Part shown: positions 1-64,000 of the stretch, piece by piece
Position numbering within the stretch: position 1 is the first letter of the stretch
Layout of the letters: every line of letters starts with the position of its first letter
Source: Klebsiella sp. BIGb0138
GTDB lineage: Bacteria; Pseudomonadota; Gammaproteobacteria; Enterobacterales; Enterobacteriaceae
NCBI RefSeq assembly: GCF_004342285.1
Contig: NZ_SMCV01000009.1
Coordinates: forward strand, 124,001 to 188,000
Reading direction: 5' to 3'
Length of the DNA: 64,000 nucleotides
The notes under the pieces: model-generated
Seen by the model: the letters and a program-made list of their open reading frames with translations, nothing else
Databases searched by the model: none
What the model was told of the DNA's origin: nothing
Made by a program: the position numbers and the translations under genes

Positions 1-629
1 CCGCCGCCCTGACGATCGTCGGTGATGAAATGTTCGTGATACCCGGCGACGTTGATCCCCTGCATATGCTGCGGAGTGCGAAAACCGACCAGTATCCCCT
101 GGCGCTGGTTGAAGCGGAACACCGGCTGGTCGTCCAGAACATCGGTCATCGCCCGGTAGGGCGGGGACTGACGAGGAACGGTCCGGGTATGGGCGTGGCG
201 AAAATGGCCTGCGATATGCAGGGCGCAGAACAGATTATCAGAGGGGATGCGCCGGTCGATGATCTCATGCAGCTGCTGGCGGTTGACCGGATGGTCGAAG
301 CTGACGCGATGCTGCGGGCGAAACCAGGTCATCACCGCGAACGGCGTTTTTTGATCCGCGCGGGCTTTGCGCGCGCTACCGTCGGCGCGCAGCTGGTAGA
401 CCTCGCTACTGAAGGCGATCAGCTCGCCGTCAAGTTCATTAAAGGTCCCGAGACCGAAGTCGCCGTGGGTAAGCAGGTCGGCGATGGTGGTATTGCCCTC
501 ATAGACGCCGCTCAGGAGCGCGCTCATCAAAGAGGTCTGGTAGAGCACGCTCTCAGGCCGCTGGGCAGAAAAACCGCGTACGGTTTCATACAGGCTCTGC
601 TGGCAGGTGCATGCAGAAGATCGGGTCAT
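1..629 (-). CDS. budA: acetolactate decarboxylase BudA (3' end cut by window edge)
   Basis: BudA converts 2-acetolactate to acetoin in the cytoplasmic butanediol pathway. Reading the minus strand from the ATG at 629 gives an open frame of 209 codons running off the window, against about 259 in the family, so roughly the last 50 residues are missing. The fragment contains the family stretches YQTSLMSALLSGVYEG and THGDFGLGTFNELDGE, and close to the cut a YHEHF motif that supplies two zinc-binding histidines. The first ten residues differ from those I recall for K. pneumoniae BudA. The gene is divergent from the LysR gene at 736, as in the klebsiella bud locus. The plus-strand open frame covering it is a shadow. 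Confidence 0.93.
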   Translation of the reverse strand, partial: MTRSSACTCQQSLYETVRGFSAQRPESVLYQTSLMSALLSGVYEGNTTIADLLTHGDFGLGTFNELDGELIAFSSEVYQLRADGSARKARADQKTPFAVMTWFRPQHRVSFDHPVNRQQLHEIIDRRIPSDNLFCALHIAGHFRHAHTRTVPRQSPPYRAMTDVLDDQPVFRFNQRQGILVGFRTPQHMQGINVAGYHEHFITDDRQGG

Positions 630-735
630 CAGCGACTTCCTCGTTCAACAAATATAAGAAAGATTAAATAATTGTTGACCCGATTCAGCGCTCAGTTCCA
701 ATATAGAAAGCATGTTGGTTTGAGACGTTTTTTAT

Positions 736-1608
736 ATGGAACTTCGTTATTTACGCTATTTTGTCGCCGTGGCCGAGGCGCGAAATTTCACCCGCGCCGC
801 CAGGGAGCTCGGCATCTCTCAACCGCCATTAAGTCAGCAGATTCAGCGGCTTGAACGGGAGATTGGCACGCCGCTGCTGCGCCGTTTGACGCGAGGAATT
901 GAGCTGACGGAAGCGGGGGAATCGTTTTATGAGGATGCCTGCCAGATCCTCTCCCTGAGCGATGCGGCGCTGGAAAAGACCAAAGGCATCGCCCGCGGAA
1001 TGAACGGCCGCCTGGCGTTAGGTATTACCAGTTCTAATGCTTTTCATCCGCAGATTTTCGCGCTGCTGCGCCAGTTTCAGCGCCATTATCCGGCGGTCGC
1101 CCTGCGCCAGGTCGAGGGCAATATGGCGGCGCTGATGAGCGCGCTGGGGGAAGGGGAGCTGGATATCGCTTTTGTACGCCTGCCGTGCGAAAGCAGCAAA
1201 GCGTTTAACTTGCGCATTATTGATGAAGAGCCGATGGTTATTGCCCTTCACCGCGACCACCCGCTTGCCGCGGAGTCCACGCTGCCCCTGGCGCGGCTGC
1301 AGGGCACCGCGCCGGTGCTATTTCCGCGCGAGGTGGCCCCGGGGCTGTATGAGCAGGTATTTAATAGTTGTTTGCGTGCCGGAATCGATATGCGCCAGGC
1401 GAGGCAATCGTCGCAACTCTCCGCCTCTTTGAGCATGGTGGCTGCCGGATTTGGTTTTGCGCTGGTGCCGCTATCGATGACCTGTATTCACCACCCTGAG
1501 GTCACCTGGCACCCGCTGCAGGGGGCGCCGCTGACTACCGATATCGCCATTGCCTGGCGGCGATTCGAACGCTCGCGGACGGTAAAGCGTTTTCTGCAGA
1601 TGTTTTAG
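736..1608 (+). CDS. budR: LysR-type regulator of the bud operon (BudR/AlsR)
   Basis: A 290-residue LysR-type regulator. The N-terminal winged helix-turn-helix (about residues 1-60, with FTRAARELGISQPPLSQQIQ) is followed by a substrate-binding domain. In this position it is the acetoin/acetate-responsive activator of butanediol genes, transcribed away from budA across a 106-bp gap (630-735) that must hold both promoters. Length and divergent layout match the family, and no truncation is seen. Assignment as BudR rests on both homology and the adjacent budA; the effector is inferred from family knowledge. Confidence 0.9.
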   Translation: MELRYLRYFVAVAEARNFTRAARELGISQPPLSQQIQRLEREIGTPLLRRLTRGIELTEAGESFYEDACQILSLSDAALEKTKGIARGMNGRLALGITSSNAFHPQIFALLRQFQRHYPAVALRQVEGNMAALMSALGEGELDIAFVRLPCESSKAFNLRIIDEEPMVIALHRDHPLAAESTLPLARLQGTAPVLFPREVAPGLYEQVFNSCLRAGIDMRQARQSSQLSASLSMVAAGFGFALVPLSMTCIHHPEVTWHPLQGAPLTTDIAIAWRRFERSRTVKRFLQMF

Positions 1609-1642
1609 CCGCACCGTGTGCCCGCGGGCCGCGGCGCTGCGG

Positions 1643-1843
1643 TTATGAAAGATAGACGTTTGCCGCCGTGGGGCCGCGCAGGCCGTTAACCCGACGAAAC
1701 TCAACACGAATGCCTGGGATAATGGTTTCTGGTTCGCCTGGGGATAATGCGGAAATATGGACCTGAACGTCTTTACGACCATCGGAGGGAATTATAAGGC
1801 CTTTGCCGGTTTTATTATCAAACGCTTTGACAATGCCTGTCAT
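1643..1843 (-). CDS. cspH: cold-shock-domain protein, CspH/CspF type
   Basis: A 66-residue single cold-shock domain starting MTGIVKAF and ending [14 protein letters not shown], the ending typical of E. coli CspH and CspF. E. coli CspH begins four residues earlier (MSRK-MTG); here the upstream codons read FQK, so the ATG at 1843 is the start. RNP1 is altered (KGLII instead of KGFGFI), as in CspF/H, so nucleic-acid binding may be weaker than in CspA. It faces away from the second cold-shock gene at 2153. Product is presumably a cytoplasmic single-stranded nucleic-acid binder; its role is inferred. Confidence 0.85.
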
Positions 1844-2002
1844 TTTTTGGAACAAATAAAATCCTTGGGAAAATAAGTACCGGCGCACTATACCTTAAGC
1901 AGGGAATAAAGCTATTAATTTTATTTTCCGCGAGGCCGGGCTTCTGGATGGCTAAAATAAGTGTTGCTAATAAATATCGCCTGTGCCTTAATAGCTGGGT
2001 CG

Positions 2003-2152
2003 GTTTGTAAGACAGAAAGCAGTTCACTAAAGCAGTCCTCATTTCCAGGCGTTATCGCTGATACCTCCTTCCTTGAGTCCCTCCATTAAGTGTTAAGTCG
2101 TTTCTGTAACGCAAATCAGTTTGCCTAAAAGGCTCAAAAAAAGGATTATAAA
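2003..2152 (+). promoter_or_regulatory. cspA-type long 5' UTR with cold box
   Basis: About 150 bases before the cold-shock ATG resemble the cspA leader, a temperature-responsive RNA. The start (GGTTTGTAAGACAGAAAG near 2002) is close to the cold-box region, followed by ACTAAAGCAGT and then TTATCGCTGATACC near 2050, a close match to the E. coli cspA leader as I recall it. The ribosome site is AAAGGATTATAAAATG. The transcription start is estimated from this similarity. The remainder of 1844-2002 should hold the two divergent promoters; I see no gene in it. Confidence 0.6.
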
Positions 2153-2368
2153 ATGTCGAATAAAATGACTGGTTTAGTAAAATGGTTTAACGCAGATAAG
2201 GGCTTCGGCTTCATTACGCCTGCTGATGGTAGCAAGGACATATTTGTTCACTTTTCTGCGATTCAAAGCGATGACTTCCGTACCCTGTTTGAAGGGCAAA
2301 AGGTTGAGTTTGTTATTGGCAGCGGCGCGAAAGGCCCGGCTGCGACAAACGTCGCGATTGTAGGGTAA
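2153..2368 (+). CDS. CspA-family cold-shock protein (CspG/CspB/CspI-like)
   Basis: A 71-residue RNA chaperone of the CspA family. It begins [20 protein letters not shown], which contains RNP1 (KGFGFI), and continues with RNP2 (IFVHFSAI), so both nucleic-acid binding motifs are intact. The first 20 residues match E. coli CspB and CspG best, but the C-terminus ([19 protein letters not shown]) differs, so I do not choose a symbol. Cold induction is supported by the long cspA-type leader in front of it and a simple terminator about 95 bases after the stop. Confidence 0.92.
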
Positions 2369-2461
2369 ATTTTCTGAATTCTCGTCGGTCTGCGACAACG
2401 AAGACGGCAACAGCCTGAGTAGACAGATTGATGAGATTAAAAGATAAATTTAAGTTTATTT

Positions 2462-2489
2462 AAAACCCGCCAGCGTGCGGGTTTTTTAT
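2462..2489 (+). terminator. intrinsic terminator of the cold-shock gene
   Basis: AAACCCGC and GCGGGTTT pair around a six-base loop and are followed by a T tract. Confidence 0.85.
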
Positions 2490-2595
2490 TTGCCAAAGCA
2501 AAGACACCACCGATTGTGCCCGTCATCACCGATAATAAGAATAATCTAATTAAGTCCGGGTTTCGGGGAACAATCAGCGTGGGGTAACCTGGAAA

Positions 2596-2766
2596 TTAAG
2601 CTGCGGTTTTTGCTGACGTCTGGAAGAGTTTGTGGCAATAAGGGCAAATGAGCTGGGCGCCTTTTTGTACTCGGCTAAAGCTGTGTTCGGAATCCTGGGA
2701 GCAGTTAGGGCAGGTGCATTTTACAAGATAATTACGGCGGCTTTTAGCATCTTTTCGATCTGACAT
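2596..2766 (-). CDS. ynfU: YnfU-type zinc-ribbon protein (56 aa)
   Basis: A short gene read on the minus strand from the ATG at 2766. It starts MSDRKDAKSRRNYLVKCTC and contains four cysteines as CTCPNC and CPYC (residues 17, 19/22, 41 and 44), a zinc ribbon. KSRRNYLVK and HSFSRVQKGA match E. coli YnfU, which lies beside cold-shock genes in E. coli as well. The biochemical function is unknown; zinc binding is inferred from the cysteine pattern. Length matches YnfU (about 56-57 residues). Confidence 0.85.
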   Translation of the reverse strand: MSDRKDAKSRRNYLVKCTCPNCSQDSEHSFSRVQKGAQLICPYCHKLFQTSAKTAA

Positions 2767-2940
2767 ATGATTTTTCCTGATTTAATGGCCTGAAACCATA
2801 CATCATTATTAAATAAATAGCTCGAACTCATTGTCTTTCGCCAAAAATAAACCGGCAGCAGGCGAATATTTCCGCGGACAAAAATGAGGGAAACGGGCTG
2901 CGTTTCTCAGGAGGAACAGGTTCCTCCTGAGAGGGGGCGG

Positions 2941-3711
2941 TTATTGCGCGATCCAGCCGCCGTCCATGTTCCACGCCGCGCCGCGGACCTGAGCGGCCCC
3001 CTCGCTGCACAAAAACAGCGCCAGCTCGCCCAGCTGCTGCGGCGTCACAAACTCGCCCGCGGGCTGTTTTTCCGCCAGCAGCTGCGCGCGGGCGTCCTCT
3101 GGTTTCGCCCCTTCGCTGATGCGCTTATCGATCTGCTGCTGCACCAGCGGCGTTAATACCCAGCCGGGGCAAATCGCGTTGCAGGTGATGCCGGTTCTCG
3201 CGGTCTCCAGCGCCAGCGTTTTAGTAAAGCCCACCACGCCGTGCTTGGCCGCCACGTAGGCCGACTTATCCTTTGACGCCACCAGGCCGTGAACCGAGGC
3301 GATATTAATAATGCGCCCCCAGTTGCGCGCCCGCATGCCGGGCAGCGCCAGGCGGCTGGTGTGAAAAACGCTCGACAGGTTAATGGCGATAATATCGTTC
3401 CACTTCTCCACCGCAAAACTCTCCACCGGCGCCACATGCTGGATCCCGGCGTTATTAATCACGATATCGACGCCGCCAAATTCGGCTTGTGCGTAGGCCA
3501 TCATCGCTTCAATCTGCTGCACATCGCGCAGGTCGGCATCGTGATAACCCGGCGCGGTTCCCGCCCGGGCGACCTCCGAACGCGCAGCAGCGCTGTCGCC
3601 AAAACCGTTGAGAATCAGCTGCGCGCCGGCCTGTGCCAGCACTTTGGCAATGCCTAAACCAATACCGCTCGTCGAGCCGGTGACCAGCGCCACTTTACCG
3701 TTCAGATTCAT
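2941..3711 (-). CDS. bdhA: 3-hydroxybutyrate dehydrogenase (SDR)
   Basis: NAD-dependent oxidation of 3-hydroxybutyrate to acetoacetate. The 256-residue protein has TGSTSGIG (residues 11-18), NNAG, and the catalytic Ser plus YVAAK motif of short-chain dehydrogenases; SVHGLVAS and the C-terminal NMDGGW are typical of 3-hydroxybutyrate dehydrogenases. The start at 3711 is chosen because AAGGAAAA precedes it at good spacing; an in-frame ATG six codons upstream has no such site. It is the last gene of the ketone-body operon, 23 bases after the permease, and its product feeds the CoA-transferase encoded at the front. Confidence 0.9.
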   Translation of the reverse strand: MNLNGKVALVTGSTSGIGLGIAKVLAQAGAQLILNGFGDSAAARSEVARAGTAPGYHDADLRDVQQIEAMMAYAQAEFGGVDIVINNAGIQHVAPVESFAVEKWNDIIAINLSSVFHTSRLALPGMRARNWGRIINIASVHGLVASKDKSAYVAAKHGVVGFTKTLALETARTGITCNAICPGWVLTPLVQQQIDKRISEGAKPEDARAQLLAEKQPAGEFVTPQQLGELALFLCSEGAAQVRGAAWNMDGGWIAQ

Positions 3712-3734
3712 TGTATTTTCCTTAGTCATACCGG

Positions 3735-5129
3735 TTAAACGATACCGGTTAAATAGAAGATCGCGATGACAAACAGGACCGCCAGACTCTTGATCAGGGT
3801 AATCGCAAAGATGCCGCCGTAGGCCTGACGGTGGCTCAGGCCGGTGATCGCCAGCAGGGTAATCACCGCGCCATTGTGCGGTAATGTGTCCATGCCGCCG
3901 CTGGCCATCGACGCCACGCGATGCAATACCTCAAGCGGAATATGGGCGGCGTGGGCGGCGGCGACAAAAGTATCCGACATCGCCGCCAGCGCGATGCTCA
4001 TGCCGCCGGATGCCGAGCCGGTAATCCCCGCCAGTACGGTGACGCTAATTGCTTCATTTAACAACGGGTTGGGAATGGCGGTCAGCGCTTTGGACAATAC
4101 CAGGAAGCCGGGAAGCGCGGCAATCACCGCGCCGAAACCGTATTCCGAGGCGGTATTCATCGCCGCGAGGATCGCTCCGCTCACGGCGGTACGGCTTCCC
4201 TCGGCGAGACGGCCGCGAATATTGCGAAAGCCGAACAGCAGCACGACGAAAATACCGGCAAGCAGCGCCGCTTCCACCGCCCAGATAGCGGTGATTTTGC
4301 CGACTTCCGTGACGATCGGCGTCGGCAGCCCCGGCAGGACCAGTTGGTGGCTGGCGCCATACCACCGCGGGATCCAGCGGGTAAACAGCAGGTTCAGGAC
4401 GCCAACCAGCAGCAGGGGCGCAATCGCAATCAGCGGATGAGGCAGGTTAATGTTATCCGGCGTATCCGGCTCGTTTTGCAAATTGGTACCGTAGCCTTCA
4501 GCGTTGGCCTGGGCTTTACGCCGCTGGCGCTCAAGCCATAGCAGACCCAACGTGATGATAAACAGTGAACCGATCAACCCCAGCCACGGGGCTGCCCAGG
4601 CGTTGGTGCCGAAGAAGCTGGTGGGAATAATATTCTGGATCTGCGGCGTGCCGGGCAGCGCATCCATGGTGAATGAAAAGGCGCCCAGGGCCACGGTTGC
4701 CGGAATCAGTCTCTTCGGTATTCCGCTCTGGCGAAATAGTTCAGCGGCGAACGGGTAGACCGCGAAGGCCACGACAAACAGCGATACCCCGCCGTAGGTT
4801 AACAGGGCGCAAACCAGCACAATCACCGGAATGGCGTGACGCCGGCCGAGGATCTGAATGGCGGCGGCAACGATGGAGCGGGAGAATCCCGAGAGTTCAA
4901 TCAGCTTGCCGAAGACCGCGCCCAGCAGAAATACCGGGAAGTACAGCTTCACAAAACCGACCATTTTTTCCATGAACAGGCCGGTGAAGGTGGGGCCGAC
5001 CGCGCCGGGGTCGGTCAACAATACCGCCCCGAGGGCGGCGATCGGCGCAAAAAGGATAACGCTATATCCGCGATAGGCGGCCAGCATCAGTAATGCCAAC
5101 GCGGCCAGGGCAATCAAAACACTCATCAC
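3735..5129 (-). CDS. GntP-family permease, probable 3-hydroxybutyrate/short-chain acid uptake
   Basis: A 464-residue inner-membrane carrier of the GntP family, with about 12 hydrophobic segments and a hydrophilic loop near the middle (around residues 200-225). Family signatures include a Gly/Ser-rich GITGSASGGMSIAL stretch and TLPHNGAVITLL near the C-terminus. The family name comes from gluconate carriers, but members placed with 3-hydroxybutyrate dehydrogenase are thought to import hydroxy acids, so the substrate here is inferred from context. Start could be either of two adjacent ATG codons (5129 or 5126). It sits between the 3-hydroxyacyl-CoA dehydrogenase and bdhA. Confidence 0.88.
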   Translation of the reverse strand: MMSVLIALAALALLMLAAYRGYSVILFAPIAALGAVLLTDPGAVGPTFTGLFMEKMVGFVKLYFPVFLLGAVFGKLIELSGFSRSIVAAAIQILGRRHAIPVIVLVCALLTYGGVSLFVVAFAVYPFAAELFRQSGIPKRLIPATVALGAFSFTMDALPGTPQIQNIIPTSFFGTNAWAAPWLGLIGSLFIITLGLLWLERQRRKAQANAEGYGTNLQNEPDTPDNINLPHPLIAIAPLLLVGVLNLLFTRWIPRWYGASHQLVLPGLPTPIVTEVGKITAIWAVEAALLAGIFVVLLFGFRNIRGRLAEGSRTAVSGAILAAMNTASEYGFGAVIAALPGFLVLSKALTAIPNPLLNEAISVTVLAGITGSASGGMSIALAAMSDTFVAAAHAAHIPLEVLHRVASMASGGMDTLPHNGAVITLLAITGLSHRQAYGGIFAITLIKSLAVLFVIAIFYLTGIV

Positions 5130-5172
5130 GATGCCTCACTTGTCTTGTTATTGTCGGGTACCGTTCGCGAAG

Positions 5173-6096
5173 TTACGGTTTCAGGGCATAGCGCAGCTGG
5201 TGTTCCCGGCGCGACCGGATGCGGGCCGTGCGGGCGTCATCCCAGCGGTAAAAGCCTTGTCCGCTGCGGGCGCCGGTATCGCCGCGGGCGACTTTTTCCG
5301 CCACCAGGGCCATCATTTGCGTACCGCTGGCCAGCTCCGGCAACAGGTGCTGACAGATATCCTGCACCGTCGCCAGTCCGGTCATATCGGCGGCCTCCAG
5401 CGGCCCCACCATAGCGTAACGGCGGCCAAGCGAGGCGCGCATCACCCGATCGACCACTTCCGCCGAGGCGATGCCGCTGTGGACGATATGCAGCGCTTCG
5501 CGCAGCAGGGCGAACTGCAGGCGGTTGCCGACAAAACCCGGCGCGGCGCGGTTAAGGACCACGGCCTCCAGCGCCGTCGCGGTAAAAAATTCGCTGAGCC
5601 GGGCGGGCAGTTCCGGACGGGTGGCGCTGCCGGGAACCACTTCCACAAGGGGAATAAAGTGCGGCGGGTGCCAGAAATGGGCGATCAGCAGACGTTGCGG
5701 ATGCGCCATCCCCTCGGCCAGCTGGTCCGGCGGCAGGCCGCTGGTATTACTGGCAATCAGCGCATCTTCGGCGATAATCGCTTCCAGCTGCGCATACAGC
5801 GCATGTTTTAGCGCCAGGCGTTCGGGAATGGCCTCAATCAGCAGGGTGCATTCCGCCAGATCGTTCAGGGCGGTGGTCGGGGTCAGCCGCGCCAGTAACG
5901 CCGGGGCGTTGCTGACCTCAAACTGGCCGGCATCGTGTAGCTCATTCAGAATGGCGGTGACAACGGCGGGGACTTCCGCCACGCGCGCCGGATCGGTATC
6001 GTAAAGCCGTACCCGGTGGCCGTGGCGGGCAAAATGGCAGGCGATGCCAATGCCCATCAGCCCGGCGCCGAGTACCGCCAGCGTTGGTTTATACAT
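5173..6096 (-). CDS. 3-hydroxyacyl-CoA (3-hydroxybutyryl-CoA) dehydrogenase
   Basis: NAD-dependent interconversion of 3-hydroxyacyl-CoA and 3-ketoacyl-CoA. The 307-residue protein starts with a Rossmann motif (GAGLMGIGIA, about residues 10-19), then SNTSGLP and AHFWHPP, carrying the catalytic histidine region, and a C-terminal helical domain with GFVGNRLQ. Size fits the single-domain Hbd/PaaH class rather than FadB. It lies 11 bases after the thiolase gene in the same operon and would let 3-hydroxybutyryl-CoA enter the acetoacetyl-CoA pool. The native chain length cannot be read from sequence. Confidence 0.87.
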   Translation of the reverse strand: MYKPTLAVLGAGLMGIGIACHFARHGHRVRLYDTDPARVAEVPAVVTAILNELHDAGQFEVSNAPALLARLTPTTALNDLAECTLLIEAIPERLALKHALYAQLEAIIAEDALIASNTSGLPPDQLAEGMAHPQRLLIAHFWHPPHFIPLVEVVPGSATRPELPARLSEFFTATALEAVVLNRAAPGFVGNRLQFALLREALHIVHSGIASAEVVDRVMRASLGRRYAMVGPLEAADMTGLATVQDICQHLLPELASGTQMMALVAEKVARGDTGARSGQGFYRWDDARTARIRSRREHQLRYALKP

Positions 6097-6107
6097 AGTG
6101 ACTCCTG

Positions 6108-7289
6108 TTAGCGTTCAATGGTCATCGCGATACCCTGGCCACCGCCGACGCAGAGGGTAGCCAACCCCTTTCTGACGTTGCGGCGCTGCATTTCGTGCAC
6201 CAGGGTTACGAGGATCCGACAGCCGGAGGCGCCAATCGGGTGGCCTAATGCGATCGCCCCGCCGTTGACGTTCACCTTATGGCCCTCCCAGCCCAGCGTC
6301 TCGCCGACCGCCAGCGCCTGGACGGCAAAGGCTTCATTGGCCTCGATTAAATCGACCTCATCGAGCGTCCATCCGGCCCGTTCCAGCGCCTTCTGACAGG
6401 CGCTGACCGGACCGAGCCCCATCACCGCGGGATCGACGCCCGCCACCCCTGAACTGACGATGCGAGCCAGCGCCGGCAGCCCCAGCTCACGCGCTTTGTC
6501 GGCGCTCATCAGCAGTACCGCCGCCGCGCCGTCGTTCAGCGAGGAGGCATTCCCGGCGGTGACGGTGCCGTGTTGGTGGCGAAACGCCGGGCGGAGCTGC
6601 GCCAGCTGTTCTGCGCTGGCATTCGGCCGGGGCTGTTCATCGCCGGTAATCACCTGCGGCGGTTTTTTCCCCTGGCTGACGCTCACCGGGATAATCTCTG
6701 CCTGAAAGCGGCCGGCCTCGATCGCCGCGGCCGCTTTGCGCTGCGATTGCACGGCGAAGGCGTCCTGCTGCTGGCGGTTAATGGCAAATTGGTCGGCGAG
6801 GTTTTCCGCCGTCATCCCCATGTGATAATCGTTGAAGGCGTCCCACAGTCCGTCCTGAATCATGCTGTCCAGCATGCTGGTATGGCCCAACCGCAGTCCG
6901 GCGCGGGCGCCGTCGACCAGGTAAGGGGCATTGCTCATGCTCTCCTGGCCGCCGGCGATGACCACCTGGGCGTCGCCGCAGCGGATCGACTGCACCGCCT
7001 GCTGTACCGCCTTGAGCCCGGAGCCGCACACCAGATTGACCGTGACCGCGGCGCTGGTGACCGGCAGCCCGGCGCGTAATGCCGTTTGCCGCGCCGGGTT
7101 TTGCCCGCAGCCGGCGGTCAGCACCTGACCGAAGATCAGTTCATCCACTTCCGATGCCGGAAGCTGGCTACGGGCCAGCAGTCCTTGTACCACCGCAACG
7201 CCGAGGTCGACGGCGGAAAGCGTCGAGAAAACGCCGCGAAAGCTGCCGATCGGCGTCCTGAGCGCGCTGACAATCACCACTTCTTTCAT
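6108..7289 (-). CDS. atoB: acetyl-CoA C-acetyltransferase (thiolase)
   Basis: Splits acetoacetyl-CoA into two acetyl-CoA. The 393-residue length is standard for biosynthetic/degradative AtoB thiolases. The nucleophilic cysteine is Cys88 in [18 protein letters not shown] supplies the active-site histidine and CVGGGQG the second catalytic cysteine near the C-terminus. It follows the CoA-transferase B gene by 9 bases, so it is translationally close to the steps that make its substrate. Confidence 0.93.
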
Positions 7290-7298
7290 TCTGCTTCC

Positions 7299-7958
7299 TT
7301 AGTTGAAACGCATTTCGCAGACATCGTCCGGCACAATCAGCCGTCCGGCGGTTTTACGGGCAATCTCGTCAACGGTGACCCCCGGCGCGTATTCGCGCAG
7401 CACGAAGGCGCCGTCGCGAATTTCCAGCAGGGCGAGATCGGTCAGCACCCGGCGGATACAGCCGACGCCGGTCAGCGGCAAGGTGCACCGCGGCAGGAGT
7501 TTGGATTCGCCGCTTTTCGAGGCGTGGGTCATCACCACGATGATGTTTTGCGCCCCGGCAACCAGATCCATCGCCCCCCCCATGCCTTTCACCATCTTTC
7601 CGGGGATCATCCACGAGGCGATATTGCCCTCGATGTCGACTTCAAAGGCCCCGAGAACGGTTAAATCGACATGGCCGCCGCGGATCATGGCGAAGGACTG
7701 GGCGGAGTCGAAAATCGCCGCGCCGCTGCGGGCGGTGACGGTCTGCTTGCCGGCGTTGATCATATCGGCGTCAAGCTGTTCCTCGTGCGGAAAACCGCCC
7801 ATGCCGAGCAGGCCGTTTTCGGATTGCAGCATCACGTCGATACCCTCCGGGATGTAGTTCGCCACCAGCGTCGGGATGCCGATGCCGAGGTTAACGTAGT
7901 CGCCATCGCGCAGCTCTCTGGCGACGCGCATCGCCATTTGTTCACGAGTCAACATCAT
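7299..7958 (-). CDS. scoB: 3-oxoacid CoA-transferase subunit B
   Basis: Beta subunit of a heteromeric CoA-transferase that activates acetoacetate to acetoacetyl-CoA. The 219-residue protein has the catalytic glutamate motif SENG at residues 46-49 (Glu47) and the family stretch LGIGIPTLVANYIP. Its ATG overlaps the last base of the subunit A stop (TGATG arrangement), which favours equal production of the two chains. The CoA donor (succinyl-CoA or acetyl-CoA) cannot be told from sequence; both Sco and AtoA relatives look alike here. Confidence 0.92.
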   Translation of the reverse strand: MMLTREQMAMRVARELRDGDYVNLGIGIPTLVANYIPEGIDVMLQSENGLLGMGGFPHEEQLDADMINAGKQTVTARSGAAIFDSAQSFAMIRGGHVDLTVLGAFEVDIEGNIASWMIPGKMVKGMGGAMDLVAGAQNIIVVMTHASKSGESKLLPRCTLPLTGVGCIRRVLTDLALLEIRDGAFVLREYAPGVTVDEIARKTAGRLIVPDDVCEMRFN

Positions 7959-8665
7959 CAGCGGCTCCCTGCGCGCAGCGTGCGCTGTTCAATGCGTTTT
8001 TCGAACTGACCGACAATCAGCCGGTCGACGTAGATTCCTGGCGTGTGGATGGAGGAGGGAGGCAGCTCGCCCGGCGCCACGATCTCTTCAACCTCTACCA
8101 CCGTAATGCGCCCGGCGGCGGCCATCAGCGGGTTAAAGTTTTGCGCCGTATGGCGATAGATCACGTTGCCGTACCAGTCGGCTTTCCAGCCCTTAATCAG
8201 GGCGAAATCGCCGCGAATCGCCTCTTCGAGGATGTAGTTTTTGCCCGCGAACTGGCGGACTTCTTTGCCTTCCGCCACCGGCGTGCCGTAGCCGGTGGCG
8301 GTATAAAACCCGGGAATGCCGGCGCCCCCGGCACGTATTTTTTCCGCCAGCGTCCCCTGTGGGGTGAGGTCCACCTCCAGTTCACCGCTGAGCACCTGCT
8401 GTTCAAACAGCGCGTTTTCACCGACGTACGACGCCACCACTTTGCATATCTGGCGGGTTTCCAGCAGCAGGCCGAGACCAAAACCATCAACGCCGCAGTT
8501 ATTCGATACCACCGTCAGCCCGTGCACCCGGCGGCGTTTGACTTCGGCAATCAGGTTCTCAGGGATACCACACAGGCCAAAGCCGCCGGCCAGCAACGTC
8601 ATTCCATCCGTTAGTCCTTCCAGCGCCGCCTCGTAGCTGGCGACGCGCTTGTCCAGTCCTGCCAT
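7958..8665 (-). CDS. scoA: 3-oxoacid CoA-transferase subunit A
   Basis: Alpha subunit (235 residues) of the CoA-transferase. The CoA-binding glycine motif [13 protein letters not shown] lies at residues 27-39 and the family core includes [15 protein letters not shown]. First gene of the six-gene minus-strand operon scoA-scoB-atoB-hydroxyacyl-CoA dehydrogenase-permease-bdhA. Transcription starts in the 142-base gap shared with the divergent LysR gene at 8808, which contains an inverted repeat that is a candidate control site. Confidence 0.92.
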
Positions 8666-8769
8666 GTTTCACCTCTGCTGGCTTGCGATAGGGTTATCAT
8701 TGGCGGCGCTGACTGATTTGTTAATTTTGAATTTGTGACCCACTCATTTGGTTTTCTTATTAATTTATT

Positions 8770-8797
8770 GTTAACTAAATCTTTTCAATTAGTTAAC
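8770..8797. promoter_or_regulatory. inverted repeat between scoA operon and LysR gene
   Basis: GTTAACTAA and TTAGTTAAC form a perfect 9-bp inverted repeat with a 10-base AT-rich spacer, ending ten bases before the LysR start codon. Symmetry and place fit an autoregulatory site for the regulator or a stem near its ribosome site; no function is shown. Confidence 0.5.
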
Positions 8798-8807
8798 AGG
8801 TGAAGAA

Positions 8808-9698
8808 ATGAGAATGAGTGTCAAACAGTTACGCGCGTTTTTAGCGGTAGCTCACACTCTCAATTTTGCCCATGCCAGCGAGCGGCTGAATCTTTCGCAA
8901 CCGGCCCTTAGTTTGACCATCAAAGGCCTGGAGGAGGTGCTGGGCGGCGCGCTGCTGCAGCGCAGCACCCGCAAAGTGACGCTGACTCAGGAAGGGGAGA
9001 GTTTCTTACCGATGGCGCGCCAGCTGCTGGCGGACTGGGACAACGTCGAAGAGGCGATGCGGCAGAGCTTCACCCTGCAGCGCGGCAAAATATCGGTGGC
9101 GGCGATGCCCTCGTTTGCGGCGAACGTCCTGCCCGAAGTGCTGAAAGCATTTCGCGACCGTTATGCCGGTATCAACGTGACGGTTCATGACGTGATTAAC
9201 GAGCAGGTGATTGAAATGGTTCGTGAAGGTCGGGTAGAAATGGGGATCGCGTTCGAACCGGCGCCAGCCAACAATTTGCTGTTTACCCCGCTGGGGGTTG
9301 ACCGTTTTGTCGCCATTGTGCCGAAGGCGTCGCCGCTGGCCAGCAGGCGCCGGCTAAGCTGGCAGGAACTGCTGACGCTCGACTTTATCACTCTGCAACG
9401 GCCTTCGGCGGTGCGCCTGATGCTTGAAGAGGAGCTGGCGCGCAGCGGGCGTAAGCTGGATGTGGCGCTGGAGAGTCACCAACTGGTGACGGTGGGGAGA
9501 ATGGTCGCCAGCGGTCTTGGCGGCAGCGCCGTACCGGCATTATGCCAGTCGCAAATGCAGGCGCTGGGCACCGTGTGTCTGCCGCTCGATAACCCGCCGA
9601 TTGAAAAATGTATCGGGGTGATTCATGCCGGGCATATGCAGCTGTCGAAAGCGGCTCAGGCGCTGCTGGAGACGTTGAAGGCGGCGTTTTCGGCTTGA
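8808..9698 (+). CDS. LysR-type regulator, probable control of the ketone-body operon
   Basis: A 296-residue LysR-type regulator with an N-terminal helix-turn-helix (LNFAHASERLNLSQPALSLTI) and a substrate-binding domain. An AGGTGAAG ribosome site lies in front of the ATG at 8808; a second ATG two codons later is possible. It is divergent from the scoA operon, the usual layout when such a regulator controls its neighbour, so acetoacetate or a related acid is the likely effector (inference). I do not recognise a specific named orthologue. Confidence 0.85.
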   Translation: MRMSVKQLRAFLAVAHTLNFAHASERLNLSQPALSLTIKGLEEVLGGALLQRSTRKVTLTQEGESFLPMARQLLADWDNVEEAMRQSFTLQRGKISVAAMPSFAANVLPEVLKAFRDRYAGINVTVHDVINEQVIEMVREGRVEMGIAFEPAPANNLLFTPLGVDRFVAIVPKASPLASRRRLSWQELLTLDFITLQRPSAVRLMLEEELARSGRKLDVALESHQLVTVGRMVASGLGGSAVPALCQSQMQALGTVCLPLDNPPIEKCIGVIHAGHMQLSKAAQALLETLKAAFSA

Positions 9699-9721
9699 GC
9701 TGCCGGTACAGGGGACAGAGG

Positions 9722-9746
9722 AAAAAACCGGCGTGGTTAGCCGGTT
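9722..9746 (-). terminator. intrinsic terminator of the 46-aa peptide gene
   Basis: On the minus strand AACCGGC pairs with GCCGGTT around a seven-base loop and a run of T follows directly. It starts seven bases after the stop of the small gene at 9753-9893. Confidence 0.7.
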
Positions 9747-9752
9747 CAGCAA

Positions 9753-9893
9753 TCAGATTTTGCAGGCGTCGCCGCAATCATCATCGGCAACAATCGCCTC
9801 GGCTTTTTTGTCAGCATCTTCAAGGCGTTCGGCGTTACGCTCTTCCGCCTCTTCCAGACCGCTGAAAACCAGGTTGTCGAGATCAATTTCCAT
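9753..9893 (-). CDS. small acidic peptide with C-terminal Cys motif, unknown function
   Basis: A 46-residue open frame from ATG 9893. It is strongly acidic and helical in its middle part (GLEEAEERNAERLEDADKK) and ends DDDCGDACKI, so two cysteines four residues apart lie at the very C-terminus. A perfect TATAAT box lies 38 bases upstream and a good terminator directly downstream, which together argue for a real single-gene unit. I do not recognise the family. The acidic leader-like body with a short Cys-containing tail recalls peptide precursors or small metal-binding proteins, but no modifying enzyme gene is next to it. Confidence 0.6.
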   Translation of the reverse strand: MEIDLDNLVFSGLEEAEERNAERLEDADKKAEAIVADDDCGDACKI

Positions 9894-9930
9894 GAGTTAC
9901 CCACTTTAGTTCAGTTTTGACCGTCAGCAG

Positions 9931-9936
9931 ATTATA
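9931..9936 (-). promoter_or_regulatory. -10 box for the 46-aa peptide gene
   Basis: Minus-strand TATAAT, 38 bases before the ATG at 9893. No clear -35 hexamer is visible at the expected spacing; a TTTTG run lies just upstream. Confidence 0.45.
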
Positions 9937-10199
9937 GAACAAAACCCCCAGGGGATGAACCCAGGCCGGCAGGCGACCGCACATAGCGATAATTTGGTGC
10001 TGTTGCCGGTTATTTCGACAGCCTCCTCGCGTTTACCGCTAATAATAAGAGTTGACAGATGATTATTATTTTGAATGCGTAAAAATGATTATCTGGCTAC
10101 TTATTAAATGAAAGGACAACAAACTGGCAATCAGGCGTTGACCTGGGCTATTCATGATATTATGGCCGCGATTATGGTTGATTCTATGGATCTTGATCA

Positions 10200-11117
10200 A
10201 TGGCGCCAACAGCAACAGTTGCCATCAAAGAATGGCGAAAAAATAATAAATTTATTTGTCAAATTAAACTCAAATATAAAAAGGTCTTACGAAAATGCAG
10301 AGAAATACCTCTCGCAGGGGGAAAGTATAAGGAATATCAAGAACTTTGTGATAAATACGTCTGCGCCAGATTGACCGGCGCCACCGAGGGGCTGGTCAGT
10401 TTCCAGGATAAGCCGTTCAAAGCGTATTTGAATAAAAAAATGTCCAAAAGAACCAAGCTGGCTATTGCTTATGGTTCGTTGAATTTTATAGAAAAAACCT
10501 TCAGTCCGACGGTGCTGCCGCAGCTGTATAATGTGCAGGACTTCGGGCTGCCGGTGGCAGAAATTCCGTTGAAAAACGGCACCCACCTTGCGGTTAAGCT
10601 GCTGGCTTCGCCTTTTCAGGAAGAGGGCGAGCTGATGCTATTAATGTTACAGGGTGACAAACGCATCTATAGCATCTGTTTTTCCTGTACTGAAGATCGC
10701 CGGGCGTATATTGGCGGAATTCAGGGCGGGAAGGATATTGCTAATGATGAAATTAAAGTGCTGACCAAAGAGTTACACGGTGCGCGGCCGAAAAATTTAA
10801 TTATCTCTTTGCTGTACGCTTTTTTGCAGTATTGCGATATTAAAGAGATCTATGCGATCGACTCAGATTTTCACGTCAAAAGCGAACGGCTGAAAAGCCG
10901 TTACGCCGAGCTGTGGCTGGAACTCGGTGGCGAAAAGCACCGCCGCGGATGGTATAAATTACCGCCGCATGAGATAAAGAAAAGTCTTGAAGAAGTAAAA
11001 AGTAAGCATCGCAGCCAGTTTATCAAACGTGAAAGTTTGAAGGAGCTGGCGCAGCTGGAGCTGATGGCCGCCTTGCGGAACATCAGCGCACAGCCGCCCG
11101 CGACTAAGCTGCAGTAA
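10200..11117 (+). CDS. VirK/YbjX family protein (DUF535)
   Basis: A 305-residue protein of the VirK/YbjX family, with conserved blocks such as FIGG-like YIGGIQGGKD, ARPKNLIISLLYAF and IYAIDSDFHV in the C-terminal two thirds. Family members in Shigella and Salmonella are PhoP-controlled and linked to surface proteins or peptide resistance; the biochemical activity is not known. A stop codon lies two codons before the ATG at 10200, so the frame cannot extend further, and the N-terminus is short of clear homology. Local AT content (10.0-10.5 kb) is higher than in neighbouring genes, a hint of transfer. A strong hairpin follows at 11123. Confidence 0.8.
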   Translation: MAPTATVAIKEWRKNNKFICQIKLKYKKVLRKCREIPLAGGKYKEYQELCDKYVCARLTGATEGLVSFQDKPFKAYLNKKMSKRTKLAIAYGSLNFIEKTFSPTVLPQLYNVQDFGLPVAEIPLKNGTHLAVKLLASPFQEEGELMLLMLQGDKRIYSICFSCTEDRRAYIGGIQGGKDIANDEIKVLTKELHGARPKNLIISLLYAFLQYCDIKEIYAIDSDFHVKSERLKSRYAELWLELGGEKHRRGWYKLPPHEIKKSLEEVKSKHRSQFIKRESLKELAQLELMAALRNISAQPPATKLQ

Positions 11118-11122
11118 GCGAC

Positions 11123-11154
11123 TGGCGGGTCAACAGGGGGCTGTTGACCCGCCA
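11123..11154 (+). terminator. strong 14-bp hairpin after the VirK-like gene
   Basis: TGGCGGGTCAACAG and its perfect complement are separated by four G bases, six bases after the stop. No T tract follows, so it may act as a processing or stability hairpin or terminate weakly. Confidence 0.5.
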
Positions 11155-11398
11155 CTCTCCTCCCAACTTATCCCTTTCCGCTCGCTCAACTTCCTTTTAT
11201 AAATTAAAAAATTTTAAACATTTAATGCGGGATGGTTTTACATAACTTTTACATATCCTTATACTTTATTACGTTCTTCGCTCGGCTCATGAGCGTCCAA
11301 CCAGCATGTTATGTGGTCAGTGCCCGGTCATTTTCTGATAAGACACTGTTAAAAATAAATACATTGGTTATATCGACTAACGTCGTATGGGATGAGAT

Positions 11399-13804
11399 AT
11401 GGACGAACAACAAGGTAGCGGAAGAGGGATTTTCTTCACCGTTTACCGACTACTCTTTGTGGTACTGAGTTTTGGGATTGGACTGTTTTTGACTCTCTGG
11501 GGCGGCAAGCTCCTCTCGCTAGGCGGCAGCGCCTGGTATCTGTTGGCCGGCCTGGCCTATCTGCTGATCGCCGTCGGATACGTCATCCGCAGTCGCTACG
11601 TCCTTCCTTTCGCTATCATTACCTTCCTGCTGACCCTCGTCTGGGCGCTCTATGAAGTGCAGCTGAGCTACTGGGGGCTGATTCCACGACTGGTGGTTCC
11701 CGCGCTGCTGTTGATGCTCGGCCTGTGGCTGGCCACGACGCTGCCGGTGAAACGCGCGCATGTCCGCTATGCCAACTGGAGCGCCTCGGCGATATTCCTC
11801 GCGCTGCTGGCGACGCTGGTCTCGGCATTTTACCCGCATGGCGGCATTCATCATGGCGTGGTCAAAGCCGCCGGCGATAACAAGCCGACCCTGGCTGCGC
11901 AAAGTGATAACTGGGAATTTTTCGGCCGTGACGCGTCGGGCACCCGTTTTGCGCCATATGACGATATTACCCCTGAGAACGTCAAGAACCTGAAGGTGGC
12001 GTGGACTTATCACACCGGCCGTCGGGTCACCGGCCCGGGGATTGGGGTGGATGAAAACACGCCGCTGCAAATTGGCGACACCCTATACTCCTGTACGCCG
12101 CTAAACGTGGTGACCGCGCTGGATGCGGATACCGGCAAAGCGCGCTGGCGTTTTGACCCGCACGCGCAGACCGCGGAGCACGTTACCTGCCGCGGCGTGG
12201 GCTACTATGACGTGCAAAGCGATACGTCGTTGAGCGCGCAAGAGAAGGCCAGCCCGGCGCTGCAGCAGTGTCCGCAGCGGATTCTGGTGTCTACCGTCGA
12301 CGCGCGTCTGCTGGCGCTCAATGCCAGAACCGGCGAACTGTGCGATGACTTCGGCACGCACGGCAGCGTCGATCTGAAACAGGGGATGGATAACACCGAA
12401 AACAGCAAACGCTACCATCCGACCTCCACGCCGGTGATCATGGGACACATTGCGGTGCTGGGCGGCTGGGTACGCGATATCGTACACGGCGAACCGTCGG
12501 GCGTGGTTCGCGCGTTTGACGTGCGCAACGGTAAAGTCGTCTGGGCCTGGGATGTGGGCCAGCCGGAAAATATTAGCGACCCGGAAAAGGGCCGCGTCTA
12601 CACCCTCGAAACGCCTAACGTCTGGACGGTGCCCGGCTTCGATAAAGAGCTGAACCTGGTTTATCTGCCGACCGGTAACGGTCCGCCGGATTACTGGGGC
12701 GGCGATCGTAACGCGGCTAAAGAGAAATACGGCTCTTCCGTGGTGGCGGTGGATGCCAGCACTGGTGAAACAAAATGGGTCTTCCAGACCGTGCACCATG
12801 ATATCTGGGACTACGATTTACCCTCACAACCGGTCCTTTTCCACATCAAAAATGACCAGGGTGAAGAGGTTCCGGTACTGATTCAGACCACCAAAACCGG
12901 GCAAATCTATGTGCTGGACCGTCGTACCGGCAAGCCGGTGACGCAGGTGGAAGAGCGGCCGGTCGCCCATGAAGGCGCTGAAGGCGAACATCTCTCCGCC
13001 ACTCAGCCGTTCTCTACCGGGATGCCGCAGCTTGGCGTAGAGCCGCTGACGGAAAAATCGATGTGGGGCGTCACGCCGTTTGACCAGCTGATGTGCCGTA
13101 TTGACTTCAAAGAGTCGACCTATCTGGGAATGTATACTCCGCCATCAGAAAAACCGTATATCGAGTGGCCGAGCCTGCTGGGCGGCATGAACTGGGGCGG
13201 TATTTCAATTGATGAACGGACCGGCACGCTGTTTGTTAACGATATGCGTATGCCGTTGAGAATGTCGCTGGTGCGTCAGGAGGACATGGCGAAATACAAA
13301 GTCTCCACTGACGAAGTTCCGGGCTTCATGGGGACCGTGCGTCCGCAAATCGCCGGGCCATACGGCGGCGTGCGGATCGATATCCTGCAGTCCGCGCTGG
13401 GCGTGCCGTGTAATACGCCGCCGTTCGGCACCATGAGCGCTATCGACCTGAACAGCCGCCAGCTGATGTGGCAGGTGCCGATGGGTTCCGTGGAAGATAC
13501 CGGTCCGCTGGGGCTGAAAACGCATCTGCACATTCCGCTGGGAATGCCGACCCTGGGCGGCCCGACCTCTACCGCTTCCGGGCTGATCTTCTTTGCCGGG
13601 ACTCAGGATAACTACCTGCGTGCGCTGGACTCAGCCACCGGTAAAGAGCTGTGGCGCGCTCGTCTGCCGGTGGGGGCGGTGGCCGCTCCGCTGATCTATA
13701 AATCACCGAAGACCGGGAAAGAGTACGTGGTGATTTCCGCCGGCGGCGCCAGCCACTCGCCGGACGTGGGCGACGATATTATTGCCTATGCCCTGGAAGA
13801 GTAG
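11399..13804 (+). CDS. membrane-bound PQQ-dependent dehydrogenase (glucose/quinate/shikimate family)
   Basis: An 801-residue quinoprotein. The first ~140 residues form about five membrane helices; the rest is a periplasmic eight-bladed propeller with repeated tryptophan-docking segments (for example WRFDPH, WVFQTVHHDIWDYDLP, LWRARLPVG) and the Gcd-like ending YVVISAGG. It passes electrons from an oxidised sugar or cyclic acid to ubiquinone. Length matches both E. coli Gcd (796) and quinate dehydrogenase. Residues differ enough from the Gcd I recall that the substrate is left open; it may be a second enzyme besides the housekeeping Gcd. PQQ synthesis genes are not in the window. Terminator at 13847. 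Confidence 0.85.
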   Translation: MDEQQGSGRGIFFTVYRLLFVVLSFGIGLFLTLWGGKLLSLGGSAWYLLAGLAYLLIAVGYVIRSRYVLPFAIITFLLTLVWALYEVQLSYWGLIPRLVVPALLLMLGLWLATTLPVKRAHVRYANWSASAIFLALLATLVSAFYPHGGIHHGVVKAAGDNKPTLAAQSDNWEFFGRDASGTRFAPYDDITPENVKNLKVAWTYHTGRRVTGPGIGVDENTPLQIGDTLYSCTPLNVVTALDADTGKARWRFDPHAQTAEHVTCRGVGYYDVQSDTSLSAQEKASPALQQCPQRILVSTVDARLLALNARTGELCDDFGTHGSVDLKQGMDNTENSKRYHPTSTPVIMGHIAVLGGWVRDIVHGEPSGVVRAFDVRNGKVVWAWDVGQPENISDPEKGRVYTLETPNVWTVPGFDKELNLVYLPTGNGPPDYWGGDRNAAKEKYGSSVVAVDASTGETKWVFQTVHHDIWDYDLPSQPVLFHIKNDQGEEVPVLIQTTKTGQIYVLDRRTGKPVTQVEERPVAHEGAEGEHLSATQPFSTGMPQLGVEPLTEKSMWGVTPFDQLMCRIDFKESTYLGMYTPPSEKPYIEWPSLLGGMNWGGISIDERTGTLFVNDMRMPLRMSLVRQEDMAKYKVSTDEVPGFMGTVRPQIAGPYGGVRIDILQSALGVPCNTPPFGTMSAIDLNSRQLMWQVPMGSVEDTGPLGLKTHLHIPLGMPTLGGPTSTASGLIFFAGTQDNYLRALDSATGKELWRARLPVGAVAAPLIYKSPKTGKEYVVISAGGASHSPDVGDDIIAYALEE

Positions 13805-13846
13805 CGGTCTGAGGCCGACCCGCTGCGTTAGCTCCCCCTGACGGGG

Positions 13847-13883
13847 AATACCAGTCAGTTTCACCGCTGACTGGTATTTTTTT
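13847..13883 (+). terminator. intrinsic terminator after the PQQ dehydrogenase
   Basis: AATACCAGTCAG pairs with CTGACTGGTATT around an eight-base loop and is followed by seven T. Confidence 0.9.
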
Positions 13884-13940
13884 GCTTATCGCGAAGTTAC
13901 CTTATTTGGCTCAACAGGCTCGCGCGTTCGCTTAGCCGGG

Positions 13941-14915
13941 CTAAGCGGGCGACATCTGATGGCAGGCCACGTGGTGTCCTGCGGCGACCTCCCGTAGCGC
14001 CGGTATCTCGCGGCGGCAGCGATCGCTGGCCTGCGGGCAGCGTGAGGAGAAACGACAGCCCGGAGGCGGGTTCGCCGGATCGGGAATCTCCCCCTGTACG
14101 ATGGCCAGCGGTTCGCCGTTCGGGTCCAGCGTCGGCACCGCCGCCAGCAGCGCCCGGGTGTACGGGTGCAGCGGCTGCGCAAACAGCGTATCGCGGCCGG
14201 CGGTCTCCACCAGCTGCCCGAGATACATTACCGCCACGTCGTCACACAGATGTTCCACCACGCCAAGGTCATGGGAGATAAACAGGAAGGTGACGCCGAG
14301 ATCGTCGCGCAAATCGGAAAACAGATTGATGATCTGCGCCTGGATGGAGACATCGAGCGCCGAGATTGGCTCGTCGGCAATAATGAAATCCGGGTTGAGG
14401 ATCAGCGCGCGGGCGATGCCGATACGCTGGCGCTGGCCACCGGAAAACTCGTGCGGAAAGCGGTTGTAATGGTGCGGCGCCAGGCCGCAGATGCGCATCA
14501 CCGCAATCACTTTATCGTACAGCTCGGCCCGGCTACACAGCTGATGCTGCAACATGGCTTCGCCAATGGCATCGCCCACCCGAATCCGCGGATTGAGCGA
14601 GCTATAGGGGTCCTGAAAGACCAGCTGGATTTTCGGGCGCAGCGCCTGCATCTCCCGCGGCGAGAGGGTGGACAGCTCCCGACCCCGGTATTTCACGCTC
14701 CCGGCGGTCTTTTCATACAGCCCCAGCAGGGTGCGGCCGACGGTGGTTTTACCGCTGCCGGACTCGCCCACCAGGCCAAAAATGGTCCCCTGGCGAATCT
14801 TAAAGCTGACGCCGTCCACTGCCCGCAGCTGTCCGGTCTGCTGGCCAAATAGCCCATCGCGCAGCGGGAAGTATTTTTTCAAGCCATCCACTTCAATAAC
14901 ATATTCAGGGTTCAT
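13941..14915 (-). CDS. peptide-type ABC transporter ATP-binding protein (DppF/OppF-like)
   Basis: A 324-residue cytoplasmic ATPase of a peptide/nickel-class importer. Walker [10 protein letters not shown] is at residues 50-58, signature FSGGQRQR and Walker B IIADEPIS follow, and the C-terminal oligopeptide/dipeptide domain carries the cysteine-rich [17 protein letters not shown] segment. The start at 14915 overlaps the preceding stop (ATGA), which is a better choice than the longer frame to 14996. Last gene of the nine-gene run. Confidence 0.9.
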
Positions 14916-15892
14916 ACGATGGGCTCCGCGAACGTAGGGTGAAAGCAGGCGGCCTGCCGGTGGCCCCCCAGTAGCGGGGGGATAGCGCGGCGGCAATGGG
15001 CGCTGGCGCGTTCGCAGCGATCGGCAAAGGCGCAGTACGGCGGCAGCGCGGCCAGATCCGGCACCTGGCCGGGAATCGAGTACAGGCGGCGACGTCGTTC
15101 ACCGGGCACCGGACGCGAGGCGATCAGCCCCTGGGTATAGGGATGCTGCGGGCGACGTAAGATCTCGGCCGTCGGGCCGGATTCGACAACCCTGCCGGCG
15201 TACATCACCACCACCTGTTCCGCCATTTGCGCGATCACCCCGAGGTCGTGCGTGATCAGCATCATCGCCATCTGATGCGCCTGCGCCCGGTCGCGCAGCA
15301 GGCGCAGGATTTGCGCCTGTACGGTCACATCCAGGGCGGTCGTGGGTTCATCGGCAATCAGCAGCTTTGGCCGGCAGCTCAGCGCCATCGCAATCATGAT
15401 GCGCTGCAACATCCCGCCGGAGAGCTGGTGCGGGTAGCTGTTCATCAGGCTGCCGGCGCGGGCTAAACCCACCTCGCTAATGAGATCCGTGGCATGCTGC
15501 CAGGCGGCCTTCGGCGATTCGCCACGGTGGCGAATCAGCGGTTCGCAAAGCTGCTCGCCGATAGTCAATACCGGGTTCAGGGCGGTCATCGGTTCCTGAA
15601 AAATCATTGCCAGCTGGTTACCGCGCAGGTCCGCCATTTTGCTCGCTTTCAGACGCAGCAGGTCTTGCCCGGCGAAGAGGATTTCACCGCTCTCAATGTG
15701 CGCCGCCTGGGGCGGCAACAGCCCCATTGACGCCATGGCGGTCACGCTTTTTCCGCAGCCGGATTCACCGACCACGCCGACGGTTTGCCCGGCGTGCAGA
15801 GTGAATGAGACATCCTGTACCGCCCGTACGCGCTGTTTTCCGGCGGCGAAAGAGAGCGAAAGGTGTTTAAAAGTCATTAACGGCGCGCTCAT
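14912..15892 (-). CDS. peptide-type ABC transporter ATP-binding protein (DppD/OppD-like)
   Basis: The partner ATPase (326 residues) of the same importer: Walker [11 protein letters not shown], signature QLSGGMLQR and Walker [13 protein letters not shown], then the cysteine-containing C-terminal domain ([16 protein letters not shown]). Overlaps both neighbours by four bases, pointing to coupled translation. Substrate cannot be read from the ATPase; the neighbouring SfnB and Met-type genes suggest a sulfur-containing peptide or compound. Confidence 0.9.
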
Positions 15893-16839
15893 TTCAGCCT
15901 CTGTTTCATTTTGGGATCCATTGCATCGCGCAGGCCATCACCCAGCACGTTAATCGCAATCACGGTGATAAAAATGGCAACCCCCGGCGGCATCCACAGC
16001 CACGGCCGACGCTGGAAGTCGATCAGGCTGTTGGCGGCGTCCATCATGTTGCCCCACGAGGGGGTTGGCGGCACCACGCCCAGCCCCAGATAGCTCAGCG
16101 CCGATTCGCTCAGAATGGCATTCGCCACCGCCATGGTCGCCATCACCACGAGGATCGGAATGGTGTTGGGCAGCAGGTGGCCAAACAGACGGCGGCGTGC
16201 GGAGAGCCCCAGCACCTGAGTGGCCAGCATAAAGTCGCGCTCGCGAAGCGACAGGCACTGGCCGCGTACCAGCCGCGCCAGCTTCGGCCACTCCAGCAGG
16301 CTCAGCATGATCACCACCATGTAGACCCGCGCGTCCGGCGAGAAATCGAGTTCCGCTAACATCGCCCCGGCGACAATCAGCAGCGGCAGTCCGGGAATGG
16401 TCATCACCAGATCCGCCAGACGCATAATCAGCTTATCGGTCAGCCCGCCGACATAGCCGGACACCGCGCCGAGCAGATAGCCCAAAGCCACCGACAGCAG
16501 CATGGTGAGCAGCCCGATAATCAGGGAAATACGCCCGGCCAGCAGCAGGCGGGTATAGACATCGCGACCGAGGAAGTCGGTGCCCAGCCAGTGCCCGGCG
16601 CCCGGCGGCTTGTTAATCATCAGCGCGTCGGTCGCGTCATCTTTCCATGGCGACCAGATGGGCCCCAGCACGCACCACGCCGCCATTACCACCAGCAACA
16701 CCAGGCATAACATCGCCAGCCGGTTGCGTTTCAGCGTCTGCCACGCCTGGCGCCACGGCGATGGCGCGATCTGCGCCAGCGCCGGGATCTCCGCTTTGCG
16801 CAGGCGGCGTTGCGTTGAAAACAGGGAGCTGAGCATCAT
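15889..16839 (-). CDS. peptide-type ABC transporter permease (DppC/OppC-like)
   Basis: A 316-residue inner-membrane permease with a short cytoplasmic N-terminus, one helix near residues 35-60, a periplasmic loop containing GHWLGTDFLGRDVYTRLL (typical of DppC/OppC), and five further helices with the EAA-type loop ALSARRRLFGHLLPN. The ATG at 16839 overlaps the stop of the partner permease; the frame is open ten codons further up but that part lies inside the other gene. Confidence 0.9.
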   Translation of the reverse strand: MMLSSLFSTQRRLRKAEIPALAQIAPSPWRQAWQTLKRNRLAMLCLVLLVVMAAWCVLGPIWSPWKDDATDALMINKPPGAGHWLGTDFLGRDVYTRLLLAGRISLIIGLLTMLLSVALGYLLGAVSGYVGGLTDKLIMRLADLVMTIPGLPLLIVAGAMLAELDFSPDARVYMVVIMLSLLEWPKLARLVRGQCLSLRERDFMLATQVLGLSARRRLFGHLLPNTIPILVVMATMAVANAILSESALSYLGLGVVPPTPSWGNMMDAANSLIDFQRRPWLWMPPGVAIFITVIAINVLGDGLRDAMDPKMKQRLK

Positions 16840-17795
16840 GACCTCACTCGAATGCGCGGGTCGGCCCACGCGTACAGAACATCGGCGATCAGGTTGCCCA
16901 GGATGGTGAGCACCGCCAGAAACAGGGTAAAACCCATCAGGACCGGATAATCGCGGGCGGCCAGAGAGTCGATGTGAATGTGCCCCGCGCCGGGCCAGTT
17001 AAACACTTTTTCGGTGATGATGGCGCCGGAAAACAGCCCCGGCAGCTCAAAGCCGAGGAGGGTGATAATCGGCAGCAGCGCATTACGTAGCGCGTGTTTA
17101 AAGATCACCGTCCGTTCGCGCAGCCCTTTGGCGCGGGCGGTGCGGATAAAATCCATCTTTACCACGTCGAGCATGCTGGCGCGGAAGTAGCGCGTCAGGC
17201 TGCCGGCCTGCAGCATCACCAGCGCCAGCACCGGCAGCACCAGATGCGCGGCCACCTGCAGGAGATAGTCCCAGCCGCGGTCATCGCTGCCGGTGTTGGT
17301 CATGCCGCCGACCGGCAGCCAGTGCAGATCGACGGCAAACCACTTAATCAACAGCAGGCAGAGGAAAAAGGTCGGGAAAGACATGGCGGCAAAAACCGCC
17401 ACGCTCACCAGATGGTCGAACAGCGAATTCGGTTTCATGGCCGACACCATCCCCACCGTCAGGCCAATCCCCCAGTAAAAAACCAGCGCAATGCTCGCCA
17501 GCAGGAAGGAGTTCCAGATGTACTGGTTCAGCAGCTGGCTGACCGGAATCTGGTACTGCAGGGAGAACCCCAGGTCGCCTTGCAGCAGCTGGCCGAGCCA
17601 GTGCAGGTAACGGGTGAACAGCGGCTGGTCGAGGCCGTAAATGGCTTTCAGTTCGGCGGCGCGGGCGGCGGTCAGCGTGATATTACCGTCGATAAAGTCA
17701 CCGGGCGTTTTGGCAAACAGCATAAAGATGATAAAGGAGGCCAACAGCAGCATCGGCAGGGTTTGCAGCAGCCGTCTCAGGATGAAATTTCTCAT
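16836..17795 (-). CDS. peptide-type ABC transporter permease (DppB/OppB/GsiC-like)
   Basis: A 319-residue permease starting MRNFILRRLLQTLPMLLLAS, the typical DppB/GsiC opening, with six membrane helices and the coupling-loop region RTARAKGLRERTVIFKHALRN. It forms the channel with the product of 15889-16839. It follows the binding-protein gene by 45 bases. Family members carry peptides, nickel or glutathione; substrate here is undetermined. Confidence 0.9.
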   Translation of the reverse strand: MRNFILRRLLQTLPMLLLASFIIFMLFAKTPGDFIDGNITLTAARAAELKAIYGLDQPLFTRYLHWLGQLLQGDLGFSLQYQIPVSQLLNQYIWNSFLLASIALVFYWGIGLTVGMVSAMKPNSLFDHLVSVAVFAAMSFPTFFLCLLLIKWFAVDLHWLPVGGMTNTGSDDRGWDYLLQVAAHLVLPVLALVMLQAGSLTRYFRASMLDVVKMDFIRTARAKGLRERTVIFKHALRNALLPIITLLGFELPGLFSGAIITEKVFNWPGAGHIHIDSLAARDYPVLMGFTLFLAVLTILGNLIADVLYAWADPRIRVRS

Positions 17796-17840
17796 GACAC
17801 TCTCACATCAGCCGCCGGGAGTCCCCGGCGGCAGGCGTTT

Positions 17841-19544
17841 TTATTTGACGATTTTCACGTCCGGCAGGCTGCCGGTCAGACCGTTATAGATATCCGGTTT
17901 AAAACCGCTCACCCGGGCGCTGCTGGCAGAGAGAATTTCGCGGTAGCCGAGGAAGATAACCGGCGGGTCTTCCGCCAGCACTTTATACAGCTGGTGGTAG
18001 ATCGGTTTACGCTTCTCGACGTCGAGCACCGAGTTGCCGGCGTTAATCAGCCGATCGACCTGCGGATTGTGATAGCCCGACTCTTTCGCTTCGCTACTGT
18101 AGAAGTCCCATACCCCGTCATGCGGGTCGTTCAACGTACTGGTGCTGAAGGAGGCGAGGTCGTAGTTGCCCGCTTTGCGCTGCGCCATCAGGGCGTTGAA
18201 ATCCACAACCTGAGGTTTCAGCTGCACGCCAATCTGCTGCCAGTTCTCTTTGGCGATGGGGATCAGCGCATCGTTAAGCACCTTCTTGCTTACCAGCAGC
18301 GTGAGCTCCAGCCGTTTTCCATCCTTCACGCGGATGCCGTCCGGCCCCGGTTTCCAGCCGGCCTCGTCGAGCAACTTTTTGGCCTGTGCCGGATCGTATT
18401 GGTAGGGATTCACGCCGTCAGCGTTATAGGCCCATGAGATGGGGGCGATGGGTTCAATCGCCACCTTGCCATATCCCTGGTACACCACATCCACCAGCTT
18501 CTGGCGGTCGAGACCGTAGATTAGCGCCTGGCGGACTTTGGCGTCCTGCAGCGCCGGGCGGCGGACGTTGAATTCCACCTGGCTGTAGTCGCTGGAGCCA
18601 TACAGATTGATATTGGCGAAGCCGAGCATTTTCAGCTGTTCAATATCATCCGGGCGCGAGGTAAAGGCGTCGTAATCGGTTTCCCCGGTCTGGAACAGCT
18701 GGAAATTGGTCGACGGGTTGGTGACGCGATAGATAAAGCGCGGCGTCGGCGGGGTGCCGCGGTAGAAGCGGCTGTTGGCGTGGAAACGAATCTCCTGGCC
18801 CGGAATATATTTGTCATAGACATACGGGCCGTTCCCCAGCGGTTTTCCATGCAGGCTGCGCAGATAGTCAAGCTGGCCGCGCTGGTAGCCTTGGCCATAG
18901 TAGGCTTTGGAGAGCACCGGGCCGCCGATTTTCGCCAGCGTCGTGGCCCCTGGCTGAGTGGTGGTCACCTGCAGCGTGAGCGGGTCGATGACTTTCAGTC
19001 CGCTGACGCTGTCCGCTTTTCCGGCCTTATATTCGGCGCCGCCGGCAATGTTGGCGAGGGTGATGTCGATATCGCCGTCATATTTCGGGTCAAGCAGAAC
19101 GGTGAGGGTAAAGGCGACGTCTTCCGCGGTGAGCGGCGAGCCGTCGCTGAAGGTCAGATTCGGCCGCAGCTTGATGGTATACACGGTGTTATCCGCGCTC
19201 ACGGTCCAGCTTTCAGCCAGACCCGGCACCAGGTTGCCGTGGCTATCCCAGTCGATTAGCCGTGAAAAGATGACGTTAGTGACGTTTTCGTCCCAGCCGT
19301 TAACGAAGAAGTAGGGGTTAAAGATCCCCTGCGGCTCGGAAATGCCGGCGACGACGGTATCTTTGCGCAGTTTAGCCGCGGCCGGGATCTGGCTGACATC
19401 GCTGGCCGGGGTGATCCCTTCTTTTAAGATTTCATCGGCGCTGGCTGCAGAGGAAAATGCTACCGTGCTGCTCAGTAGGGCGATGTTAAGAGCAAGCGAG
19501 AATCGCGTTTGTTTGGTTTTTAATCCGTGCAGTAGTCTGGACAA
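17841..19544 (-). CDS. periplasmic substrate-binding protein, peptide/nickel class (SBP family 5)
   Basis: A 567-residue periplasmic receptor for the importer encoded downstream. A Sec signal peptide ends near ASA-DE (about residues 1-36); the mature protein has SBP family 5 features such as LTFSDGSPLTAEDVAFTL and VRQALIYGLDRQKLV. It is longer than DppA (about 535) because of an N-terminal insertion before the first lobe. It starts 148 bases after the MetN-type gene, enough room for an internal promoter, and the gap at 19545-19692 shows nothing else. Confidence 0.9.
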   Translation of the reverse strand: MSRLLHGLKTKQTRFSLALNIALLSSTVAFSSAASADEILKEGITPASDVSQIPAAAKLRKDTVVAGISEPQGIFNPYFFVNGWDENVTNVIFSRLIDWDSHGNLVPGLAESWTVSADNTVYTIKLRPNLTFSDGSPLTAEDVAFTLTVLLDPKYDGDIDITLANIAGGAEYKAGKADSVSGLKVIDPLTLQVTTTQPGATTLAKIGGPVLSKAYYGQGYQRGQLDYLRSLHGKPLGNGPYVYDKYIPGQEIRFHANSRFYRGTPPTPRFIYRVTNPSTNFQLFQTGETDYDAFTSRPDDIEQLKMLGFANINLYGSSDYSQVEFNVRRPALQDAKVRQALIYGLDRQKLVDVVYQGYGKVAIEPIAPISWAYNADGVNPYQYDPAQAKKLLDEAGWKPGPDGIRVKDGKRLELTLLVSKKVLNDALIPIAKENWQQIGVQLKPQVVDFNALMAQRKAGNYDLASFSTSTLNDPHDGVWDFYSSEAKESGYHNPQVDRLINAGNSVLDVEKRKPIYHQLYKVLAEDPPVIFLGYREILSASSARVSGFKPDIYNGLTGSLPDVKIVK

Positions 19545-19692
19545 AAGTGCTCCCTCATCAAATAATTGCGTTTAAATTTACAATTCATGACGAAAGATAA
19601 GAGGCGCGCCCCGGCCTGTCTAACAACGAAAAGATATGATTTATATCTAATCGTCATTAGCAAATAAGTGGAAATAAAATGCCACTTTTGTA

Positions 19693-20736
19693 TTAAGTGG
19701 CAGTATTTTCCACCACAGGCTCCGTGCCCAGCGTCAGGCGATCCGCCACCCAGCCGTGCTGGTGCCATGTGCCGTCGTCAAACGGCTGCGGCAGGCGTAC
19801 GCGCAGCTGGCCGATGACCCGTCCCTGGATTTGTTCACAGCTGGCGTGCAGCAGGCTGGCGCCGGTACCCAGCAACGAAGCAATATGCTGCAGGTTCGGT
19901 TCACAGCCGCTGCTGCCGTCAAAATGCAGCGTCACCAGCTGGGAGCCGGCGACCGGCGGGGCATTTTCGCCGGGGCGGCCATGATGCAAGGTGCGGGTCA
20001 AGCTGCGGGTGACGTCATGTTGCGGGTTGCCGAAAACCCGCCACACTTCGCCCTGTTCGATGATCTTGCCGCCCTCAAGCACCGCGACCCGGTCGCACAG
20101 GGTACGAATGACGTCCATTTCGTGGGTGATGAGGATGATGGTCAGCCCCAGGCGCTGGTTAATTTCTTTCAGCAGCTTCAGCACCGCGAGGGTGTTTTCC
20201 GGGTCGAGAGCGGAGGTGGCCTCATCGCAGAGCAGAATTTCCGGCTGGGTGACCAGCGCCCGGGCGATGCCGGTACGCTGTTTCTGCCCGCCGGAGAGTT
20301 TTGCCGGCCAGCTGTCGCGCAGGGCGCTCAGACCCACCAGCTCCAGCATCTCATCCACCCGTCGCTGCCTCTCCGCGCGCGGAACGCCGGCCATTTTGAG
20401 CGGCAGTTCCACGTTCTGCGCCACCGTTTTAGTCGCCATCAGGTTGAAGTGCTGGAAGATCATCGCCACCCGGCGGCGCAGATCCCGTAGCTGGGTACGT
20501 GAATAGCGCAACGTCTGTTCGCCGTGAATGACGATCTCGCCGCTGTCGGCGCTTTCCAGGCGATTAAACAGGCGCAACAGGGTGGATTTCCCGGCGCCGC
20601 TGCGCCCGATAATGCCAAAAATTTCGCCCTGGTAGAGCGTCAGGTCGATATCCTGCAAGGCCTGAACGCCGTTGGGATAGGCTTTGCCGACACCGGTCAG
20701 CTGAATATGCGGTACCGCAGTTTGTTCTAAAGTCAC
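19693..20736 (-). CDS. MetN-type methionine/organosulfur ABC importer ATPase
   Basis: A 347-residue ATPase with Walker A GRSGAGKST, signature KLSGGQKQR and Walker B ILLCDEATSALDP, followed by a C-terminal NIL-type domain (about residues 265-340) that in MetN binds methionine and inhibits transport. The gene belongs to a set ATPase-receptor-permease located after sfnB. Methionine or a methionine-like sulfur compound is the likely substrate by family; the housekeeping metNIQ of enterobacteria is in another place (next to gmhB), so this is a second system. Confidence 0.9.
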   Translation of the reverse strand: MTLEQTAVPHIQLTGVGKAYPNGVQALQDIDLTLYQGEIFGIIGRSGAGKSTLLRLFNRLESADSGEIVIHGEQTLRYSRTQLRDLRRRVAMIFQHFNLMATKTVAQNVELPLKMAGVPRAERQRRVDEMLELVGLSALRDSWPAKLSGGQKQRTGIARALVTQPEILLCDEATSALDPENTLAVLKLLKEINQRLGLTIILITHEMDVIRTLCDRVAVLEGGKIIEQGEVWRVFGNPQHDVTRSLTRTLHHGRPGENAPPVAGSQLVTLHFDGSSGCEPNLQHIASLLGTGASLLHASCEQIQGRVIGQLRVRLPQPFDDGTWHQHGWVADRLTLGTEPVVENTAT

Positions 20737-20799
20737 GCTGGTAAGCTCCGTCAGCCTTGAAATACCGGCAGCGCGAGGGCCGCCGGGCTCGTCCGGTTA

Positions 20800-21588
20800 T
20801 CAGAAACCGGGGACAATTTTGCCTTGGTAGCGGGTCAAAATAAAATGGCGCACCGCGTCGGAATGCAGGGCTTTTGCCAGCTTCTGAATTCCCGGGTCGT
20901 TGAGGTTATCGGGGCGAGCGACCAGATACTCGACGTACAGATCGCTGCCTTTTTCCACCAGCAGCGCCTTGTCGGTGTCAATGCCGGCTTCCAGCGCATA
21001 GTTGGCGAAAATAAATGCCAGATCGACCTGGTTGACCGCGCGGGCCAGCATCGCCCCTTCCAGTTCACGAATTTTGAAATGGTGCGGGTTGGCGACGATA
21101 TCCCGGGTTGCCGACTGCGGATCTTGCGGGTTTTTCAGGGCGATCAAACCCGCATCGCTCAGCATCACCAGCGCCCGTCCGGTGTTCACCGGATCGTTAG
21201 GGATTGCGATGGTGGCGCCATCCGGCAGCTCTTTGAGGGTTTTGTATTTGCTGGAGTAGGCGCCGAAAGGTTCGATGTGCACGCCCACTACCGGCACCAG
21301 CTGGGTGTGGCGCGTCTGGTTGTAGTTATCGAGGAAAGGGCGGTACTGGTAGTAGTTAGCATCAAGATGCTTCTCCGCCAGCTGTTGGTTGGGCTGAATA
21401 AAGTCGTTAAAAACTTTGATGTTCAAATCCACGCCCTGTTTGGCCAGCTCCGGCTTTACGAACTCGAGGATTTCCGCGTGCGGTACCGGCGTGGCGCCGA
21501 CGGTCAGCGTTTCGTTGGCGGCCGCCGGTAAGGAGAAGAGGGCCAGCAGCCCGGCAGCGATAAGGGTCTTTTGCACTATGTTGTTCAT
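20800..21588 (-). CDS. MetQ/NlpA-family substrate-binding protein without lipobox
   Basis: A 262-residue receptor of the MetQ/NlpA family (TVGATPVPHAEILEFVKPEL, GATIAIPNDPVNTGRAL). The N-terminal signal MNNIVQKTLIAAGLLALF continues SLPAAANETL, cleavage expected after AAA-N. Unlike E. coli MetQ there is no cysteine at the cleavage site, so the mature protein should be soluble in the periplasm rather than lipid-anchored. It lies between the permease and ATPase genes with 31-base and 63-base gaps. Confidence 0.9.
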   Translation of the reverse strand: MNNIVQKTLIAAGLLALFSLPAAANETLTVGATPVPHAEILEFVKPELAKQGVDLNIKVFNDFIQPNQQLAEKHLDANYYQYRPFLDNYNQTRHTQLVPVVGVHIEPFGAYSSKYKTLKELPDGATIAIPNDPVNTGRALVMLSDAGLIALKNPQDPQSATRDIVANPHHFKIRELEGAMLARAVNQVDLAFIFANYALEAGIDTDKALLVEKGSDLYVEYLVARPDNLNDPGIQKLAKALHSDAVRHFILTRYQGKIVPGF

Positions 21589-21619
21589 TGTCTTTTCCTG
21601 GAAAAGTAGCGTGTCTTTG

Positions 21620-22309
21620 TTATTTGCGGCTCATGTACCGCACAAGGCGATCGCCGCTCATCTGTAAAATCTGTACTAAGGCGATCAGCAGCAGAACGGT
21701 GATGACCATCACGTCGGTCTGAAAGCGTTGATAGCCGAAACGGATCGCCAGGTCCCCCAGTCCGCCGCCGCCGATGACGCCCGCCATCGAGGTGTAATCC
21801 ACCAGCAGGATGGCGGTGACCGTCACCGCAGCGACTAACCCTGAGCGCGATTCCGGCAACAGGGTGTGCCAGATCAGCTGCGCGGTATTGCCTCCCATTG
21901 ACCAGCTGGCCTCCACCAACCCGTGGTCCACCTCGCGTAAGGCGGTTTCCACCAGCCGGGCGAAGAAGGGCGCACAGCCCGCCACCAGCGGCGGAATGGT
22001 GCCCTGCACGCCGAGGGAGGTGCCGGTGATCAGGGTGGTGACCGGGATCATCACGATCAGCAGGATGATGAACGGCAGCGAGCGCAGCACGTTGACGCAG
22101 AACGACAGCAGGCGATACAGCCGTGGGGCGTGCAGCAGCCGCGGCTGGCCGGTGAGATAGAGTACGATGCCCAGCGGTAGACCGATCAGCACGGTAAAGC
22201 CCAGCGACCAGCCCAACATGGTTAAGGTATCGAGGCCCGCGAGGGCCACGTCGTTCCAGTCGATATCGGCGAAAAACTCCAGCACGGTGGCCACCTCAGT
22301 TCCAGTCAT
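21620..22309 (-). CDS. MetI-type ABC permease
   Basis: A 229-residue inner-membrane permease with five to six helices and the MetI landmarks LRSLPFIILLIVMIPVT and DYTSMAGVIGGGGLGDLAIRFGYQRF. The latter is nearly invariant in MetI proteins. Its start overlaps the end of sfnB by 14 bases, so translation of the two is probably coupled. It partners with the MetQ- and MetN-type products downstream. Confidence 0.92.
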   Translation of the reverse strand: MTGTEVATVLEFFADIDWNDVALAGLDTLTMLGWSLGFTVLIGLPLGIVLYLTGQPRLLHAPRLYRLLSFCVNVLRSLPFIILLIVMIPVTTLITGTSLGVQGTIPPLVAGCAPFFARLVETALREVDHGLVEASWSMGGNTAQLIWHTLLPESRSGLVAAVTVTAILLVDYTSMAGVIGGGGLGDLAIRFGYQRFQTDVMVITVLLLIALVQILQMSGDRLVRYMSRK

Positions 22310-23519
22310 GACGCTGGGGGCGAATGCCGTTTAAGACCCAGTTGCCGAGCAGCTGATATTTCCAGCGTACCGGATCGTGCAGGGTGTGAACCCGGGCATT
22401 CCGCCAGTGGCGATCGAAGTTGTGACTGCTGCTGGTGGAGCGGGTACCGCTCAGTTCAAACAGGCGGCTGGCGGCCTCCAGCGCGACTTCGGTGGTAAAG
22501 ACCTTGGCCCGGGCGACGGCGATGGAGGCCTGGGCCACATTCTCTTCATTCAGGGTATGCCTGAACTGGTCCAGTACCTTGCCCGCCCGCTCCAGCAGCG
22601 CCTCGGCGGCGGCCAGCCGACTATCGATCTGCCCGATATGATAGATGGTGAGCGGATCTTCACTGGCGCGCTCGACGCCGGCATCAATCCACGGCCGGGC
22701 GAATTCGCGCACGAATGCGACCGTGTCGTTAAGGGCGGCGCGGGCGATCCCGGCATCTATCGCCGCGGTGGTCAACTGCGCGAACGGCCCGGCGAGAGTT
22801 GGCGTGGCATAGGATTGCCACGTCGGGAACAGGTGGAACGGCGCCACGGCGAGATCCTCCGCCAGTACCGTGCCGCTGGCGGTATTGCGCTGGCCGAGGC
22901 AGGCCCAGTCGTTGACCACCGTCAGACCGGCGCTGTCGCGCGGGACGAACGCCAGTTGGGCGCGATCGTCGGCATCGAGTGCGAGGATCCCGAGCCAGTG
23001 GGCGTACAGCGACCCGGTGCAATAGCCTTTCCGCCCGTTGATATACAGGCCTTCCGCGCGCCTTTCCAGCCGGGTACGGATATCGAGCACCGTTTTACCG
23101 CCGGTCTCCGAGAGGGCGTTGGCGAAGCGGTGGCCCTGTAAGACCAGATCAAAAAAGAAGGCCTGTTGTGCGGCGCTCCCCTGCAGGCGGATGTCTTCCA
23201 GCAGGCAATAATGGTTTTGCGGAATTTGCCCGAGCGACGGGTCGGCGGCGGAAACAATCGCAATCACCTGGGCCAGCGTGGCGGCGGAAACCTCGGCACC
23301 TCCCCATTGCTTCGGCACCGTAATCCCCCACAGCCCGCTATTGGAAAAGGCATCAATAATTTCCGGCGGCACCACGCCGCTGCGGTCGCGTTCCGCGGCG
23401 CCGGGTTGCAGCAGCCGGGCGATTTCATGGGCGACGGCAATGGCTTCTTCATCGCTGCGGATGACGTGCGCGTCCGGCGCATAGCGGGTGTAGCTGATAG
23501 GCTCTTTGCTCTCTGACAT
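22296..23519 (-). CDS. sfnB: SfnB-type flavin-dependent sulfur acquisition oxidoreductase
   Basis: A 407-residue protein of the acyl-CoA dehydrogenase fold, closest to SfnB/DszC-type FMNH2-dependent enzymes that help release sulfur from organosulfur compounds such as dimethyl sulfone. Typical stretches are GLWGITVPKQWGGAEVS, GRKGYCTGSLYAHW and FELSGTRSTSSSHNFDRHWRNARVHTLHD near the C-terminus. First gene of the nine-gene run with two importers. A flavin reductase partner is not in the window. The upstream 284 bases (23520-23803) are AT-rich and should hold the promoter; I could not fix a sigma-54 or CysB site. Confidence 0.87.
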   Translation of the reverse strand: MSESKEPISYTRYAPDAHVIRSDEEAIAVAHEIARLLQPGAAERDRSGVVPPEIIDAFSNSGLWGITVPKQWGGAEVSAATLAQVIAIVSAADPSLGQIPQNHYCLLEDIRLQGSAAQQAFFFDLVLQGHRFANALSETGGKTVLDIRTRLERRAEGLYINGRKGYCTGSLYAHWLGILALDADDRAQLAFVPRDSAGLTVVNDWACLGQRNTASGTVLAEDLAVAPFHLFPTWQSYATPTLAGPFAQLTTAAIDAGIARAALNDTVAFVREFARPWIDAGVERASEDPLTIYHIGQIDSRLAAAEALLERAGKVLDQFRHTLNEENVAQASIAVARAKVFTTEVALEAASRLFELSGTRSTSSSHNFDRHWRNARVHTLHDPVRWKYQLLGNWVLNGIRPQRHDWN

Positions 23520-23803
23520 ACTGATTTCTCGTGGTTAACTAAATAGCATATGCAAAAAATAGATAACTAAATAATCTATCATTCCAATAAGTTATATCTA
23601 CAAAAGCAAAGGGTGTGCCAACTTCACGATTTTTTTTAGATAATTAAAATCAATGCGTTATGTTTTTACCGGCCGGCGCCGCTGCTGCAAAGGCAACTGC
23701 GGTGCATCGGCGCTGTTGCATTCACGACAGACGGAGAAGGGAACTTGCTGAAAACATCGTTATGTAGTGTGATATATAGCGAAATGACCATCTGGGGATC
23801 GAA

Positions 23804-24307
23804 ATGAATCTGTTTATGTTTTATGTCGGCGGCAATGCGGGTAAATCAAATATTGAAGTGCATGACATTCAGTTTGTGGTCGCGCAAACCCCTCAGCAGG
23901 CCTGGCCGGCCCTGCGCAAGGCCTGGTTCGGCGATGCCGATAAAATTCATGTCGATGGCTACAGCCGGATTCGCTGGGCCGATGGCTATGATGTGACATT
24001 AGCCAAAGAGCCCGCCAGCGGCGGCCTGAAACTGTTTTTCATCAATGCCGGCGGCTATCGCCCGGATACGCTGGCGGAACTGCATGAGTTCGATCTGTTC
24101 GTGGCGCACGACGCGCGGGAGGCGAAAGAGAAAGCGCTGGACAAACTGCTCCGCGGCGCCCAACAGCAGCATAAGGATAATTTAACCGCGGTCGACGATT
24201 GCCTGCTGCTGGATAAGGTGGGCGACTGGTATCTGCATCTGACCCCCAACGCGGCAGGCGTCGCGGCGAAGCCCGAGTGGCAAGGCTATCAACCTATTGG
24301 CGTGTAG
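23804..24307 (+). CDS. DUF1543 protein
   Basis: A 167-residue cytoplasmic protein of the DUF1543 family, recognised by MNLFMFYVGGNAGKSNIEVH and the repeat-like HDIQFVVAQTPQQAWPALRKAWFG / LFVAHDAREAKEKALDKLL segments. Function is unknown. It stands alone on the plus strand between the divergent sfnB run and the CatA-like gene. The ribosome site is weak (TGGGGATCGAAATG). Confidence 0.8.
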   Translation: MNLFMFYVGGNAGKSNIEVHDIQFVVAQTPQQAWPALRKAWFGDADKIHVDGYSRIRWADGYDVTLAKEPASGGLKLFFINAGGYRPDTLAELHEFDLFVAHDAREAKEKALDKLLRGAQQQHKDNLTAVDDCLLLDKVGDWYLHLTPNAAGVAAKPEWQGYQPIGV

Positions 24308-24349
24308 TGCCGCGCCCGCTCTGACGCCTGACACAAGATTGTGAAGGCG

Positions 24350-24991
24350 TCAGGGAAGCGGTTGCCAGAGCGCGTCCGGCTCGGCAAACCCCGTCTCGAC
24401 CTCGGCGAAGAACCGGCTGGCATGCAGGCCATCAACAAAGGCGTGATTGAATTTGCCGGCGACCGGGATCAGGCCGTTTTTCAGTTTGCCCCAGGTGATG
24501 GCGGGCACCGCGGCGCCGACATAATATTCGGCGTGGGTGATTGCGCTGAAATGCAGCCATGGCAGGCAGCTTGCGCAGAAGAAATGTTCGCCGTCAACGA
24601 GCAGCGGCGCCGGATCGGCGGTTTTTGCCGCCGCAATATTCGGCGCTGCCGCCCGGCTAAAGGCGGAAAAATCACGGGCGTTGTCGCACCAGACCTGGCG
24701 AAAACCCTGCCGGGTCGTCATCACCGGGGTCATCACTGAAATCTCAGCGTATTCGATAATATCATCGCCCAGCAGACGTTGCTTGAGCTGAGGGACGGCG
24801 TTAGCTGCCCGTAATAGCGCATACAGCGCCAGCTGGAAAAAGGAGACCTGCCGGTCCCTGGCGCATTCATACAGGCGCTGCGCTTCTACCGGCACGCAGA
24901 GGTTAAAGCCGGGATTGGCAAAGGTGCGATAAAACGCGAAATGGTCTTTACGAGGCCAGTTTTCTTTGTCAATAAGACGATAGTGAGGCAT
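24350..24991 (-). CDS. CatA-family chloramphenicol acetyltransferase-like protein
   Basis: A 213-residue acetyl-CoA-dependent acetyltransferase related to type A chloramphenicol acetyltransferases (about 215-220). The catalytic histidine motif reads FNHAFVDGLH, corresponding to HHAVCDGFH in CatA, and FFCASCLPW aligns with the FFVSANPW region that carries the substrate-site serine, with one extra residue. Conservation of the His and Asp supports an active enzyme; whether chloramphenicol is the substrate is not known. ATG 24991 has an AGGAG site eight bases ahead; the longer frame to 25042 lacks one. Confidence 0.8.
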   Translation of the reverse strand: MPHYRLIDKENWPRKDHFAFYRTFANPGFNLCVPVEAQRLYECARDRQVSFFQLALYALLRAANAVPQLKQRLLGDDIIEYAEISVMTPVMTTRQGFRQVWCDNARDFSAFSRAAAPNIAAAKTADPAPLLVDGEHFFCASCLPWLHFSAITHAEYYVGAAVPAITWGKLKNGLIPVAGKFNHAFVDGLHASRFFAEVETGFAEPDALWQPLP

Positions 24992-25025
24992 GGCGGGCTC
25001 CTGGTCTGTAGGGGGGCAGAAATGA

Positions 25026-25409
25026 CTATGCGACAATTTCAATCAGGTTGCCATCCGGGTCTTTGATCACCGCCTCATAATAGCCGTCGCCGGTAGTCCG
25101 CGGCGGGGAGACCAGGATCCCTTGCCCATCGGCGCGTTTCGCCAGCGCGTCGACCTGCTGCGCACCGCCTACGGCAATAGCCAGATGGACCCAGCCGGTG
25201 TGATTATTGTCCGCCGTTGCCTCGGTGAGACCCGGCTTGCTCATCAGTTCTATGGCAATATCGTCACCGATCTTCACAAAGTAGGATGTAAAACCGGGGT
25301 TGGTCCGGCTGCAATATTTTTCATTGATTTGGCCCTGAAAGAAATCGGTCCAGAAGCGGGCCTGCTGTTCAAGCTGGCGGGTCCATAAGGCGATGTGGGC
25401 GACTTTCAT
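25026..25409 (-). CDS. VOC (glyoxalase/bleomycin-resistance fold) protein
   Basis: A 127-residue vicinal-oxygen-chelate protein: KVAHIALWTRQLEQQARFW at the start, WVHLAIAVGG in the middle and IKDPDGNLIEI at the end supply the metal-site positions His, His/Glu and Glu of the fold. Substrate unknown. It is followed after 34 bases by the CatA-like gene, so the two may be co-transcribed, and it is divergent from the DeoR regulator at 25501. Confidence 0.85.
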   Translation of the reverse strand: MKVAHIALWTRQLEQQARFWTDFFQGQINEKYCSRTNPGFTSYFVKIGDDIAIELMSKPGLTEATADNNHTGWVHLAIAVGGAQQVDALAKRADGQGILVSPPRTTGDGYYEAVIKDPDGNLIEIVA

Positions 25410-25500
25410 TGTAAACCTCGTTGTAGCGTATGTTGACAGACGCCGGGCAATGCGTGAACATGCTCTTTATTGCTCGGTTAAGGTTATTTCAGGAGTTATA

Positions 25501-26271
25501 ATGCTCGATTATGCAGCTTTCCCACAGCAGCGACAAGCGCTTATTTGCCAGATTCTGCAGGAGAATGGTCGGGTGGTCTGTGCGGAACTGGCAATCCGCT
25601 TAAATGTCTCGGAGCATACAATTCGCCGGGATCTACATGAACTTAGCAAAGATGGCTTCTGTAAAAAGGTTTACGGCGGGGCGGTGATGAACCTGCCGGA
25701 GGCCGGAGATTACAGCGCGCGGAAAGACAAAAATGCGGCAACAAAAATCAGAATCGCGCAAAAATGCGCAAGACTGGTGAAACCCGGAGGCTGCATTTTT
25801 ATCGATACCGGTACCACCAATCTGGCGATGGCGGAGGCCTTGCCCGCGGAGCTGGCGCTGACGGTGGTGACCAACTCACCGGAAATCGCCGCGGCGTTGC
25901 TGAAAAAACCGCTGTATGACGTGGTGATTCTCGGCGGCCAGGTTCAACGGGCCTCGGGTGGCTGCGTCGGGACTTCGGCGGTGGCCCAGCTGCAGGGCGT
26001 GCTGTTTGACCAGGGTTTTATCGGCGGCTGTGCGATGGCGCCGGAATCCGGCCTGACCGGGTTTGACTACGCCGATTGTGAATTCAAAAAAGCGGTGATT
26101 AAGCAGTGCAGCGAGATTATCGTCGGCCTGACCTCAGACAAGATCCCGGCGGTGGCGCGTTTCGTGGTGGCTGAAAGTAGCGCCATCGATGTGCTGGTGG
26201 TGGAAGAGAACGTCAGCCGGGAATATAGCGCCACGTTTCGCGAGCACGATATCCGGATTTATACCGTCTGA
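25501..26271 (+). CDS. DeoR-family transcriptional regulator
   Basis: A 256-residue DeoR-type repressor. The helix-turn-helix (about residues 20-45, [19 protein letters not shown]) precedes a sugar-phosphate sensing domain ([37 protein letters not shown]). The ATG at 25501 is chosen because the helix-turn-helix then starts at the usual distance and TTCAGGAGTTATAATG provides a ribosome site. The target is unknown; the divergent VOC and CatA-like genes are candidates. Confidence 0.88.
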
Positions 26272-26482
26272 ACGGGAGGAACGCCGCCGCATCTGGCGTC
26301 TCGTGACCGCTCGATCGACATATTGCCGGCAGGCTGCCGGCTCCACTTCAATGCTCTTTCGCGCTAAAACCGCAACAAAATTGTCAGTTTTATTAACGAT
26401 TCCCATTCAGCCCGGCGGTGCTACACTAGCAAACTGTGATCTTTGTCATACCGTAATTCATACCGAGAAAAGAGACACTGCT

Positions 26483-27118
26483 ATGCAACATATCATTGAG
26501 GGTTTCCTCAACTTCCAGAAAGAGATCTTCCCGCAGCGTAAAGAACTCTTCCGTAGCCTGGCCTCCAGCCAGAATCCGAAAGCGCTTTTCATCTCCTGCT
26601 CAGACAGTCGCCTGGTACCAGAACTGGTCACCCAGCAGGAACCGGGACAGCTCTTTGTCATTCGTAACGCGGGGAATATCGTGCCCTCATTCGGCCCTGA
26701 ACCGGGCGGCGTATCCGCGACCATTGAGTATGCCGTTGTCGCCCTCGGCGTCACCGATATTGTTATTTGCGGCCACTCTAACTGCGGGGCGATGACTGCG
26801 GTCGCGACCTGCCAGTGTCTGGATTCGATGCCGGCGGTTTCCCACTGGCTGCGCTATGCCGATGCGGCAAAAGCGGTCGTGGAAAAGAGAACCTGGGATA
26901 GCGAAATCGATAAAGTGAATGCCATGGTACGTGAAAACGTCATTGCGCAGTTGAACAACATCAAAACTCACCCGTCGGTTGCCGTGGGCCTGCGTGATAA
27001 GGCCCTGCGCCTGCACGGCTGGGTCTATGATATCGAAAGCGGCGTCATCGGCGCGCTCGATAAGAATACCGGGACCTTCGTCTCGCTGTCTGAGAACCCT
27101 GACGTCTACTTCGCGTAA
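26483..27118 (+). CDS. beta-class carbonic anhydrase (CynT-like)
   Basis: A 211-residue zinc enzyme interconverting CO2 and bicarbonate. Zinc ligands are visible as CSDSR (Cys39, with Asp41/Arg43 dyad) and GHSNCGAM (His and Cys). [13 protein letters not shown] near the end is typical of the CynT/Can group. E. coli CynT has 219 residues. No cyanase or cynX gene adjoins it, so a general bicarbonate-supply role is more likely than cyanate metabolism. Confidence 0.92.
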
Positions 27119-27280
27119 TTTCGCTCTTCAGGGCAGGGAAGCCCTGGGTATCCGCGCCCCGCTTTTTTACTCTTCTCCCATCTTCGCTGTGGCTTTCCTG
27201 TCGCCTTCGGCATGCCGGGCCATCACCCGCGCATCTGCCATACTCATTACTGCTTTGCCATCGCTGCGAAAGGAGGGGGA

Positions 27281-28075
27281 ATGATTAAGCTGTGTAAAAC
27301 CTGCGGCACGTCATATGACGAAAGAAGTGCCACAATCTTACGCTGTAAGATTTGTGACGATGAGCGCCAGTATGTCCCGGCCAGCGGGCAGGCGTGGCTA
27401 GCCTTTGAGGATCTCATCAGCCGTCATACCAACGCCTGGCAGCAGCATCACCGCGCGCTGTTTAGCCTTACAACCGTTCCCCGGTTCGCCATCAACCAGC
27501 GCGCCTTTCTGCTCAGAACGCCGCAGGGCAATATTCTGTGGGATTGCATTGCCAACCTCGATGCCGCCACGCAGGCGTTGATAACTGCGCTCGGCGGTAT
27601 CCATGCCATCGCGATTTCCCACCCCCATTACTACACCACCATGCAAGATTGGGCGGATGCCTTTGACGCGCCAATCTATCTGCATGCCAGCGATAGCGAG
27701 TGGATCGTGCGCCATAGTCCGGCGATTCGTTTGTGGGAAGGCGATGCGCTTGCGCTATGCCCCTCGGTACAGCTGTTGCGGCTGGGCGGGCATTTCGCCG
27801 GGGGAACCGTTCTGCACTGGCGTGAGGGCGATGGCGCGCTGCTGGTGGGCGACATTCTGCAGGTGACCCCCGGGGCGGACGCGGTCTCTTTTATGTGGAG
27901 CTACCCGAATATGCTGCCGCTGCCCGCGTCGGCGATTGAACACATCATGCAGCGCCTGGCCGGCGTGCAGTTTGCCCGCCTGTACGGGGCCTTCGCAGGG
28001 CAAAATATGACGGAAAACGCGGATGAAAGGGTACAGCGTTCCGCACAGAAATATCTCGCCTGCCTGCGTGGATAA
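27281..28075 (+). CDS. MBL-fold protein with N-terminal zinc ribbon
   Basis: A 264-residue protein. Residues 1-30 hold two CxxC pairs (Cys5/8 and Cys22/25), a rubredoxin-like zinc ribbon; the remainder is a metallo-beta-lactamase fold with SHPHYYTTMQDW in place of the standard HxHxDH, then GGHFAGG and VGDILQV. Loss of the DH part suggests altered metal binding or no hydrolase activity. The start follows an AGGAGGGG ribosome site directly; the frame is open further upstream without one. Substrate unknown. Confidence 0.82.
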   Translation: MIKLCKTCGTSYDERSATILRCKICDDERQYVPASGQAWLAFEDLISRHTNAWQQHHRALFSLTTVPRFAINQRAFLLRTPQGNILWDCIANLDAATQALITALGGIHAIAISHPHYYTTMQDWADAFDAPIYLHASDSEWIVRHSPAIRLWEGDALALCPSVQLLRLGGHFAGGTVLHWREGDGALLVGDILQVTPGADAVSFMWSYPNMLPLPASAIEHIMQRLAGVQFARLYGAFAGQNMTENADERVQRSAQKYLACLRG

Positions 28076-28144
28076 CGAGCGTTAAGCGCGATGAGAGGCC
28101 CTTTTTACCGGCCTCTCATCGCAAGCTAACCGTGGAAATTGCCG

Positions 28145-29029
28145 TTACAACACTCCGTCGCCGCCATCCGAGCACCAGACCTGGCCTGAGGTGAAGGAAC
28201 AGGCGTCAGAAGCGAGGGTTACGTACAGCGGGGCGATCTCTACCGGTTGTCCCGGACGGCCCAACGGCGTATCGGCGCCGAACTGGCGGACTTTTTCCTC
28301 CGGCTGGCCGCCGCTCGATTGCAGCACCGTCCAGTAGGGACCGGGAGCGACCGCGTTGACCCGAATGCCTTTTGGCCCTAGCTGTTTGGCCAGCGATTTG
28401 GTGAAGGCGACCAGGCAGGCTTTGGTCTGCGCATAGTCAAAGAGAATCGGGCTGGGCTTAAAGGCCTGCACGGAAGAGGTATTGATGATCGTGCTATGGG
28501 CCTGAAGATGGCGCAGCGCGGCTTTGGTTATCCAGAACGGCGCGTAGACATTGGTCTTAAAGGTGGCGTCGAAATCGGCGGTCGCGAGATCTTCCAGCGA
28601 TTCGCAGTACTGCTGGCGCCCGGCGTTATTGACCACAATATCGAGGCCGCCCAGTTCGCTGACGGCTTTTTCAACCAGCACCTGGCAAAACGCTTCGCTG
28701 CGAATATCACCGGGAAGCGCGACCGCTTTGCGCCCTTCGGCGGCAATCAGAGCGATCACCTCCCGGGCATCAGATTCCTCTTCCGGCAAATAGTTTATCG
28801 CCACGTCGGCGCCTTCGCGAGCAAAGGCGATCGCCACCGCGCGGCCAATACCAGAGTCACCGCCGGTAATCAGCGCTCTTTTCCCCGTAAGCCGCGCAGA
28901 ACCAAGGTAACTGGTCTCACCGTGATCCGCTACAGGGACCATTTCAGATGCTAAACCGGGCGGCGTTTGCGGCTGGTCGGCAAAAGGGGGCTGGGGATAC
29001 TGGGCTGTGAGTGTTGCGTTATCGCTCAT
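28145..29029 (-). CDS. SDR oxidoreductase, YghA-like aldehyde reductase
   Basis: A 294-residue extended short-chain dehydrogenase: a ~45-residue N-terminal arm rich in Pro and Gln, TGGDSGIGRAVAIAFAREGADV (nucleotide binding), NNAG, and catalytic Ser with YAQTK (Tyr/Lys). The arm and the ending ITSGQVWCSDGG-like stretch (FTSGQVWCSDGGDGVL) match E. coli YghA, an NADPH-dependent aldehyde reductase. AGGAGGACCGTATG gives a good ribosome site. Stands alone. Confidence 0.87.
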   Translation of the reverse strand: MSDNATLTAQYPQPPFADQPQTPPGLASEMVPVADHGETSYLGSARLTGKRALITGGDSGIGRAVAIAFAREGADVAINYLPEEESDAREVIALIAAEGRKAVALPGDIRSEAFCQVLVEKAVSELGGLDIVVNNAGRQQYCESLEDLATADFDATFKTNVYAPFWITKAALRHLQAHSTIINTSSVQAFKPSPILFDYAQTKACLVAFTKSLAKQLGPKGIRVNAVAPGPYWTVLQSSGGQPEEKVRQFGADTPLGRPGQPVEIAPLYVTLASDACSFTSGQVWCSDGGDGVL

Positions 29030-29274
29030 ACGGTCCTCCTGCGCTAAAACCTTAAGGATAGGCCGGATGGCGCGCGGTGGGGGATATTGGGACTATTCAT
29101 CCGCCGCCCGCGCCATGGTGAATCGCCGCGGTAAAACAGTATATGGGGGGCTAATACGCTGATTGCCGGGCAGGTTTGCCAACAGGTGATGCGCGGCGGA
29201 TAGCGCTATTTTCGGATGATTCTCGCCATTTAGTCGGGAATATTTTCAATCGGGACGCCGCCGTGAAAAGGGTA

Positions 29275-29724
29275 TTAGCCGTCGTCGGTTGGAATAATCG
29301 AAATTTGGCCGTTACTTTCCAGAATGGCATATTTTATTTTCTCCAGACGGGTAATCCCGTGGTGCTGCCGGGCGGCCAGCAGAATATCATCAACAGAAAT
29401 ATTCACTTTTTGAATTTTGCTGTTCATCGCGACGCCGTTTTCCACCACGATAACGGGCGCGCCATCAAGAAAATCCTCAGCCGGCGAAAAGTGTTTTTTG
29501 ATATAACCAAATAAAATATCCATGCCCACCAGGGTTACAATCGTAATCATCGCCCCGGTGAGCGAATAATCGGTAGACAGCAGCGCCTGCTGGGTGGCTT
29601 CGCTGATGATCAGTAACAGAATTAAGTCGAAACTGGTCAGCTGCATTAACGTTCTTCGCCCGGCAATCTTAAATACAATCAGCAGAATAATGTAGATTGT
29701 CACGGCCCGGAGCACCATTTCCAT
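29275..29724 (-). CDS. YetF-like (DUF421) membrane protein
   Basis: A 149-residue protein with two to three N-terminal membrane helices (residues ~1-75, including FKIAGRRTLMQLTSFDLILLLIISEATQQAL, a DUF421 hallmark) and a small C-terminal cytoplasmic domain (PVIVVENGVAMNSKIQK). It is shorter than YetF-type proteins of about 220 residues. Function unknown. It follows the 167-residue membrane protein gene by eight bases, so they form a pair. Confidence 0.82.
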   Translation of the reverse strand: MEMVLRAVTIYIILLIVFKIAGRRTLMQLTSFDLILLLIISEATQQALLSTDYSLTGAMITIVTLVGMDILFGYIKKHFSPAEDFLDGAPVIVVENGVAMNSKIQKVNISVDDILLAARQHHGITRLEKIKYAILESNGQISIIPTDDG

Positions 29725-29732
29725 GATCCCTC

Positions 29733-30236
29733 CTAGGGATAAATAAACTGGCTGAAGGACAGCGGCGGCCGATCGTTAATGCGCACGACGTTGGTCATCC
29801 TGCCGGCTTGCCGCGGCGTGACGCTCAGCCACAGAGAGAGCGGAAGGTGGGGCGTCGCCTGGTTATAAACCAGATACAGCGTGCCGCCGCGACTGTACAT
29901 TTTATCGGGCTCCAGGCGAATATCTCCGATTTGAAAGCGCGTCAGCAGAGTATCGCCGAAACTGATGGTCAGCTGCTGCGCCGTGACCTTTTGTACCTCA
30001 ATATTGATATCCATTGCGCTCATTAATCTGCCGAAGCGTTGATAGTGAATCCTGAGCGTCGCGGTCGCATTTTGTTTACTCGCCGCGCTGAAATAGCCGT
30101 TTGAAAATACGCCGGCCAACGCGGCCATGATGACGAAAGTCAACAAAACCACGCCAAAGCGGCGGAATTGATATTCAAAACGCAGCGCGCGTTCGTTTTC
30201 CGAGATACGCGGCACTTCCTGTTTTTCCTGATTCAT
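29733..30236 (-). CDS. single-span membrane protein of unknown function
   Basis: A 167-residue protein with one membrane helix near residues 27-45 (FGVVLLTFVIMAALAGVFS) and a basic/acidic N-terminus of about 26 residues that should be cytoplasmic; the remaining 120 residues would be periplasmic and rich in beta strand. I do not recognise the family. Pairing with the YetF-like gene (eight-base gap) suggests the two act together. Confidence 0.7.
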   Translation of the reverse strand: MNQEKQEVPRISENERALRFEYQFRRFGVVLLTFVIMAALAGVFSNGYFSAASKQNATATLRIHYQRFGRLMSAMDINIEVQKVTAQQLTISFGDTLLTRFQIGDIRLEPDKMYSRGGTLYLVYNQATPHLPLSLWLSVTPRQAGRMTNVVRINDRPPLSFSQFIYP

Positions 30237-30472
30237 AGAAAAACCTCATCGGCTCGTTTGCGGTAAGGAAACACACGCGAAGCGCCCACCGAGTCTGTTT
30301 CAGACTATGCGTAAATCATTTAGCTTGTGAAAAGTAATCCTGGCAACCAGGCTTTATAAGTCTAGTTGAGGAACCGGCGCAGGGCTTTAGAGACCCGCGC
30401 GCCTGCGATGTCTGCTTCCTGCCGCCGGCTCATCAACAACCGCAATCACCCACGCTGCTACCGGAGGTATGA

Positions 30473-30622
30473 ATGAGGGTATTGATGGCTAATGATTCCG
30501 CGAAGCGCGGCAGCCACCCGGCAAAAGACGACCCGCGCGAACAGGGGGAAATACCGCGTAAACGCGATGATAGTGAGGATCATAAGCACGATCCTTTTCA
30601 CCCGGCTCCCGGGCAGCGTTAA
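30473..30622 (+). CDS. small hydrophilic protein of unknown function (49 aa)
   Basis: An open frame behind GGAGG at good spacing: MRVLMANDSAKRGSHPAKDD then a very charged body ending DDSEDHKHDPFHPAPGQR. An inner ATG at 30485 would give 45 residues. Composition (Lys, Arg, Asp, His, Pro, no hydrophobic core) suggests a disordered protein such as those linked to stress. It converges on ydhS with a nine-base gap. Gene status rests on the ribosome site and composition only. Confidence 0.45.
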   Translation: MRVLMANDSAKRGSHPAKDDPREQGEIPRKRDDSEDHKHDPFHPAPGQR

Positions 30623-30631
30623 GATTCGCGG

Positions 30632-32242
30632 TCACAGCTCTGTCGGCGGCAAACGCCTGCGGCGACGGGACGCCGGCCGGGAAATGGCTCCGGCCATGGC
30701 CTCAGCCATCTCGGCGCAGGCGGTAATGCCCTGCACAAAGGGCTGATCATGCATTAACCACGGCAGCGCCGCGAACGCCACGCGGCCTCGTACCTCCGCG
30801 GGCTCCTGTAAAGTGTAGTCGTCACCCACGTCCGGGATATCGTCACCGGTCGCCTGCAGCTGCTCACGTAACGTCGGGAAGGGCAGATCTTTCGTTTTTA
30901 GCGCTCTTTGCCCGCGCGCATCGATAAAGACATCATAGGTGGCCTGGTTTTCCCGGGTGGTAATCACCGTTTTGTCCTCTTCGATCGCCATCTGGTAATC
31001 CTCGCCGAGGGCGAGAATACGGATTACCCCGGCTTCGCGGAGCGCCAGCAGGCGGCGGATCGACTCCGATGGAATCGCGGCGTAATTATCGATGAACACC
31101 CGGGCGAGCCCGGCGCGAAAGCGTTGACTATCCCGCTCATCCAGATGCGGGACAATCTCCTGCACGGCCTCATGCAGCCGGAGGATGACATAACGCCACG
31201 GGACGGTGTATTTCTCGCGCTTGTTGCGTTCGACCTCCATAAGGTTGGCCTGCGCCCAGTGAAACGGGTCGTGTTTGTGTCGTTCACGGAACCACGCGTC
31301 GCTGAAGCTATCGGCGTCCAGCGTCGGGAGAGCGATGCCGGCGCTCCATTGCGGATCGGCGCGGTCGATCTCCGCAGCCATCAGCCGGAAGACCCGGTCA
31401 AGTAAACCTGCTGAACCGGCGGCAATCGCCTTTTCCAGCGCGTCAGGCGTCACCACCGCAAGCGGTTCATAGGGAATCGGGCAGTAAAAATCCGCTTCCG
31501 GCAGAATACCGGAGCGCGACATCAGGACGATATTCAGCGCTTCGCTGGCCGGATTGAGCCTGAACTGCAGCGGTCGATCGGCGGATTCGACAAACTCGCC
31601 GTGCTGAACCACGACGGCCATCGCGGCATCAATACCGCTCAACGATGTGCCCATGATACCGACCCTGCACGCCGGGATCTCCGCATCCATCAGGCCGGAC
31701 CATGGGCTGGGGAAGAAGGTGCGGGTGGACTCCTCTTCAGCGGGCCAGACGTGGCCCGTGGCGATGACCACGAGATCGAAGCGTTCCGCCACCGGCTCAC
31801 CTTGCGCCCATACCCTGACGCCTTCTGCCGTGGCCTGCAGGTCGGTGACCTCACAGGATTCATGCACCGTCAACGGGAAGCCTTGTTGTTTAGCCCTGGC
31901 GATCAGGCCGATAAACTGATCGCGAAAATACTCGCCAAGCAGGATACGCGGAAGAAACTGGCGAATATGCAGCGAGTCATCGCTGACGCCATAGCGGGCA
32001 AGGTGCTCCTCGCTTTGCTGTTTCAGCCAGTCGATATAGGGACAGAGGATCGGGGGGATTTCAATACTGGCGATATTGGCCAGCATCATGCGCGAGTTTT
32101 CTTCGTCGCTGTATGGCATGCCGACGCCGGCCTGACGCGCCTGCTCATAGACCGTCACCGCCAGCGGCTGCTGATATTTTAACAGGGAAAAAAGGGTGTA
32201 AATCCCGGTGGGGCCGGCGCCGATAATCGCAATTTTCTTCAT
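30632..32242 (-). CDS. ydhS: FAD/NAD(P)-binding protein YdhS
   Basis: A 536-residue flavoprotein matching E. coli YdhS along its length: N-terminal GAGPTGIYTLFSLL dinucleotide motif, MPYSDEENSRMMLANIASIE, and VPWRYVILRLHEAVQEIVPH. Proposed to be an FAD-dependent oxidoreductase; substrate unknown. It is the left-hand core-genome landmark of the accessory region: in E. coli it sits near valV-valW and mdtK, but here about 22 kb of other DNA lies between them. Confidence 0.92.
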   Translation of the reverse strand: MKKIAIIGAGPTGIYTLFSLLKYQQPLAVTVYEQARQAGVGMPYSDEENSRMMLANIASIEIPPILCPYIDWLKQQSEEHLARYGVSDDSLHIRQFLPRILLGEYFRDQFIGLIARAKQQGFPLTVHESCEVTDLQATAEGVRVWAQGEPVAERFDLVVIATGHVWPAEEESTRTFFPSPWSGLMDAEIPACRVGIMGTSLSGIDAAMAVVVQHGEFVESADRPLQFRLNPASEALNIVLMSRSGILPEADFYCPIPYEPLAVVTPDALEKAIAAGSAGLLDRVFRLMAAEIDRADPQWSAGIALPTLDADSFSDAWFRERHKHDPFHWAQANLMEVERNKREKYTVPWRYVILRLHEAVQEIVPHLDERDSQRFRAGLARVFIDNYAAIPSESIRRLLALREAGVIRILALGEDYQMAIEEDKTVITTRENQATYDVFIDARGQRALKTKDLPFPTLREQLQATGDDIPDVGDDYTLQEPAEVRGRVAFAALPWLMHDQPFVQGITACAEMAEAMAGAISRPASRRRRRLPPTEL

Positions 32243-32431
32243 GCATAATCACCCGTGATAAGCGTTCTTCCATTGCAGTTTCCCGCCAGCCGGATGGTTA
32301 ACCGGGCAAAGCGATCTGCGCCTGAGGTACAGCAGCGGGAGCCGGATTTAAGTGTGGTCGAAAACCCCGCCGCTAGCCAGCTGGATGCATGCGGTCTGTG
32401 CATCGCCGTCGGCTTGCGGCTGCCGGGTAAT

Positions 32432-32454
32432 AAAAAGGGGGCCCCTGAGCCCCC
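32432..32454 (-). terminator. intrinsic terminator of the GST gene
   Basis: On the minus strand GGGGGC pairs with GCCCCC around TCAGGG and is followed by five T. It lies 25 bases after the GST stop. Confidence 0.75.
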
Positions 32455-32478
32455 ATGAGTTTTCCACTTTCATATCGC

Positions 32479-33087
32479 TCAGGGCAGAGGAAACTGTTTA
32501 AAGGCCGGATGAGCTTCTGCTATTTCGCTATGGGCGAGAATGTAGTGGAAGTCATGCGCCTTAACCACTTCGGGGATCATCGCTTGAATAAAGGTCCATA
32601 CCACAGCGCTGGTAACCGATACCTGATCGAGTCGTGCGTTGAGCGCGCGTTTTTCCAGCGCGGCGTTCCATTCCCGGCAGGCAGACAGCAGCTGCCAGGT
32701 GATGCGTTCAATCCACGGTTGATGCTGTTTCTCTGGCGGCCGTAAGTGGTGCTCGTAAACATGCTGTACGGCTTTTTCGCTGGCAGCCAGAATCAACCCC
32801 AGAGTCTGCAGATCTTCGGCCAGCGCAGGACCGATGACGGGTAGCAATTTACGCTGCATATCCGCCTGGGATTCGAAGTAATGGAGGATCAGCGTGGAGT
32901 CCATCAGCCGTACGGCGTTATCCAAAACCAACGTAGGCGCCTTGACCACCGGGTTTATTTGGGCAAAGGGCTCAACGGCACTAAACACCGAAAGCGGCAG
33001 GTGTTCAAATTCGACACCGTACAGCACCAGAGATACCGCGACGCGCCTTACGTAAGGAGAGTCCATCATGCCAATGAGTTTCATCAT
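32479..33087 (-). CDS. glutathione S-transferase family protein
   Basis: A 202-residue protein with a thioredoxin-like N-terminal domain (MKLIGMMDSPYVRRVAVSLV, then VVKAPTLVLDNAVRLMDST with the cis-proline and glutathione gamma-Glu site region) and a helical C-terminal domain. Its SPYVRR corresponds to the active Ser/Cys region. Substrate unknown. It is divergent from the LysR gene at 33328, with a 240-base gap that may hold both promoters. Confidence 0.85.
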   Translation of the reverse strand: MMKLIGMMDSPYVRRVAVSLVLYGVEFEHLPLSVFSAVEPFAQINPVVKAPTLVLDNAVRLMDSTLILHYFESQADMQRKLLPVIGPALAEDLQTLGLILAASEKAVQHVYEHHLRPPEKQHQPWIERITWQLLSACREWNAALEKRALNARLDQVSVTSAVVWTFIQAMIPEVVKAHDFHYILAHSEIAEAHPAFKQFPLP

Positions 33088-33327
33088 TATTCCTGTTTTC
33101 CTGTCTCTGAAAGGAGAATACCGGGTCGTTCAAGGTGCGCCGGGGAGGGATCTCACGGCTCGCTTTGCCCCCGGAAGCAGAAAGACATTACGCTAAAGTG
33201 GCGATAACGAATATTACGCATTTCTTACCTGAGATGTCAGAATGACTGACGGTATCGTCGCCTGAGGTTTAACCCCTGGGCTGTGGTAACGTTTACGTCC
33301 CGGATCTGGAACATCAGGAGCTGCTTC

Positions 33328-34233
33328 ATGTCGGATTACCCACCGATCGCCAGTTTACGGAGTTTTGAGGCCGTTGCCCGGCTTGGTAGCGTGACGCTGG
33401 CGGCGAAAGAGCTGCATGTCACCCATTCTGCGATCAGTCAGCAAATTAAAGTGCTGGAAGATATGCTCGGCGTGAGATTGTTTATTCGTCACGGGCGTGG
33501 GGTACAGATTAATGAAGAGGGGAGACTGTATGCGATGCATGTCCGCGAGGCGCTGAATCATATCGCTGATGCGACTCGTCTGGTCCACGTTAAGCCGCGA
33601 ACGACGACGTTAACCTTAGCCGCGGTACCTTCTTTTACCTGCCACTGGCTATTGCCACGGTTGGATCGCTTTCGCGCCAGATATCCCCATATCACCTTGC
33701 GGCTGCTGGTCAGCCTGACGCTCACCAACATGCAGCAGGAAGCGGTGGATATCGCCATTCGCATGGGGAAAGGCGACTGGGAAGGGTTGGAAAGCCGCTA
33801 TATGTTTGCCGACGAGCTGATTGTGGTGGCCGCGCCGCATTATAACGGCGGCTCGCTGCCCACGACGCCACAAGAGGTGGCGGCCAGTAAGATTATATTT
33901 TCTATGGAATCGTGGAAAACCTGGTGTCTGAATGCCGGGCTGGAGCGTGAGATCGTCGCTGGCGGACTCTGTATTAACGACTCGAATCTGGTTCTGGAAG
34001 CCGTTCGTCTCGGCAATGGCGTTGCGCTCGAGCGGCGTTCCCTGGTCCAGGGGGCGATAGATCGAGGAGAGCTGGTCCAGGTCACCACCTGCTCTGCCCC
34101 TTATCCCTGGCCATACTGGTTGGTTACCTCGCAGCAAACTGCAAAGAAGGCGGATGCCTCTTTGTTCATCGCCTGGCTTAATGAAGAACTTGCGGCCTGG
34201 CGCCAGCGAGGGGATTTACCGGCGACGCTATAG
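33328..34233 (+). CDS. LysR-type regulator, GcvA-like
   Basis: A 301-residue LysR regulator with the GcvA-type opening (PPIASLRSFEAVARLGSVTLAA and VTHSAISQQIKVLEDMLG) and a substrate domain. ATG 33328 follows CAGGAG; the frame opens 15 codons earlier without a site. It probably controls the divergent GST gene (inference from layout). Confidence 0.88.
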   Translation: MSDYPPIASLRSFEAVARLGSVTLAAKELHVTHSAISQQIKVLEDMLGVRLFIRHGRGVQINEEGRLYAMHVREALNHIADATRLVHVKPRTTTLTLAAVPSFTCHWLLPRLDRFRARYPHITLRLLVSLTLTNMQQEAVDIAIRMGKGDWEGLESRYMFADELIVVAAPHYNGGSLPTTPQEVAASKIIFSMESWKTWCLNAGLEREIVAGGLCINDSNLVLEAVRLGNGVALERRSLVQGAIDRGELVQVTTCSAPYPWPYWLVTSQQTAKKADASLFIAWLNEELAAWRQRGDLPATL

Positions 34234-34262
34234 CATTGTTCTGGCGCTTCCAATGGGTTCGC

Positions 34263-35168
34263 TTAACGGCGGCTGGACTGCGTGAATTCCCGTACCAGCG
34301 CCAGAAAAGCGGCCAGCCCGGCGGAAGGATGTCGTCTGCCGGGATAATACAGACACAGGCCGGGAAAAGGGGGCGTCCAGTCGTCCAGCAAACGGATGAG
34401 CCGGCCGGCCTGAATATCCTCGATGACATCCTGCTCAAGAAAGAAACCGATTCCCGCATGCTCCAGTACCGCAATTCGTGCCAGTGACGCCTCATCCAGC
34501 GTCAGCTGCCCGCGGACGTCGACCTGTAGCGCTTCTCCTTGCTTCTCGAGGTGCCAGCGATAAAGGGAACCGTCGGGTAGACGCACCCGGATGCAGGGGT
34601 GATTGAGCAGATCGGCGGGGGTTTCAGGCCGTGTGTGGTGCGACAGATAGTGCGCCGAGGCCACCACGGCATAGCGCTGAGGTTTGCCGAGGGAAAGCGC
34701 GATCATATCCTCCGGTATCAGGCTGGCGACCCGTACTCCCATATCGAAGCCTTCCGCAACGATGTCGATCAGCCGACCATCGGTGACGATATCCACCTGC
34801 ATTTGCGGATAGCGGCGCAAAAACTCCAGTACCAGCTGGGAGAGAAGCGCGCGGGCGGCAAACGGAGGCGTATTGATGCGCAGGATGCCAGAAGGCGTTT
34901 CACTGCGGGAGCGGACGACCTCAAGGGCCTGATGAACCCCCTGTAGCGACGGGCCGATGTGATCAATAAACAGGCGTCCGGCGTCGGTGAGCCCCACGCT
35001 GCGGGTGGTCCGGTTAAATAAACGCACGCCCATTTCGGCTTCAAATTTGGCGATGATATGGCTCAGTGCGGTGGTCGATACCCCCAGTTCGATCGCCGCC
35101 GCACGAAAGGTCCCCCGTCGGGCGATGGCCATAACGGCATCTAAATCAGTCAGCGTGATTCGCGACAT
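34263..35168 (-). CDS. LysR-type regulator of the NTF2/SDR pair
   Basis: A 301-residue LysR regulator ([20 protein letters not shown], then [18 protein letters not shown] in the recognition helix). ATG 35168 fits the family start; the longer frame to 35258 enters the promoter region. It is divergent from the pair at 35271-36360 with 102 bases between, so it likely controls them. Convergent with the other LysR gene at 33328. Confidence 0.88.
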
Positions 35169-35270
35169 TATCCCATTTCCTTCATCATGGCATCCCGGTT
35201 TGTCCTGATTGTTTAAATTATAAAGGATTCTTAAAGTTAAGCCGTAGAGTTTAATCACGGGAGATTCACT

Positions 35271-35588
35271 ATGGATATGCCATCAGCAGTGCAGGCTTTT
35301 TTTACGGCTGAAGATCTGGACAGCGTTGTCAGCGCCTTCACCCCGGATGCGGTGGTGAAGGATGAAGGGAATACCTATCGCGGGCGGCAGGCCATCCGGG
35401 AATGGCGGGTTGCCGCCAGACAAAAATATCAGTATGTCGCCGAACCTATTGAGGCGATCGCGCAGGGGGATAGGGTGAAGGTGCGCGCCAGGGTGAGCGG
35501 AAATTTCCCCGGTAGCCCAGTCATTCCTGGCTATCTATTTCGCCTGACGGTGGAGCAGATCGATGGGCTGGAGATCGCTTATGACTGA
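35271..35588 (+). CDS. NTF2/SnoaL-like fold protein
   Basis: A 105-residue protein of the SnoaL/NTF2-like superfamily: [27 protein letters not shown] and [11 protein letters not shown] are typical. Such proteins are small enzymes or binding partners for oxidoreductases. Its stop overlaps the start of the SDR gene by eight bases, suggesting joint function on the same small molecule. Confidence 0.85.
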
Positions 35589-36360
35589 TTTCCTGGCGCT
35601 GGAAGGAAAACGCGTACTGATTACCTCGGGAACCAAAGGGGCGGGGGCGGCAACCGTGGCGCTGTTTCGACAGCTGGGGGCGCGAGTGTTAACCTGCGCT
35701 CGCCATCAGCCGGACACGCCTGTTGATGCGCTATTTGTGACGGCGGATCTCTCCACGGCGAGCGGGTGTGCTGTACTGGCCGCTGCGGTGCAGGAGCAGT
35801 TGGGCGGTGTTGATATTATTGTTCATATGCTGGGCGGCTCCTCCTCCCCGGCGGGTGGGTTTGCCGCGCTGAGCGATGAGCTGTGGCAACAGGAGCTGGA
35901 TCTCAACCTGTTCCCTGCGCTCAGGCTGGATCGTTTATTGCTTCCACCCATGCTCAACAGCGGGAAGGGGGTGATTATCCACGTCTCTTCAATCCAAAGA
36001 GTGATGCCGCTGGCGGAGTCAACCACGGCCTACGCCGCCGCCAAAGCAGCGCTATCCACCTACAGTAAAAGCCTGTCGAAAGAGGTCTCCCCCAGGGGCG
36101 TTCGTGTACTGAGCGTGGCTCCCGGCTGGATTGAAACCGAGGCGGCGGTCAGATTTGCGCAGCGGCTTGCGCAGCAGGAGGGGGTCGATTATGCGCAAGG
36201 TAAACAAATCATCATGGACTCATTAGGCGGAATACCGCTTGGTCGTCCGGCACAACCCGCAGAGGTGGCCAACCTGATTGCGTTTTTAGCCTCCGACCGG
36301 GCGGCGTCGATAACCGGCGCGGAATACGTTATTGATGGCGGAACCGTGCCGACGGTTTAA
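35581..36360 (+). CDS. SDR-family oxidoreductase
   Basis: A 259-residue short-chain dehydrogenase. The nucleotide-binding motif is unusual, [16 protein letters not shown] where TGxxxGIG is normal, so Gly-x-x-x-Gly-x-Gly becomes GTKGAGA. Catalytic Ser and YAAAK are intact and DGGTVPTV ends the chain as usual. The start at 35581 overlaps the NTF2-like gene. Substrate unknown. Confidence 0.88.
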
Positions 36361-36439
36361 CCATAAAGACGGATTGGCAAGACGCGGCGAAGGTTTTTCT
36401 CCGCATAAATCTTGATTGCGGCGTATTCCAGCCGAGGCA

Positions 36440-36913
36440 TCAGCGGGGCGTGGCGCGTGCGAGACGGGGATCAAAGGTAAAGGGATACTGGCGCACGGAG
36501 GCAAGGGCCTCGCTGAAAGCGGGATGCAGCGGGTTTAGAATGGCGTTGTTTTCATAGGGAATAATGCAGGAGGGTAACATCAGTGCCATGCCGCTGCCCG
36601 ACTGCAGCCAGCCGGTGCCCAGATCCATTGTGGAAACGGGCATCGGATTTTCCTGCCAGTTATCCGGCAGCCACTGTTTATCGAGCGATTCCACTTCACT
36701 GTCCGCTATCTCGATGCTATACAGCTGATACTGGTTGAGGATAGTTTCATTTTTGACATGAACCAGGATCTCCAGCGACGCCAGAGCGATGGAGGTGGAA
36801 ACATAGACAGCCGGGTGCCCCTGGTGATTCCAGCGTCCGCCGTACTGGTTGGCCCCGCTTCCCGTCCAGGCTTCGCTGGCGTAACGGCCGCTCACCAAAC
36901 GATAGAAAATCAT
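36440..36913 (-). CDS. RES-domain toxin
   Basis: A 157-residue RES-family protein, the toxin of RES/Xre modules; studied members degrade NAD+ or ADP-ribosylate a host enzyme. The Arg-Glu-Ser signature is seen as GGRWNHQGHP (Arg), SLEILVH (Glu) and later Ser residues. YVSTSIALASLEILVHVKN is the family core. It is encoded after the antitoxin with a four-base ATGA overlap. Full length, no frameshift, so probably functional. Confidence 0.92.
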   Translation of the reverse strand: MIFYRLVSGRYASEAWTGSGANQYGGRWNHQGHPAVYVSTSIALASLEILVHVKNETILNQYQLYSIEIADSEVESLDKQWLPDNWQENPMPVSTMDLGTGWLQSGSGMALMLPSCIIPYENNAILNPLHPAFSEALASVRQYPFTFDPRLARATPR

Positions 36914-37353
36914 GCAAAGACGCCGTGTTCCAGACGACCAATCAGGTCAGTCACTTCCAGCGCGCCGCTCTCGGTAGCAATCAGATCGATGGGGGCGACA
37001 TTGCCCAACCCTCTGACCGGCGACTGCAGCCAGTCGTAGGCAGCCTGCTTGCTGCCAAAATAGTCGACGGCGGCATCCAGAACCCTGACAAAACGCGCCA
37101 CACGTTCGCTTTCGCCCGGCGTCAACGTACCGCCCGCGCTCTTACGCCGGGCAACGTTACGCTCATTAATGCCGGTGATGCGCAGGATGTCGGTTTTCGA
37201 CATTTCCGTCCACTCGTGAATATTATCCAGAACGCTGACCGGCAATCCCATACTCAACAGCTCAATCAGCTGCATACCCCGATTTGCCGGTAGCCCGGCA
37301 TAGCGCCACAGCGCCTTATCGGCAGGTTGCTGTGCAGGAACCCAGGTTTTCAT
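36910..37353 (-). CDS. Xre/MbcA/ParS-type antitoxin of the RES pair
   Basis: A 147-residue antitoxin with an N-terminal helix-turn-helix-like region (about residues 45-75, WTEMSKTDILRITGINERNV) and the C-terminal DUF2384 domain (VLDAAVDYFGSKQAAYDWLQSPVRGLGNVAPIDLI) that binds the RES toxin. Start 37353 is chosen for the AGGAGGAG site directly upstream. Its promoter region contains TGACATTTGTCA, a likely autoregulatory site. It lies directly beside the leader of CRISPR array 1 and is transcribed away from it; a decayed copy of its residues 24-51 lies at the same position beside array 2. Confidence 0.92.
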   Translation of the reverse strand: MKTWVPAQQPADKALWRYAGLPANRGMQLIELLSMGLPVSVLDNIHEWTEMSKTDILRITGINERNVARRKSAGGTLTPGESERVARFVRVLDAAVDYFGSKQAAYDWLQSPVRGLGNVAPIDLIATESGALEVTDLIGRLEHGVFA

Positions 37354-37369
37354 CTCTCCTCCTGAATAA

Positions 37370-37405
37370 TGACATTTGTCATACTTTATTATAGTCATTT
37401 GTCAG
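37370..37405. promoter_or_regulatory. probable operator of the RES/Xre module
   Basis: A perfect palindrome TGACATTTGTCA (37370-37381) is followed 12 bases later by a related sequence GTCATTTGTCA. Two phased sites in front of an Xre-family antitoxin fit autorepression. Confidence 0.55.
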
Positions 37406-37468
37406 GTTGTTGAAAGTTTAATCGCTGTCGCGGCGGAGAACAGGCGGGGGTTTTGTTGCCCGCGGACC

Positions 37469-37601
37469 AGACCCTTTTATTTGTCTATTTTGTAATTCAT
37501 TGATTTTTATTAATAATTATTGAGTGGTTGAAAAAAGGGTGTAGTGAAAAAATTTGAGGCATTTTACATATAAAACAAAGAGGTGAGTTGATATTATCTC
37601 A
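37469..37601 (+). promoter_or_regulatory. leader of CRISPR array 1
   Basis: AT-rich sequence that runs straight into the first repeat. It shares AGACCCTTTTATTT, TGATTTTTATTAA, ATATAAAACAAA and GTGAGTTG/GTTGAGTTG with the sequence before array 2, in the same order and spacing. This gives the array orientation and marks the integration end. IHF-type binding is likely from the AT content but no exact site is claimed. Confidence 0.8.
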
Positions 37602-39182
37602 GTGCACTGCCGTACAGGCAGCTTAGAAAGTTGGGTGCTTGGGGTGTCCGTATGACTATCGGTGCACTGCCGTACAGGCAGCTTAGAAATTGAGCCCGAG
37701 CTGATGCACGCGGGCGATGCGGTGCACTGCCGTACAGGCAGCTTAGAAAGCCCACGGCCAGAATCATCACCTGCTCACCAAGTGCACTGCCGTACAGGCA
37801 GCTTAGAAATGACAAGCAACCCCATCCAGACTCCAGCCCAGGTGCACTGCCGTACAGGCAGCTTAGAAATACAACACGGAGCGTGCCGCATGACAACTGA
37901 TGTGCACTGCCGTACAGGCAGCTTAGAAATATCGCATCATCGTTGTGGATTTGATAAGGCTGTGCACTGCCGTACAGGCAGCTTAGAAAGTACGAAATGG
38001 CCGAGTACATTGCGCTGTTGAGTGCACTGCCGTACAGGCAGCTTAGAAATGAAAACCAGAAAACAGGCGCTCAAAATTCCAGTGCACTGCCGTACAGGCA
38101 GCTTAGAAAAAACAGCGCCGCCAGTGCGCGATAGTTCTGCTGTGCACTGCCGTACAGGCAGCTTAGAAATTATTGGTTTAAAAAACATCAGCGAGAGGGT
38201 AGTGCACTGCCGTACAGGCAGCTTAGAAAATAAACATAACTTTGTGATCCCAGCACATAAAGTGCACTGCCGTACAGGCAGCTTAGAAACTGCGCCTCAT
38301 ACGACAGCCAGCGGTTCAGGAAGTGCACTGCCGTACAGGCAGCTTAGAAAAAACATCAGAGACAGGTCTTTTTCGTCATGCCGTGCACTGCCGTACAGGC
38401 AGCTTAGAAACATGCGGCCGGGAATTTATACGCCGTGCTGAAGTGCACTGCCGTACAGGCAGCTTAGAAACACGCCAGCGCCTTGTCTCGCTCGACGGCG
38501 TTGTGCACTGCCGTACAGGCAGCTTAGAAATTACTGGTGAGCTGGATCAGTCGGGCATCAATGTGCACTGCCGTACAGGCAGCTTAGAAAATTATGCCGA
38601 CGCTGCAGAGATGGAGATTGCAGTGCACTGCCGTACAGGCAGCTTAGAAATTGCAGGTACAGCGGGTTTGGCTTGATGCCGTGTGCACTGCCGTACAGGC
38701 AGCTTAGAAACACTGGTCCCGGCAAATGCCGAGCGCGTCACAGTGCACTGCCGTACAGGCAGCTTAGAAAATTATGCCGACGCTGCAGAGATGGAGATTG
38801 CAGTGCACTGCCGTACAGGCAGCTTAGAAATTGCAGGTACAGCGGGTTTGGCTTGATGCCGTGTGCACTGCCGTACAGGCAGCTTAGAAAATAACAGACG
38901 AACGCATTGAAAAAATAGCGGTGTGCACTGCCGTACAGGCAGCTTAGAAAATTGAACAACGCCGAAATTGGCTATCTGCAGTGTGCACTGCCGTACAGGC
39001 AGCTTAGAAATGTAAGTAATGGCTCTCTGGATGCCTCTGGAGGTGCACTGCCGTACAGGCAGCTTAGAAAACATCTGTTTTAGATCCGTCCAGCGGGATA
39101 CCGTGCACTGCCGTACAGGCAGCTTAGAAAATCAGCCTTAATCCCGGATACGATGCGATCGGTGTGCACTGCCGTACAGGCA
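37602..39182 (+). CRISPR. type I-F CRISPR array 1 (27 repeats, 26 spacers)
   Basis: The 28-base repeat starts GTGCACTGCCGTACAGGCAG and ends CTTAGAAA; CTGCC/GGCAG form the Csy4 stem. Spacers are 32 bases except 33-base ones at 38290 and 39131. Repeats are identical until the last (39164), which keeps only the first 19 bases, marking the trailer end. Spacers at 38591 and 38771 are identical, and so are those at 38651 and 38831, with a unique spacer (38711) between them. Open frames with a repeated HCRTGSLE or FLSCLYGSA pattern arise because the 60-base period is a multiple of three; they are not genes. Confidence 0.98.
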
Positions 39183-39333
39183 ATAAGGGGTCTTAACTGG
39201 CTGATTATAATAAATTTCCCCATTCACTTATGGGTGCGAATTGGGAAACCAGATACTGCCGAAGAGGGTGATTCGAAAGGACCGTCAACAGGACGGTCCG
39301 CCGTAGTTGTTTTATCGATCCATGACTCAAATT

Positions 39334-39900
39334 TTAATGCTGCAACACTTCAGCAAATTTTGCCAGCCATTGCGGATGCGCGGGCCATGCAGGGGCGGTG
39401 ACCAGGTTGCCGTCGACATGCGCCTGATCGATACCGATTTCAGCATAATGCCCGCCGCTGAGCCGCACTTCCGGCGCGCAGGCCGGGTAGGCGCTACAGG
39501 TCCGGCCTTTGAGTATGCCGGCGGCGGCCAGGAGCTGCGGGCCGTGGCAGACGGCGGCGATGGGTTTGTGTGCAGCGTCGAAGGCCTGAACCAGTTTGAG
39601 CACCTCGTCATTCAAGCGCAGATATTCCGGCGCTCGACCGCCGGGGATCAGCAGGGCATCATAATCCTGTGCTTTTACTGCGGCAAAATCGGCGTTGAGG
39701 ACAAAGCGGTGTCCGGGTTTCTCGCTATAGGTCTGGGCACCGTCAAAATCATGGATCGCCGTCATGATATAGTCGCCTTTGCTCTTGTCTGGGCAAACCG
39801 CGTCAACCTGATGGCCAATCATCTGCAATGCCTGAAACGGCACCATGGTTTCGTAATCTTCGGCATAATCACCGACCAGCATCAGAATTTTCTTGCTCAT
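39334..39900 (-). CDS. DJ-1/PfpI family protein
   Basis: A 188-residue protein of the DJ-1/PfpI superfamily. The nucleophile elbow is [14 protein letters not shown] with the conserved Cys and His, and [13 protein letters not shown] supplies the conserved glutamate region. Members are peptidases, glyoxalases or deglycases; activity cannot be chosen from sequence. It converges on array 1. A hairpin GGACCGTC/GACGGTCC at 39279-39299 lies after its stop and may slow transcription into the array. Confidence 0.88.
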
Positions 39901-40519
39901 CTTGATTGTTCCTCAGGGAATAAAGATGCCTAAGGTATAGCCCAGTGGCAGAGGGAATGCGAACGGCAAGTGGCGTTATGGGGACGGCTACTGCGGCGTT
40001 TTCACCTTTTGCCTGCTTTTTGGGGGAGAGAACGCAGTTTTTTGCCCGAGTCGACTTTCGTCGACGATAAGTGATTGCCGACCTGTGAAAGGGAGCTGCG
40101 CAAAGAAGTGCTGAAACGTCTGGCCTACTGGCGCGAAATCGTATCTGACACATCTACAGGAGACTGGGACAGTGCGATTTTAGCGACTGCACTCCTCCTT
40201 CGGCCCTCTGGGATAGCGGACAGTAAGATCACCTGACCAGCATATTTAATGGCTATGTCAGATATAGTAGTATTACGTCGCAACTCTGGTTGTTTTCTGT
40301 CAGATTGACTGCCTGATAATGATGCAAACAGTTTTATATCTACTTCAGAAGGATTTTTTAAGTTAATTTAAATATAGAAAATCCTCAACTAAAGTGATTA
40401 ATTTTAATGCGAAAAATATTATTATTTGAAGATTTAACTGTTTGACGAAAATCACATTTGCATGGAAAGGTTTTCGTCAATATACGGATTACATTACTAT
40501 TTTGTGCAAAGGGTTTGCC
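39901..40519. other. gap between the DJ-1 gene and cas1
   Basis: No convincing gene. A 53-codon open stretch without ATG (40075-40236, plus strand, includes ERELRKEVLKRLAYWREIVSD) looks coding and may be a gene remnant. The last 280 bases are strongly AT-rich and should carry the cas promoter. I searched by eye for repeat-like copies (CreTA-type RNA) and saw none. Confidence 0.5.
40442..40480. promoter_or_regulatory. inverted repeat before cas1
   Basis: TTGACGAAAA (40442-40451) and TTTTCGTCAA (40471-40480) form a perfect 10-bp inverted repeat with a 19-base spacer, ending 39 bases before the cas1 ATG. Position and symmetry fit a repressor or activator site for the cas operon. TTGACG in the left arm also resembles a -35 box, but I see no good -10 at 17 bases. 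Confidence 0.5.
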
Positions 40520-41503
40520 ATGCCTCCAAATACTATTCCTCCTTCTGATTTAAAAACTATCCTTCATTCTAAACGCGCTAATATTTACTACCTTGAAAAA
40601 TGCCGTGTACAGGTGAACGGTGGCCGGGTGGAGTATGTTACCCAGGAGGGCAAAGAATCTTTTTACTGGAACATCCCTATTGCCAATACGACTGCGGTGA
40701 TGCTGGGTATGGGGACCTCCGTTACGCAAATGGCGATGCGGGAGTTTGCTCGCGCCGGGGTGATGGTCGGGTTTTGCGGAACGGATGGCACACCGCTGTA
40801 TTCCGCAAACGAGGTGGATATTGATGTCTCATGGCTTAGCCCACAGAGCGAATACCGGCCGACCGCCTACCTGCAAAACTGGGTCTCGTTCTGGTTTAGG
40901 GAAGACAAACGATTACAGGCGGCAAAACGGTTTCAGTTTATACGACTACAGCAAATCACCCGGCACTGGACGGGCGTACGGGCGCAGCGAGAAAGTCCAT
41001 TTCAACCTGATAAAGTGATGCTACAAAATATCCTCGAACGCGCCAGGCAGGCAATGGAAGAAGCGCCGGATCATACCACCCTGATGTTGCAGGAGGCACA
41101 GCTCACCAAATCGCTCTACAAGCTGGTCAGCCAGACCGTAGGCTACGGGAGCTTTACGCGAGCTAAACGAGGAGACGGGGCAGACATGGCGAACCGCTTT
41201 CTCGATCAGGGTAATTATCTGGCTTATGGACTGGCAGCTGTGGCGGCGTGGGTCACGGGTATTCCTCATGGTCTGGCGGTGATGCATGGTAAAACCCGGC
41301 GTGGTGGTCTGGTCTTTGATATAGCAGATCTCATCAAAGATGCGCTGGTTATGCCGCAGGCGTTTGTCGCAGCCATGGAGGGTGAAGACCAACAAATGTT
41401 CCGCCAGCGATGTATCACTACCTTCCAGCAGGCAGATGCACTGGATGTAATGATCAATACCTTGCAGGAGACCTCGCAATCACTCGCGGGAGGAGTGCAA
41501 TGA
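40520..41503 (+). CDS. cas1: Cas1, type I-F CRISPR integrase
   Basis: A 327-residue metal-dependent integrase that inserts new spacers at the leader end. Type I-F traits: length, the opening SDLKTILHSKRANIYYLEKCRV, the glutamate in LMLQEAQLTKSLYK, and His plus Asp in LAVMHGKTRRGGLVFDIADLIKDAL, which form the metal site. The ATG at 40520 follows AAGGG; the frame is open 26 codons further up across the inverted repeat. It overlaps cas3 by four bases (ATGA). Confidence 0.96.
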   Translation: MPPNTIPPSDLKTILHSKRANIYYLEKCRVQVNGGRVEYVTQEGKESFYWNIPIANTTAVMLGMGTSVTQMAMREFARAGVMVGFCGTDGTPLYSANEVDIDVSWLSPQSEYRPTAYLQNWVSFWFREDKRLQAAKRFQFIRLQQITRHWTGVRAQRESPFQPDKVMLQNILERARQAMEEAPDHTTLMLQEAQLTKSLYKLVSQTVGYGSFTRAKRGDGADMANRFLDQGNYLAYGLAAVAAWVTGIPHGLAVMHGKTRRGGLVFDIADLIKDALVMPQAFVAAMEGEDQQMFRQRCITTFQQADALDVMINTLQETSQSLAGGVQ

Positions 41504-44500
41504 ATGTGCTAATCATCTCCCGAAGTACCAAAAATGCGCGTGAAGAAAGCTGCCGGATTATCGATCAGTTTGCAGAACGCACCGGTGATGCCGCATGGCA
41601 AACGACTATCACTCAGGAAGGCGTCAACACCCTGCGTAAATTGCTGCGTAAAACGGCGCGGCGTAATACGGCAGTTGCCTGCCACTGGTTGAAGAAAAAT
41701 GGGCAAACTGAACTGTTGTGGATAGTCGGCAACCTTCGTCGTTTTAATGCTCAGGGACGCGTGCCAACCAACCGCACGATGGCTGATGTCCTCAATAGCG
41801 GTGCGGAACATTACTGGCACAGCACGGAAAGTATCGCTTTGCTGGCGGCGATTGCTGGGTTATTTCACGACTTTGGCAAAGCGGGAAAATGCTTTCAGCA
41901 GACTCTGAAAGGGAAAAGTAAGCACGTTTGTCAGCCTTATCGCCACGAGTGGATCTCTGTTCGCTTGTTCCAGGCATTCGTCGGTGAATGGACCGATGCA
42001 CAGTGGCTGGCGGCCCTGGAGCATCTGAAATCATCTGATGAAAAGATCATATTAGATCGACTTGTCACCGATCTACCGGATAAGCCTCGTGGCCGGTCTA
42101 CGCATCCTGACAATCGGAATCCGCTCAGCACGTTACCGCCAATTGCCCGGACCGTCGCCTGGTTAATCCTTTCACATCACCGCATTCCTCAGTCGCTGTC
42201 ATCGACACCGCAGCTGGAGTATTGCGAAGGCTGGATCGACAGACAACTCAATGTTGACTGGAATTCTCTGAACCACAAAAATCACCCTTGGGTAGATGTC
42301 GATTATAAAAATGTCTGGCTATTTCCTGACGGTACGCCGCTGCAAAGTGCCATATGGTGCGAGAAAGCCAGACAGATAGGGCGGCGTGTTAAAAATTCCA
42401 TCTCATTGCAGCAATACGGCAAGTTGGATAACCTGTTTACCGCTCATCTGGCGCGCATGTCCTTGATGCTTGCCGATCACTTTTATTCCTCGCAATCCCC
42501 TGAAATTACCTGGCAGGATTCCCATTATAATGTGTGGGCCAACAGCGACCGTCAGACTAAACAGCTGAAACAAAAACTGGATGAGCACAATACGGGTGTT
42601 GCGCATCATGCTTTACTATTAGGGCGTTCTTTACCGCGATTACGCAGCTCGCTGCCAGCGATAGCGCGGCATAAAACATTCCGCGAGCGGGCAAAGGATG
42701 CGCGTTTTAGCTGGCAAAACAGAGCATGGGATGTGGCATCGGCTCTACGCGAGCGCAGCGCAGCGCAGGGTTTTTTCGGCGTTAATATGGCCTCCACCGG
42801 TTGCGGTAAAACGTTCGCTAATGCCCGGATTATGTATGCGCTAGCTGATGAGCGTGAAGGCTGTCGCTTCAGCGTTGCGCTTGGACTACGTACGTTAACC
42901 TTGCAAACCGGGCAGGCGTTACAGTCTCGTCTGGGGCTGGATGAAGACTCGCTGGCGGTGGTTACTGGCTCAGCTGCCGTTCGGGAGCTCTACGAGCAGC
43001 ATAGTGACGCTCAGGATAATAATAGCGTCAGCGAGGAAGCGTTTTTCTCCAGCCACCAGTATGTACATTACGAGGGGAGCATAGGTTACGGGATCGCACA
43101 GCAATGGCTGGCTGCGGAGCCCACCCTTAACCGTCTGGTCAGTGCACCGGTTCTGGTGACGACTGTTGACCATCTGATGCCTGCGACCGAAGGCGTGCGT
43201 GGCGGCAGACAGATCCCCGCGATGCTACGTTTGTTGACCAGCGATCTGGTACTGGACGAACCTGATGATTTCGACATCGACGACCTGTACGCTCTCTGCC
43301 GGCTGGTTAACTGGGCGGGGATGCTGGGATCGCGAGTATTACTCTCATCCGCAACGCTGCCGCCCGCATTAATCGAGGCGTTGTTTGAAGCGTATCGAAA
43401 AGGACGGGAGGCGTATCAGTCGGCATGCGGCATTGCAGGCAAACAAGTGAATATCTGCTGCGCCTGGTTTGATGAATATGGCGCGCAGTCTCAGGATATT
43501 TCGGACGACGCTCTTTTTCGCCACGCACATGCGCAGTTTGTGGTCCGACGCGTCACACATTTACCGCGGCAGCCACGGCTAAGGTTGGGAAAACTCGCGG
43601 TAGTCGAGCCCGCAGCGACAACGAGTACGTCTGTGATTTCTGCAGTCGCCGGGACGCTGTATCAGCAGATGCTGGGATTGCATCTGCAGCATCATACAGA
43701 CCATCTAAACGGGAAGACGATATCATTTGGTCTGATAAGACTGGCAAATATTAAACCCCTGGTTGCCGTCGCACAGGCATTGATGGCAATGCCTGCCCCG
43801 CAAAACTACTGTATTCACTATTGCGTTTATCACAGTCAACATCCGCTAGCTGTGCGTTCAGCCATTGAAAAGCGACTGGATCATGCATTTACTCGCCATG
43901 ATCCGCAGGAGATTTGGCACTTGCCGGAGGTTAAAGAGGCGCTGGCATCGCCCAGACAGCACCACCTTTTTGTTGTGCTGGCCAGCCCTGTGATTGAAGT
44001 CGGTCGGGATTTTGATGCCGACTGGGGAATTATCGAACCCAGCTCTATGCGTTCGCTGATCCAGTTTGCAGGACGAATTCAGCGTCACCGTCAGCAAGTC
44101 CCGGCCAGTGAGAATCTGGTCATCCTGAACCGTAATCTACGTGCGCTTCTTGGCGAGAAGGTGGCGTATTGTCAGCCAGGTTTTGAAGCCGAATCTTATC
44201 GACTTCGCGAGCACGACTTACGTGAACTGCTGCCTGAGGCGACTTACCGCACTATTAATGCAGCCCCACGCATTGTGGAGGACTTCCCTGATAATGCTCT
44301 CGCCGTGCTGGAACATTCCCGGCTGCGCGCCGCATTACTGGAGGGGAGAGATAAATCCGCTGTGACCGCCGCTCTGTGGTGGCGTTTACCGATAACATGG
44401 AATGGTGAAATGCAGAAGCGCACCCCGTTTCGACGTGCATCTCCACAGGAATCTTTTTTTCTGACAATGAAAGAGGATGACGATGAACCCGAGTTTTGCC

Positions 44501-44754
44501 TGATGCAGGATGACGGCATGCTCAAGCCTTCTGAGCGCTTCGAACTCCATGAGTTTGTGATGGCGGAAGGCGTACAACCATGGTTTGAAATAGATTACCG
44601 GGAAGTGCTGCTGGAACTGGCGGAAATGCGTCAGATGGAGATTTCCAGCGTGTCGCGTCGTTACGGAGAGATCACGTTAAGGGTTGGAGGAAAGGGGGAC
44701 TCAATAGAAAAATGGCGATATCACCCGGTGCTGGGTGTGTTCAGGGAATATTAA
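41500..44754 (+). CDS. cas3: Cas2-Cas3 fusion, type I-F helicase-nuclease
   Basis: A 1084-residue type I-F fusion. Residues 1-~90 are Cas2-like (MNVLIISRSTKNAREESCR), used with Cas1 in spacer integration. The HD nuclease follows with FHDFGK at His123-Asp124. The helicase has Walker A ASTGCGKT (residues 431-438), a DExD-type box LDEPDD at Asp586 and SSAT at 616-619. QFAGRIQRHR near residue 855 is the C-terminal helicase motif VI. All key residues are present, so interference should be functional. Overlaps cas1; csy1 follows 19 bases later. Confidence 0.96.
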   Translation: MNVLIISRSTKNAREESCRIIDQFAERTGDAAWQTTITQEGVNTLRKLLRKTARRNTAVACHWLKKNGQTELLWIVGNLRRFNAQGRVPTNRTMADVLNSGAEHYWHSTESIALLAAIAGLFHDFGKAGKCFQQTLKGKSKHVCQPYRHEWISVRLFQAFVGEWTDAQWLAALEHLKSSDEKIILDRLVTDLPDKPRGRSTHPDNRNPLSTLPPIARTVAWLILSHHRIPQSLSSTPQLEYCEGWIDRQLNVDWNSLNHKNHPWVDVDYKNVWLFPDGTPLQSAIWCEKARQIGRRVKNSISLQQYGKLDNLFTAHLARMSLMLADHFYSSQSPEITWQDSHYNVWANSDRQTKQLKQKLDEHNTGVAHHALLLGRSLPRLRSSLPAIARHKTFRERAKDARFSWQNRAWDVASALRERSAAQGFFGVNMASTGCGKTFANARIMYALADEREGCRFSVALGLRTLTLQTGQALQSRLGLDEDSLAVVTGSAAVRELYEQHSDAQDNNSVSEEAFFSSHQYVHYEGSIGYGIAQQWLAAEPTLNRLVSAPVLVTTVDHLMPATEGVRGGRQIPAMLRLLTSDLVLDEPDDFDIDDLYALCRLVNWAGMLGSRVLLSSATLPPALIEALFEAYRKGREAYQSACGIAGKQVNICCAWFDEYGAQSQDISDDALFRHAHAQFVVRRVTHLPRQPRLRLGKLAVVEPAATTSTSVISAVAGTLYQQMLGLHLQHHTDHLNGKTISFGLIRLANIKPLVAVAQALMAMPAPQNYCIHYCVYHSQHPLAVRSAIEKRLDHAFTRHDPQEIWHLPEVKEALASPRQHHLFVVLASPVIEVGRDFDADWGIIEPSSMRSLIQFAGRIQRHRQQVPASENLVILNRNLRALLGEKVAYCQPGFEAESYRLREHDLRELLPEATYRTINAAPRIVEDFPDNALAVLEHSRLRAALLEGRDKSAVTAALWWRLPITWNGEMQKRTPFRRASPQESFFLTMKEDDDEPEFCLMQDDGMLKPSERFELHEFVMAEGVQPWFEIDYREVLLELAEMRQMEISSVSRRYGEITLRVGGKGDSIEKWRYHPVLGVFREY

Positions 44755-44773
44755 TAAATTTCCAGGAGCTGAT

Positions 44774-46081
44774 ATGTCTATAGAAGCATTGACCGCTTTT
44801 ATCGCTGACTATATTGCCGGCCGACGGCAAACGAAGCTGGAAGCGTTTGATAAAAAGGTCGCGAAGAGCAGCGGTGAGGATAGCGCCTCTCTGGCGGCAG
44901 AGCGCCGCGAACTAGAGCTCAGCTATGAACCGAAAACATGGCTTACGGCTGCGGCGAAGCGAGCCGGGCAAATCAGCCTTGTGACTCATGCGGCAAAATT
45001 TACCCACGGAGATTCGAAAAGTAGCAGTATTTACAGTGAGACCGTAGTGAACGAAGGGTATCTCAACAGCGCGGCATTGCCAACACTGGAGACTGATGCG
45101 GTAGGAAACGCGGCTGCGCTGGATGTGGCTAAACTGCTGCAAACCTGTGTGGACGGCGATTCGCTGCTGTCGTGCTTGAATCGCAGTGACCACAGACCGT
45201 TTGCCGCCTTTACCGATGATGCCGCACAACTGGATGAGTGGATTAGCGGCTTTTCCTGCGCGCTGAACACCGGTGAGCCGACTTCGCACAAGCTGGCGAA
45301 ACAAAGCTATTTCCCGGTGAAGGATGGTTATCATTTATTGAGCCCGCTGTTTGCAACCTCGCTTGTTCACGCTCTGCACCAGAAAATGGTTGCGTTACGC
45401 TTTGGTGACGATGTTAAAGCTATCTGGAAGGCTCGACGTGAGAAAACATGGCATCCGCGTCCGCTGGTACTGTTTCCGTATTTGGCAGAAATGCACTTCG
45501 GCGGTACCAAACCGCAGAATATCTCCTGGCTGAACAGCGTGCGCGGTGGGCGCGTCTGGCTGCTTTCCGCACAGCCGCCACAGTGGAAGCGTGTTGATAA
45601 ACCACCTGTCAATTTGCGATCTATTTTTACGCCTGGAAGTCAGTTTGACCGGCGAGCGAACGGGGTTATTCAGCTACTGGTATCCCTGCTGACAAGAACG
45701 GGGGATTACAGTAACCACCGAATTCGACAGGCACGAGATGAGTATATTGATACGCTCATTGATCTTTTGTTTGTTGTTGCCGCAGACCTTCAGCGGCAGG
45801 AATGGCAGCATTGGACGCTACAGTGCCCGGACCTGAGAAGGCATCAGCAATTGTGGCTCGATCCCTGGCGGACAAAAACCGATGAAATATTCCGGATTGA
45901 GCGTGATAAAGGCGACTGGCAGGACCGTGTGGCGGAGGATTTTGCATTGTGGCTAAACGCACGCCTGCGTAAAGCGTTACCGGAAGTCGGTGCTGCCGAG
46001 AAACGAGAATGGGAAACGCGTGAACGGCTACGAACTAATCTACGTGAGCTTGAGAAAATCATACGGGAGGCCCTGAGATGA
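44774..46081 (+). CDS. csy1: Csy1 (Cas8f), large subunit of the I-F Cascade
   Basis: A 435-residue subunit that, with Csy2, holds the crRNA 5' handle and reads the PAM. FTPGSQFDRRANGVIQLL and the C-terminal ERLRTNLRELEKIIREAL are family stretches, as is SYFPVKDGYHLLSPLFATSLVHAL. Start 44774 follows CCAGGAGCTGAT; the frame opens 13 codons before. The end overlaps csy2 by four bases. Confidence 0.93.
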   Translation: MSIEALTAFIADYIAGRRQTKLEAFDKKVAKSSGEDSASLAAERRELELSYEPKTWLTAAAKRAGQISLVTHAAKFTHGDSKSSSIYSETVVNEGYLNSAALPTLETDAVGNAAALDVAKLLQTCVDGDSLLSCLNRSDHRPFAAFTDDAAQLDEWISGFSCALNTGEPTSHKLAKQSYFPVKDGYHLLSPLFATSLVHALHQKMVALRFGDDVKAIWKARREKTWHPRPLVLFPYLAEMHFGGTKPQNISWLNSVRGGRVWLLSAQPPQWKRVDKPPVNLRSIFTPGSQFDRRANGVIQLLVSLLTRTGDYSNHRIRQARDEYIDTLIDLLFVVAADLQRQEWQHWTLQCPDLRRHQQLWLDPWRTKTDEIFRIERDKGDWQDRVAEDFALWLNARLRKALPEVGAAEKREWETRERLRTNLRELEKIIREALR

Positions 46082-47004
46082 GTTCGCTGATCTTTCTTCG
46101 ACGCATGCGGGTGGAAAATGCCAATGCGATTGCGGGCATCACCTGGGGCTTTCCGGCAATAACCCATTTTCTCGGTTTTACGCACGCCCTGTCACGTATG
46201 CTGACTCAAACCCATGAGCTCCGGCTTGATGGTTGCGCGGTGGTATGCCATGGACATCAAATTCATGCGCATACATCCGGCCGTGACTATCAGTTTGCGC
46301 TGACCCGTAATCCGCTGACCCGAGAAGGTAAAACGGCTTCTTTTAACGAAGAAGGGCGGATGCATCTGACGGTGTCGCTACTTCTTGAGTGTCACGGTGA
46401 AATTCCCTACGGCGAATATGGTCAACAGGAGCTGGCCGATTATCTGCTGGAAATTTGCCCGACTCTCAGGCTGGCTGGCGGAAGCATTGTCAGTATTGAG
46501 GATATTTCTGTACTGGATATGCCGGCCTCAGGAAGAGATATGAGTCGCCTACAGTGGCGATTGATGCCTGGTTTTGTGCTGCGTGACCGTAGTGCCTGGC
46601 TGGGCGAACACCATCAGACGCTTCTGGCAGCGAACCCGCAGGCCACATTATTGGATGCCTGGCTCGATTTTGCCTCGCTGAAAATACAGGCGGAGAGTCC
46701 GGAAGAGGGCGAGATACACGAAGGCGATCCTGCTACGTGGCATCGTGTCCCCAGACCACGTCCCGGGTATCTGGTCCCATTGATGACCGGATATCAGCGT
46801 ATCTCTGAGCTGTATGCGCCCGGTGTTGTGGCGAACGCACGCGATGAGCTGACCCCCTTCGCTTTCACTGAGGCGGTCTACGGTATTGGCGAATGGTGCG
46901 GATTGCACCGGATTCATTCGTTGGAAGAGATCTTCTGGCGCTATCACACCACTGACACCGGTTATTACTGCCGGATCGCGGGCGCACCACTGGCGGCCGG
47001 GTAA
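46078..47004 (+). CDS. csy2: Csy2 (Cas5f), I-F Cascade subunit
   Basis: A 308-residue RAMP protein that binds the crRNA 5' handle together with Csy1. It opens LIFLRRMRVENANAIAGITW and contains GFPAITHFLGFTHALSR, both typical of Csy2. Start ATG overlaps the csy1 stop (ATGA), so 1:1 synthesis is favoured. No defects seen. Confidence 0.94.
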   Translation: MSSLIFLRRMRVENANAIAGITWGFPAITHFLGFTHALSRMLTQTHELRLDGCAVVCHGHQIHAHTSGRDYQFALTRNPLTREGKTASFNEEGRMHLTVSLLLECHGEIPYGEYGQQELADYLLEICPTLRLAGGSIVSIEDISVLDMPASGRDMSRLQWRLMPGFVLRDRSAWLGEHHQTLLAANPQATLLDAWLDFASLKIQAESPEEGEIHEGDPATWHRVPRPRPGYLVPLMTGYQRISELYAPGVVANARDELTPFAFTEAVYGIGEWCGLHRIHSLEEIFWRYHTTDTGYYCRIAGAPLAAG

Positions 47005-47025
47005 CATAAATAAAAGGATTAACAC

Positions 47026-48030
47026 ATGGCAAAGACTCCTACTGTCGTAAAAACGGCTTCTGTACTGGCATTTGAACGCAAACTGGCAACGTCCGACGCG
47101 GTGATGTATTCCGGAAGCTGGCAAGGAGGCGGCTGGCAACCGATCCGCATTCAGGAGAAGGCCGTACGCGGTACGATTTCTAATCGCCTGAAAAACGCGA
47201 TTACCAGCGATCAGACAAAGCTGAATACCGAAATTCAGAAAGCCAACCTGCAACTTGTGGATGTTGCCGCTCTCCCGGCCGATGCCGATACGCTACAGGT
47301 AAAATTCACCCTGCGCGTGTTGGGAAACCTCTCCATGCCGTCCGTGTGTAACGATCGCACATATCAGGATGCGTTACAGAAAGTCATCGATGGCTATATC
47401 AGCGAGCATGGTTTTGCGGAACTGGCTCGTCGGTATGCGACTAATCTGGCAAATGGGCGCTTTTTGTGGCGTAACCGCGTTGGTGCGGAAAAAATCACTG
47501 TTAAGGTAAAGGGCAGCCAGTCTTGGGTCTTTGATGCATACAGCTACACATTGCGTGACTTTACCGTCCAGGAGCAGGATACAGAGCTGAGTTCGCTGGC
47601 GCAGGAGATTGAAAAAGGGCTGCATGGCGATAGTTTTGTCTTGCTGGAAGTCGAGGCGCAGGTGTTGTTAGGCTCAGGGCAGGAAGTTTTCCCTTCTCAG
47701 GAGCTGGTGCTGGACAGCAACAGCAGCAAGAGTCGTCTGTTGTACCAGGTTGATAACGTAGCGGGAATGCATTCACAGAAAATTGGTAATGCGCTGCGCA
47801 CTATTGACACCTGGCATCCTCTGGCAGGTGAACTCGGGGCGATCGCCGTCGAACCTTACGGCTCGGTGACCAGCCGTGGCATCGCGTGCCGGCAGCCAGG
47901 AGATAAGATGGATTTTTATACCTTGCTGGATAACTGGGTAACGAAAGGCCAGCAACCGGATGTGGATCAGCAGCACTACGTGATGGCGATATTGATTCGC
48001 GGCGGCGTATTTGGCGAGAAGAGCGAATAA
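47026..48030 (+). CDS. csy3: Csy3 (Cas7f), backbone subunit of the I-F Cascade
   Basis: A 334-residue backbone protein, six copies of which coat the spacer part of the cr[22 protein letters not shown] at the start, [13 protein letters not shown] and the [18 protein letters not shown] segment are family hallmarks. A separate AAAAGGATTAACACATG ribosome site and a 21-base gap after csy2 fit its higher required dose. Confidence 0.95.
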
Positions 48031-48039
48031 GGAGCCGTT

Positions 48040-48594
48040 ATGGATCACTATCTGGAGATCCGCGTTCTTCCCGATCCTGAATTTGGTGAAGAGATGCTGA
48101 TGGCGGCGCTGTTCGCTAAACTGCATCGCGCCCTGGCGGAAAGAGGCAAGGGCGATATTGGCGTGAGCTTCCCTTTACACGGTGTGAAACCGGGCGCAAG
48201 CCTGCGTTTGCACGGAAGCGCAAAGGCGTTGTGCGAACTGGAATCGCTATCATGGCGCAGAGGACTGGGCGATTACTGCCAGTGTACGGAGGTGATACCC
48301 GTGCCTGAAGTCAAAGGCTGGCGTTGCGTGAGTCGTATACAGGTAAAAAGCAGCCCTTCGCGGCTATTGCGGCGTTCGGTGAAAAAGGGTTGGTTGACGG
48401 AGAAGGAAGCACAGCAGAGGTTACTCACTATGCAGCAAGAGCAGACGGATTTACCGTGGATTAATTTGCGCAGTCTTTCGAACGGGCAATCGTTCCGTTT
48501 GTTTATCCGCCATGGCGATATTCTTGCCGTTCCTGTTGGTGGTGAGTTTTCAAACTATGGGTTAAGTTCGACGGCAACGGTGCCGTGGTTTTGA
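48040..48594 (+). CDS. csy4: Csy4 (Cas6f), crRNA-processing endoribonuclease
   Basis: A 184-residue endoribonuclease that cuts the repeat at the base of the CTGCC/GGCAG hairpin and stays bound. The catalytic His29 (KLHRAL) is at the same number as in the P. aeruginosa enzyme. An arginine-rich helix, SRLLRRSVKKG (residues 107-117), should contact the RNA stem, and a serine lies near 147-151 as expected. Last cas gene; a hairpin follows. Confidence 0.95.
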   Translation: MDHYLEIRVLPDPEFGEEMLMAALFAKLHRALAERGKGDIGVSFPLHGVKPGASLRLHGSAKALCELESLSWRRGLGDYCQCTEVIPVPEVKGWRCVSRIQVKSSPSRLLRRSVKKGWLTEKEAQQRLLTMQQEQTDLPWINLRSLSNGQSFRLFIRHGDILAVPVGGEFSNYGLSSTATVPWF

Positions 48595-48601
48595 GATCGA
48601 C

Positions 48602-48640
48602 AACCGACGCCCGGTTTTAGGGGGTCGGTTCTCAATATTT
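48602..48640 (+). terminator. probable terminator of the cas operon
   Basis: AACCGACGCCC pairs with GGGGGTCGGTT (one G-G mismatch) around a seven-base loop; the tail CTCAATATTTT is T-rich but interrupted. Starts eight bases after the csy4 stop. Confidence 0.5.
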
Positions 48641-48718
48641 TGTCCATTTGTGAATATTACCCAGAACTCTGACGGGTAATCCTCTGTTCTGCAGCTAGAT
48701 GAGCTGCGTGACCCGATT
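48632..48718 (-). pseudogene. decayed fragment of the RES/Xre antitoxin next to array 2
   Basis: Minus-strand translation reads NRVTQLI, a stop, then LQNRGLPVRVLGNIHKWTKY and a stop. This lines up without gaps with residues 24-51 of the antitoxin at 36910-37353 (NRGMQLIELL, then SMGLPVSVLDNIHEWTEM), 17 of 28 positions identical. DNA similarity is also clear (about 35 of the first 40 bases from the TGAATATTA block). It has the same orientation and side relative to leader 2 as the intact gene has to leader 1. The rest of the antitoxin and the toxin are absent. Confidence 0.8.
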
Positions 48719-48767
48719 CGTGGGTAACTCACACTGTACCCATAGGCACGAGCAGGTGCTTTTTACT

Positions 48768-48899
48768 AGACCCTTTTATTTTCTCCGGTTGCAACTTACT
48801 GATTTTTATTAAGAGTAATGGCAAGACTAAAAGAGGGGGTAATGGATTATTTTTGGGTATTATTTATATAAAACAAATGGTTGAGTTGCTATGGCTTTA
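48768..48899 (+). promoter_or_regulatory. leader of CRISPR array 2
   Basis: AT-rich sequence with the same ordered blocks as leader 1 (AGACCCTTTTATTT, TGATTTTTATTAA, ATATAAAACAAA, GGTTGAGTTG) ending at the first repeat. Between blocks the two leaders differ widely, so this is an old duplication. Confidence 0.8.
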
Positions 48900-49710
48900 G
48901 TGCACTGCCGTACAGGCAGCTTAGAAACTGATGGTTGGTCGCGATGACTACCGGATTCGGTGCACTGCCGTACAGGCAGCTTAGAAACGTTTAACTTATT
49001 GATTAAATTGATATCTATGGTGCACTGCCGTACAGGCAGCTTAGAAATGCAGATTTATCCGGCTGGCATGCCAGCGCCAGTGCACTGCCGTACAGGCAGC
49101 TTAGAAACACCACCCGGGCGCGTATCCCCAGTGAACCGGGTGCACTGCCGTACAGGCAGCTTAGAAATAATGCACCGCATGCCCGCCCGCCTCGCAATAG
49201 TGCACTGCCGTACAGGCAGCTTAGAAACATGTGTTCCCGAGGTTTTTTACCGTTTCAGCATGCACTGCCGTACAGGCAGCTTAGAAAATCACCAACGGAT
49301 CGGTACGCGATACAAACAGGTGCACTGCCGTACAGGTAGCTTAGAAAACACCGGGGGCATTTACTTTGAACGACTTCTTGTGCACTGCCGTACAGGCAGC
49401 TTAGAAATGTTCCATGCGCTGTTGCCGGGAGGGATCTACGTGCACTGCCGTACAGGCAGCTTAGAAACTGAGCACGTTTCGTCATGATGTCGCCATAACG
49501 TGCACTGCCGTACAGGCAGCTTAGAAACTGCAGGTGGCTGACTAGTATCAGGCCTGTTTTGTGCACTGCCGTACAGGCAGCTTAGAAAGGAGTCGACGAT
49601 TTCGTCCAGGGGCAGCGTGACTAGTGCACTGCCGTACAGGCAGCTTAGAAAAATCGAGGAAACCACCGACGGGCCACTTCGCGTGCACTGCCGTACAGGC
49701 AGCTTATCAA
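48900..49710 (+). CRISPR. type I-F CRISPR array 2 (14 repeats, 13 spacers)
   Basis: Same 28-base repeat and orientation as array 1. Variants: first base A in the repeat at 49260, and a C-to-T change inside the stem (AGGTAGC) at 49320, which turns a G-C pair into a G-U wobble or mismatch. Spacers are mostly 32 bases, but near the trailer they are 33 (49528), 35 (49589) and 31 (49652). The last repeat (49683) ends TTATCAA instead of TTAGAAA. Irregular old end and regular leader end agree with the leader at the left. Confidence 0.98.
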
Positions 49711-49849
49711 TTAACACCGGATCTTCAGGCTGAAATCTGTCATCGGTGTAGGCATTATTGACGATGATCTGGCCATTTTATATTGCCGCCCGGCCTCGTC
49801 AGGACAATAATCGCCCCTATGGATGTTTCCTCACTGAATACGGGTCGCC

Positions 49850-50632
49850 ATGATCATAAAAATCGTTTGTCTGAGCCTTCTTTGCATCATCCTGCTCTCC
49901 CTTGGCGCCAGCCTGGCCCAGGCGATGCATCAGCGGGAGCTGCGTTCGCAGGACGGCTGGTGGTCCGCCCGCCGTGACTCTGCGGGTCTGGCGCCCGATC
50001 CCCACCAGAATGCCCGCCTGGCTATCGTGCAGGTCTATGCTGCGCCCACCTGGGGATGGAAAGGCGTGGTGGCGGTGCATCCCTGGATCATCTATAAACG
50101 CGCCGGTGAAACGGAGTATAACCGCTACGAAGTGATTAGCTGGGGAGGCGGGGATAAGGTGCGCCATAATAGCAACCCTCCGGACGGCTACTGGTTCGGC
50201 GCGAAACCACGTTTGCTGGTGGAGCACCGGGGAGCAGAGGCCGAAGCCATGATCCCGCAGATTGTCGCGGCAATTGCCTCCTATCCGTGGCCGGATACCT
50301 ACCACGCGTGGCCGGGTCCTAACAGTAACACTTTCATTGCCCATATTGGGCGCGAGGTGCCCGCCCTTAAACTGGATCTGCCCGCCAACGCGGTGGGGAA
50401 AGATTTTCGCTCGCTGCTGGATCCGATTGGCTTACCGCCATCCGGGCGCGGAGTGCAGGTGTCGGTGCTCGGTATCGCCGGCGTAACGCTGGGGGCTGAA
50501 GAGGGATTTGAACTTAACATGCTGGGGCTGAACGTCGGCCTGGATTTCACGCCGCTACGTATCCGTCTGCCGTTTATTGGCGGCCTGGGCCATGATAATT
50601 TGCACAATGACACCGCGGAACACTCGCGATAA
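49850..50632 (+). CDS. DUF3750 protein
   Basis: A 260-residue protein with an N-terminal hydrophobic signal/anchor (residues 1-25, IVCLSLLCIILLSLGASLAQA) and a periplasmic DUF3750 domain (VQVYAAPTWGWKGVVAVHPW, YHAWPGPNSNTFIAHIGREVP). The conserved His, Trp and Asn residues in these blocks recall a hydrolase fold, but function is unknown. Starts 139 bases after array 2; nothing else is seen in that gap. Confidence 0.85.
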   Translation: MIIKIVCLSLLCIILLSLGASLAQAMHQRELRSQDGWWSARRDSAGLAPDPHQNARLAIVQVYAAPTWGWKGVVAVHPWIIYKRAGETEYNRYEVISWGGGDKVRHNSNPPDGYWFGAKPRLLVEHRGAEAEAMIPQIVAAIASYPWPDTYHAWPGPNSNTFIAHIGREVPALKLDLPANAVGKDFRSLLDPIGLPPSGRGVQVSVLGIAGVTLGAEEGFELNMLGLNVGLDFTPLRIRLPFIGGLGHDNLHNDTAEHSR

Positions 50633-50638
50633 ATGACG

Positions 50639-50663
50639 CCGATGCCTTCCCCGTTGGCATCGG
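50639..50663 (+). terminator. hairpin after the DUF3750 gene
   Basis: CCGATGCC pairs with GGCATCGG around a nine-base loop, six bases after the stop; the T tract is short (TTAAT). Confidence 0.4.
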
Positions 50664-50852
50664 TTAATAGCCAGACGCCCGGATGAAGGGGCCGAGCCGC
50701 AGGCTATGGTTATGGATTAAGGTCTTGACCCCGGCGTCGCCATCTTCGGCATCTCCTGTACAGGGCTTCGGCGACCTCCTGCCGTTAAGCAACCGGGGTT
50801 TATATCCTCGCACATCCCCCCTCCATGTGGATAGAAAGGTCAATATTGGCAT

Positions 50853-50884
50853 CTTTATTGTTATGTTATAACATAACAATAAAG
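50853..50884. promoter_or_regulatory. 32-bp perfect palindrome, probable Zur box
   Basis: Each half is CTTTATTGTTATGTTA read toward the centre; all 16 pairs match. The core GTTATGTTATAACATAAC resembles enterobacterial Zur boxes (GTTATA-type half sites). It lies 71 bases before the COG0523 GTPase gene, a class often repressed by Zur. Confidence 0.7.
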
Positions 50885-50955
50885 CGCTGCATTCATGCTT
50901 AGCGGCCCGAAACGAGTGGGCCAACGACCAATAAAGTACGAGGAGATGAAAGGCA

Positions 50956-52179
50956 ATGTCCGAAACCAGCGTAGCAAGTCAGGGCGATAAGCGCCTTCCG
51001 GTGACCGTTCTGTCCGGGTTTTTGGGGGCGGGGAAAACGACCCTGCTCAACCATATTCTGCACAACCGGGAGGGCAGGCGCGTTGCGGTTATCGTCAATG
51101 ATATGTCGGAGGTCAATATCGATGCCGCTCTGGTCCGGGAAGGGGGAGCTGAACTTTCACGTACCGATGAAAAACTGGTTGAAATGAGTAACGGCTGTAT
51201 CTGCTGCACGCTGCGGGAAGATCTCCTGCTGGAAGTCCATCGCCTGGCGAAAGAAGGGCGTTTTGATCAGCTGGTTATCGAGTCTACCGGGATTTCTGAA
51301 CCGCTTCCGGTTGCTGAAACCTTTACCTTTGCCGGCGATGACGGGCAAAGTCTTTCAACCGTGGCGCGTCTTGACACCATGGTTACCGTCGTGGATGCGT
51401 TCAATTTTCTGCAAGACTATGACTCCGCGGATAGCCTCCAGTCACGCGGAGAATCACTGGGCGAAGGCGATGAGCGCAGCGTGGTCGATCTGCTCATTGA
51501 CCAGATTGAATTCTGTGATGTGCTGGTCCTGAACAAAGTCGATCTGATCAGCGACGAGCAAAAAGAAAAGCTGATGGCTATTTTGCGCTCGTTAAATCCA
51601 CGGGCAAAACTGGTGGTCTCCCGGTTTGGTCAGGTAGCGCTGGATAAGGTGCTGAATACCGGGCTGTTTGATTTCGATCATGCCGCTCAGGCGCCAGGCT
51701 GGCTGAAGGAACTGCGCGGAGAGCATACGCCGGAAACGGAGGAGTATGGGATTAGCAGCTTTGTTTTTCGCGCCCGCCGGCCTTTCCATCCGGCCCGTTT
51801 CTGCGAGGTAATGGCGCATGAACTGGCCGGCGTGGTCAGATCGAAAGGGTATTTCTGGTTGGCAAGTCGTGCGGAATTTGCCGGTTGCTGGTCACAGGCG
51901 GGGGGCGTGGCGCGTCAGGAGCTGGGGGGAATGTGGTGGGCAAGTGTCCCCAGAGAACGCTGGCCTGAGGATGCGGAGTCGCTGAAGTTTATCCTCGCAA
52001 ACTGGATGGATGGCGTTGGCGATGCCCGGCAGGAACTGGTGTTTATCGGAATGAATATGGATGAAACAGCGCTGCGCGCCAGGCTGGCGTCCGCCCTGCT
52101 AACGGACGAAGAAATGGCGGAAGGGCCGCGCGGCTGGCGTCACTATCCCGACCCGCTTGAGCCCTGGTTTACCGCGTGA
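50956..52179 (+). CDS. COG0523 GTPase, probable zinc metallochaperone (ZigA-like)
   Basis: A 407-residue G3E-family GTPase. Walker [10 protein letters not shown] (about residues 21-29), the metal-binding CICC motif ([14 protein letters not shown]), switch/Glu residues IESTGISEP, and NKVDL are intact; a CobW C-terminal domain follows. Such proteins move zinc to client enzymes during starvation. The palindrome 71 bases upstream supports zinc control. The ATG at 50956 follows GAGGAGATGAAAGGCA. Confidence 0.88.
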
Positions 52180-52200
52180 ACGACCGGGAACGGGGGCAGT

Positions 52201-53559
52201 TTATCGCCCTCTGGCGATGCGCATTAGCAGTCCTGGATTCGCCCGTTCGCCAGCCAGCGTCCAGCCATGCGCCGTACATATTTCCTGGCAAATCGACAGA
52301 CCCAAGCCGGCGCCATGATCCCGCCGGTGCGCTCCGCGCCAAAAGCGGGTAAACAGCAGCGGAAGTTCTTCCGCAGCAGCTCCGGGCCCCCGGTCTCTGA
52401 CGCAGATGTTGTCCGCACTGAGGGTGATGCTTATCACCGAGCCGCCCGGGGCGTGTTGAATGGCGTTTTCTATCAGATTTTTCAGGAGTGTGAACAGGGC
52501 GCCACGGTCCGCACGCCATATCAATCGCGCCGGGGGACCCTCTATTGAGAGTTGGATCTGCGATTCGTCCGCGATCCTCCCAAGGAACGCCACAACATCA
52601 CGGACGCTTTCCGCCACATCGACATCTGAGTAATGGTAGCTCAGGGGCTCGCTGGCTTCCGCCAGTAACAAAAGCTGCTGAACATGGCGCGTCAGGTGTT
52701 CGACCTGAGCCAGCAGCGGCGCCCGAATATCAGGGCCCACCTCCATCAGATCGAGCTCGGCGCGTATCAGCGCCAGAGGGGTTTTCAGCTCATGGGCCGC
52801 CTGGGCAAGAAAATCCTGCTGAATTCTGAATCCCTTTTCAATACGGTCGAGCGCAGCATTGAAGTTGTTGATAAGCGGGGCGATCTCAAGCGGGATCCGA
52901 TCGCTCTGCAGCCTATCGCCCAGCGATTTCGGGGAGAGCTCGGCGGCGGCGAGGGATGCTTTCCTGAGCGGTCTGAGGGAATATTTGAGACTGAAGTATG
53001 CGCAGACAGTAAATATAAATAACAGGATCGCACCAAATGCCAGGATGCCGAAGCTGATGAACGGGATGGCGAACTCCTGATGCAGGAAGTCAACGATGCG
53101 CGAGCTTACCGTCAGCTGGACGAACCAGCTTTTCCCGCCATGTTCGATGCGTTCGGTGGCGCCATTTTGTACGACGCCGTTATTTTCAACAGAGAAGCGC
53201 CCTTTCTCCAGCCGGCTGCTCATGCCGTCCCGGGGCCAGCTTTTTGCTCCGGGAGACATCAGCGCCACATTTCCGTCTTCATCCAGCACGCGCCAGGCTG
53301 TCTCCTGGGATAGGCTGTCGTAGATCCATAGCGGATGCTCACTGCTATTATGGAAACCGACAGGGCGTCCTGCACCGTCGAACGCCAGCAGCCGCGCCAG
53401 ACTGAGCGTACGCTCGGGCATGGCCATGCCCGGCAGGCGCTCTTGCGCAATGGCGCCGAGCAAGACCAGCAGGCCGATGCTCAGCAGCGCGCCAGCAACG
53501 TAGGCCAGCAAGATCCGAAACGCCAGGCTACGGAGCCACGTCGGTGGGGTGAAGCGCAT
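52201..53559 (-). CDS. sensor histidine kinase
   Basis: A 452-residue membrane kinase: helix 1 at residues ~13-37, periplasmic sensor ~38-160, helix 2 ~165-190, HAMP, H-box AAHELKTPLALIR with His256, then N-box NLIENAIQHAPGG, RDRGPG and GAGLGLSICQEIC. Layout is of the QseC/PmrB type. Its 5' end overlaps the response regulator by 32 bases, so the two are a pair. Signal unknown; the porin-like gene first in the operon suggests an envelope cue. Confidence 0.92.
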   Translation of the reverse strand: MRFTPPTWLRSLAFRILLAYVAGALLSIGLLVLLGAIAQERLPGMAMPERTLSLARLLAFDGAGRPVGFHNSSEHPLWIYDSLSQETAWRVLDEDGNVALMSPGAKSWPRDGMSSRLEKGRFSVENNGVVQNGATERIEHGGKSWFVQLTVSSRIVDFLHQEFAIPFISFGILAFGAILLFIFTVCAYFSLKYSLRPLRKASLAAAELSPKSLGDRLQSDRIPLEIAPLINNFNAALDRIEKGFRIQQDFLAQAAHELKTPLALIRAELDLMEVGPDIRAPLLAQVEHLTRHVQQLLLLAEASEPLSYHYSDVDVAESVRDVVAFLGRIADESQIQLSIEGPPARLIWRADRGALFTLLKNLIENAIQHAPGGSVISITLSADNICVRDRGPGAAAEELPLLFTRFWRGAHRRDHGAGLGLSICQEICTAHGWTLAGERANPGLLMRIARGR

Positions 53560-54214
53560 AGCCCTGACCTCTGATATTGACGATCTGCAGACCGGAACCG
53601 ATCGCCTTAAGTTTACGGCGGAGGCGATGCAGAGCGACGTCCAGCGCGTTAGGCGTTACCGATTCGGTCAATCCCCAGCCGGCGGCTTCCAGGGCGCTAC
53701 GGCGGACGATCCCGCCTTGCTTGCGCACCAGCGCCAGCATGATCTGCACTTCGGCCGGCGCGAGCAGGATACTTTCGACGCCGCAGCGAAGCGTGCCGGC
53801 GTCCGGGACAAGCTGCACGTCACCGTGCTCTGGTTGCAGCGGTTGGCTCAGGGACGGGCGGCGCAGCAGCGCCCGGACGCGTGCGACCAGCTCCGCCATG
53901 GCAAACGGCTTTGGCAGGTAGTCATCCGCGCCGGCTTCCAGGCCTTCCACCCGGTCGTGCAGCGCGTCTCTGGCGGTAAGTATCAGGCACGGGATGGTCA
54001 CTCCGGCCTGGCGCATTCTCTGCAATAAATGCACGCCGTCCCCGTCAGGCAGGCCGCGATCCAGCACCAGCCCCTGATAGGAGACCAGTTGCATCGCCTG
54101 CCATGTGAACTCGCCGCGATCCACTACGTCCACCGCAATACCGGCGTTGGCTAATCCCTTACATATGAGTCTGGCCAGATGCTCATGATCTTCGACTAAA
54201 AGGATTCTGCCCAT
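53528..54214 (-). CDS. OmpR-family response regulator
   Basis: A 228-residue two-domain regulator: receiver with acidic pocket (VEDHE), phosphorylated Asp52 (LDRGLPDGDG) and Thr/Lys (LTARD, PKPFAMAEL), then an OmpR-type winged helix (VTPNALDVALHRLRRKLKAIG). The expected D-x-x-x-P loop reads DRGLP. Start overlaps the mipA-like stop by one base (TAATG). It probably controls the operon of which it is part. Confidence 0.93.
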   Translation of the reverse strand: MGRILLVEDHEHLARLICKGLANAGIAVDVVDRGEFTWQAMQLVSYQGLVLDRGLPDGDGVHLLQRMRQAGVTIPCLILTARDALHDRVEGLEAGADDYLPKPFAMAELVARVRALLRRPSLSQPLQPEHGDVQLVPDAGTLRCGVESILLAPAEVQIMLALVRKQGGIVRRSALEAAGWGLTESVTPNALDVALHRLRRKLKAIGSGLQIVNIRGQGYALHPTDVAP

Positions 54215-55065
54215 TAAAAGTGATAGAGATATCCAAGGAAAACGCGGTTTTCGGTTGAACGGTCCACTAACGGACTGTCCGTGACGGCGGCGGCCAGATG
54301 TCTGGCCCGGATGTCAAACATCAGCGAATGGCGCTCATTGAACCGGTAGACGCCCAGCAGGCCAACTTCGGTATTGATGCCAGATTCGCCGCGGTAGGCT
54401 GGGCGTCCGTTTCTGACCTCATCCGCCCGCACGCCATAATAGTAGTCAACATACCTGTTGTCATGCCACAACGCGCCGATACGAGGCGTGAGGGTAAAAC
54501 GTTCCCCCGGTTGCCACGATCGTTCCAGATTCAGGCTGAAACGTTGTCCATCGCTGTTGCCAGCCACATCGTGCGTCCAGTCCGCGCTGATGTTCGCCAG
54601 GCTGGTCTGCCACTCTACCTTTGCGCCAGCCCAGAGACCACTTTTGCGCTTCGCCATGCCTTCCAGCGCCCATGAATCATCGGCCTCATAGCCGGCCCCC
54701 TCCCAGCGGGCAAGGAGGCGGACATTGATCCTGTTCGTCGCGCTGAACTGCAGGCCCGGCAGTTTAGCCTCGAGGGTGGTTCCGAAGAAGCGGACGTACC
54801 TGTTTTCGATATGCAGCAAGGGAAGTACGCTGGTATCGCGATCAACACCGGTATACGGCTTCTGCAAATTGACGACGCCCAGGCCAAGACCCCAGGTGGT
54901 TTTTTCTGAACTTGCCTCGTCGGCGAGGACGGTAGGGGAGGCGAATACCAGCCCGCCGGCGAGAGCGGCGGCCATCAACCGCGTAACAGTCGGTTGACCG
55001 GCGAGAAACAGGGGGGGAAAGCCCATGGTTATATTCCTGATGAGGGTATTGAATGTCCCCATCAT
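54214..55065 (-). CDS. MipA/OmpV-family outer membrane protein
   Basis: A 283-residue outer-membrane barrel of the MipA/OmpV family. A signal sequence around residues 28-48 ends VLA-DE. Conserved blocks are WGLGLGVV, RFFGTTLEAKLPGLQF and a C-terminal aromatic FLGYLYHF typical for barrel assembly. In other bacteria this gene accompanies a similar two-component pair. The start is uncertain: ATG 55065 has AAGGGAG eight bases ahead, and ATG 55026 also has a site (CAGGAA). Confidence 0.87.
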   Translation of the reverse strand: MMGTFNTLIRNITMGFPPLFLAGQPTVTRLMAAALAGGLVFASPTVLADEASSEKTTWGLGLGVVNLQKPYTGVDRDTSVLPLLHIENRYVRFFGTTLEAKLPGLQFSATNRINVRLLARWEGAGYEADDSWALEGMAKRKSGLWAGAKVEWQTSLANISADWTHDVAGNSDGQRFSLNLERSWQPGERFTLTPRIGALWHDNRYVDYYYGVRADEVRNGRPAYRGESGINTEVGLLGVYRFNERHSLMFDIRARHLAAAVTDSPLVDRSTENRVFLGYLYHF

Positions 55066-55524
55066 CAGAAGAGCTCCCTTACTCGTTTCTTACTGAGCAC
55101 GAATTAGTTTTCACGTGACCTCTGACGGCCTTTTTCAGGTCACGGGGTCGGGATGTCTGGATAGCGCTGCATCCCCGCGCCGATCGATTTCGCAGCAGAT
55201 CAAACCGCCGATGGAGACGCTCATCCTCCTGACATCACCTCGGAAACCGGCATTACAACTGGAACGATGCCAGGCATGAGGCTGGTTTCTGGCGTCTTCG
55301 CGAAGCTCTTATACTTTTCAGTGAAATATTGGGCTAACGTCCGAAGGACCTTCGTTTGTCTGGCCGGCAGCATAACTACCAAAACATAATATTCGCGTAG
55401 CATGAAAATGGATTTCAACGCGGCGGAACAGAGGGATTCTATGGGGATTACGCAGAGGAAAGTATGGAGAAATCACACCTTTCAATAGCCTGCAGACGAT
55501 TGCTAATGTCTGCGGAATAAAGAA
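55066..55524. other. gap between the mipA-like gene and the tRNA-Val cluster
   Basis: No gene that I can support. It should hold the promoter of the mipA-like operon at the low end. An inverted pair GCAGAC/GTCTGC at about 55493-55514 lies just after the tRNA cluster. No integrase gene or duplicated tRNA end was seen. Confidence 0.4.
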
Positions 55525-55601
55525 TGGTGCGTCCGAGTGGACTCGAACCACCGACCCCCACCATGTCAAGGTGGTGCTCTAACCAACTGAGCTACGGACG
55601 C
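55525..55601 (-). tRNA. tRNA-Val (GAC)
   Basis: 77 bases read on the minus strand, GCGTCCGTAGCTCAGTTGG at the 5' end, anticodon loop CTTGACATG (GAC), T-arm GGTTCGAGTCC and encoded CCA. Acceptor GCGTCCG/CGGACGC pairs fully. Third of three tandem copies in transcription order. Confidence 0.97.
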
Positions 55602-55605
55602 ATTA

Positions 55606-55682
55606 TGGTGCGTTTAATTGGACTCGAACCAACGACCCCCACCATGTCAAGGTGGTGCTCTAACCAACTGAGCTATAAACGC
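55606..55682 (-). tRNA. tRNA-Val (GAC)
   Basis: 77 bases, acceptor GCGTTTA/TAAACGC, same GAC anticodon arm, encoded CCA. Four bases from the next copy. The acceptor differs from both neighbours by compensatory changes. Confidence 0.97.
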
Positions 55683-55686
55683 ATTA

Positions 55687-55763
55687 TGGTGCGTTCAATT
55701 GGACTCGAACCAACGACCCCCACCATGTCAAGGTGGTGCTCTAACCAACTGAGCTATGAACGC
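55687..55763 (-). tRNA. tRNA-Val (GAC)
   Basis: 77 bases, acceptor GCGTTCA/TGAACGC as in E. coli valW, GAC anticodon, encoded CCA. First copy after the promoter. E. coli has two such genes here (valV, valW); this genome has three. Confidence 0.97.
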
Positions 55764-55788
55764 AATGTTGTGGTGACAACGGGGACGC

Positions 55789-55817
55789 ATATTAGCGATC
55801 GGGAGGGGTTGTGGCAA
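55789..55817 (-). promoter_or_regulatory. promoter of the tRNA-Val operon
   Basis: Minus-strand TTGCCA (55812-55817), 17-base spacer, TAATAT (55789-55794), followed by a GC-rich discriminator GCGTCCCC typical of stringently controlled stable-RNA promoters. Confidence 0.75.
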
Positions 55818-56065
55818 GAGGCAAACGCCACTTTTCTTTCAGATCTCACGCGATTGCGGAAGTTTTATGCATATTGTCTATATTTTACTGATGGTAAAGG
55901 ATATTTCTTATCCACCCACCCTGTTGCGCGCGCCGCTCACGGGCCACGCGGCGCGCTGAAATTCTCAGCGACGGGGTAAGGGGAAGCGCAGACGGTGGTA
56001 TTTATCGCGGTAAGAACGGCTTGCGCGTGGCGTCAGCGCCTGCGCAATGGAGAAAAACCGGGGGG

Positions 56066-56149
56066 TTATTTAAAAATAAGCCGCAGGGTAAAAAGCGCGC
56101 AGAGGATCAGCAGGATCAGTATGAGCTCAAAACGGTAGCGCCGCAGCAT
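56066..56149 (-). CDS. ydgU: small membrane protein YdgU
   Basis: A 27-residue single-span membrane peptide (MLRRYRFELILILL, then ILCALFTLRLIFK) with a basic N-terminus and a hydrophobic remainder. It matches E. coli YdgU in length, RYRFE start and ILCAL core, and lies after asr as in E. coli. AGGAGAGGACC gives a ribosome site. The asr terminator lies between the two genes, so expression depends on read-through or on an own promoter. Confidence 0.85.
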   Translation of the reverse strand: MLRRYRFELILILLILCALFTLRLIFK

Positions 56150-56159
56150 GGTCCTCTCC

Positions 56160-56190
56160 TGAAAAAAAACGGCGCTGAAGCAGCGCCGAT
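56160..56190 (-). terminator. intrinsic terminator after asr
   Basis: Minus-strand CGGCGCTG pairs with CAGCGCCG around three bases, followed by eight T. Confidence 0.85.
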
Positions 56191-56218
56191 TTATGATTAA
56201 CTCAACTTCGCGCAAGCA

Positions 56219-56596
56219 TTACGCTGCCGGCTGTGCAGCCGATTTAGCGGCCTGATGTTTGGTTGTTTTGTGGTGTTTTTTGGTTGCCTGAGCTTTCTGC
56301 GCTACCGGTTTTGTGGCGGGTTTAGTCGCCGCTTTATGGTGTTTTTTAGCGGCCTGGGCTTTCTGCGCGGCGGCCGGTTTTACAGCCGCTTTCTTGTGCT
56401 TTTTCGCCGCCTGAGCTTTCTGCTCTGCAGCGGGTTTAGCGGCGGCTTTATGGTGTTTCTTGTGATGGGTGGTTTTGGCAGCGGTGCTGTGAGTGGCAGC
56501 AGCCGGAGCCGGAGCGGTGCTTGCCGCATCGGCAGCGAAAGCAACAGAAGACAGACCCATAGCAGCGGCAACGACCAGAGCTAATACTTTTTTCAT
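56219..56596 (-). CDS. asr: acid shock protein Asr
   Basis: A 125-residue periplasmic, very basic protein induced by acid. The signal peptide [21 protein letters not shown] is cleaved before ADAAS. The mature part repeats [17 protein letters not shown]-type units about four times and is low in complexity, as in all Asr proteins (E. coli: 102 residues; this copy has one unit more). RstA/PhoB control is known in E. coli; the site is not defined here. Confidence 0.95.
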
Positions 56597-56791
56597 TCTG
56601 ATATCCTCGAAAATGTTTCTTCAGTGTGAACCCCACTGCGGGGCTGTTGAAACCTACTATAGGCTTCTCTTTTCGCGGCTTCAGTGAGCGTTTGGTATCG
56701 GCAGGTAACGGAATGTACAACGGTTGTGGCGGGAGAGAAAGTATAAGAATCTCCGCTAACAGGAAGGCGTTAGCGGAGGTTGCTATGTCGT

Positions 56792-57421
56792 TTAGCCGCG
56801 GGTCGTTTGCGCAAGCGTCGTCAGCAGCTCCTGGCGGGTCATGCGCACACAATAGGCGGGTCTGCCGCGTTCAAAACGCCATCCTTCGGACAGGGGGCCG
56901 GCATCAACCGCGTCAAAACCAAACGCCTCATACAGCGCGGCGGCGATGTTTTTGCCTTCTTCATCATCGCCTGCCAGCGGTAGCGCGCGGCGATTTTCCG
57001 CACCGGCGGGTAGGCCATCGCTTTCGAGTTGCGTCATTGGGATGGCGTTAAACGCTTTGGTGACTCTGGCTGCGGGCAAGATATGTGCTAATAATTCACT
57101 GGTGGTGGTTTGCCCGGCATCGAGCCGGGAGATCTCGCCATCGCGCTCGGGGTAGTAATTTACCGCATCAATGACATGTTTATTGTTAATACCGGCGACC
57201 GGCAACGCATTCACCGCGCTGAGTGGCACGGCGATCACCACCACCTCGCCAAATTCGGCGGCATCGTTGGCGCTGCCAATCTGACAACCGATCATTGGAC
57301 GCAGACTGAAAAGCGTCTGCGGCCCCCGTGAGTTACTGAGCATGACGTCATGCCCGGCCTGCAGCGCAAGTTTCGCGATAGACCGCCCGACAAAACCGGC
57401 GCCAATAATTCCAATCTTCAT
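56792..57421 (-). CDS. NADPH-dependent F420-reductase-like protein
   Basis: A 209-residue dinucleotide-binding protein with GIIGAGFVGRSIAKLALQAG at the start and SNSRGP, the phosphate-binding loop for NADP, then DAVNYYPERDG. It belongs to the family named after F420:NADP oxidoreductase, though enterobacteria lack F420, so another substrate is expected. It is divergent from the LysR gene at 57529 (107-base gap). Confidence 0.85.
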   Translation of the reverse strand: MKIGIIGAGFVGRSIAKLALQAGHDVMLSNSRGPQTLFSLRPMIGCQIGSANDAAEFGEVVVIAVPLSAVNALPVAGINNKHVIDAVNYYPERDGEISRLDAGQTTTSELLAHILPAARVTKAFNAIPMTQLESDGLPAGAENRRALPLAGDDEEGKNIAAALYEAFGFDAVDAGPLSEGWRFERGRPAYCVRMTRQELLTTLAQTTRG

Positions 57422-57528
57422 TTTTCACTCCTGACGAATTGTCCCGCTGAGTGAATAAATTTAATTCCCTCATCATAGAAGATAAATCGTAAGATGGTTG
57501 AATGATAAACAACTCAAATGAGTGAATT

Positions 57529-58422
57529 ATGGATCAGCTCACCAGCATGAAGGTGTTCGTCAAGGCCGCAGAAGCGGGCTCATTTGCTGCGGTTGCTGAA
57601 CAGATGCGGCTATCGCCGCAGATGGTCGCCCGTCACGTGGCCGCGCTTGAGGCACACCTCGGGACCGCATTGATCGCCCGCACCACGCGACGGCAGACGC
57701 TCACCGATATCGGCCGGAGCTACTATGAGCGTTGTCGGGTGGTGCTGGCCGAGGTCGCCGAGGCGGATGCGGTGGCGCTGGAGATGAAAGCGACCCCTGC
57801 AGGTATCATCCGGGTCAATGCGCCGGTTACCTTCGGTTCCCATGCGCTATCGACATTTATCGCCGATTATCTCGCCCGTTATCCCGATGTTGAGGTCGAG
57901 CTGACGCTCAGCGATCGCATTGTCGACCCGATTGAAGAAGAGTTTGAGGTGATTATTCGCATCGGCGAACTGGCCGATAGCTCGATGGTCGCATGGCCGC
58001 TGCTCCCTTACCGCTTAATTACCTGCGCCTCTCCCGACTATATTTTGCGCCACGGTGAACCGCAATCGCCGGACGACCTTCAGCGGCACTCCTGCCTGGT
58101 CTACGGTCACTGGTCGGCCATCAACGCCTGCCGCTGGCAATTCGACAAAGACGGCTCGACGCTGGAGGTCAAACCCGCCGGGCGCTTCCGTTCAAATGAC
58201 TGGAAAGCGTTGATGAATGCCGCTATCGCCGGGCATGGCATCACCCTGGGGCCGGAGGAGGTGCTGAGAGGCGAAGTTGAACAGGGGAGGCTGGTGCAGG
58301 TCTTAGCGGAATTCTCCGGGCCTTCGCGCCCGATGCATGTCCTCGTCCCCGCCGGGCGCAGAAGGACGACGAAAATAAAATGTTTTGTGGAGGCGCTAAG
58401 AAAAGCGCTAGGCCCGCGTTGA
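57529..58422 (+). CDS. LysR-type regulator
   Basis: A 297-residue LysR regulator of the subgroup starting MDQLTSMKVFVKAAEAGSFA, with MRLSPQMVARHVAALEAHLG as recognition helix. Members next to oxidoreductase genes usually control them; here the divergent F420-reductase-like gene is the candidate target. No named orthologue recognised. Confidence 0.88.
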   Translation: MDQLTSMKVFVKAAEAGSFAAVAEQMRLSPQMVARHVAALEAHLGTALIARTTRRQTLTDIGRSYYERCRVVLAEVAEADAVALEMKATPAGIIRVNAPVTFGSHALSTFIADYLARYPDVEVELTLSDRIVDPIEEEFEVIIRIGELADSSMVAWPLLPYRLITCASPDYILRHGEPQSPDDLQRHSCLVYGHWSAINACRWQFDKDGSTLEVKPAGRFRSNDWKALMNAAIAGHGITLGPEEVLRGEVEQGRLVQVLAEFSGPSRPMHVLVPAGRRRTTKIKCFVEALRKALGPR

Positions 58423-58475
58423 ATCAACATCAACCGGAGTAAGGGCACCCCGTCAATGGGGTGCCGTATAGGGCA

Positions 58476-59849
58476 TCAACGCGCCGCGCGCTGCAAAATC
58501 ACGTTTGAGGGCTGACGCTGCAGGAAGCGCATACGCAGCATCATCATAATCGCCGCCGAGGTTAAACCGATAATAAACCCGCACCAGAAGCCTGCCGGAC
58601 CCATGCGCGGGACGATAATATCGGTTAAAGCCAGCAGGTAGCCGCTGGGCAGCCCCAGCACCCAGTAAGCGGTGAAGGTGATAAAGAAGATCGAACGCGT
58701 ATCTTTATAACCACGCAGGATCCCGCTACCAATAACCTGCACGGAGTCGGAAATCTGATACACCGCCGCCAGCAGCATCAGCTGGGAAGCCAGCAGCACG
58801 ACTTCCGGGTTGTCGTTATACAGCAGGGCAATCTGTTCACGCATCAGGATGGTGAAAATCGCCGTGATCACCGCCATACAGACGCCGACGCCCACCCCGG
58901 TTCTGGCCGAAACCTGCGCATCCAGGGTGGAGCCCTGGCCGAGGCGGAAACCGACGCGGATGGTGACCGCCGCCGCCAGCGACAGTGGTAAAACGAACAT
59001 CAGCGAACTGAAGTTAAGGGCGATCTGGTGGCCGGCAACATCGACAATACCCAGTGGAGAAACCAGCAGTGCGACAACGGCAAACAGGGTCACTTCGAAA
59101 AACAGCGCCAGCGCAATCGGCAGTCCGAGCTGAACCAGGCGTTTCAGGACGCTAAAATCCGGTTTGCTGAACCCCTCGCTGCTGCGAATATCGCGCATCG
59201 AACGGGCGCGGCGCACCCAGGCGATCATGCTGATAAACATTACCCAGTATACGGACGCCGTCGCCACGCCGCAGCCAATGCCGCCCAGTTCCGGCATGCC
59301 AAAGTGACCATAGATAAAGATATAGTTCACCGGAATATTCACAACCAGGCCGATAAAACCCATGACCATCCCCGGCTTGGTTTTCGCCAGACCTTCGCAC
59401 TGGTTACGCGCGACCTGGAAGAAAAGATAGCCCGGCGCGCCCCACAGCAGCGCCCGCAGATAGCCCACGGCTTTTTCCGCCAGCGCCGGGTCGATATTAT
59501 GCATCGAACTGATGATATAGCCGGCATTCCACAGCACCACCATCACCAGCAGGGAGACGAACCCCGCCAGCCAGAACCCCTGACGCACCTGATGGGCAAT
59601 ACGATCGCGGCGCCCGGAGCCGTTCAGCTGGGCGATAACCGGGGTCAGGGCCAGCAGCAGGCCGTGGCCAAAGAGAATGGCGGGCAGCCAGATAGAGGTG
59701 CCAATGGCCACCGCCGCCATGTCGGTGGCGCTATAGCCTCCCGCCATTACGGTATCGACAAAGCCCATTGATGTTTGGGCGACCTGAGCAAGGATCACCG
59801 GAATTGCCAGGGCTAATAACTGACGCGCTTCAATAAAATACTTCTGCAC
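58476..59849 (-). CDS. mdtK: MATE multidrug efflux pump MdtK (NorM)
   Basis: A 457-residue cation-coupled efflux pump with 12 helices in two halves; the opening [20 protein letters not shown] and [20 protein letters not shown] match E. coli MdtK closely, with the same length. Exports fluoroquinolones and other cations in E. coli. It is divergent from ribE, as in E. coli. Confidence 0.95.
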
Positions 59850-60080
59850 GTGAACACCTTTTATATTGTTGTTATTTTGCGACTAAAAAAGCCGCCTTAG
59901 ATGGCAGCAAGAAGAAAGAGCAGAGGGATTTGCCAGACTATTGTAGCGAGGATACGCCATTAAGCCAGTGAAAAAATGGTAGGGGCACGATGCGCGCTGG
60001 CAACCTTTTTTATCAGCTGTTATTGTTCCAGGCAGGTATAACGGTAATGATACCGTCACGAAAGTCTACAGGAGCAAAGC

Positions 60081-60716
60081 ATGTTTACTGGCATTGTGCA
60101 GGGGACCGCTAAAGTGGTGTCCATTGATGAAAAACCCAATTTTCGCACCCATGTGGTGGAGCTGCCGGAGCATATGCTCGCAGGCCTCGAAACCGGGGCA
60201 TCGGTGGCGCACAATGGCTGTTGTCTGACGGTTACCGAAATTGACGGCCCGCGCATCAGTTTTGATCTGATGAAAGAGACGCTGCGTATTACTAACCTCG
60301 GTGCGGTGCAGGAAGGCGACGTGGTCAACGTGGAGCGCGCGGCCAAGTTCAGCGATGAAATCGGTGGGCACCTGATGTCCGGGCATATTATGACCACCGC
60401 GGAAGTCGTCAAGATCCTGACCTCGGAAAATAACCGGCAGATCTGGTTTAAGGTCCAGGATCCGACCCTGATGAAATATATTCTGTATAAAGGCTTTATT
60501 GGCGTCGACGGAATTAGCCTGACGGTAGGTGAAGTCACTCCGACGCGTTTCTGCGTACATCTGATCCCGGAAACGCTCCAGCGCACGACGCTGGGGGCGA
60601 AAAAACTCGGCGACCGGGTGAATATCGAGATCGACCCGCAGACTCAGGCGGTGGTGGATACCGTCGAGCGGGTGCTGGCGGCGAAAGAAGCGGCGCAAAA
60701 AATCAGCGAAGAGTAA
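60081..60716 (+). CDS. ribE: riboflavin synthase alpha chain
   Basis: A 211-residue enzyme that dismutates two lumazines into riboflavin. It opens [13 protein letters not shown] and has two lumazine-binding halves (the second near residues 98-190, [15 protein letters not shown]), with GCCLTVTEI in the first. In E. coli the gene is called ribC or ribE. AGGAGCAAAGC precedes the ATG. A shared terminator with cfa follows. Confidence 0.96.
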
Positions 60717-60741
60717 CGCAGAATTAACGGCAGCATAAAAG

Positions 60742-60773
60742 AAAAATCCCCCGTATTACCGGGGGATTTTTTT
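60742..60773. terminator. bidirectional terminator between ribE and cfa
   Basis: AAAAATCCCCC and GGGGGATTTTT pair around an eight-base loop; A and T tracts on both sides serve both converging genes. Confidence 0.9.
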
Positions 60774-61920
60774 ACCGAGCGACGCGGAGTCCATTTTCGG
60801 CGCCGCGGGAAAAGACCACCTGCCAGAGCTGAATATCCCGCGCACGAAAAGCGCCTGCGCAGGCATTCAGGTAGTAACTGAACATGCGTTTAAAACGTTC
60901 CGAGTAGTTATCGGCGATTTCCGGCCAGCTGGCCAGAAAACGCTCATACCAGGCCATCAGCGTCGTGTCGTAATCGGCCCCGATGTTGTGCCAGTCCTCC
61001 ATCACGAAATGCGATTCGCTGGCCTGCGCAATCTGGCGCACCGACGGTAAGCAGCCGTTAGGGAAGATATATTTATTAATCCATGGATCGACGTTGTGGT
61101 CCGTTTTTTTCGAACCAATGGTGTGCAGTAAGAAACGGCCATCGGCGCTCAGGTTGCGGTCGACCACCGAAAAGTAGGTGTCATAGTTTTTAGGGCCGAC
61201 GTGTTCAAACATCCCGACGGAAACAATACGGTCAAAACTATCATCTAAGTCGCGATAGTCCTGCAGCAAAATAGTGACGTCTAGCCCTTCGCAGCGCTGT
61301 TGCGCCATTTTTTGCTGTTCTGCAGAAATGGTGACGCCGACCACGCTAACCTGGTAATTTTTGGCCATGTAATAAGCCAGGCCGCCCCAGCCGCAGCCAA
61401 TATCCAGCACCCGCATGCCTGGCTCCAGCTCCAGCTTGCGGCAAATAAGATCGAGTTTTGCCTGCTGAGCTTGTTCCAGCGTTTGCGCATCTTTCCAGTA
61501 AGCACAGGAATATTGCATATAGGGGTCGAGCATGCGGCTGAAAAGATCGTTGCCAAGATCGTAGTGCTCTTTGCCGACGATCCACGCACGTTTTTTACTT
61601 TGTAGATTGAACAGGCGTGCGCTCGCGATACGCAGCGTGTCTTTCAGATGGTGAGGAAGCTGACTTTCCAGTCCGGCGCGAAGCACTTTATGGAAGAATA
61701 TATCCAGCCGTTCGCAATCCCACCAGCCGTCCATATAACTTTCACCTAACCCCAGAGACCCTTCCTGTAAAACACGTTTAAAAAAGAGCGGGTTTTTAAT
61801 CCGGAGATCGGAGGGGGCGGGCCCATTAATTTCAATGCCCGCGCGACCGAGCAACTCGGCTGCAATTCGGTACCAGTCGTCGTTTGGTACGCTTACTTCT
61901 TCTATACACGATGAACTCAT
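60772..61920 (-). CDS. cfa: cyclopropane fatty acyl phospholipid synthase
   Basis: A 382-residue cytoplasmic enzyme adding methylene from S-adenosylmethionine to unsaturated phospholipid chains. SAM motif VLDIGCGWGGLAYYMAK, GMFEHVG and the conserved cysteine in YYLNACAGAFRARDIQLWQ are intact; length equals E. coli Cfa. The 296-base upstream gap (61921-62216) should hold the sigma-70 and sigma-S promoters known in E. coli; no gene seen there. Confidence 0.96.
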   Translation of the reverse strand: MSSSCIEEVSVPNDDWYRIAAELLGRAGIEINGPAPSDLRIKNPLFFKRVLQEGSLGLGESYMDGWWDCERLDIFFHKVLRAGLESQLPHHLKDTLRIASARLFNLQSKKRAWIVGKEHYDLGNDLFSRMLDPYMQYSCAYWKDAQTLEQAQQAKLDLICRKLELEPGMRVLDIGCGWGGLAYYMAKNYQVSVVGVTISAEQQKMAQQRCEGLDVTILLQDYRDLDDSFDRIVSVGMFEHVGPKNYDTYFSVVDRNLSADGRFLLHTIGSKKTDHNVDPWINKYIFPNGCLPSVRQIAQASESHFVMEDWHNIGADYDTTLMAWYERFLASWPEIADNYSERFKRMFSYYLNACAGAFRARDIQLWQVVFSRGAENGLRVAR

Positions 61921-62216
61921 AGCTTCTCCATCACGCCCAAGTGATCAGAACCTTAAAACAGCGTAGACGCTTTTTTGGCTTTGTGAGAAATCTCACGGAA
62001 TATCCGTGAAGCTGCTATCCGACGTAGAACAGAGGAAGGGTGATAACCCTTGCCGAAAGGCCTTCCATGGTGAAACGGGATGCATCCTGCCCCCGTTAAG
62101 TGCAATAAACTTTCTATTTATGTGATGCCGGATCCAGTATAGGCCGCTAATATCGGGCTTTCAATAAAAATATATTAGCAGGCTAATTACTGTACGATAA
62201 CATCAGTGAAATAATT

Positions 62217-63401
62217 CTATGCATGCGACGACTCCGTCGTCAGGCAGGCGGTATGACGCTGCATGAGGTATCCAATCCCGGCCAGCGCAATCGAGGCCAG
62301 CATCACGCTGGTGGTGGTCAGCAGCGGAGTGGCGATCAGCGCGGAAACCAGCAAACTGGTCAGGAAGCACAGGCCGAGCTGCAGGGTGTTCTGCAGCGCC
62401 GCGGCGCGGCCGGTGGCCTGCGGGAACGGCTTCAGCGCCTGGGCGACGACGATCGGGTAAATACCGCCGTTAACAATCGCCATGACGCAGAAGGGCACCA
62501 TCAGCGCAACAATTGATACATCCGCCAGTCGGCCAACCAGCCAGGTGGCCGCGACGCTGACGGCGAAAATCACCAGCAGCCACGGGAGCAGCTGATTTCC
62601 CTGCCATTTTTGTAGCGCCGCGCGACAGCCATAGCCGCCAACTAAAAAGGCGATGGTCTGCGGGACATAGCTCAGGCCAATGGCGGTGGGGCCATAGCCC
62701 ATCTCGTGCAGAATAAACGGTGAGCCGGTCAGCCAGGCGAAAAAGCTGGCGGAGCAGGCGGCGTAAATCAGTACATTACCGCTGTACTCGCGGGAGCGCA
62801 GCAGGGCAAGGAAGGTCAGCTTTTGCGCAGTGGCGCCGGGCTGCCTGTTCGCCGGTTTAAGCCGCAGGGCCGGCAGCATCAGCAGCACCGCGATAGCGAA
62901 CAGGGTGGCGAAAATCGCCTGCCATTCGAGGTGCGTGAGTAACCAGCTGCCGAGCAGCGGCGCCAGCGCCGGAGATAAGCCCACTAGCGGCATAATGGTG
63001 GCAAAAATGCGGTTAGTGCGCTGGGCAGGGTAATAGTCGGTGACCATCGCCTGCCAGGTCACCGCCGCCGCGCAGACGCCGATGGCCTGAATAAAGCGCA
63101 GGACCAGCATCAGCGTGGCGTCACGCACCCACAGCATCCCGAGGCAGCTGATAGCGAAAATCGCCAGCCCGGACAGCAGAACCGGTTTGCGGCCGTAGCG
63201 GTCGGAAACCGGCCCCCAGAACAGCTGGCCGAGGGCGAAGCCGGCGAGGAATAAGCTCAAGCTGGCGCTCACCGATGCCGCTGAGGTATTCAGATCTTGT
63301 TGAATAGCTGAAAAAGCCGGCAGGTACATATCGGTGGCGAGGAAACCCAGCACGCTGAGTCCCGCCAGCCACACTAAAAATCCTTTCCCAGGTTGTTGCA
63401 T
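62217..63401 (-). CDS. punC: purine nucleoside MFS transporter PunC (YdhC)
   Basis: A 394-residue major facilitator with 12 helices, of the Bcr/CflA type: [37 protein letters not shown] (motif A) and [19 protein letters not shown]. Position beside cfa and divergent from the LysR gene identifies it as YdhC, shown in E. coli to import purine nucleosides and renamed PunC. Confidence 0.92.
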
Positions 63402-63509
63402 AACATTCTCTTATAGATGCGGTCTGATGCCGCAGAGTGTAGGGAGTGCATAATGGCTTGTGAAACGCTAATATTTGCTACATGCATTCAAAAATTTTGC
63501 AGGCAGAAT

Positions 63510-64000
63510 ATGTGGTCCGAATACTCACTCGAAGTCGTTGATGCTGTTGCCCGCAACGGTAGCTTTAGCGCAGCGGCGCAGGAGCTGCATCGCGTACCTT
63601 CAGCAGTCAGCTACACCGTACGCCAGCTCGAAGAGTGGCTGAAGGTCCCCCTTTTCGAACGTCGCCATCGCGATGTTGAACTCACCCCGGCCGGGATCTG
63701 GTTTTTACAGGAAGGGCGTTCTGTTATCAAAAAAATGCAGATCACCCGCCGGCAGTGTCAGCAGATTGCCAACGGCTGGCGCGGGCAGCTGTCGATCGCC
63801 GTCGATGACATTGTTAAACCGGCGCGTATGCGGCAGATGATCGTCGATTTTTATCGCCACTTTCCCGATGTCGAACTGATTGTTTTTCAGGAGGTGTTTA
63901 ACGGCGTCTGGGACGCGCTGGCCGACGGACGCGTGGAACTGGCGATTGGTGCGACCCGCTCGATTCCGGTGGGCGGGCGCTACGCCTTTCGCGATATGGG
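63510..64000 (+). CDS. punR: LysR-type regulator PunR (YdhB), 3' end cut by window edge
   Basis: The first 163 codons of a LysR regulator, starting MWSEYSLEVVDAVARNGSFS with the helix-turn-helix AAAQELHRVPSAVSYTVRQLEEWL, the start of the substrate domain and then the window end (about 310 residues expected). Divergent from punC over 108 bases, as E. coli ydhB/ydhC. The E. coli protein activates punC in response to adenosine. Confidence 0.93.
   Translation, partial: MWSEYSLEVVDAVARNGSFSAAAQELHRVPSAVSYTVRQLEEWLKVPLFERRHRDVELTPAGIWFLQEGRSVIKKMQITRRQCQQIANGWRGQLSIAVDDIVKPARMRQMIVDFYRHFPDVELIVFQEVFNGVWDALADGRVELAIGATRSIPVGGRYAFRDM

Follow-up and report, generated by a model that had tools for sequence, protein, structure and literature searches.

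Toxin-antitoxin (TA) genes have already been reported beside type I-F CRISPR arrays. In several Pectobacterium I-F loci a VapC/VagC pair lies between CRISPR2 and CRISPR3, and the accessible part of the 2019 paper that describes it suggests a role in suicide on immune failure (PMC6963963), while what is available of two further papers places a TA at this same CRISPR2-CRISPR3 position, either the same pair or one left unnamed (PMC3630108, PMC3513311). In Acinetobacter, TA-related sequences are reported near 4 of 85 CRISPR-Cas systems, I-F loci included, with neither the families nor the exact place given in the accessible text (PMC11035748), and CreTA occurs at I-F loci (PMC10097628). CreTA, as portrayed in the accessible portions of these sources, is a type VIII system embedded in the CRISPR locus, usually around cas6, whose RNA toxin is repressed by a crRNA-like RNA. 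The accessible portion of a review covers CreTA, CreR and CrePA and does not mention type II pairs at leaders (PMC12737573). The locus described here resembles that of Pectobacterium in having a type II TA beside I-F arrays, and CreTA in having a TA embedded in the CRISPR locus. In contrast to the Pectobacterium pair, which belongs to another TA family and lies between two arrays, the pair considered here is of the RES-Xre family and is found between csy4 and a leader; moreover, the copying, decay and co-inheritance that we propose below are not described in the accessible accounts of VapC/VagC. In contrast to CreTA, it consists of two proteins, and we found no creA-like repeats with it. Within the open-licence literature, we found no report of RES-Xre genes beside CRISPR leaders.

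The window, a stretch of 64,000 nucleotides of Klebsiella sp. BIGb0138 DNA, contains a type I-F operon of cas1, cas2-3, csy1, csy2, csy3 and csy4 (40,520–48,594, forward strand), which encodes Cas1f, Cas2-3f and Csy1-4 and is accompanied by I-F repeats. CRISPR array 1 (37,602–39,182, forward strand), with 25 spacers and a truncated final repeat, is preceded by 133 bases of leader 1 (37,469–37,601, forward strand), and array 2 (48,900–49,710, forward strand), with 13 spacers, follows leader 2 (48,767–48,899, forward strand). Both arrays read in the same direction. Two adjacent spacers of array 1 are present twice (38,561–38,861), an internal duplication of the array. A DJ-1/PfpI family gene (39,334–39,900, reverse strand; PF01965, 7.4e-43) separates array 1 from cas1; such a gene also lies between array 1 and cas1 in Raoultella planticola and in genome G392, and in R. 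ornithinolytica it adjoins the TA genes at a site with no arrays or cas (L114, L115 and L124).

Upstream of leader 1, on the opposite strand from the arrays, lies an intact pair, here called TA1. Its Xre/MbcA/ParS antitoxin gene (36,910–37,353, reverse strand; 147 aa) comes first in the operon and overlaps the start of the RES toxin gene (36,440–36,913, reverse strand; 157 aa) by 4 bases. The toxin frame is open and matches PF08808 (1.6e-26) and the Res_ParT toxin model NF049844 (3.7e-50), both above cut-off, with 8gug, 6d0h, 6d0i, 9r35 and 6gw6 as structural relatives. The antitoxin carries the C-terminal toxin-binding domain (PF09722, 1.1e-15; PF20432, 9.4e-11), matches TIGR02293 and NF049845 when scanned from a longer ORF start, and has 8gug_B as a structural relative. 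Its ATG at 37,353 is preceded by an RBS-like GGAGG, with the listed ORF start (37,398) lying upstream. A promoter is predicted at 37,373–37,404 (reverse strand), where a -10-like TATAAT sits between two operator-like TGACAAATG repeats (37,373–37,381 and 37,396–37,404), and the two genes thus appear to form an operon with operator-like repeats at its promoter. The family models, the overlapping genes, the antitoxin-first order and the promoter repeats are all shared with the RES-Xre systems ParT-ParS and MbcT-MbcA. RES toxins of this family deplete NAD+. Unlike the known members, the pair here abuts a CRISPR leader and, as discussed below, was once present at both leaders. That an intact Xre/RES antitoxin adjoins leader 1, as an initial sequence-only reading of this DNA had held, is therefore borne out by the genes and their family models.

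The nearest named relatives of the pair are in R. planticola and R. ornithinolytica, with 97% identity at the antitoxin. Among three Raoultella, dN/dS is 0.07–0.13 for Xre and RES, and between G446 and E. cloacae it is 0.02–0.04 for the pair. Because the low Raoultella values include R. ornithinolytica, where the pair stands without arrays or cas, the coding sequences indicate that the pair is under purifying selection and is maintained for its own sake. We obtained zero DNA matches to RES-Xre in an E. coli genome collection, and every one of the 1,614 plasmid records with homologues fell below 60% identity; hence, no recent plasmid source was seen.

Between csy4 and leader 2, in the matching orientation and on the matching side of its leader as had been claimed, lies a fragment of a second antitoxin (48,624–48,727, reverse strand). 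The sequence-only reading equated it with residues 24–51 in a gapless match; its homology stands, whereas its extent has to be redrawn to approximately residues 14–53, with two stops and, in the DNA-level alignment, a one-base gap. Aligned with the TA1 antitoxin DNA, the fragment is identical at 78 of 103 bases and scores 44. The highest score among 5,000 dinucleotide shuffles is 17, and among 484 other stretches of the window it is 15; these controls rule out chance similarity. A whole-genome protein search also recovers it, as residues 14–53 with two stops (E 6e-7). The distance to the leader is about 137 bases shorter for the fragment than for the matching part of the intact gene, because the first codons of the antitoxin, the promoter and the operators are absent from this side. 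The same relic is present in R. planticola (L115), and the two relics are 82% identical (84 of 103 bases) whereas the intact antitoxin genes of the two genomes are 97% identical, the pattern expected if one copy is dead and the other living. The fragment is best explained as the decayed antitoxin of a second RES-Xre pair (TA2) that formerly stood between csy4 and the array-2 leader; considered jointly with the copied block and the addiction proposed below, we regard this explanation as evenly poised.

Related genomes retain intact pairs at this second position. A search of other Enterobacteriaceae I-F loci, which the sequence-only reading had put forward as a check, recovered pairs at leaders in seven other genomes: G363, G392, G406 (E. 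cloacae), G408 (E. quasihormaechei), G409 (Lelliottia), G446 and G455 all carry RES-Xre between csy4 and the array-2 leader, in the same orientation. Both genes are open in six of these seven and in 11 of the 12 genomes considered here (the window, R. planticola, R. ornithinolytica, G392, G363, G406, G407, G408, G430, G446 and G455), with G409 as the exception in each count. In G409 (L111, 10,003–10,467) the RES toxin has one in-frame stop, the antitoxin is open and an array of 67 repeats is adjacent. This stopped toxin is possibly an early stage of decay like that in the window, and its position beside so long an array implies that an array can persist without a working pair. The window and R. 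planticola have TA1 at leader 1 and the relic at leader 2, and R. ornithinolytica has TA1 only. G392 is their mirror image: its pair is intact at leader 2, whereas leader 1 has a remnant in which RES residues 1–35 (89% identical to the RES of the window) are fused to the antitoxin promoter with both operator repeats; leader 1 of G392, directly downstream, is 84% identical to leader 1 of the window, compared with 86% for that of R. planticola. The pair was therefore once present at both leaders in this group, and the window and G392 kept opposite copies. In four Enterobacter-group loci (L105, L106, L109 and L110), the small protein encoded by the reading frame before leader 1 does not, on visual inspection, resemble a TA.

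The linkage of the pair to I-F loci is real. In each of the 11 genomes found with a copy at least 85% identical, that copy lies at a locus that is, or is inferred to have been, of type I-F. Homologues that are 76% identical (G183, G193 and G334), in the same 100/100 clade as G363, lie away from CRISPR. Within the Enterobacter group (the genus of G408; 61 genomes), a copy of about 85% identity occurs in 7 and csy4 in 14, and five of the seven copies lie between csy4 and the array-2 leader; of the 20 genomes of the window's genus, 4 carry csy4 and 4 (the window, R. planticola, R. ornithinolytica and G392) an antitoxin with 88% identity or more. In the family sample of 392 genomes, csy4 was found in 68, the antitoxin family in 75 and both in 21. 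Among the 20 of these besides the window, one, G363, has the pair directly 3' of csy4, compared with a chance expectation of approximately 0.01.

The sequence-only reading offered two possibilities, that an antitoxin-leader-array block was copied to the other side of the cas operon or that a RES/Xre module was once linked to each array. Both find support, and we favor copying within the lineage, with modest support from the sequence comparisons. In the leader tree, the leader 2 sequences from the window and R. planticola cluster with the leader 1 sequences from these two genomes and from G392 (88/90), and in the relic DNA tree both relics join the Raoultella TA1 (80/89), with these supports resting on 104 to approximately 130 alignment columns. 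Consistent with this placement, the window relic is 75–77% identical to Raoultella TA1 compared with 59–66% to the other intact copies compared. The diagnostic sites, by contrast, are mixed: the window relic has 7 Raoultella-type, 2 TA2-type and 3 other states, and the R. planticola relic has 6, 4 and 2, respectively. The leader and relic groupings, seen in both Raoultella species, speak against the possibility that each leader gained RES-Xre separately, or that recombination replaced segments, with no block copy within Raoultella. That account would fit G392, whose Enterobacter-like cas genes and TA2 are found beside a Raoultella-like leader 1 and TA1 remnant and whose leader 2 is closest by identity to that of E. 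cloacae (76%; its position in the tree is unresolved); it would also fit the protein-level comparison, in which the window relic matched the G363 antitoxin best of all queries tried (50% over 42 residues). We consider separate linkage unlikely, though not implausible, and the mixed affinities of G392 do indicate that recombination was also in play.

The TA tree and the cas tree, the latter built without G363 and G048 (short cas pieces), show the same main groups, namely Raoultella, Lelliottia, and G392 with Enterobacter, and leave the order among these groups unresolved. This agreement suggests that the pair was apparently inherited or transferred with its cas locus. Because Enterobacter, Lelliottia, G363 and G392 carry the pair on the csy4 side, we infer that this is likely the older site. 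Under the favored model of block copying, an ancestor of Raoultella (and G392) would have gained a second block, with the csy4 side as the likely source and the array-1 side as the destination, after which one TA copy would have been redundant and free to decay.

It had also been proposed that a TA fixed to the CRISPR leader acts as an addiction element that protects the cas locus from loss. The pair does lie within or at the edge of the cas locus, and in the family sample the Xre family accompanies csy4 more often than chance would give (21 of 68 csy4 genomes compared with 54 of 324 others, p 0.01, a figure in which most cases are unlinked and kinship is uncorrected). However, TA presence does not go with cas retention, and the proposal is not supported: of the 11 genomes in which both genes are open, 4 are without all or most of the cas genes, and the TA is absent from 9 of the 14 csy4-bearing genomes of the Enterobacter group. 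R. ornithinolytica has no csy4 in its genome and no arrays or cas near the pair, keeps the pair and the PfpI gene, and shows a homology break relative to the window near the start of leader 1, which we read as loss of CRISPR-cas. G430 has the pair with about 40 bases resembling the csy4 3' end on one side and homology that ends before the leader on the other. E. sichuanensis retains the pair, the leader and one intact repeat, and csy4 is absent from its genome. G363 keeps cas1, a cas3 piece, a csy3 piece and csy4. The genomes with both genes open were found via the TA, such that losses removing the TA too would be invisible, and cas genes other than csy4 were sought within the fetched stretches. 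On these data, we judge retention of the entire cas locus through the TA improbable. The G363 locus (L048, 12,781–15,046) has a large internal cas deletion affecting cas3, csy1, csy2 and csy3, with both arrays and RES-Xre present.

Given the proximity of the pair to csy4 and the leader, we also considered whether CRISPR controls the TA or the TA controls the array. In a CreTA-like arrangement the effector or a crRNA would repress the TA, and CRISPR failure would free the toxin; known CreTA genes surround cas6, the same neighborhood as here, according to the accessible part of the Acinetobacter work (PMC10097628). One array-2 spacer does match 22 of 35 bases within the antitoxin gene beside CC, a score equalled by 1 of 200 shuffles of that spacer; as the best of 38 spacers tried, this match is not convincing evidence that the TA1 region is targeted. 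Ectopic creA-like repeats sought in six stretches were none of them clearly above shuffle level, with the best candidate, in the TA1 region of the window, matching at 18 of 28 bases and equalled by 4 of 100 shuffles. Furthermore, the toxin seen here is a protein and not a small RNA, and the pair comes with a protein antitoxin and a promoter of its own and persists in genomes that lack csy4. Together these observations make CRISPR repression of the toxin the least probable of the readings that we weighed. The converse coupling, in which Xre would bind upstream of the leader and so control transcription of the array or uptake of spacers, could account for the near-constant distance from the antitoxin start to the first repeat (237–251 bases in the window, R. 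planticola, E. sichuanensis and the seven csy4-side genomes). The operator-like repeats, however, occur at the TA promoter only. With one mismatch allowed, the -10 lies between two TGACAAATG repeats in the linked copies that we examined, except in G363, which has one, and unlinked homologues also have them (two in 5 of 9, one in the other 4), whereas neither leader of the window has any. Such coupling is accordingly very improbable.

RES-Xre is not the only TA family found between csy4 and an array. From the family, class and order samples we mapped 155 I-F loci, of which 122 have a multi-repeat array within reach downstream of csy4 (single repeat-like sites were not scored as arrays); the gap is at most 400 bases in 108, 400–700 bases in 6 and longer in 8. 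The family sample contributed 63 of its 68 csy4 genomes (the window genome and the weak matches G093, G206, G280 and G343 were left out), the class sample 30 of 35 and the order sample 71 of 84 (G605 via the class sample). Seven loci were dropped as duplicates of genomes already counted, G454 and G366, evidently one genome given their identical csy4 coordinates, were counted once per tally, and some loci extend just approximately 1.5 kb past csy4, where longer gaps would be invisible. TA pairs occupy five of the eight long gaps: RES-Xre in G363, HipBA in G267, a RelE/ParE-type toxin with an addiction antidote in G388, and a Gp49-type toxin with an HTH_37 antitoxin in both G693 and G711. By eye, the other three (L060, L075 and L081) hold nothing that resembles a TA pair, and two of them, L075 and L081, have a split or short csy4. 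A TA in the gap is therefore uncommon (5 of 122) yet accounts for most of the long insertions. The TA pairs of G693 and G711 are 80–81% identical compared with only 47% for Csy4, as if one TA module had entered the same gap in two distant loci. These two pairs (L139 and L148) begin approximately 80 bases downstream of csy4, on its strand, and are possibly cotranscribed with cas. Two gaps of the 400–700-base class hold a tRNA-Ser gene (L038, 15,168–15,255, and L040, 15,287–15,374, from G139 and G234).

As a control, we scanned the nearest ORF of 100 aa or more beyond csy4 in 20 loci; none matched a TA model at E 1e-5, and 6 of the 20 matched no model at all. Eighteen of these loci, including L053 with its lone repeat-like site at 2.1 kb, have no multi-repeat array in the downstream stretch covered (mostly 4.9 kb; 1.5 kb in L063), and the remaining two, L060 and L081, are also among the eight long gaps. 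The comparison of 5 of 8 long gaps with 0 of 20 controls (Fisher p 0.0006) is only indicative, because the control ORFs are at least 100 aa, come mostly from loci without an array and share two loci with the long gaps. In G715 (L136) and G563 (L144), TA-looking small genes lie beside csy4 with no array in reach; the proteins scanned (L136 against NCBIfam only, one L144 protein against Pfam and NCBIfam) matched no model and both loci were left uncounted, as was L168, with a lone ribbon-helix-helix match (E 0.004). We suggest tentatively, and as rather less than likely, that type I-F loci offer, between csy4 and the array-2 leader, a general docking slot for protein TA modules from several families. 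These modules would render the leader-array block addictive, and second CRISPR arrays would accordingly travel, be copied and persist in the form of TA-leader-array cassettes, independently of cas.

In much of the Enterobacter group, infA marks the end of the locus. Among the 14 csy4-bearing genomes of this group, 5 have the TA and array 2 (including G409 with its stopped toxin), 2 have array 2 only (G410 and G453), none has the TA only and 7 have neither (Fisher p 0.02); of the 10 genomes with infA in the stretch, 4 have both, 6 have neither and none is mixed (p 0.005); and within a 16-locus cas clade a TA or relic is present in 8 of 9 loci with array 2 compared with 0 of 7 without (p 0.001), although, the genomes being related, these Fisher tests count non-independent cases. 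The TA and array 2 thus mostly come and go together in the Enterobacter group. The block is not inseparable, since the neighboring array is absent from R. ornithinolytica and G430 although the pair is present, and E. sichuanensis has one intact repeat left beside its leader.

These patterns also bear on a simpler explanation, in which the csy4-leader gap is a harmless landing site and the TA, a selfish passenger, stays if it is addictive or otherwise useful, its CRISPR neighborhood being meaningless. The purifying selection on the pair in R. ornithinolytica, the homologues unlinked to CRISPR and the several TA families in the same gap are all in keeping with such a passenger, as is a study of Pseudomonas putida whose title calls chromosomal TAs 'rather selfish than beneficial' (PMC7280312). 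On the other hand, a passenger indifferent to its surroundings would hardly track cas in the main groups of the trees, be gained and lost mostly jointly with array 2, or have its close copies at present or former I-F loci in 11 of 11 genomes. We regard it as doubtful, though the foremost of the alternatives.

The explanation that we prefer is that the TA, leader and array are likely inherited as one block, with an autonomous and likely addictive pair whose redundant copy decayed; as a whole, we give it an even chance of being correct. By analogy with the family, RES would degrade NAD+ and Xre would hold RES in check, and deletion of the pair would be predicted to poison the cell or cost fitness while the toxin outlives the antitoxin. 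The pair would deter only deletions that remove the pair itself, and deletions that spare it would be tolerated; therefore, it can anchor its own block and not the cas genes. Bacteria often lose CRISPR systems. If this explanation is true, a TA pair that travels with a leader and array, and not with cas, would be a simple protein counterpart of CreTA. The states already seen in nature, TA1 only, TA2 only, TA without CRISPR and CRISPR without TA, make the idea testable.
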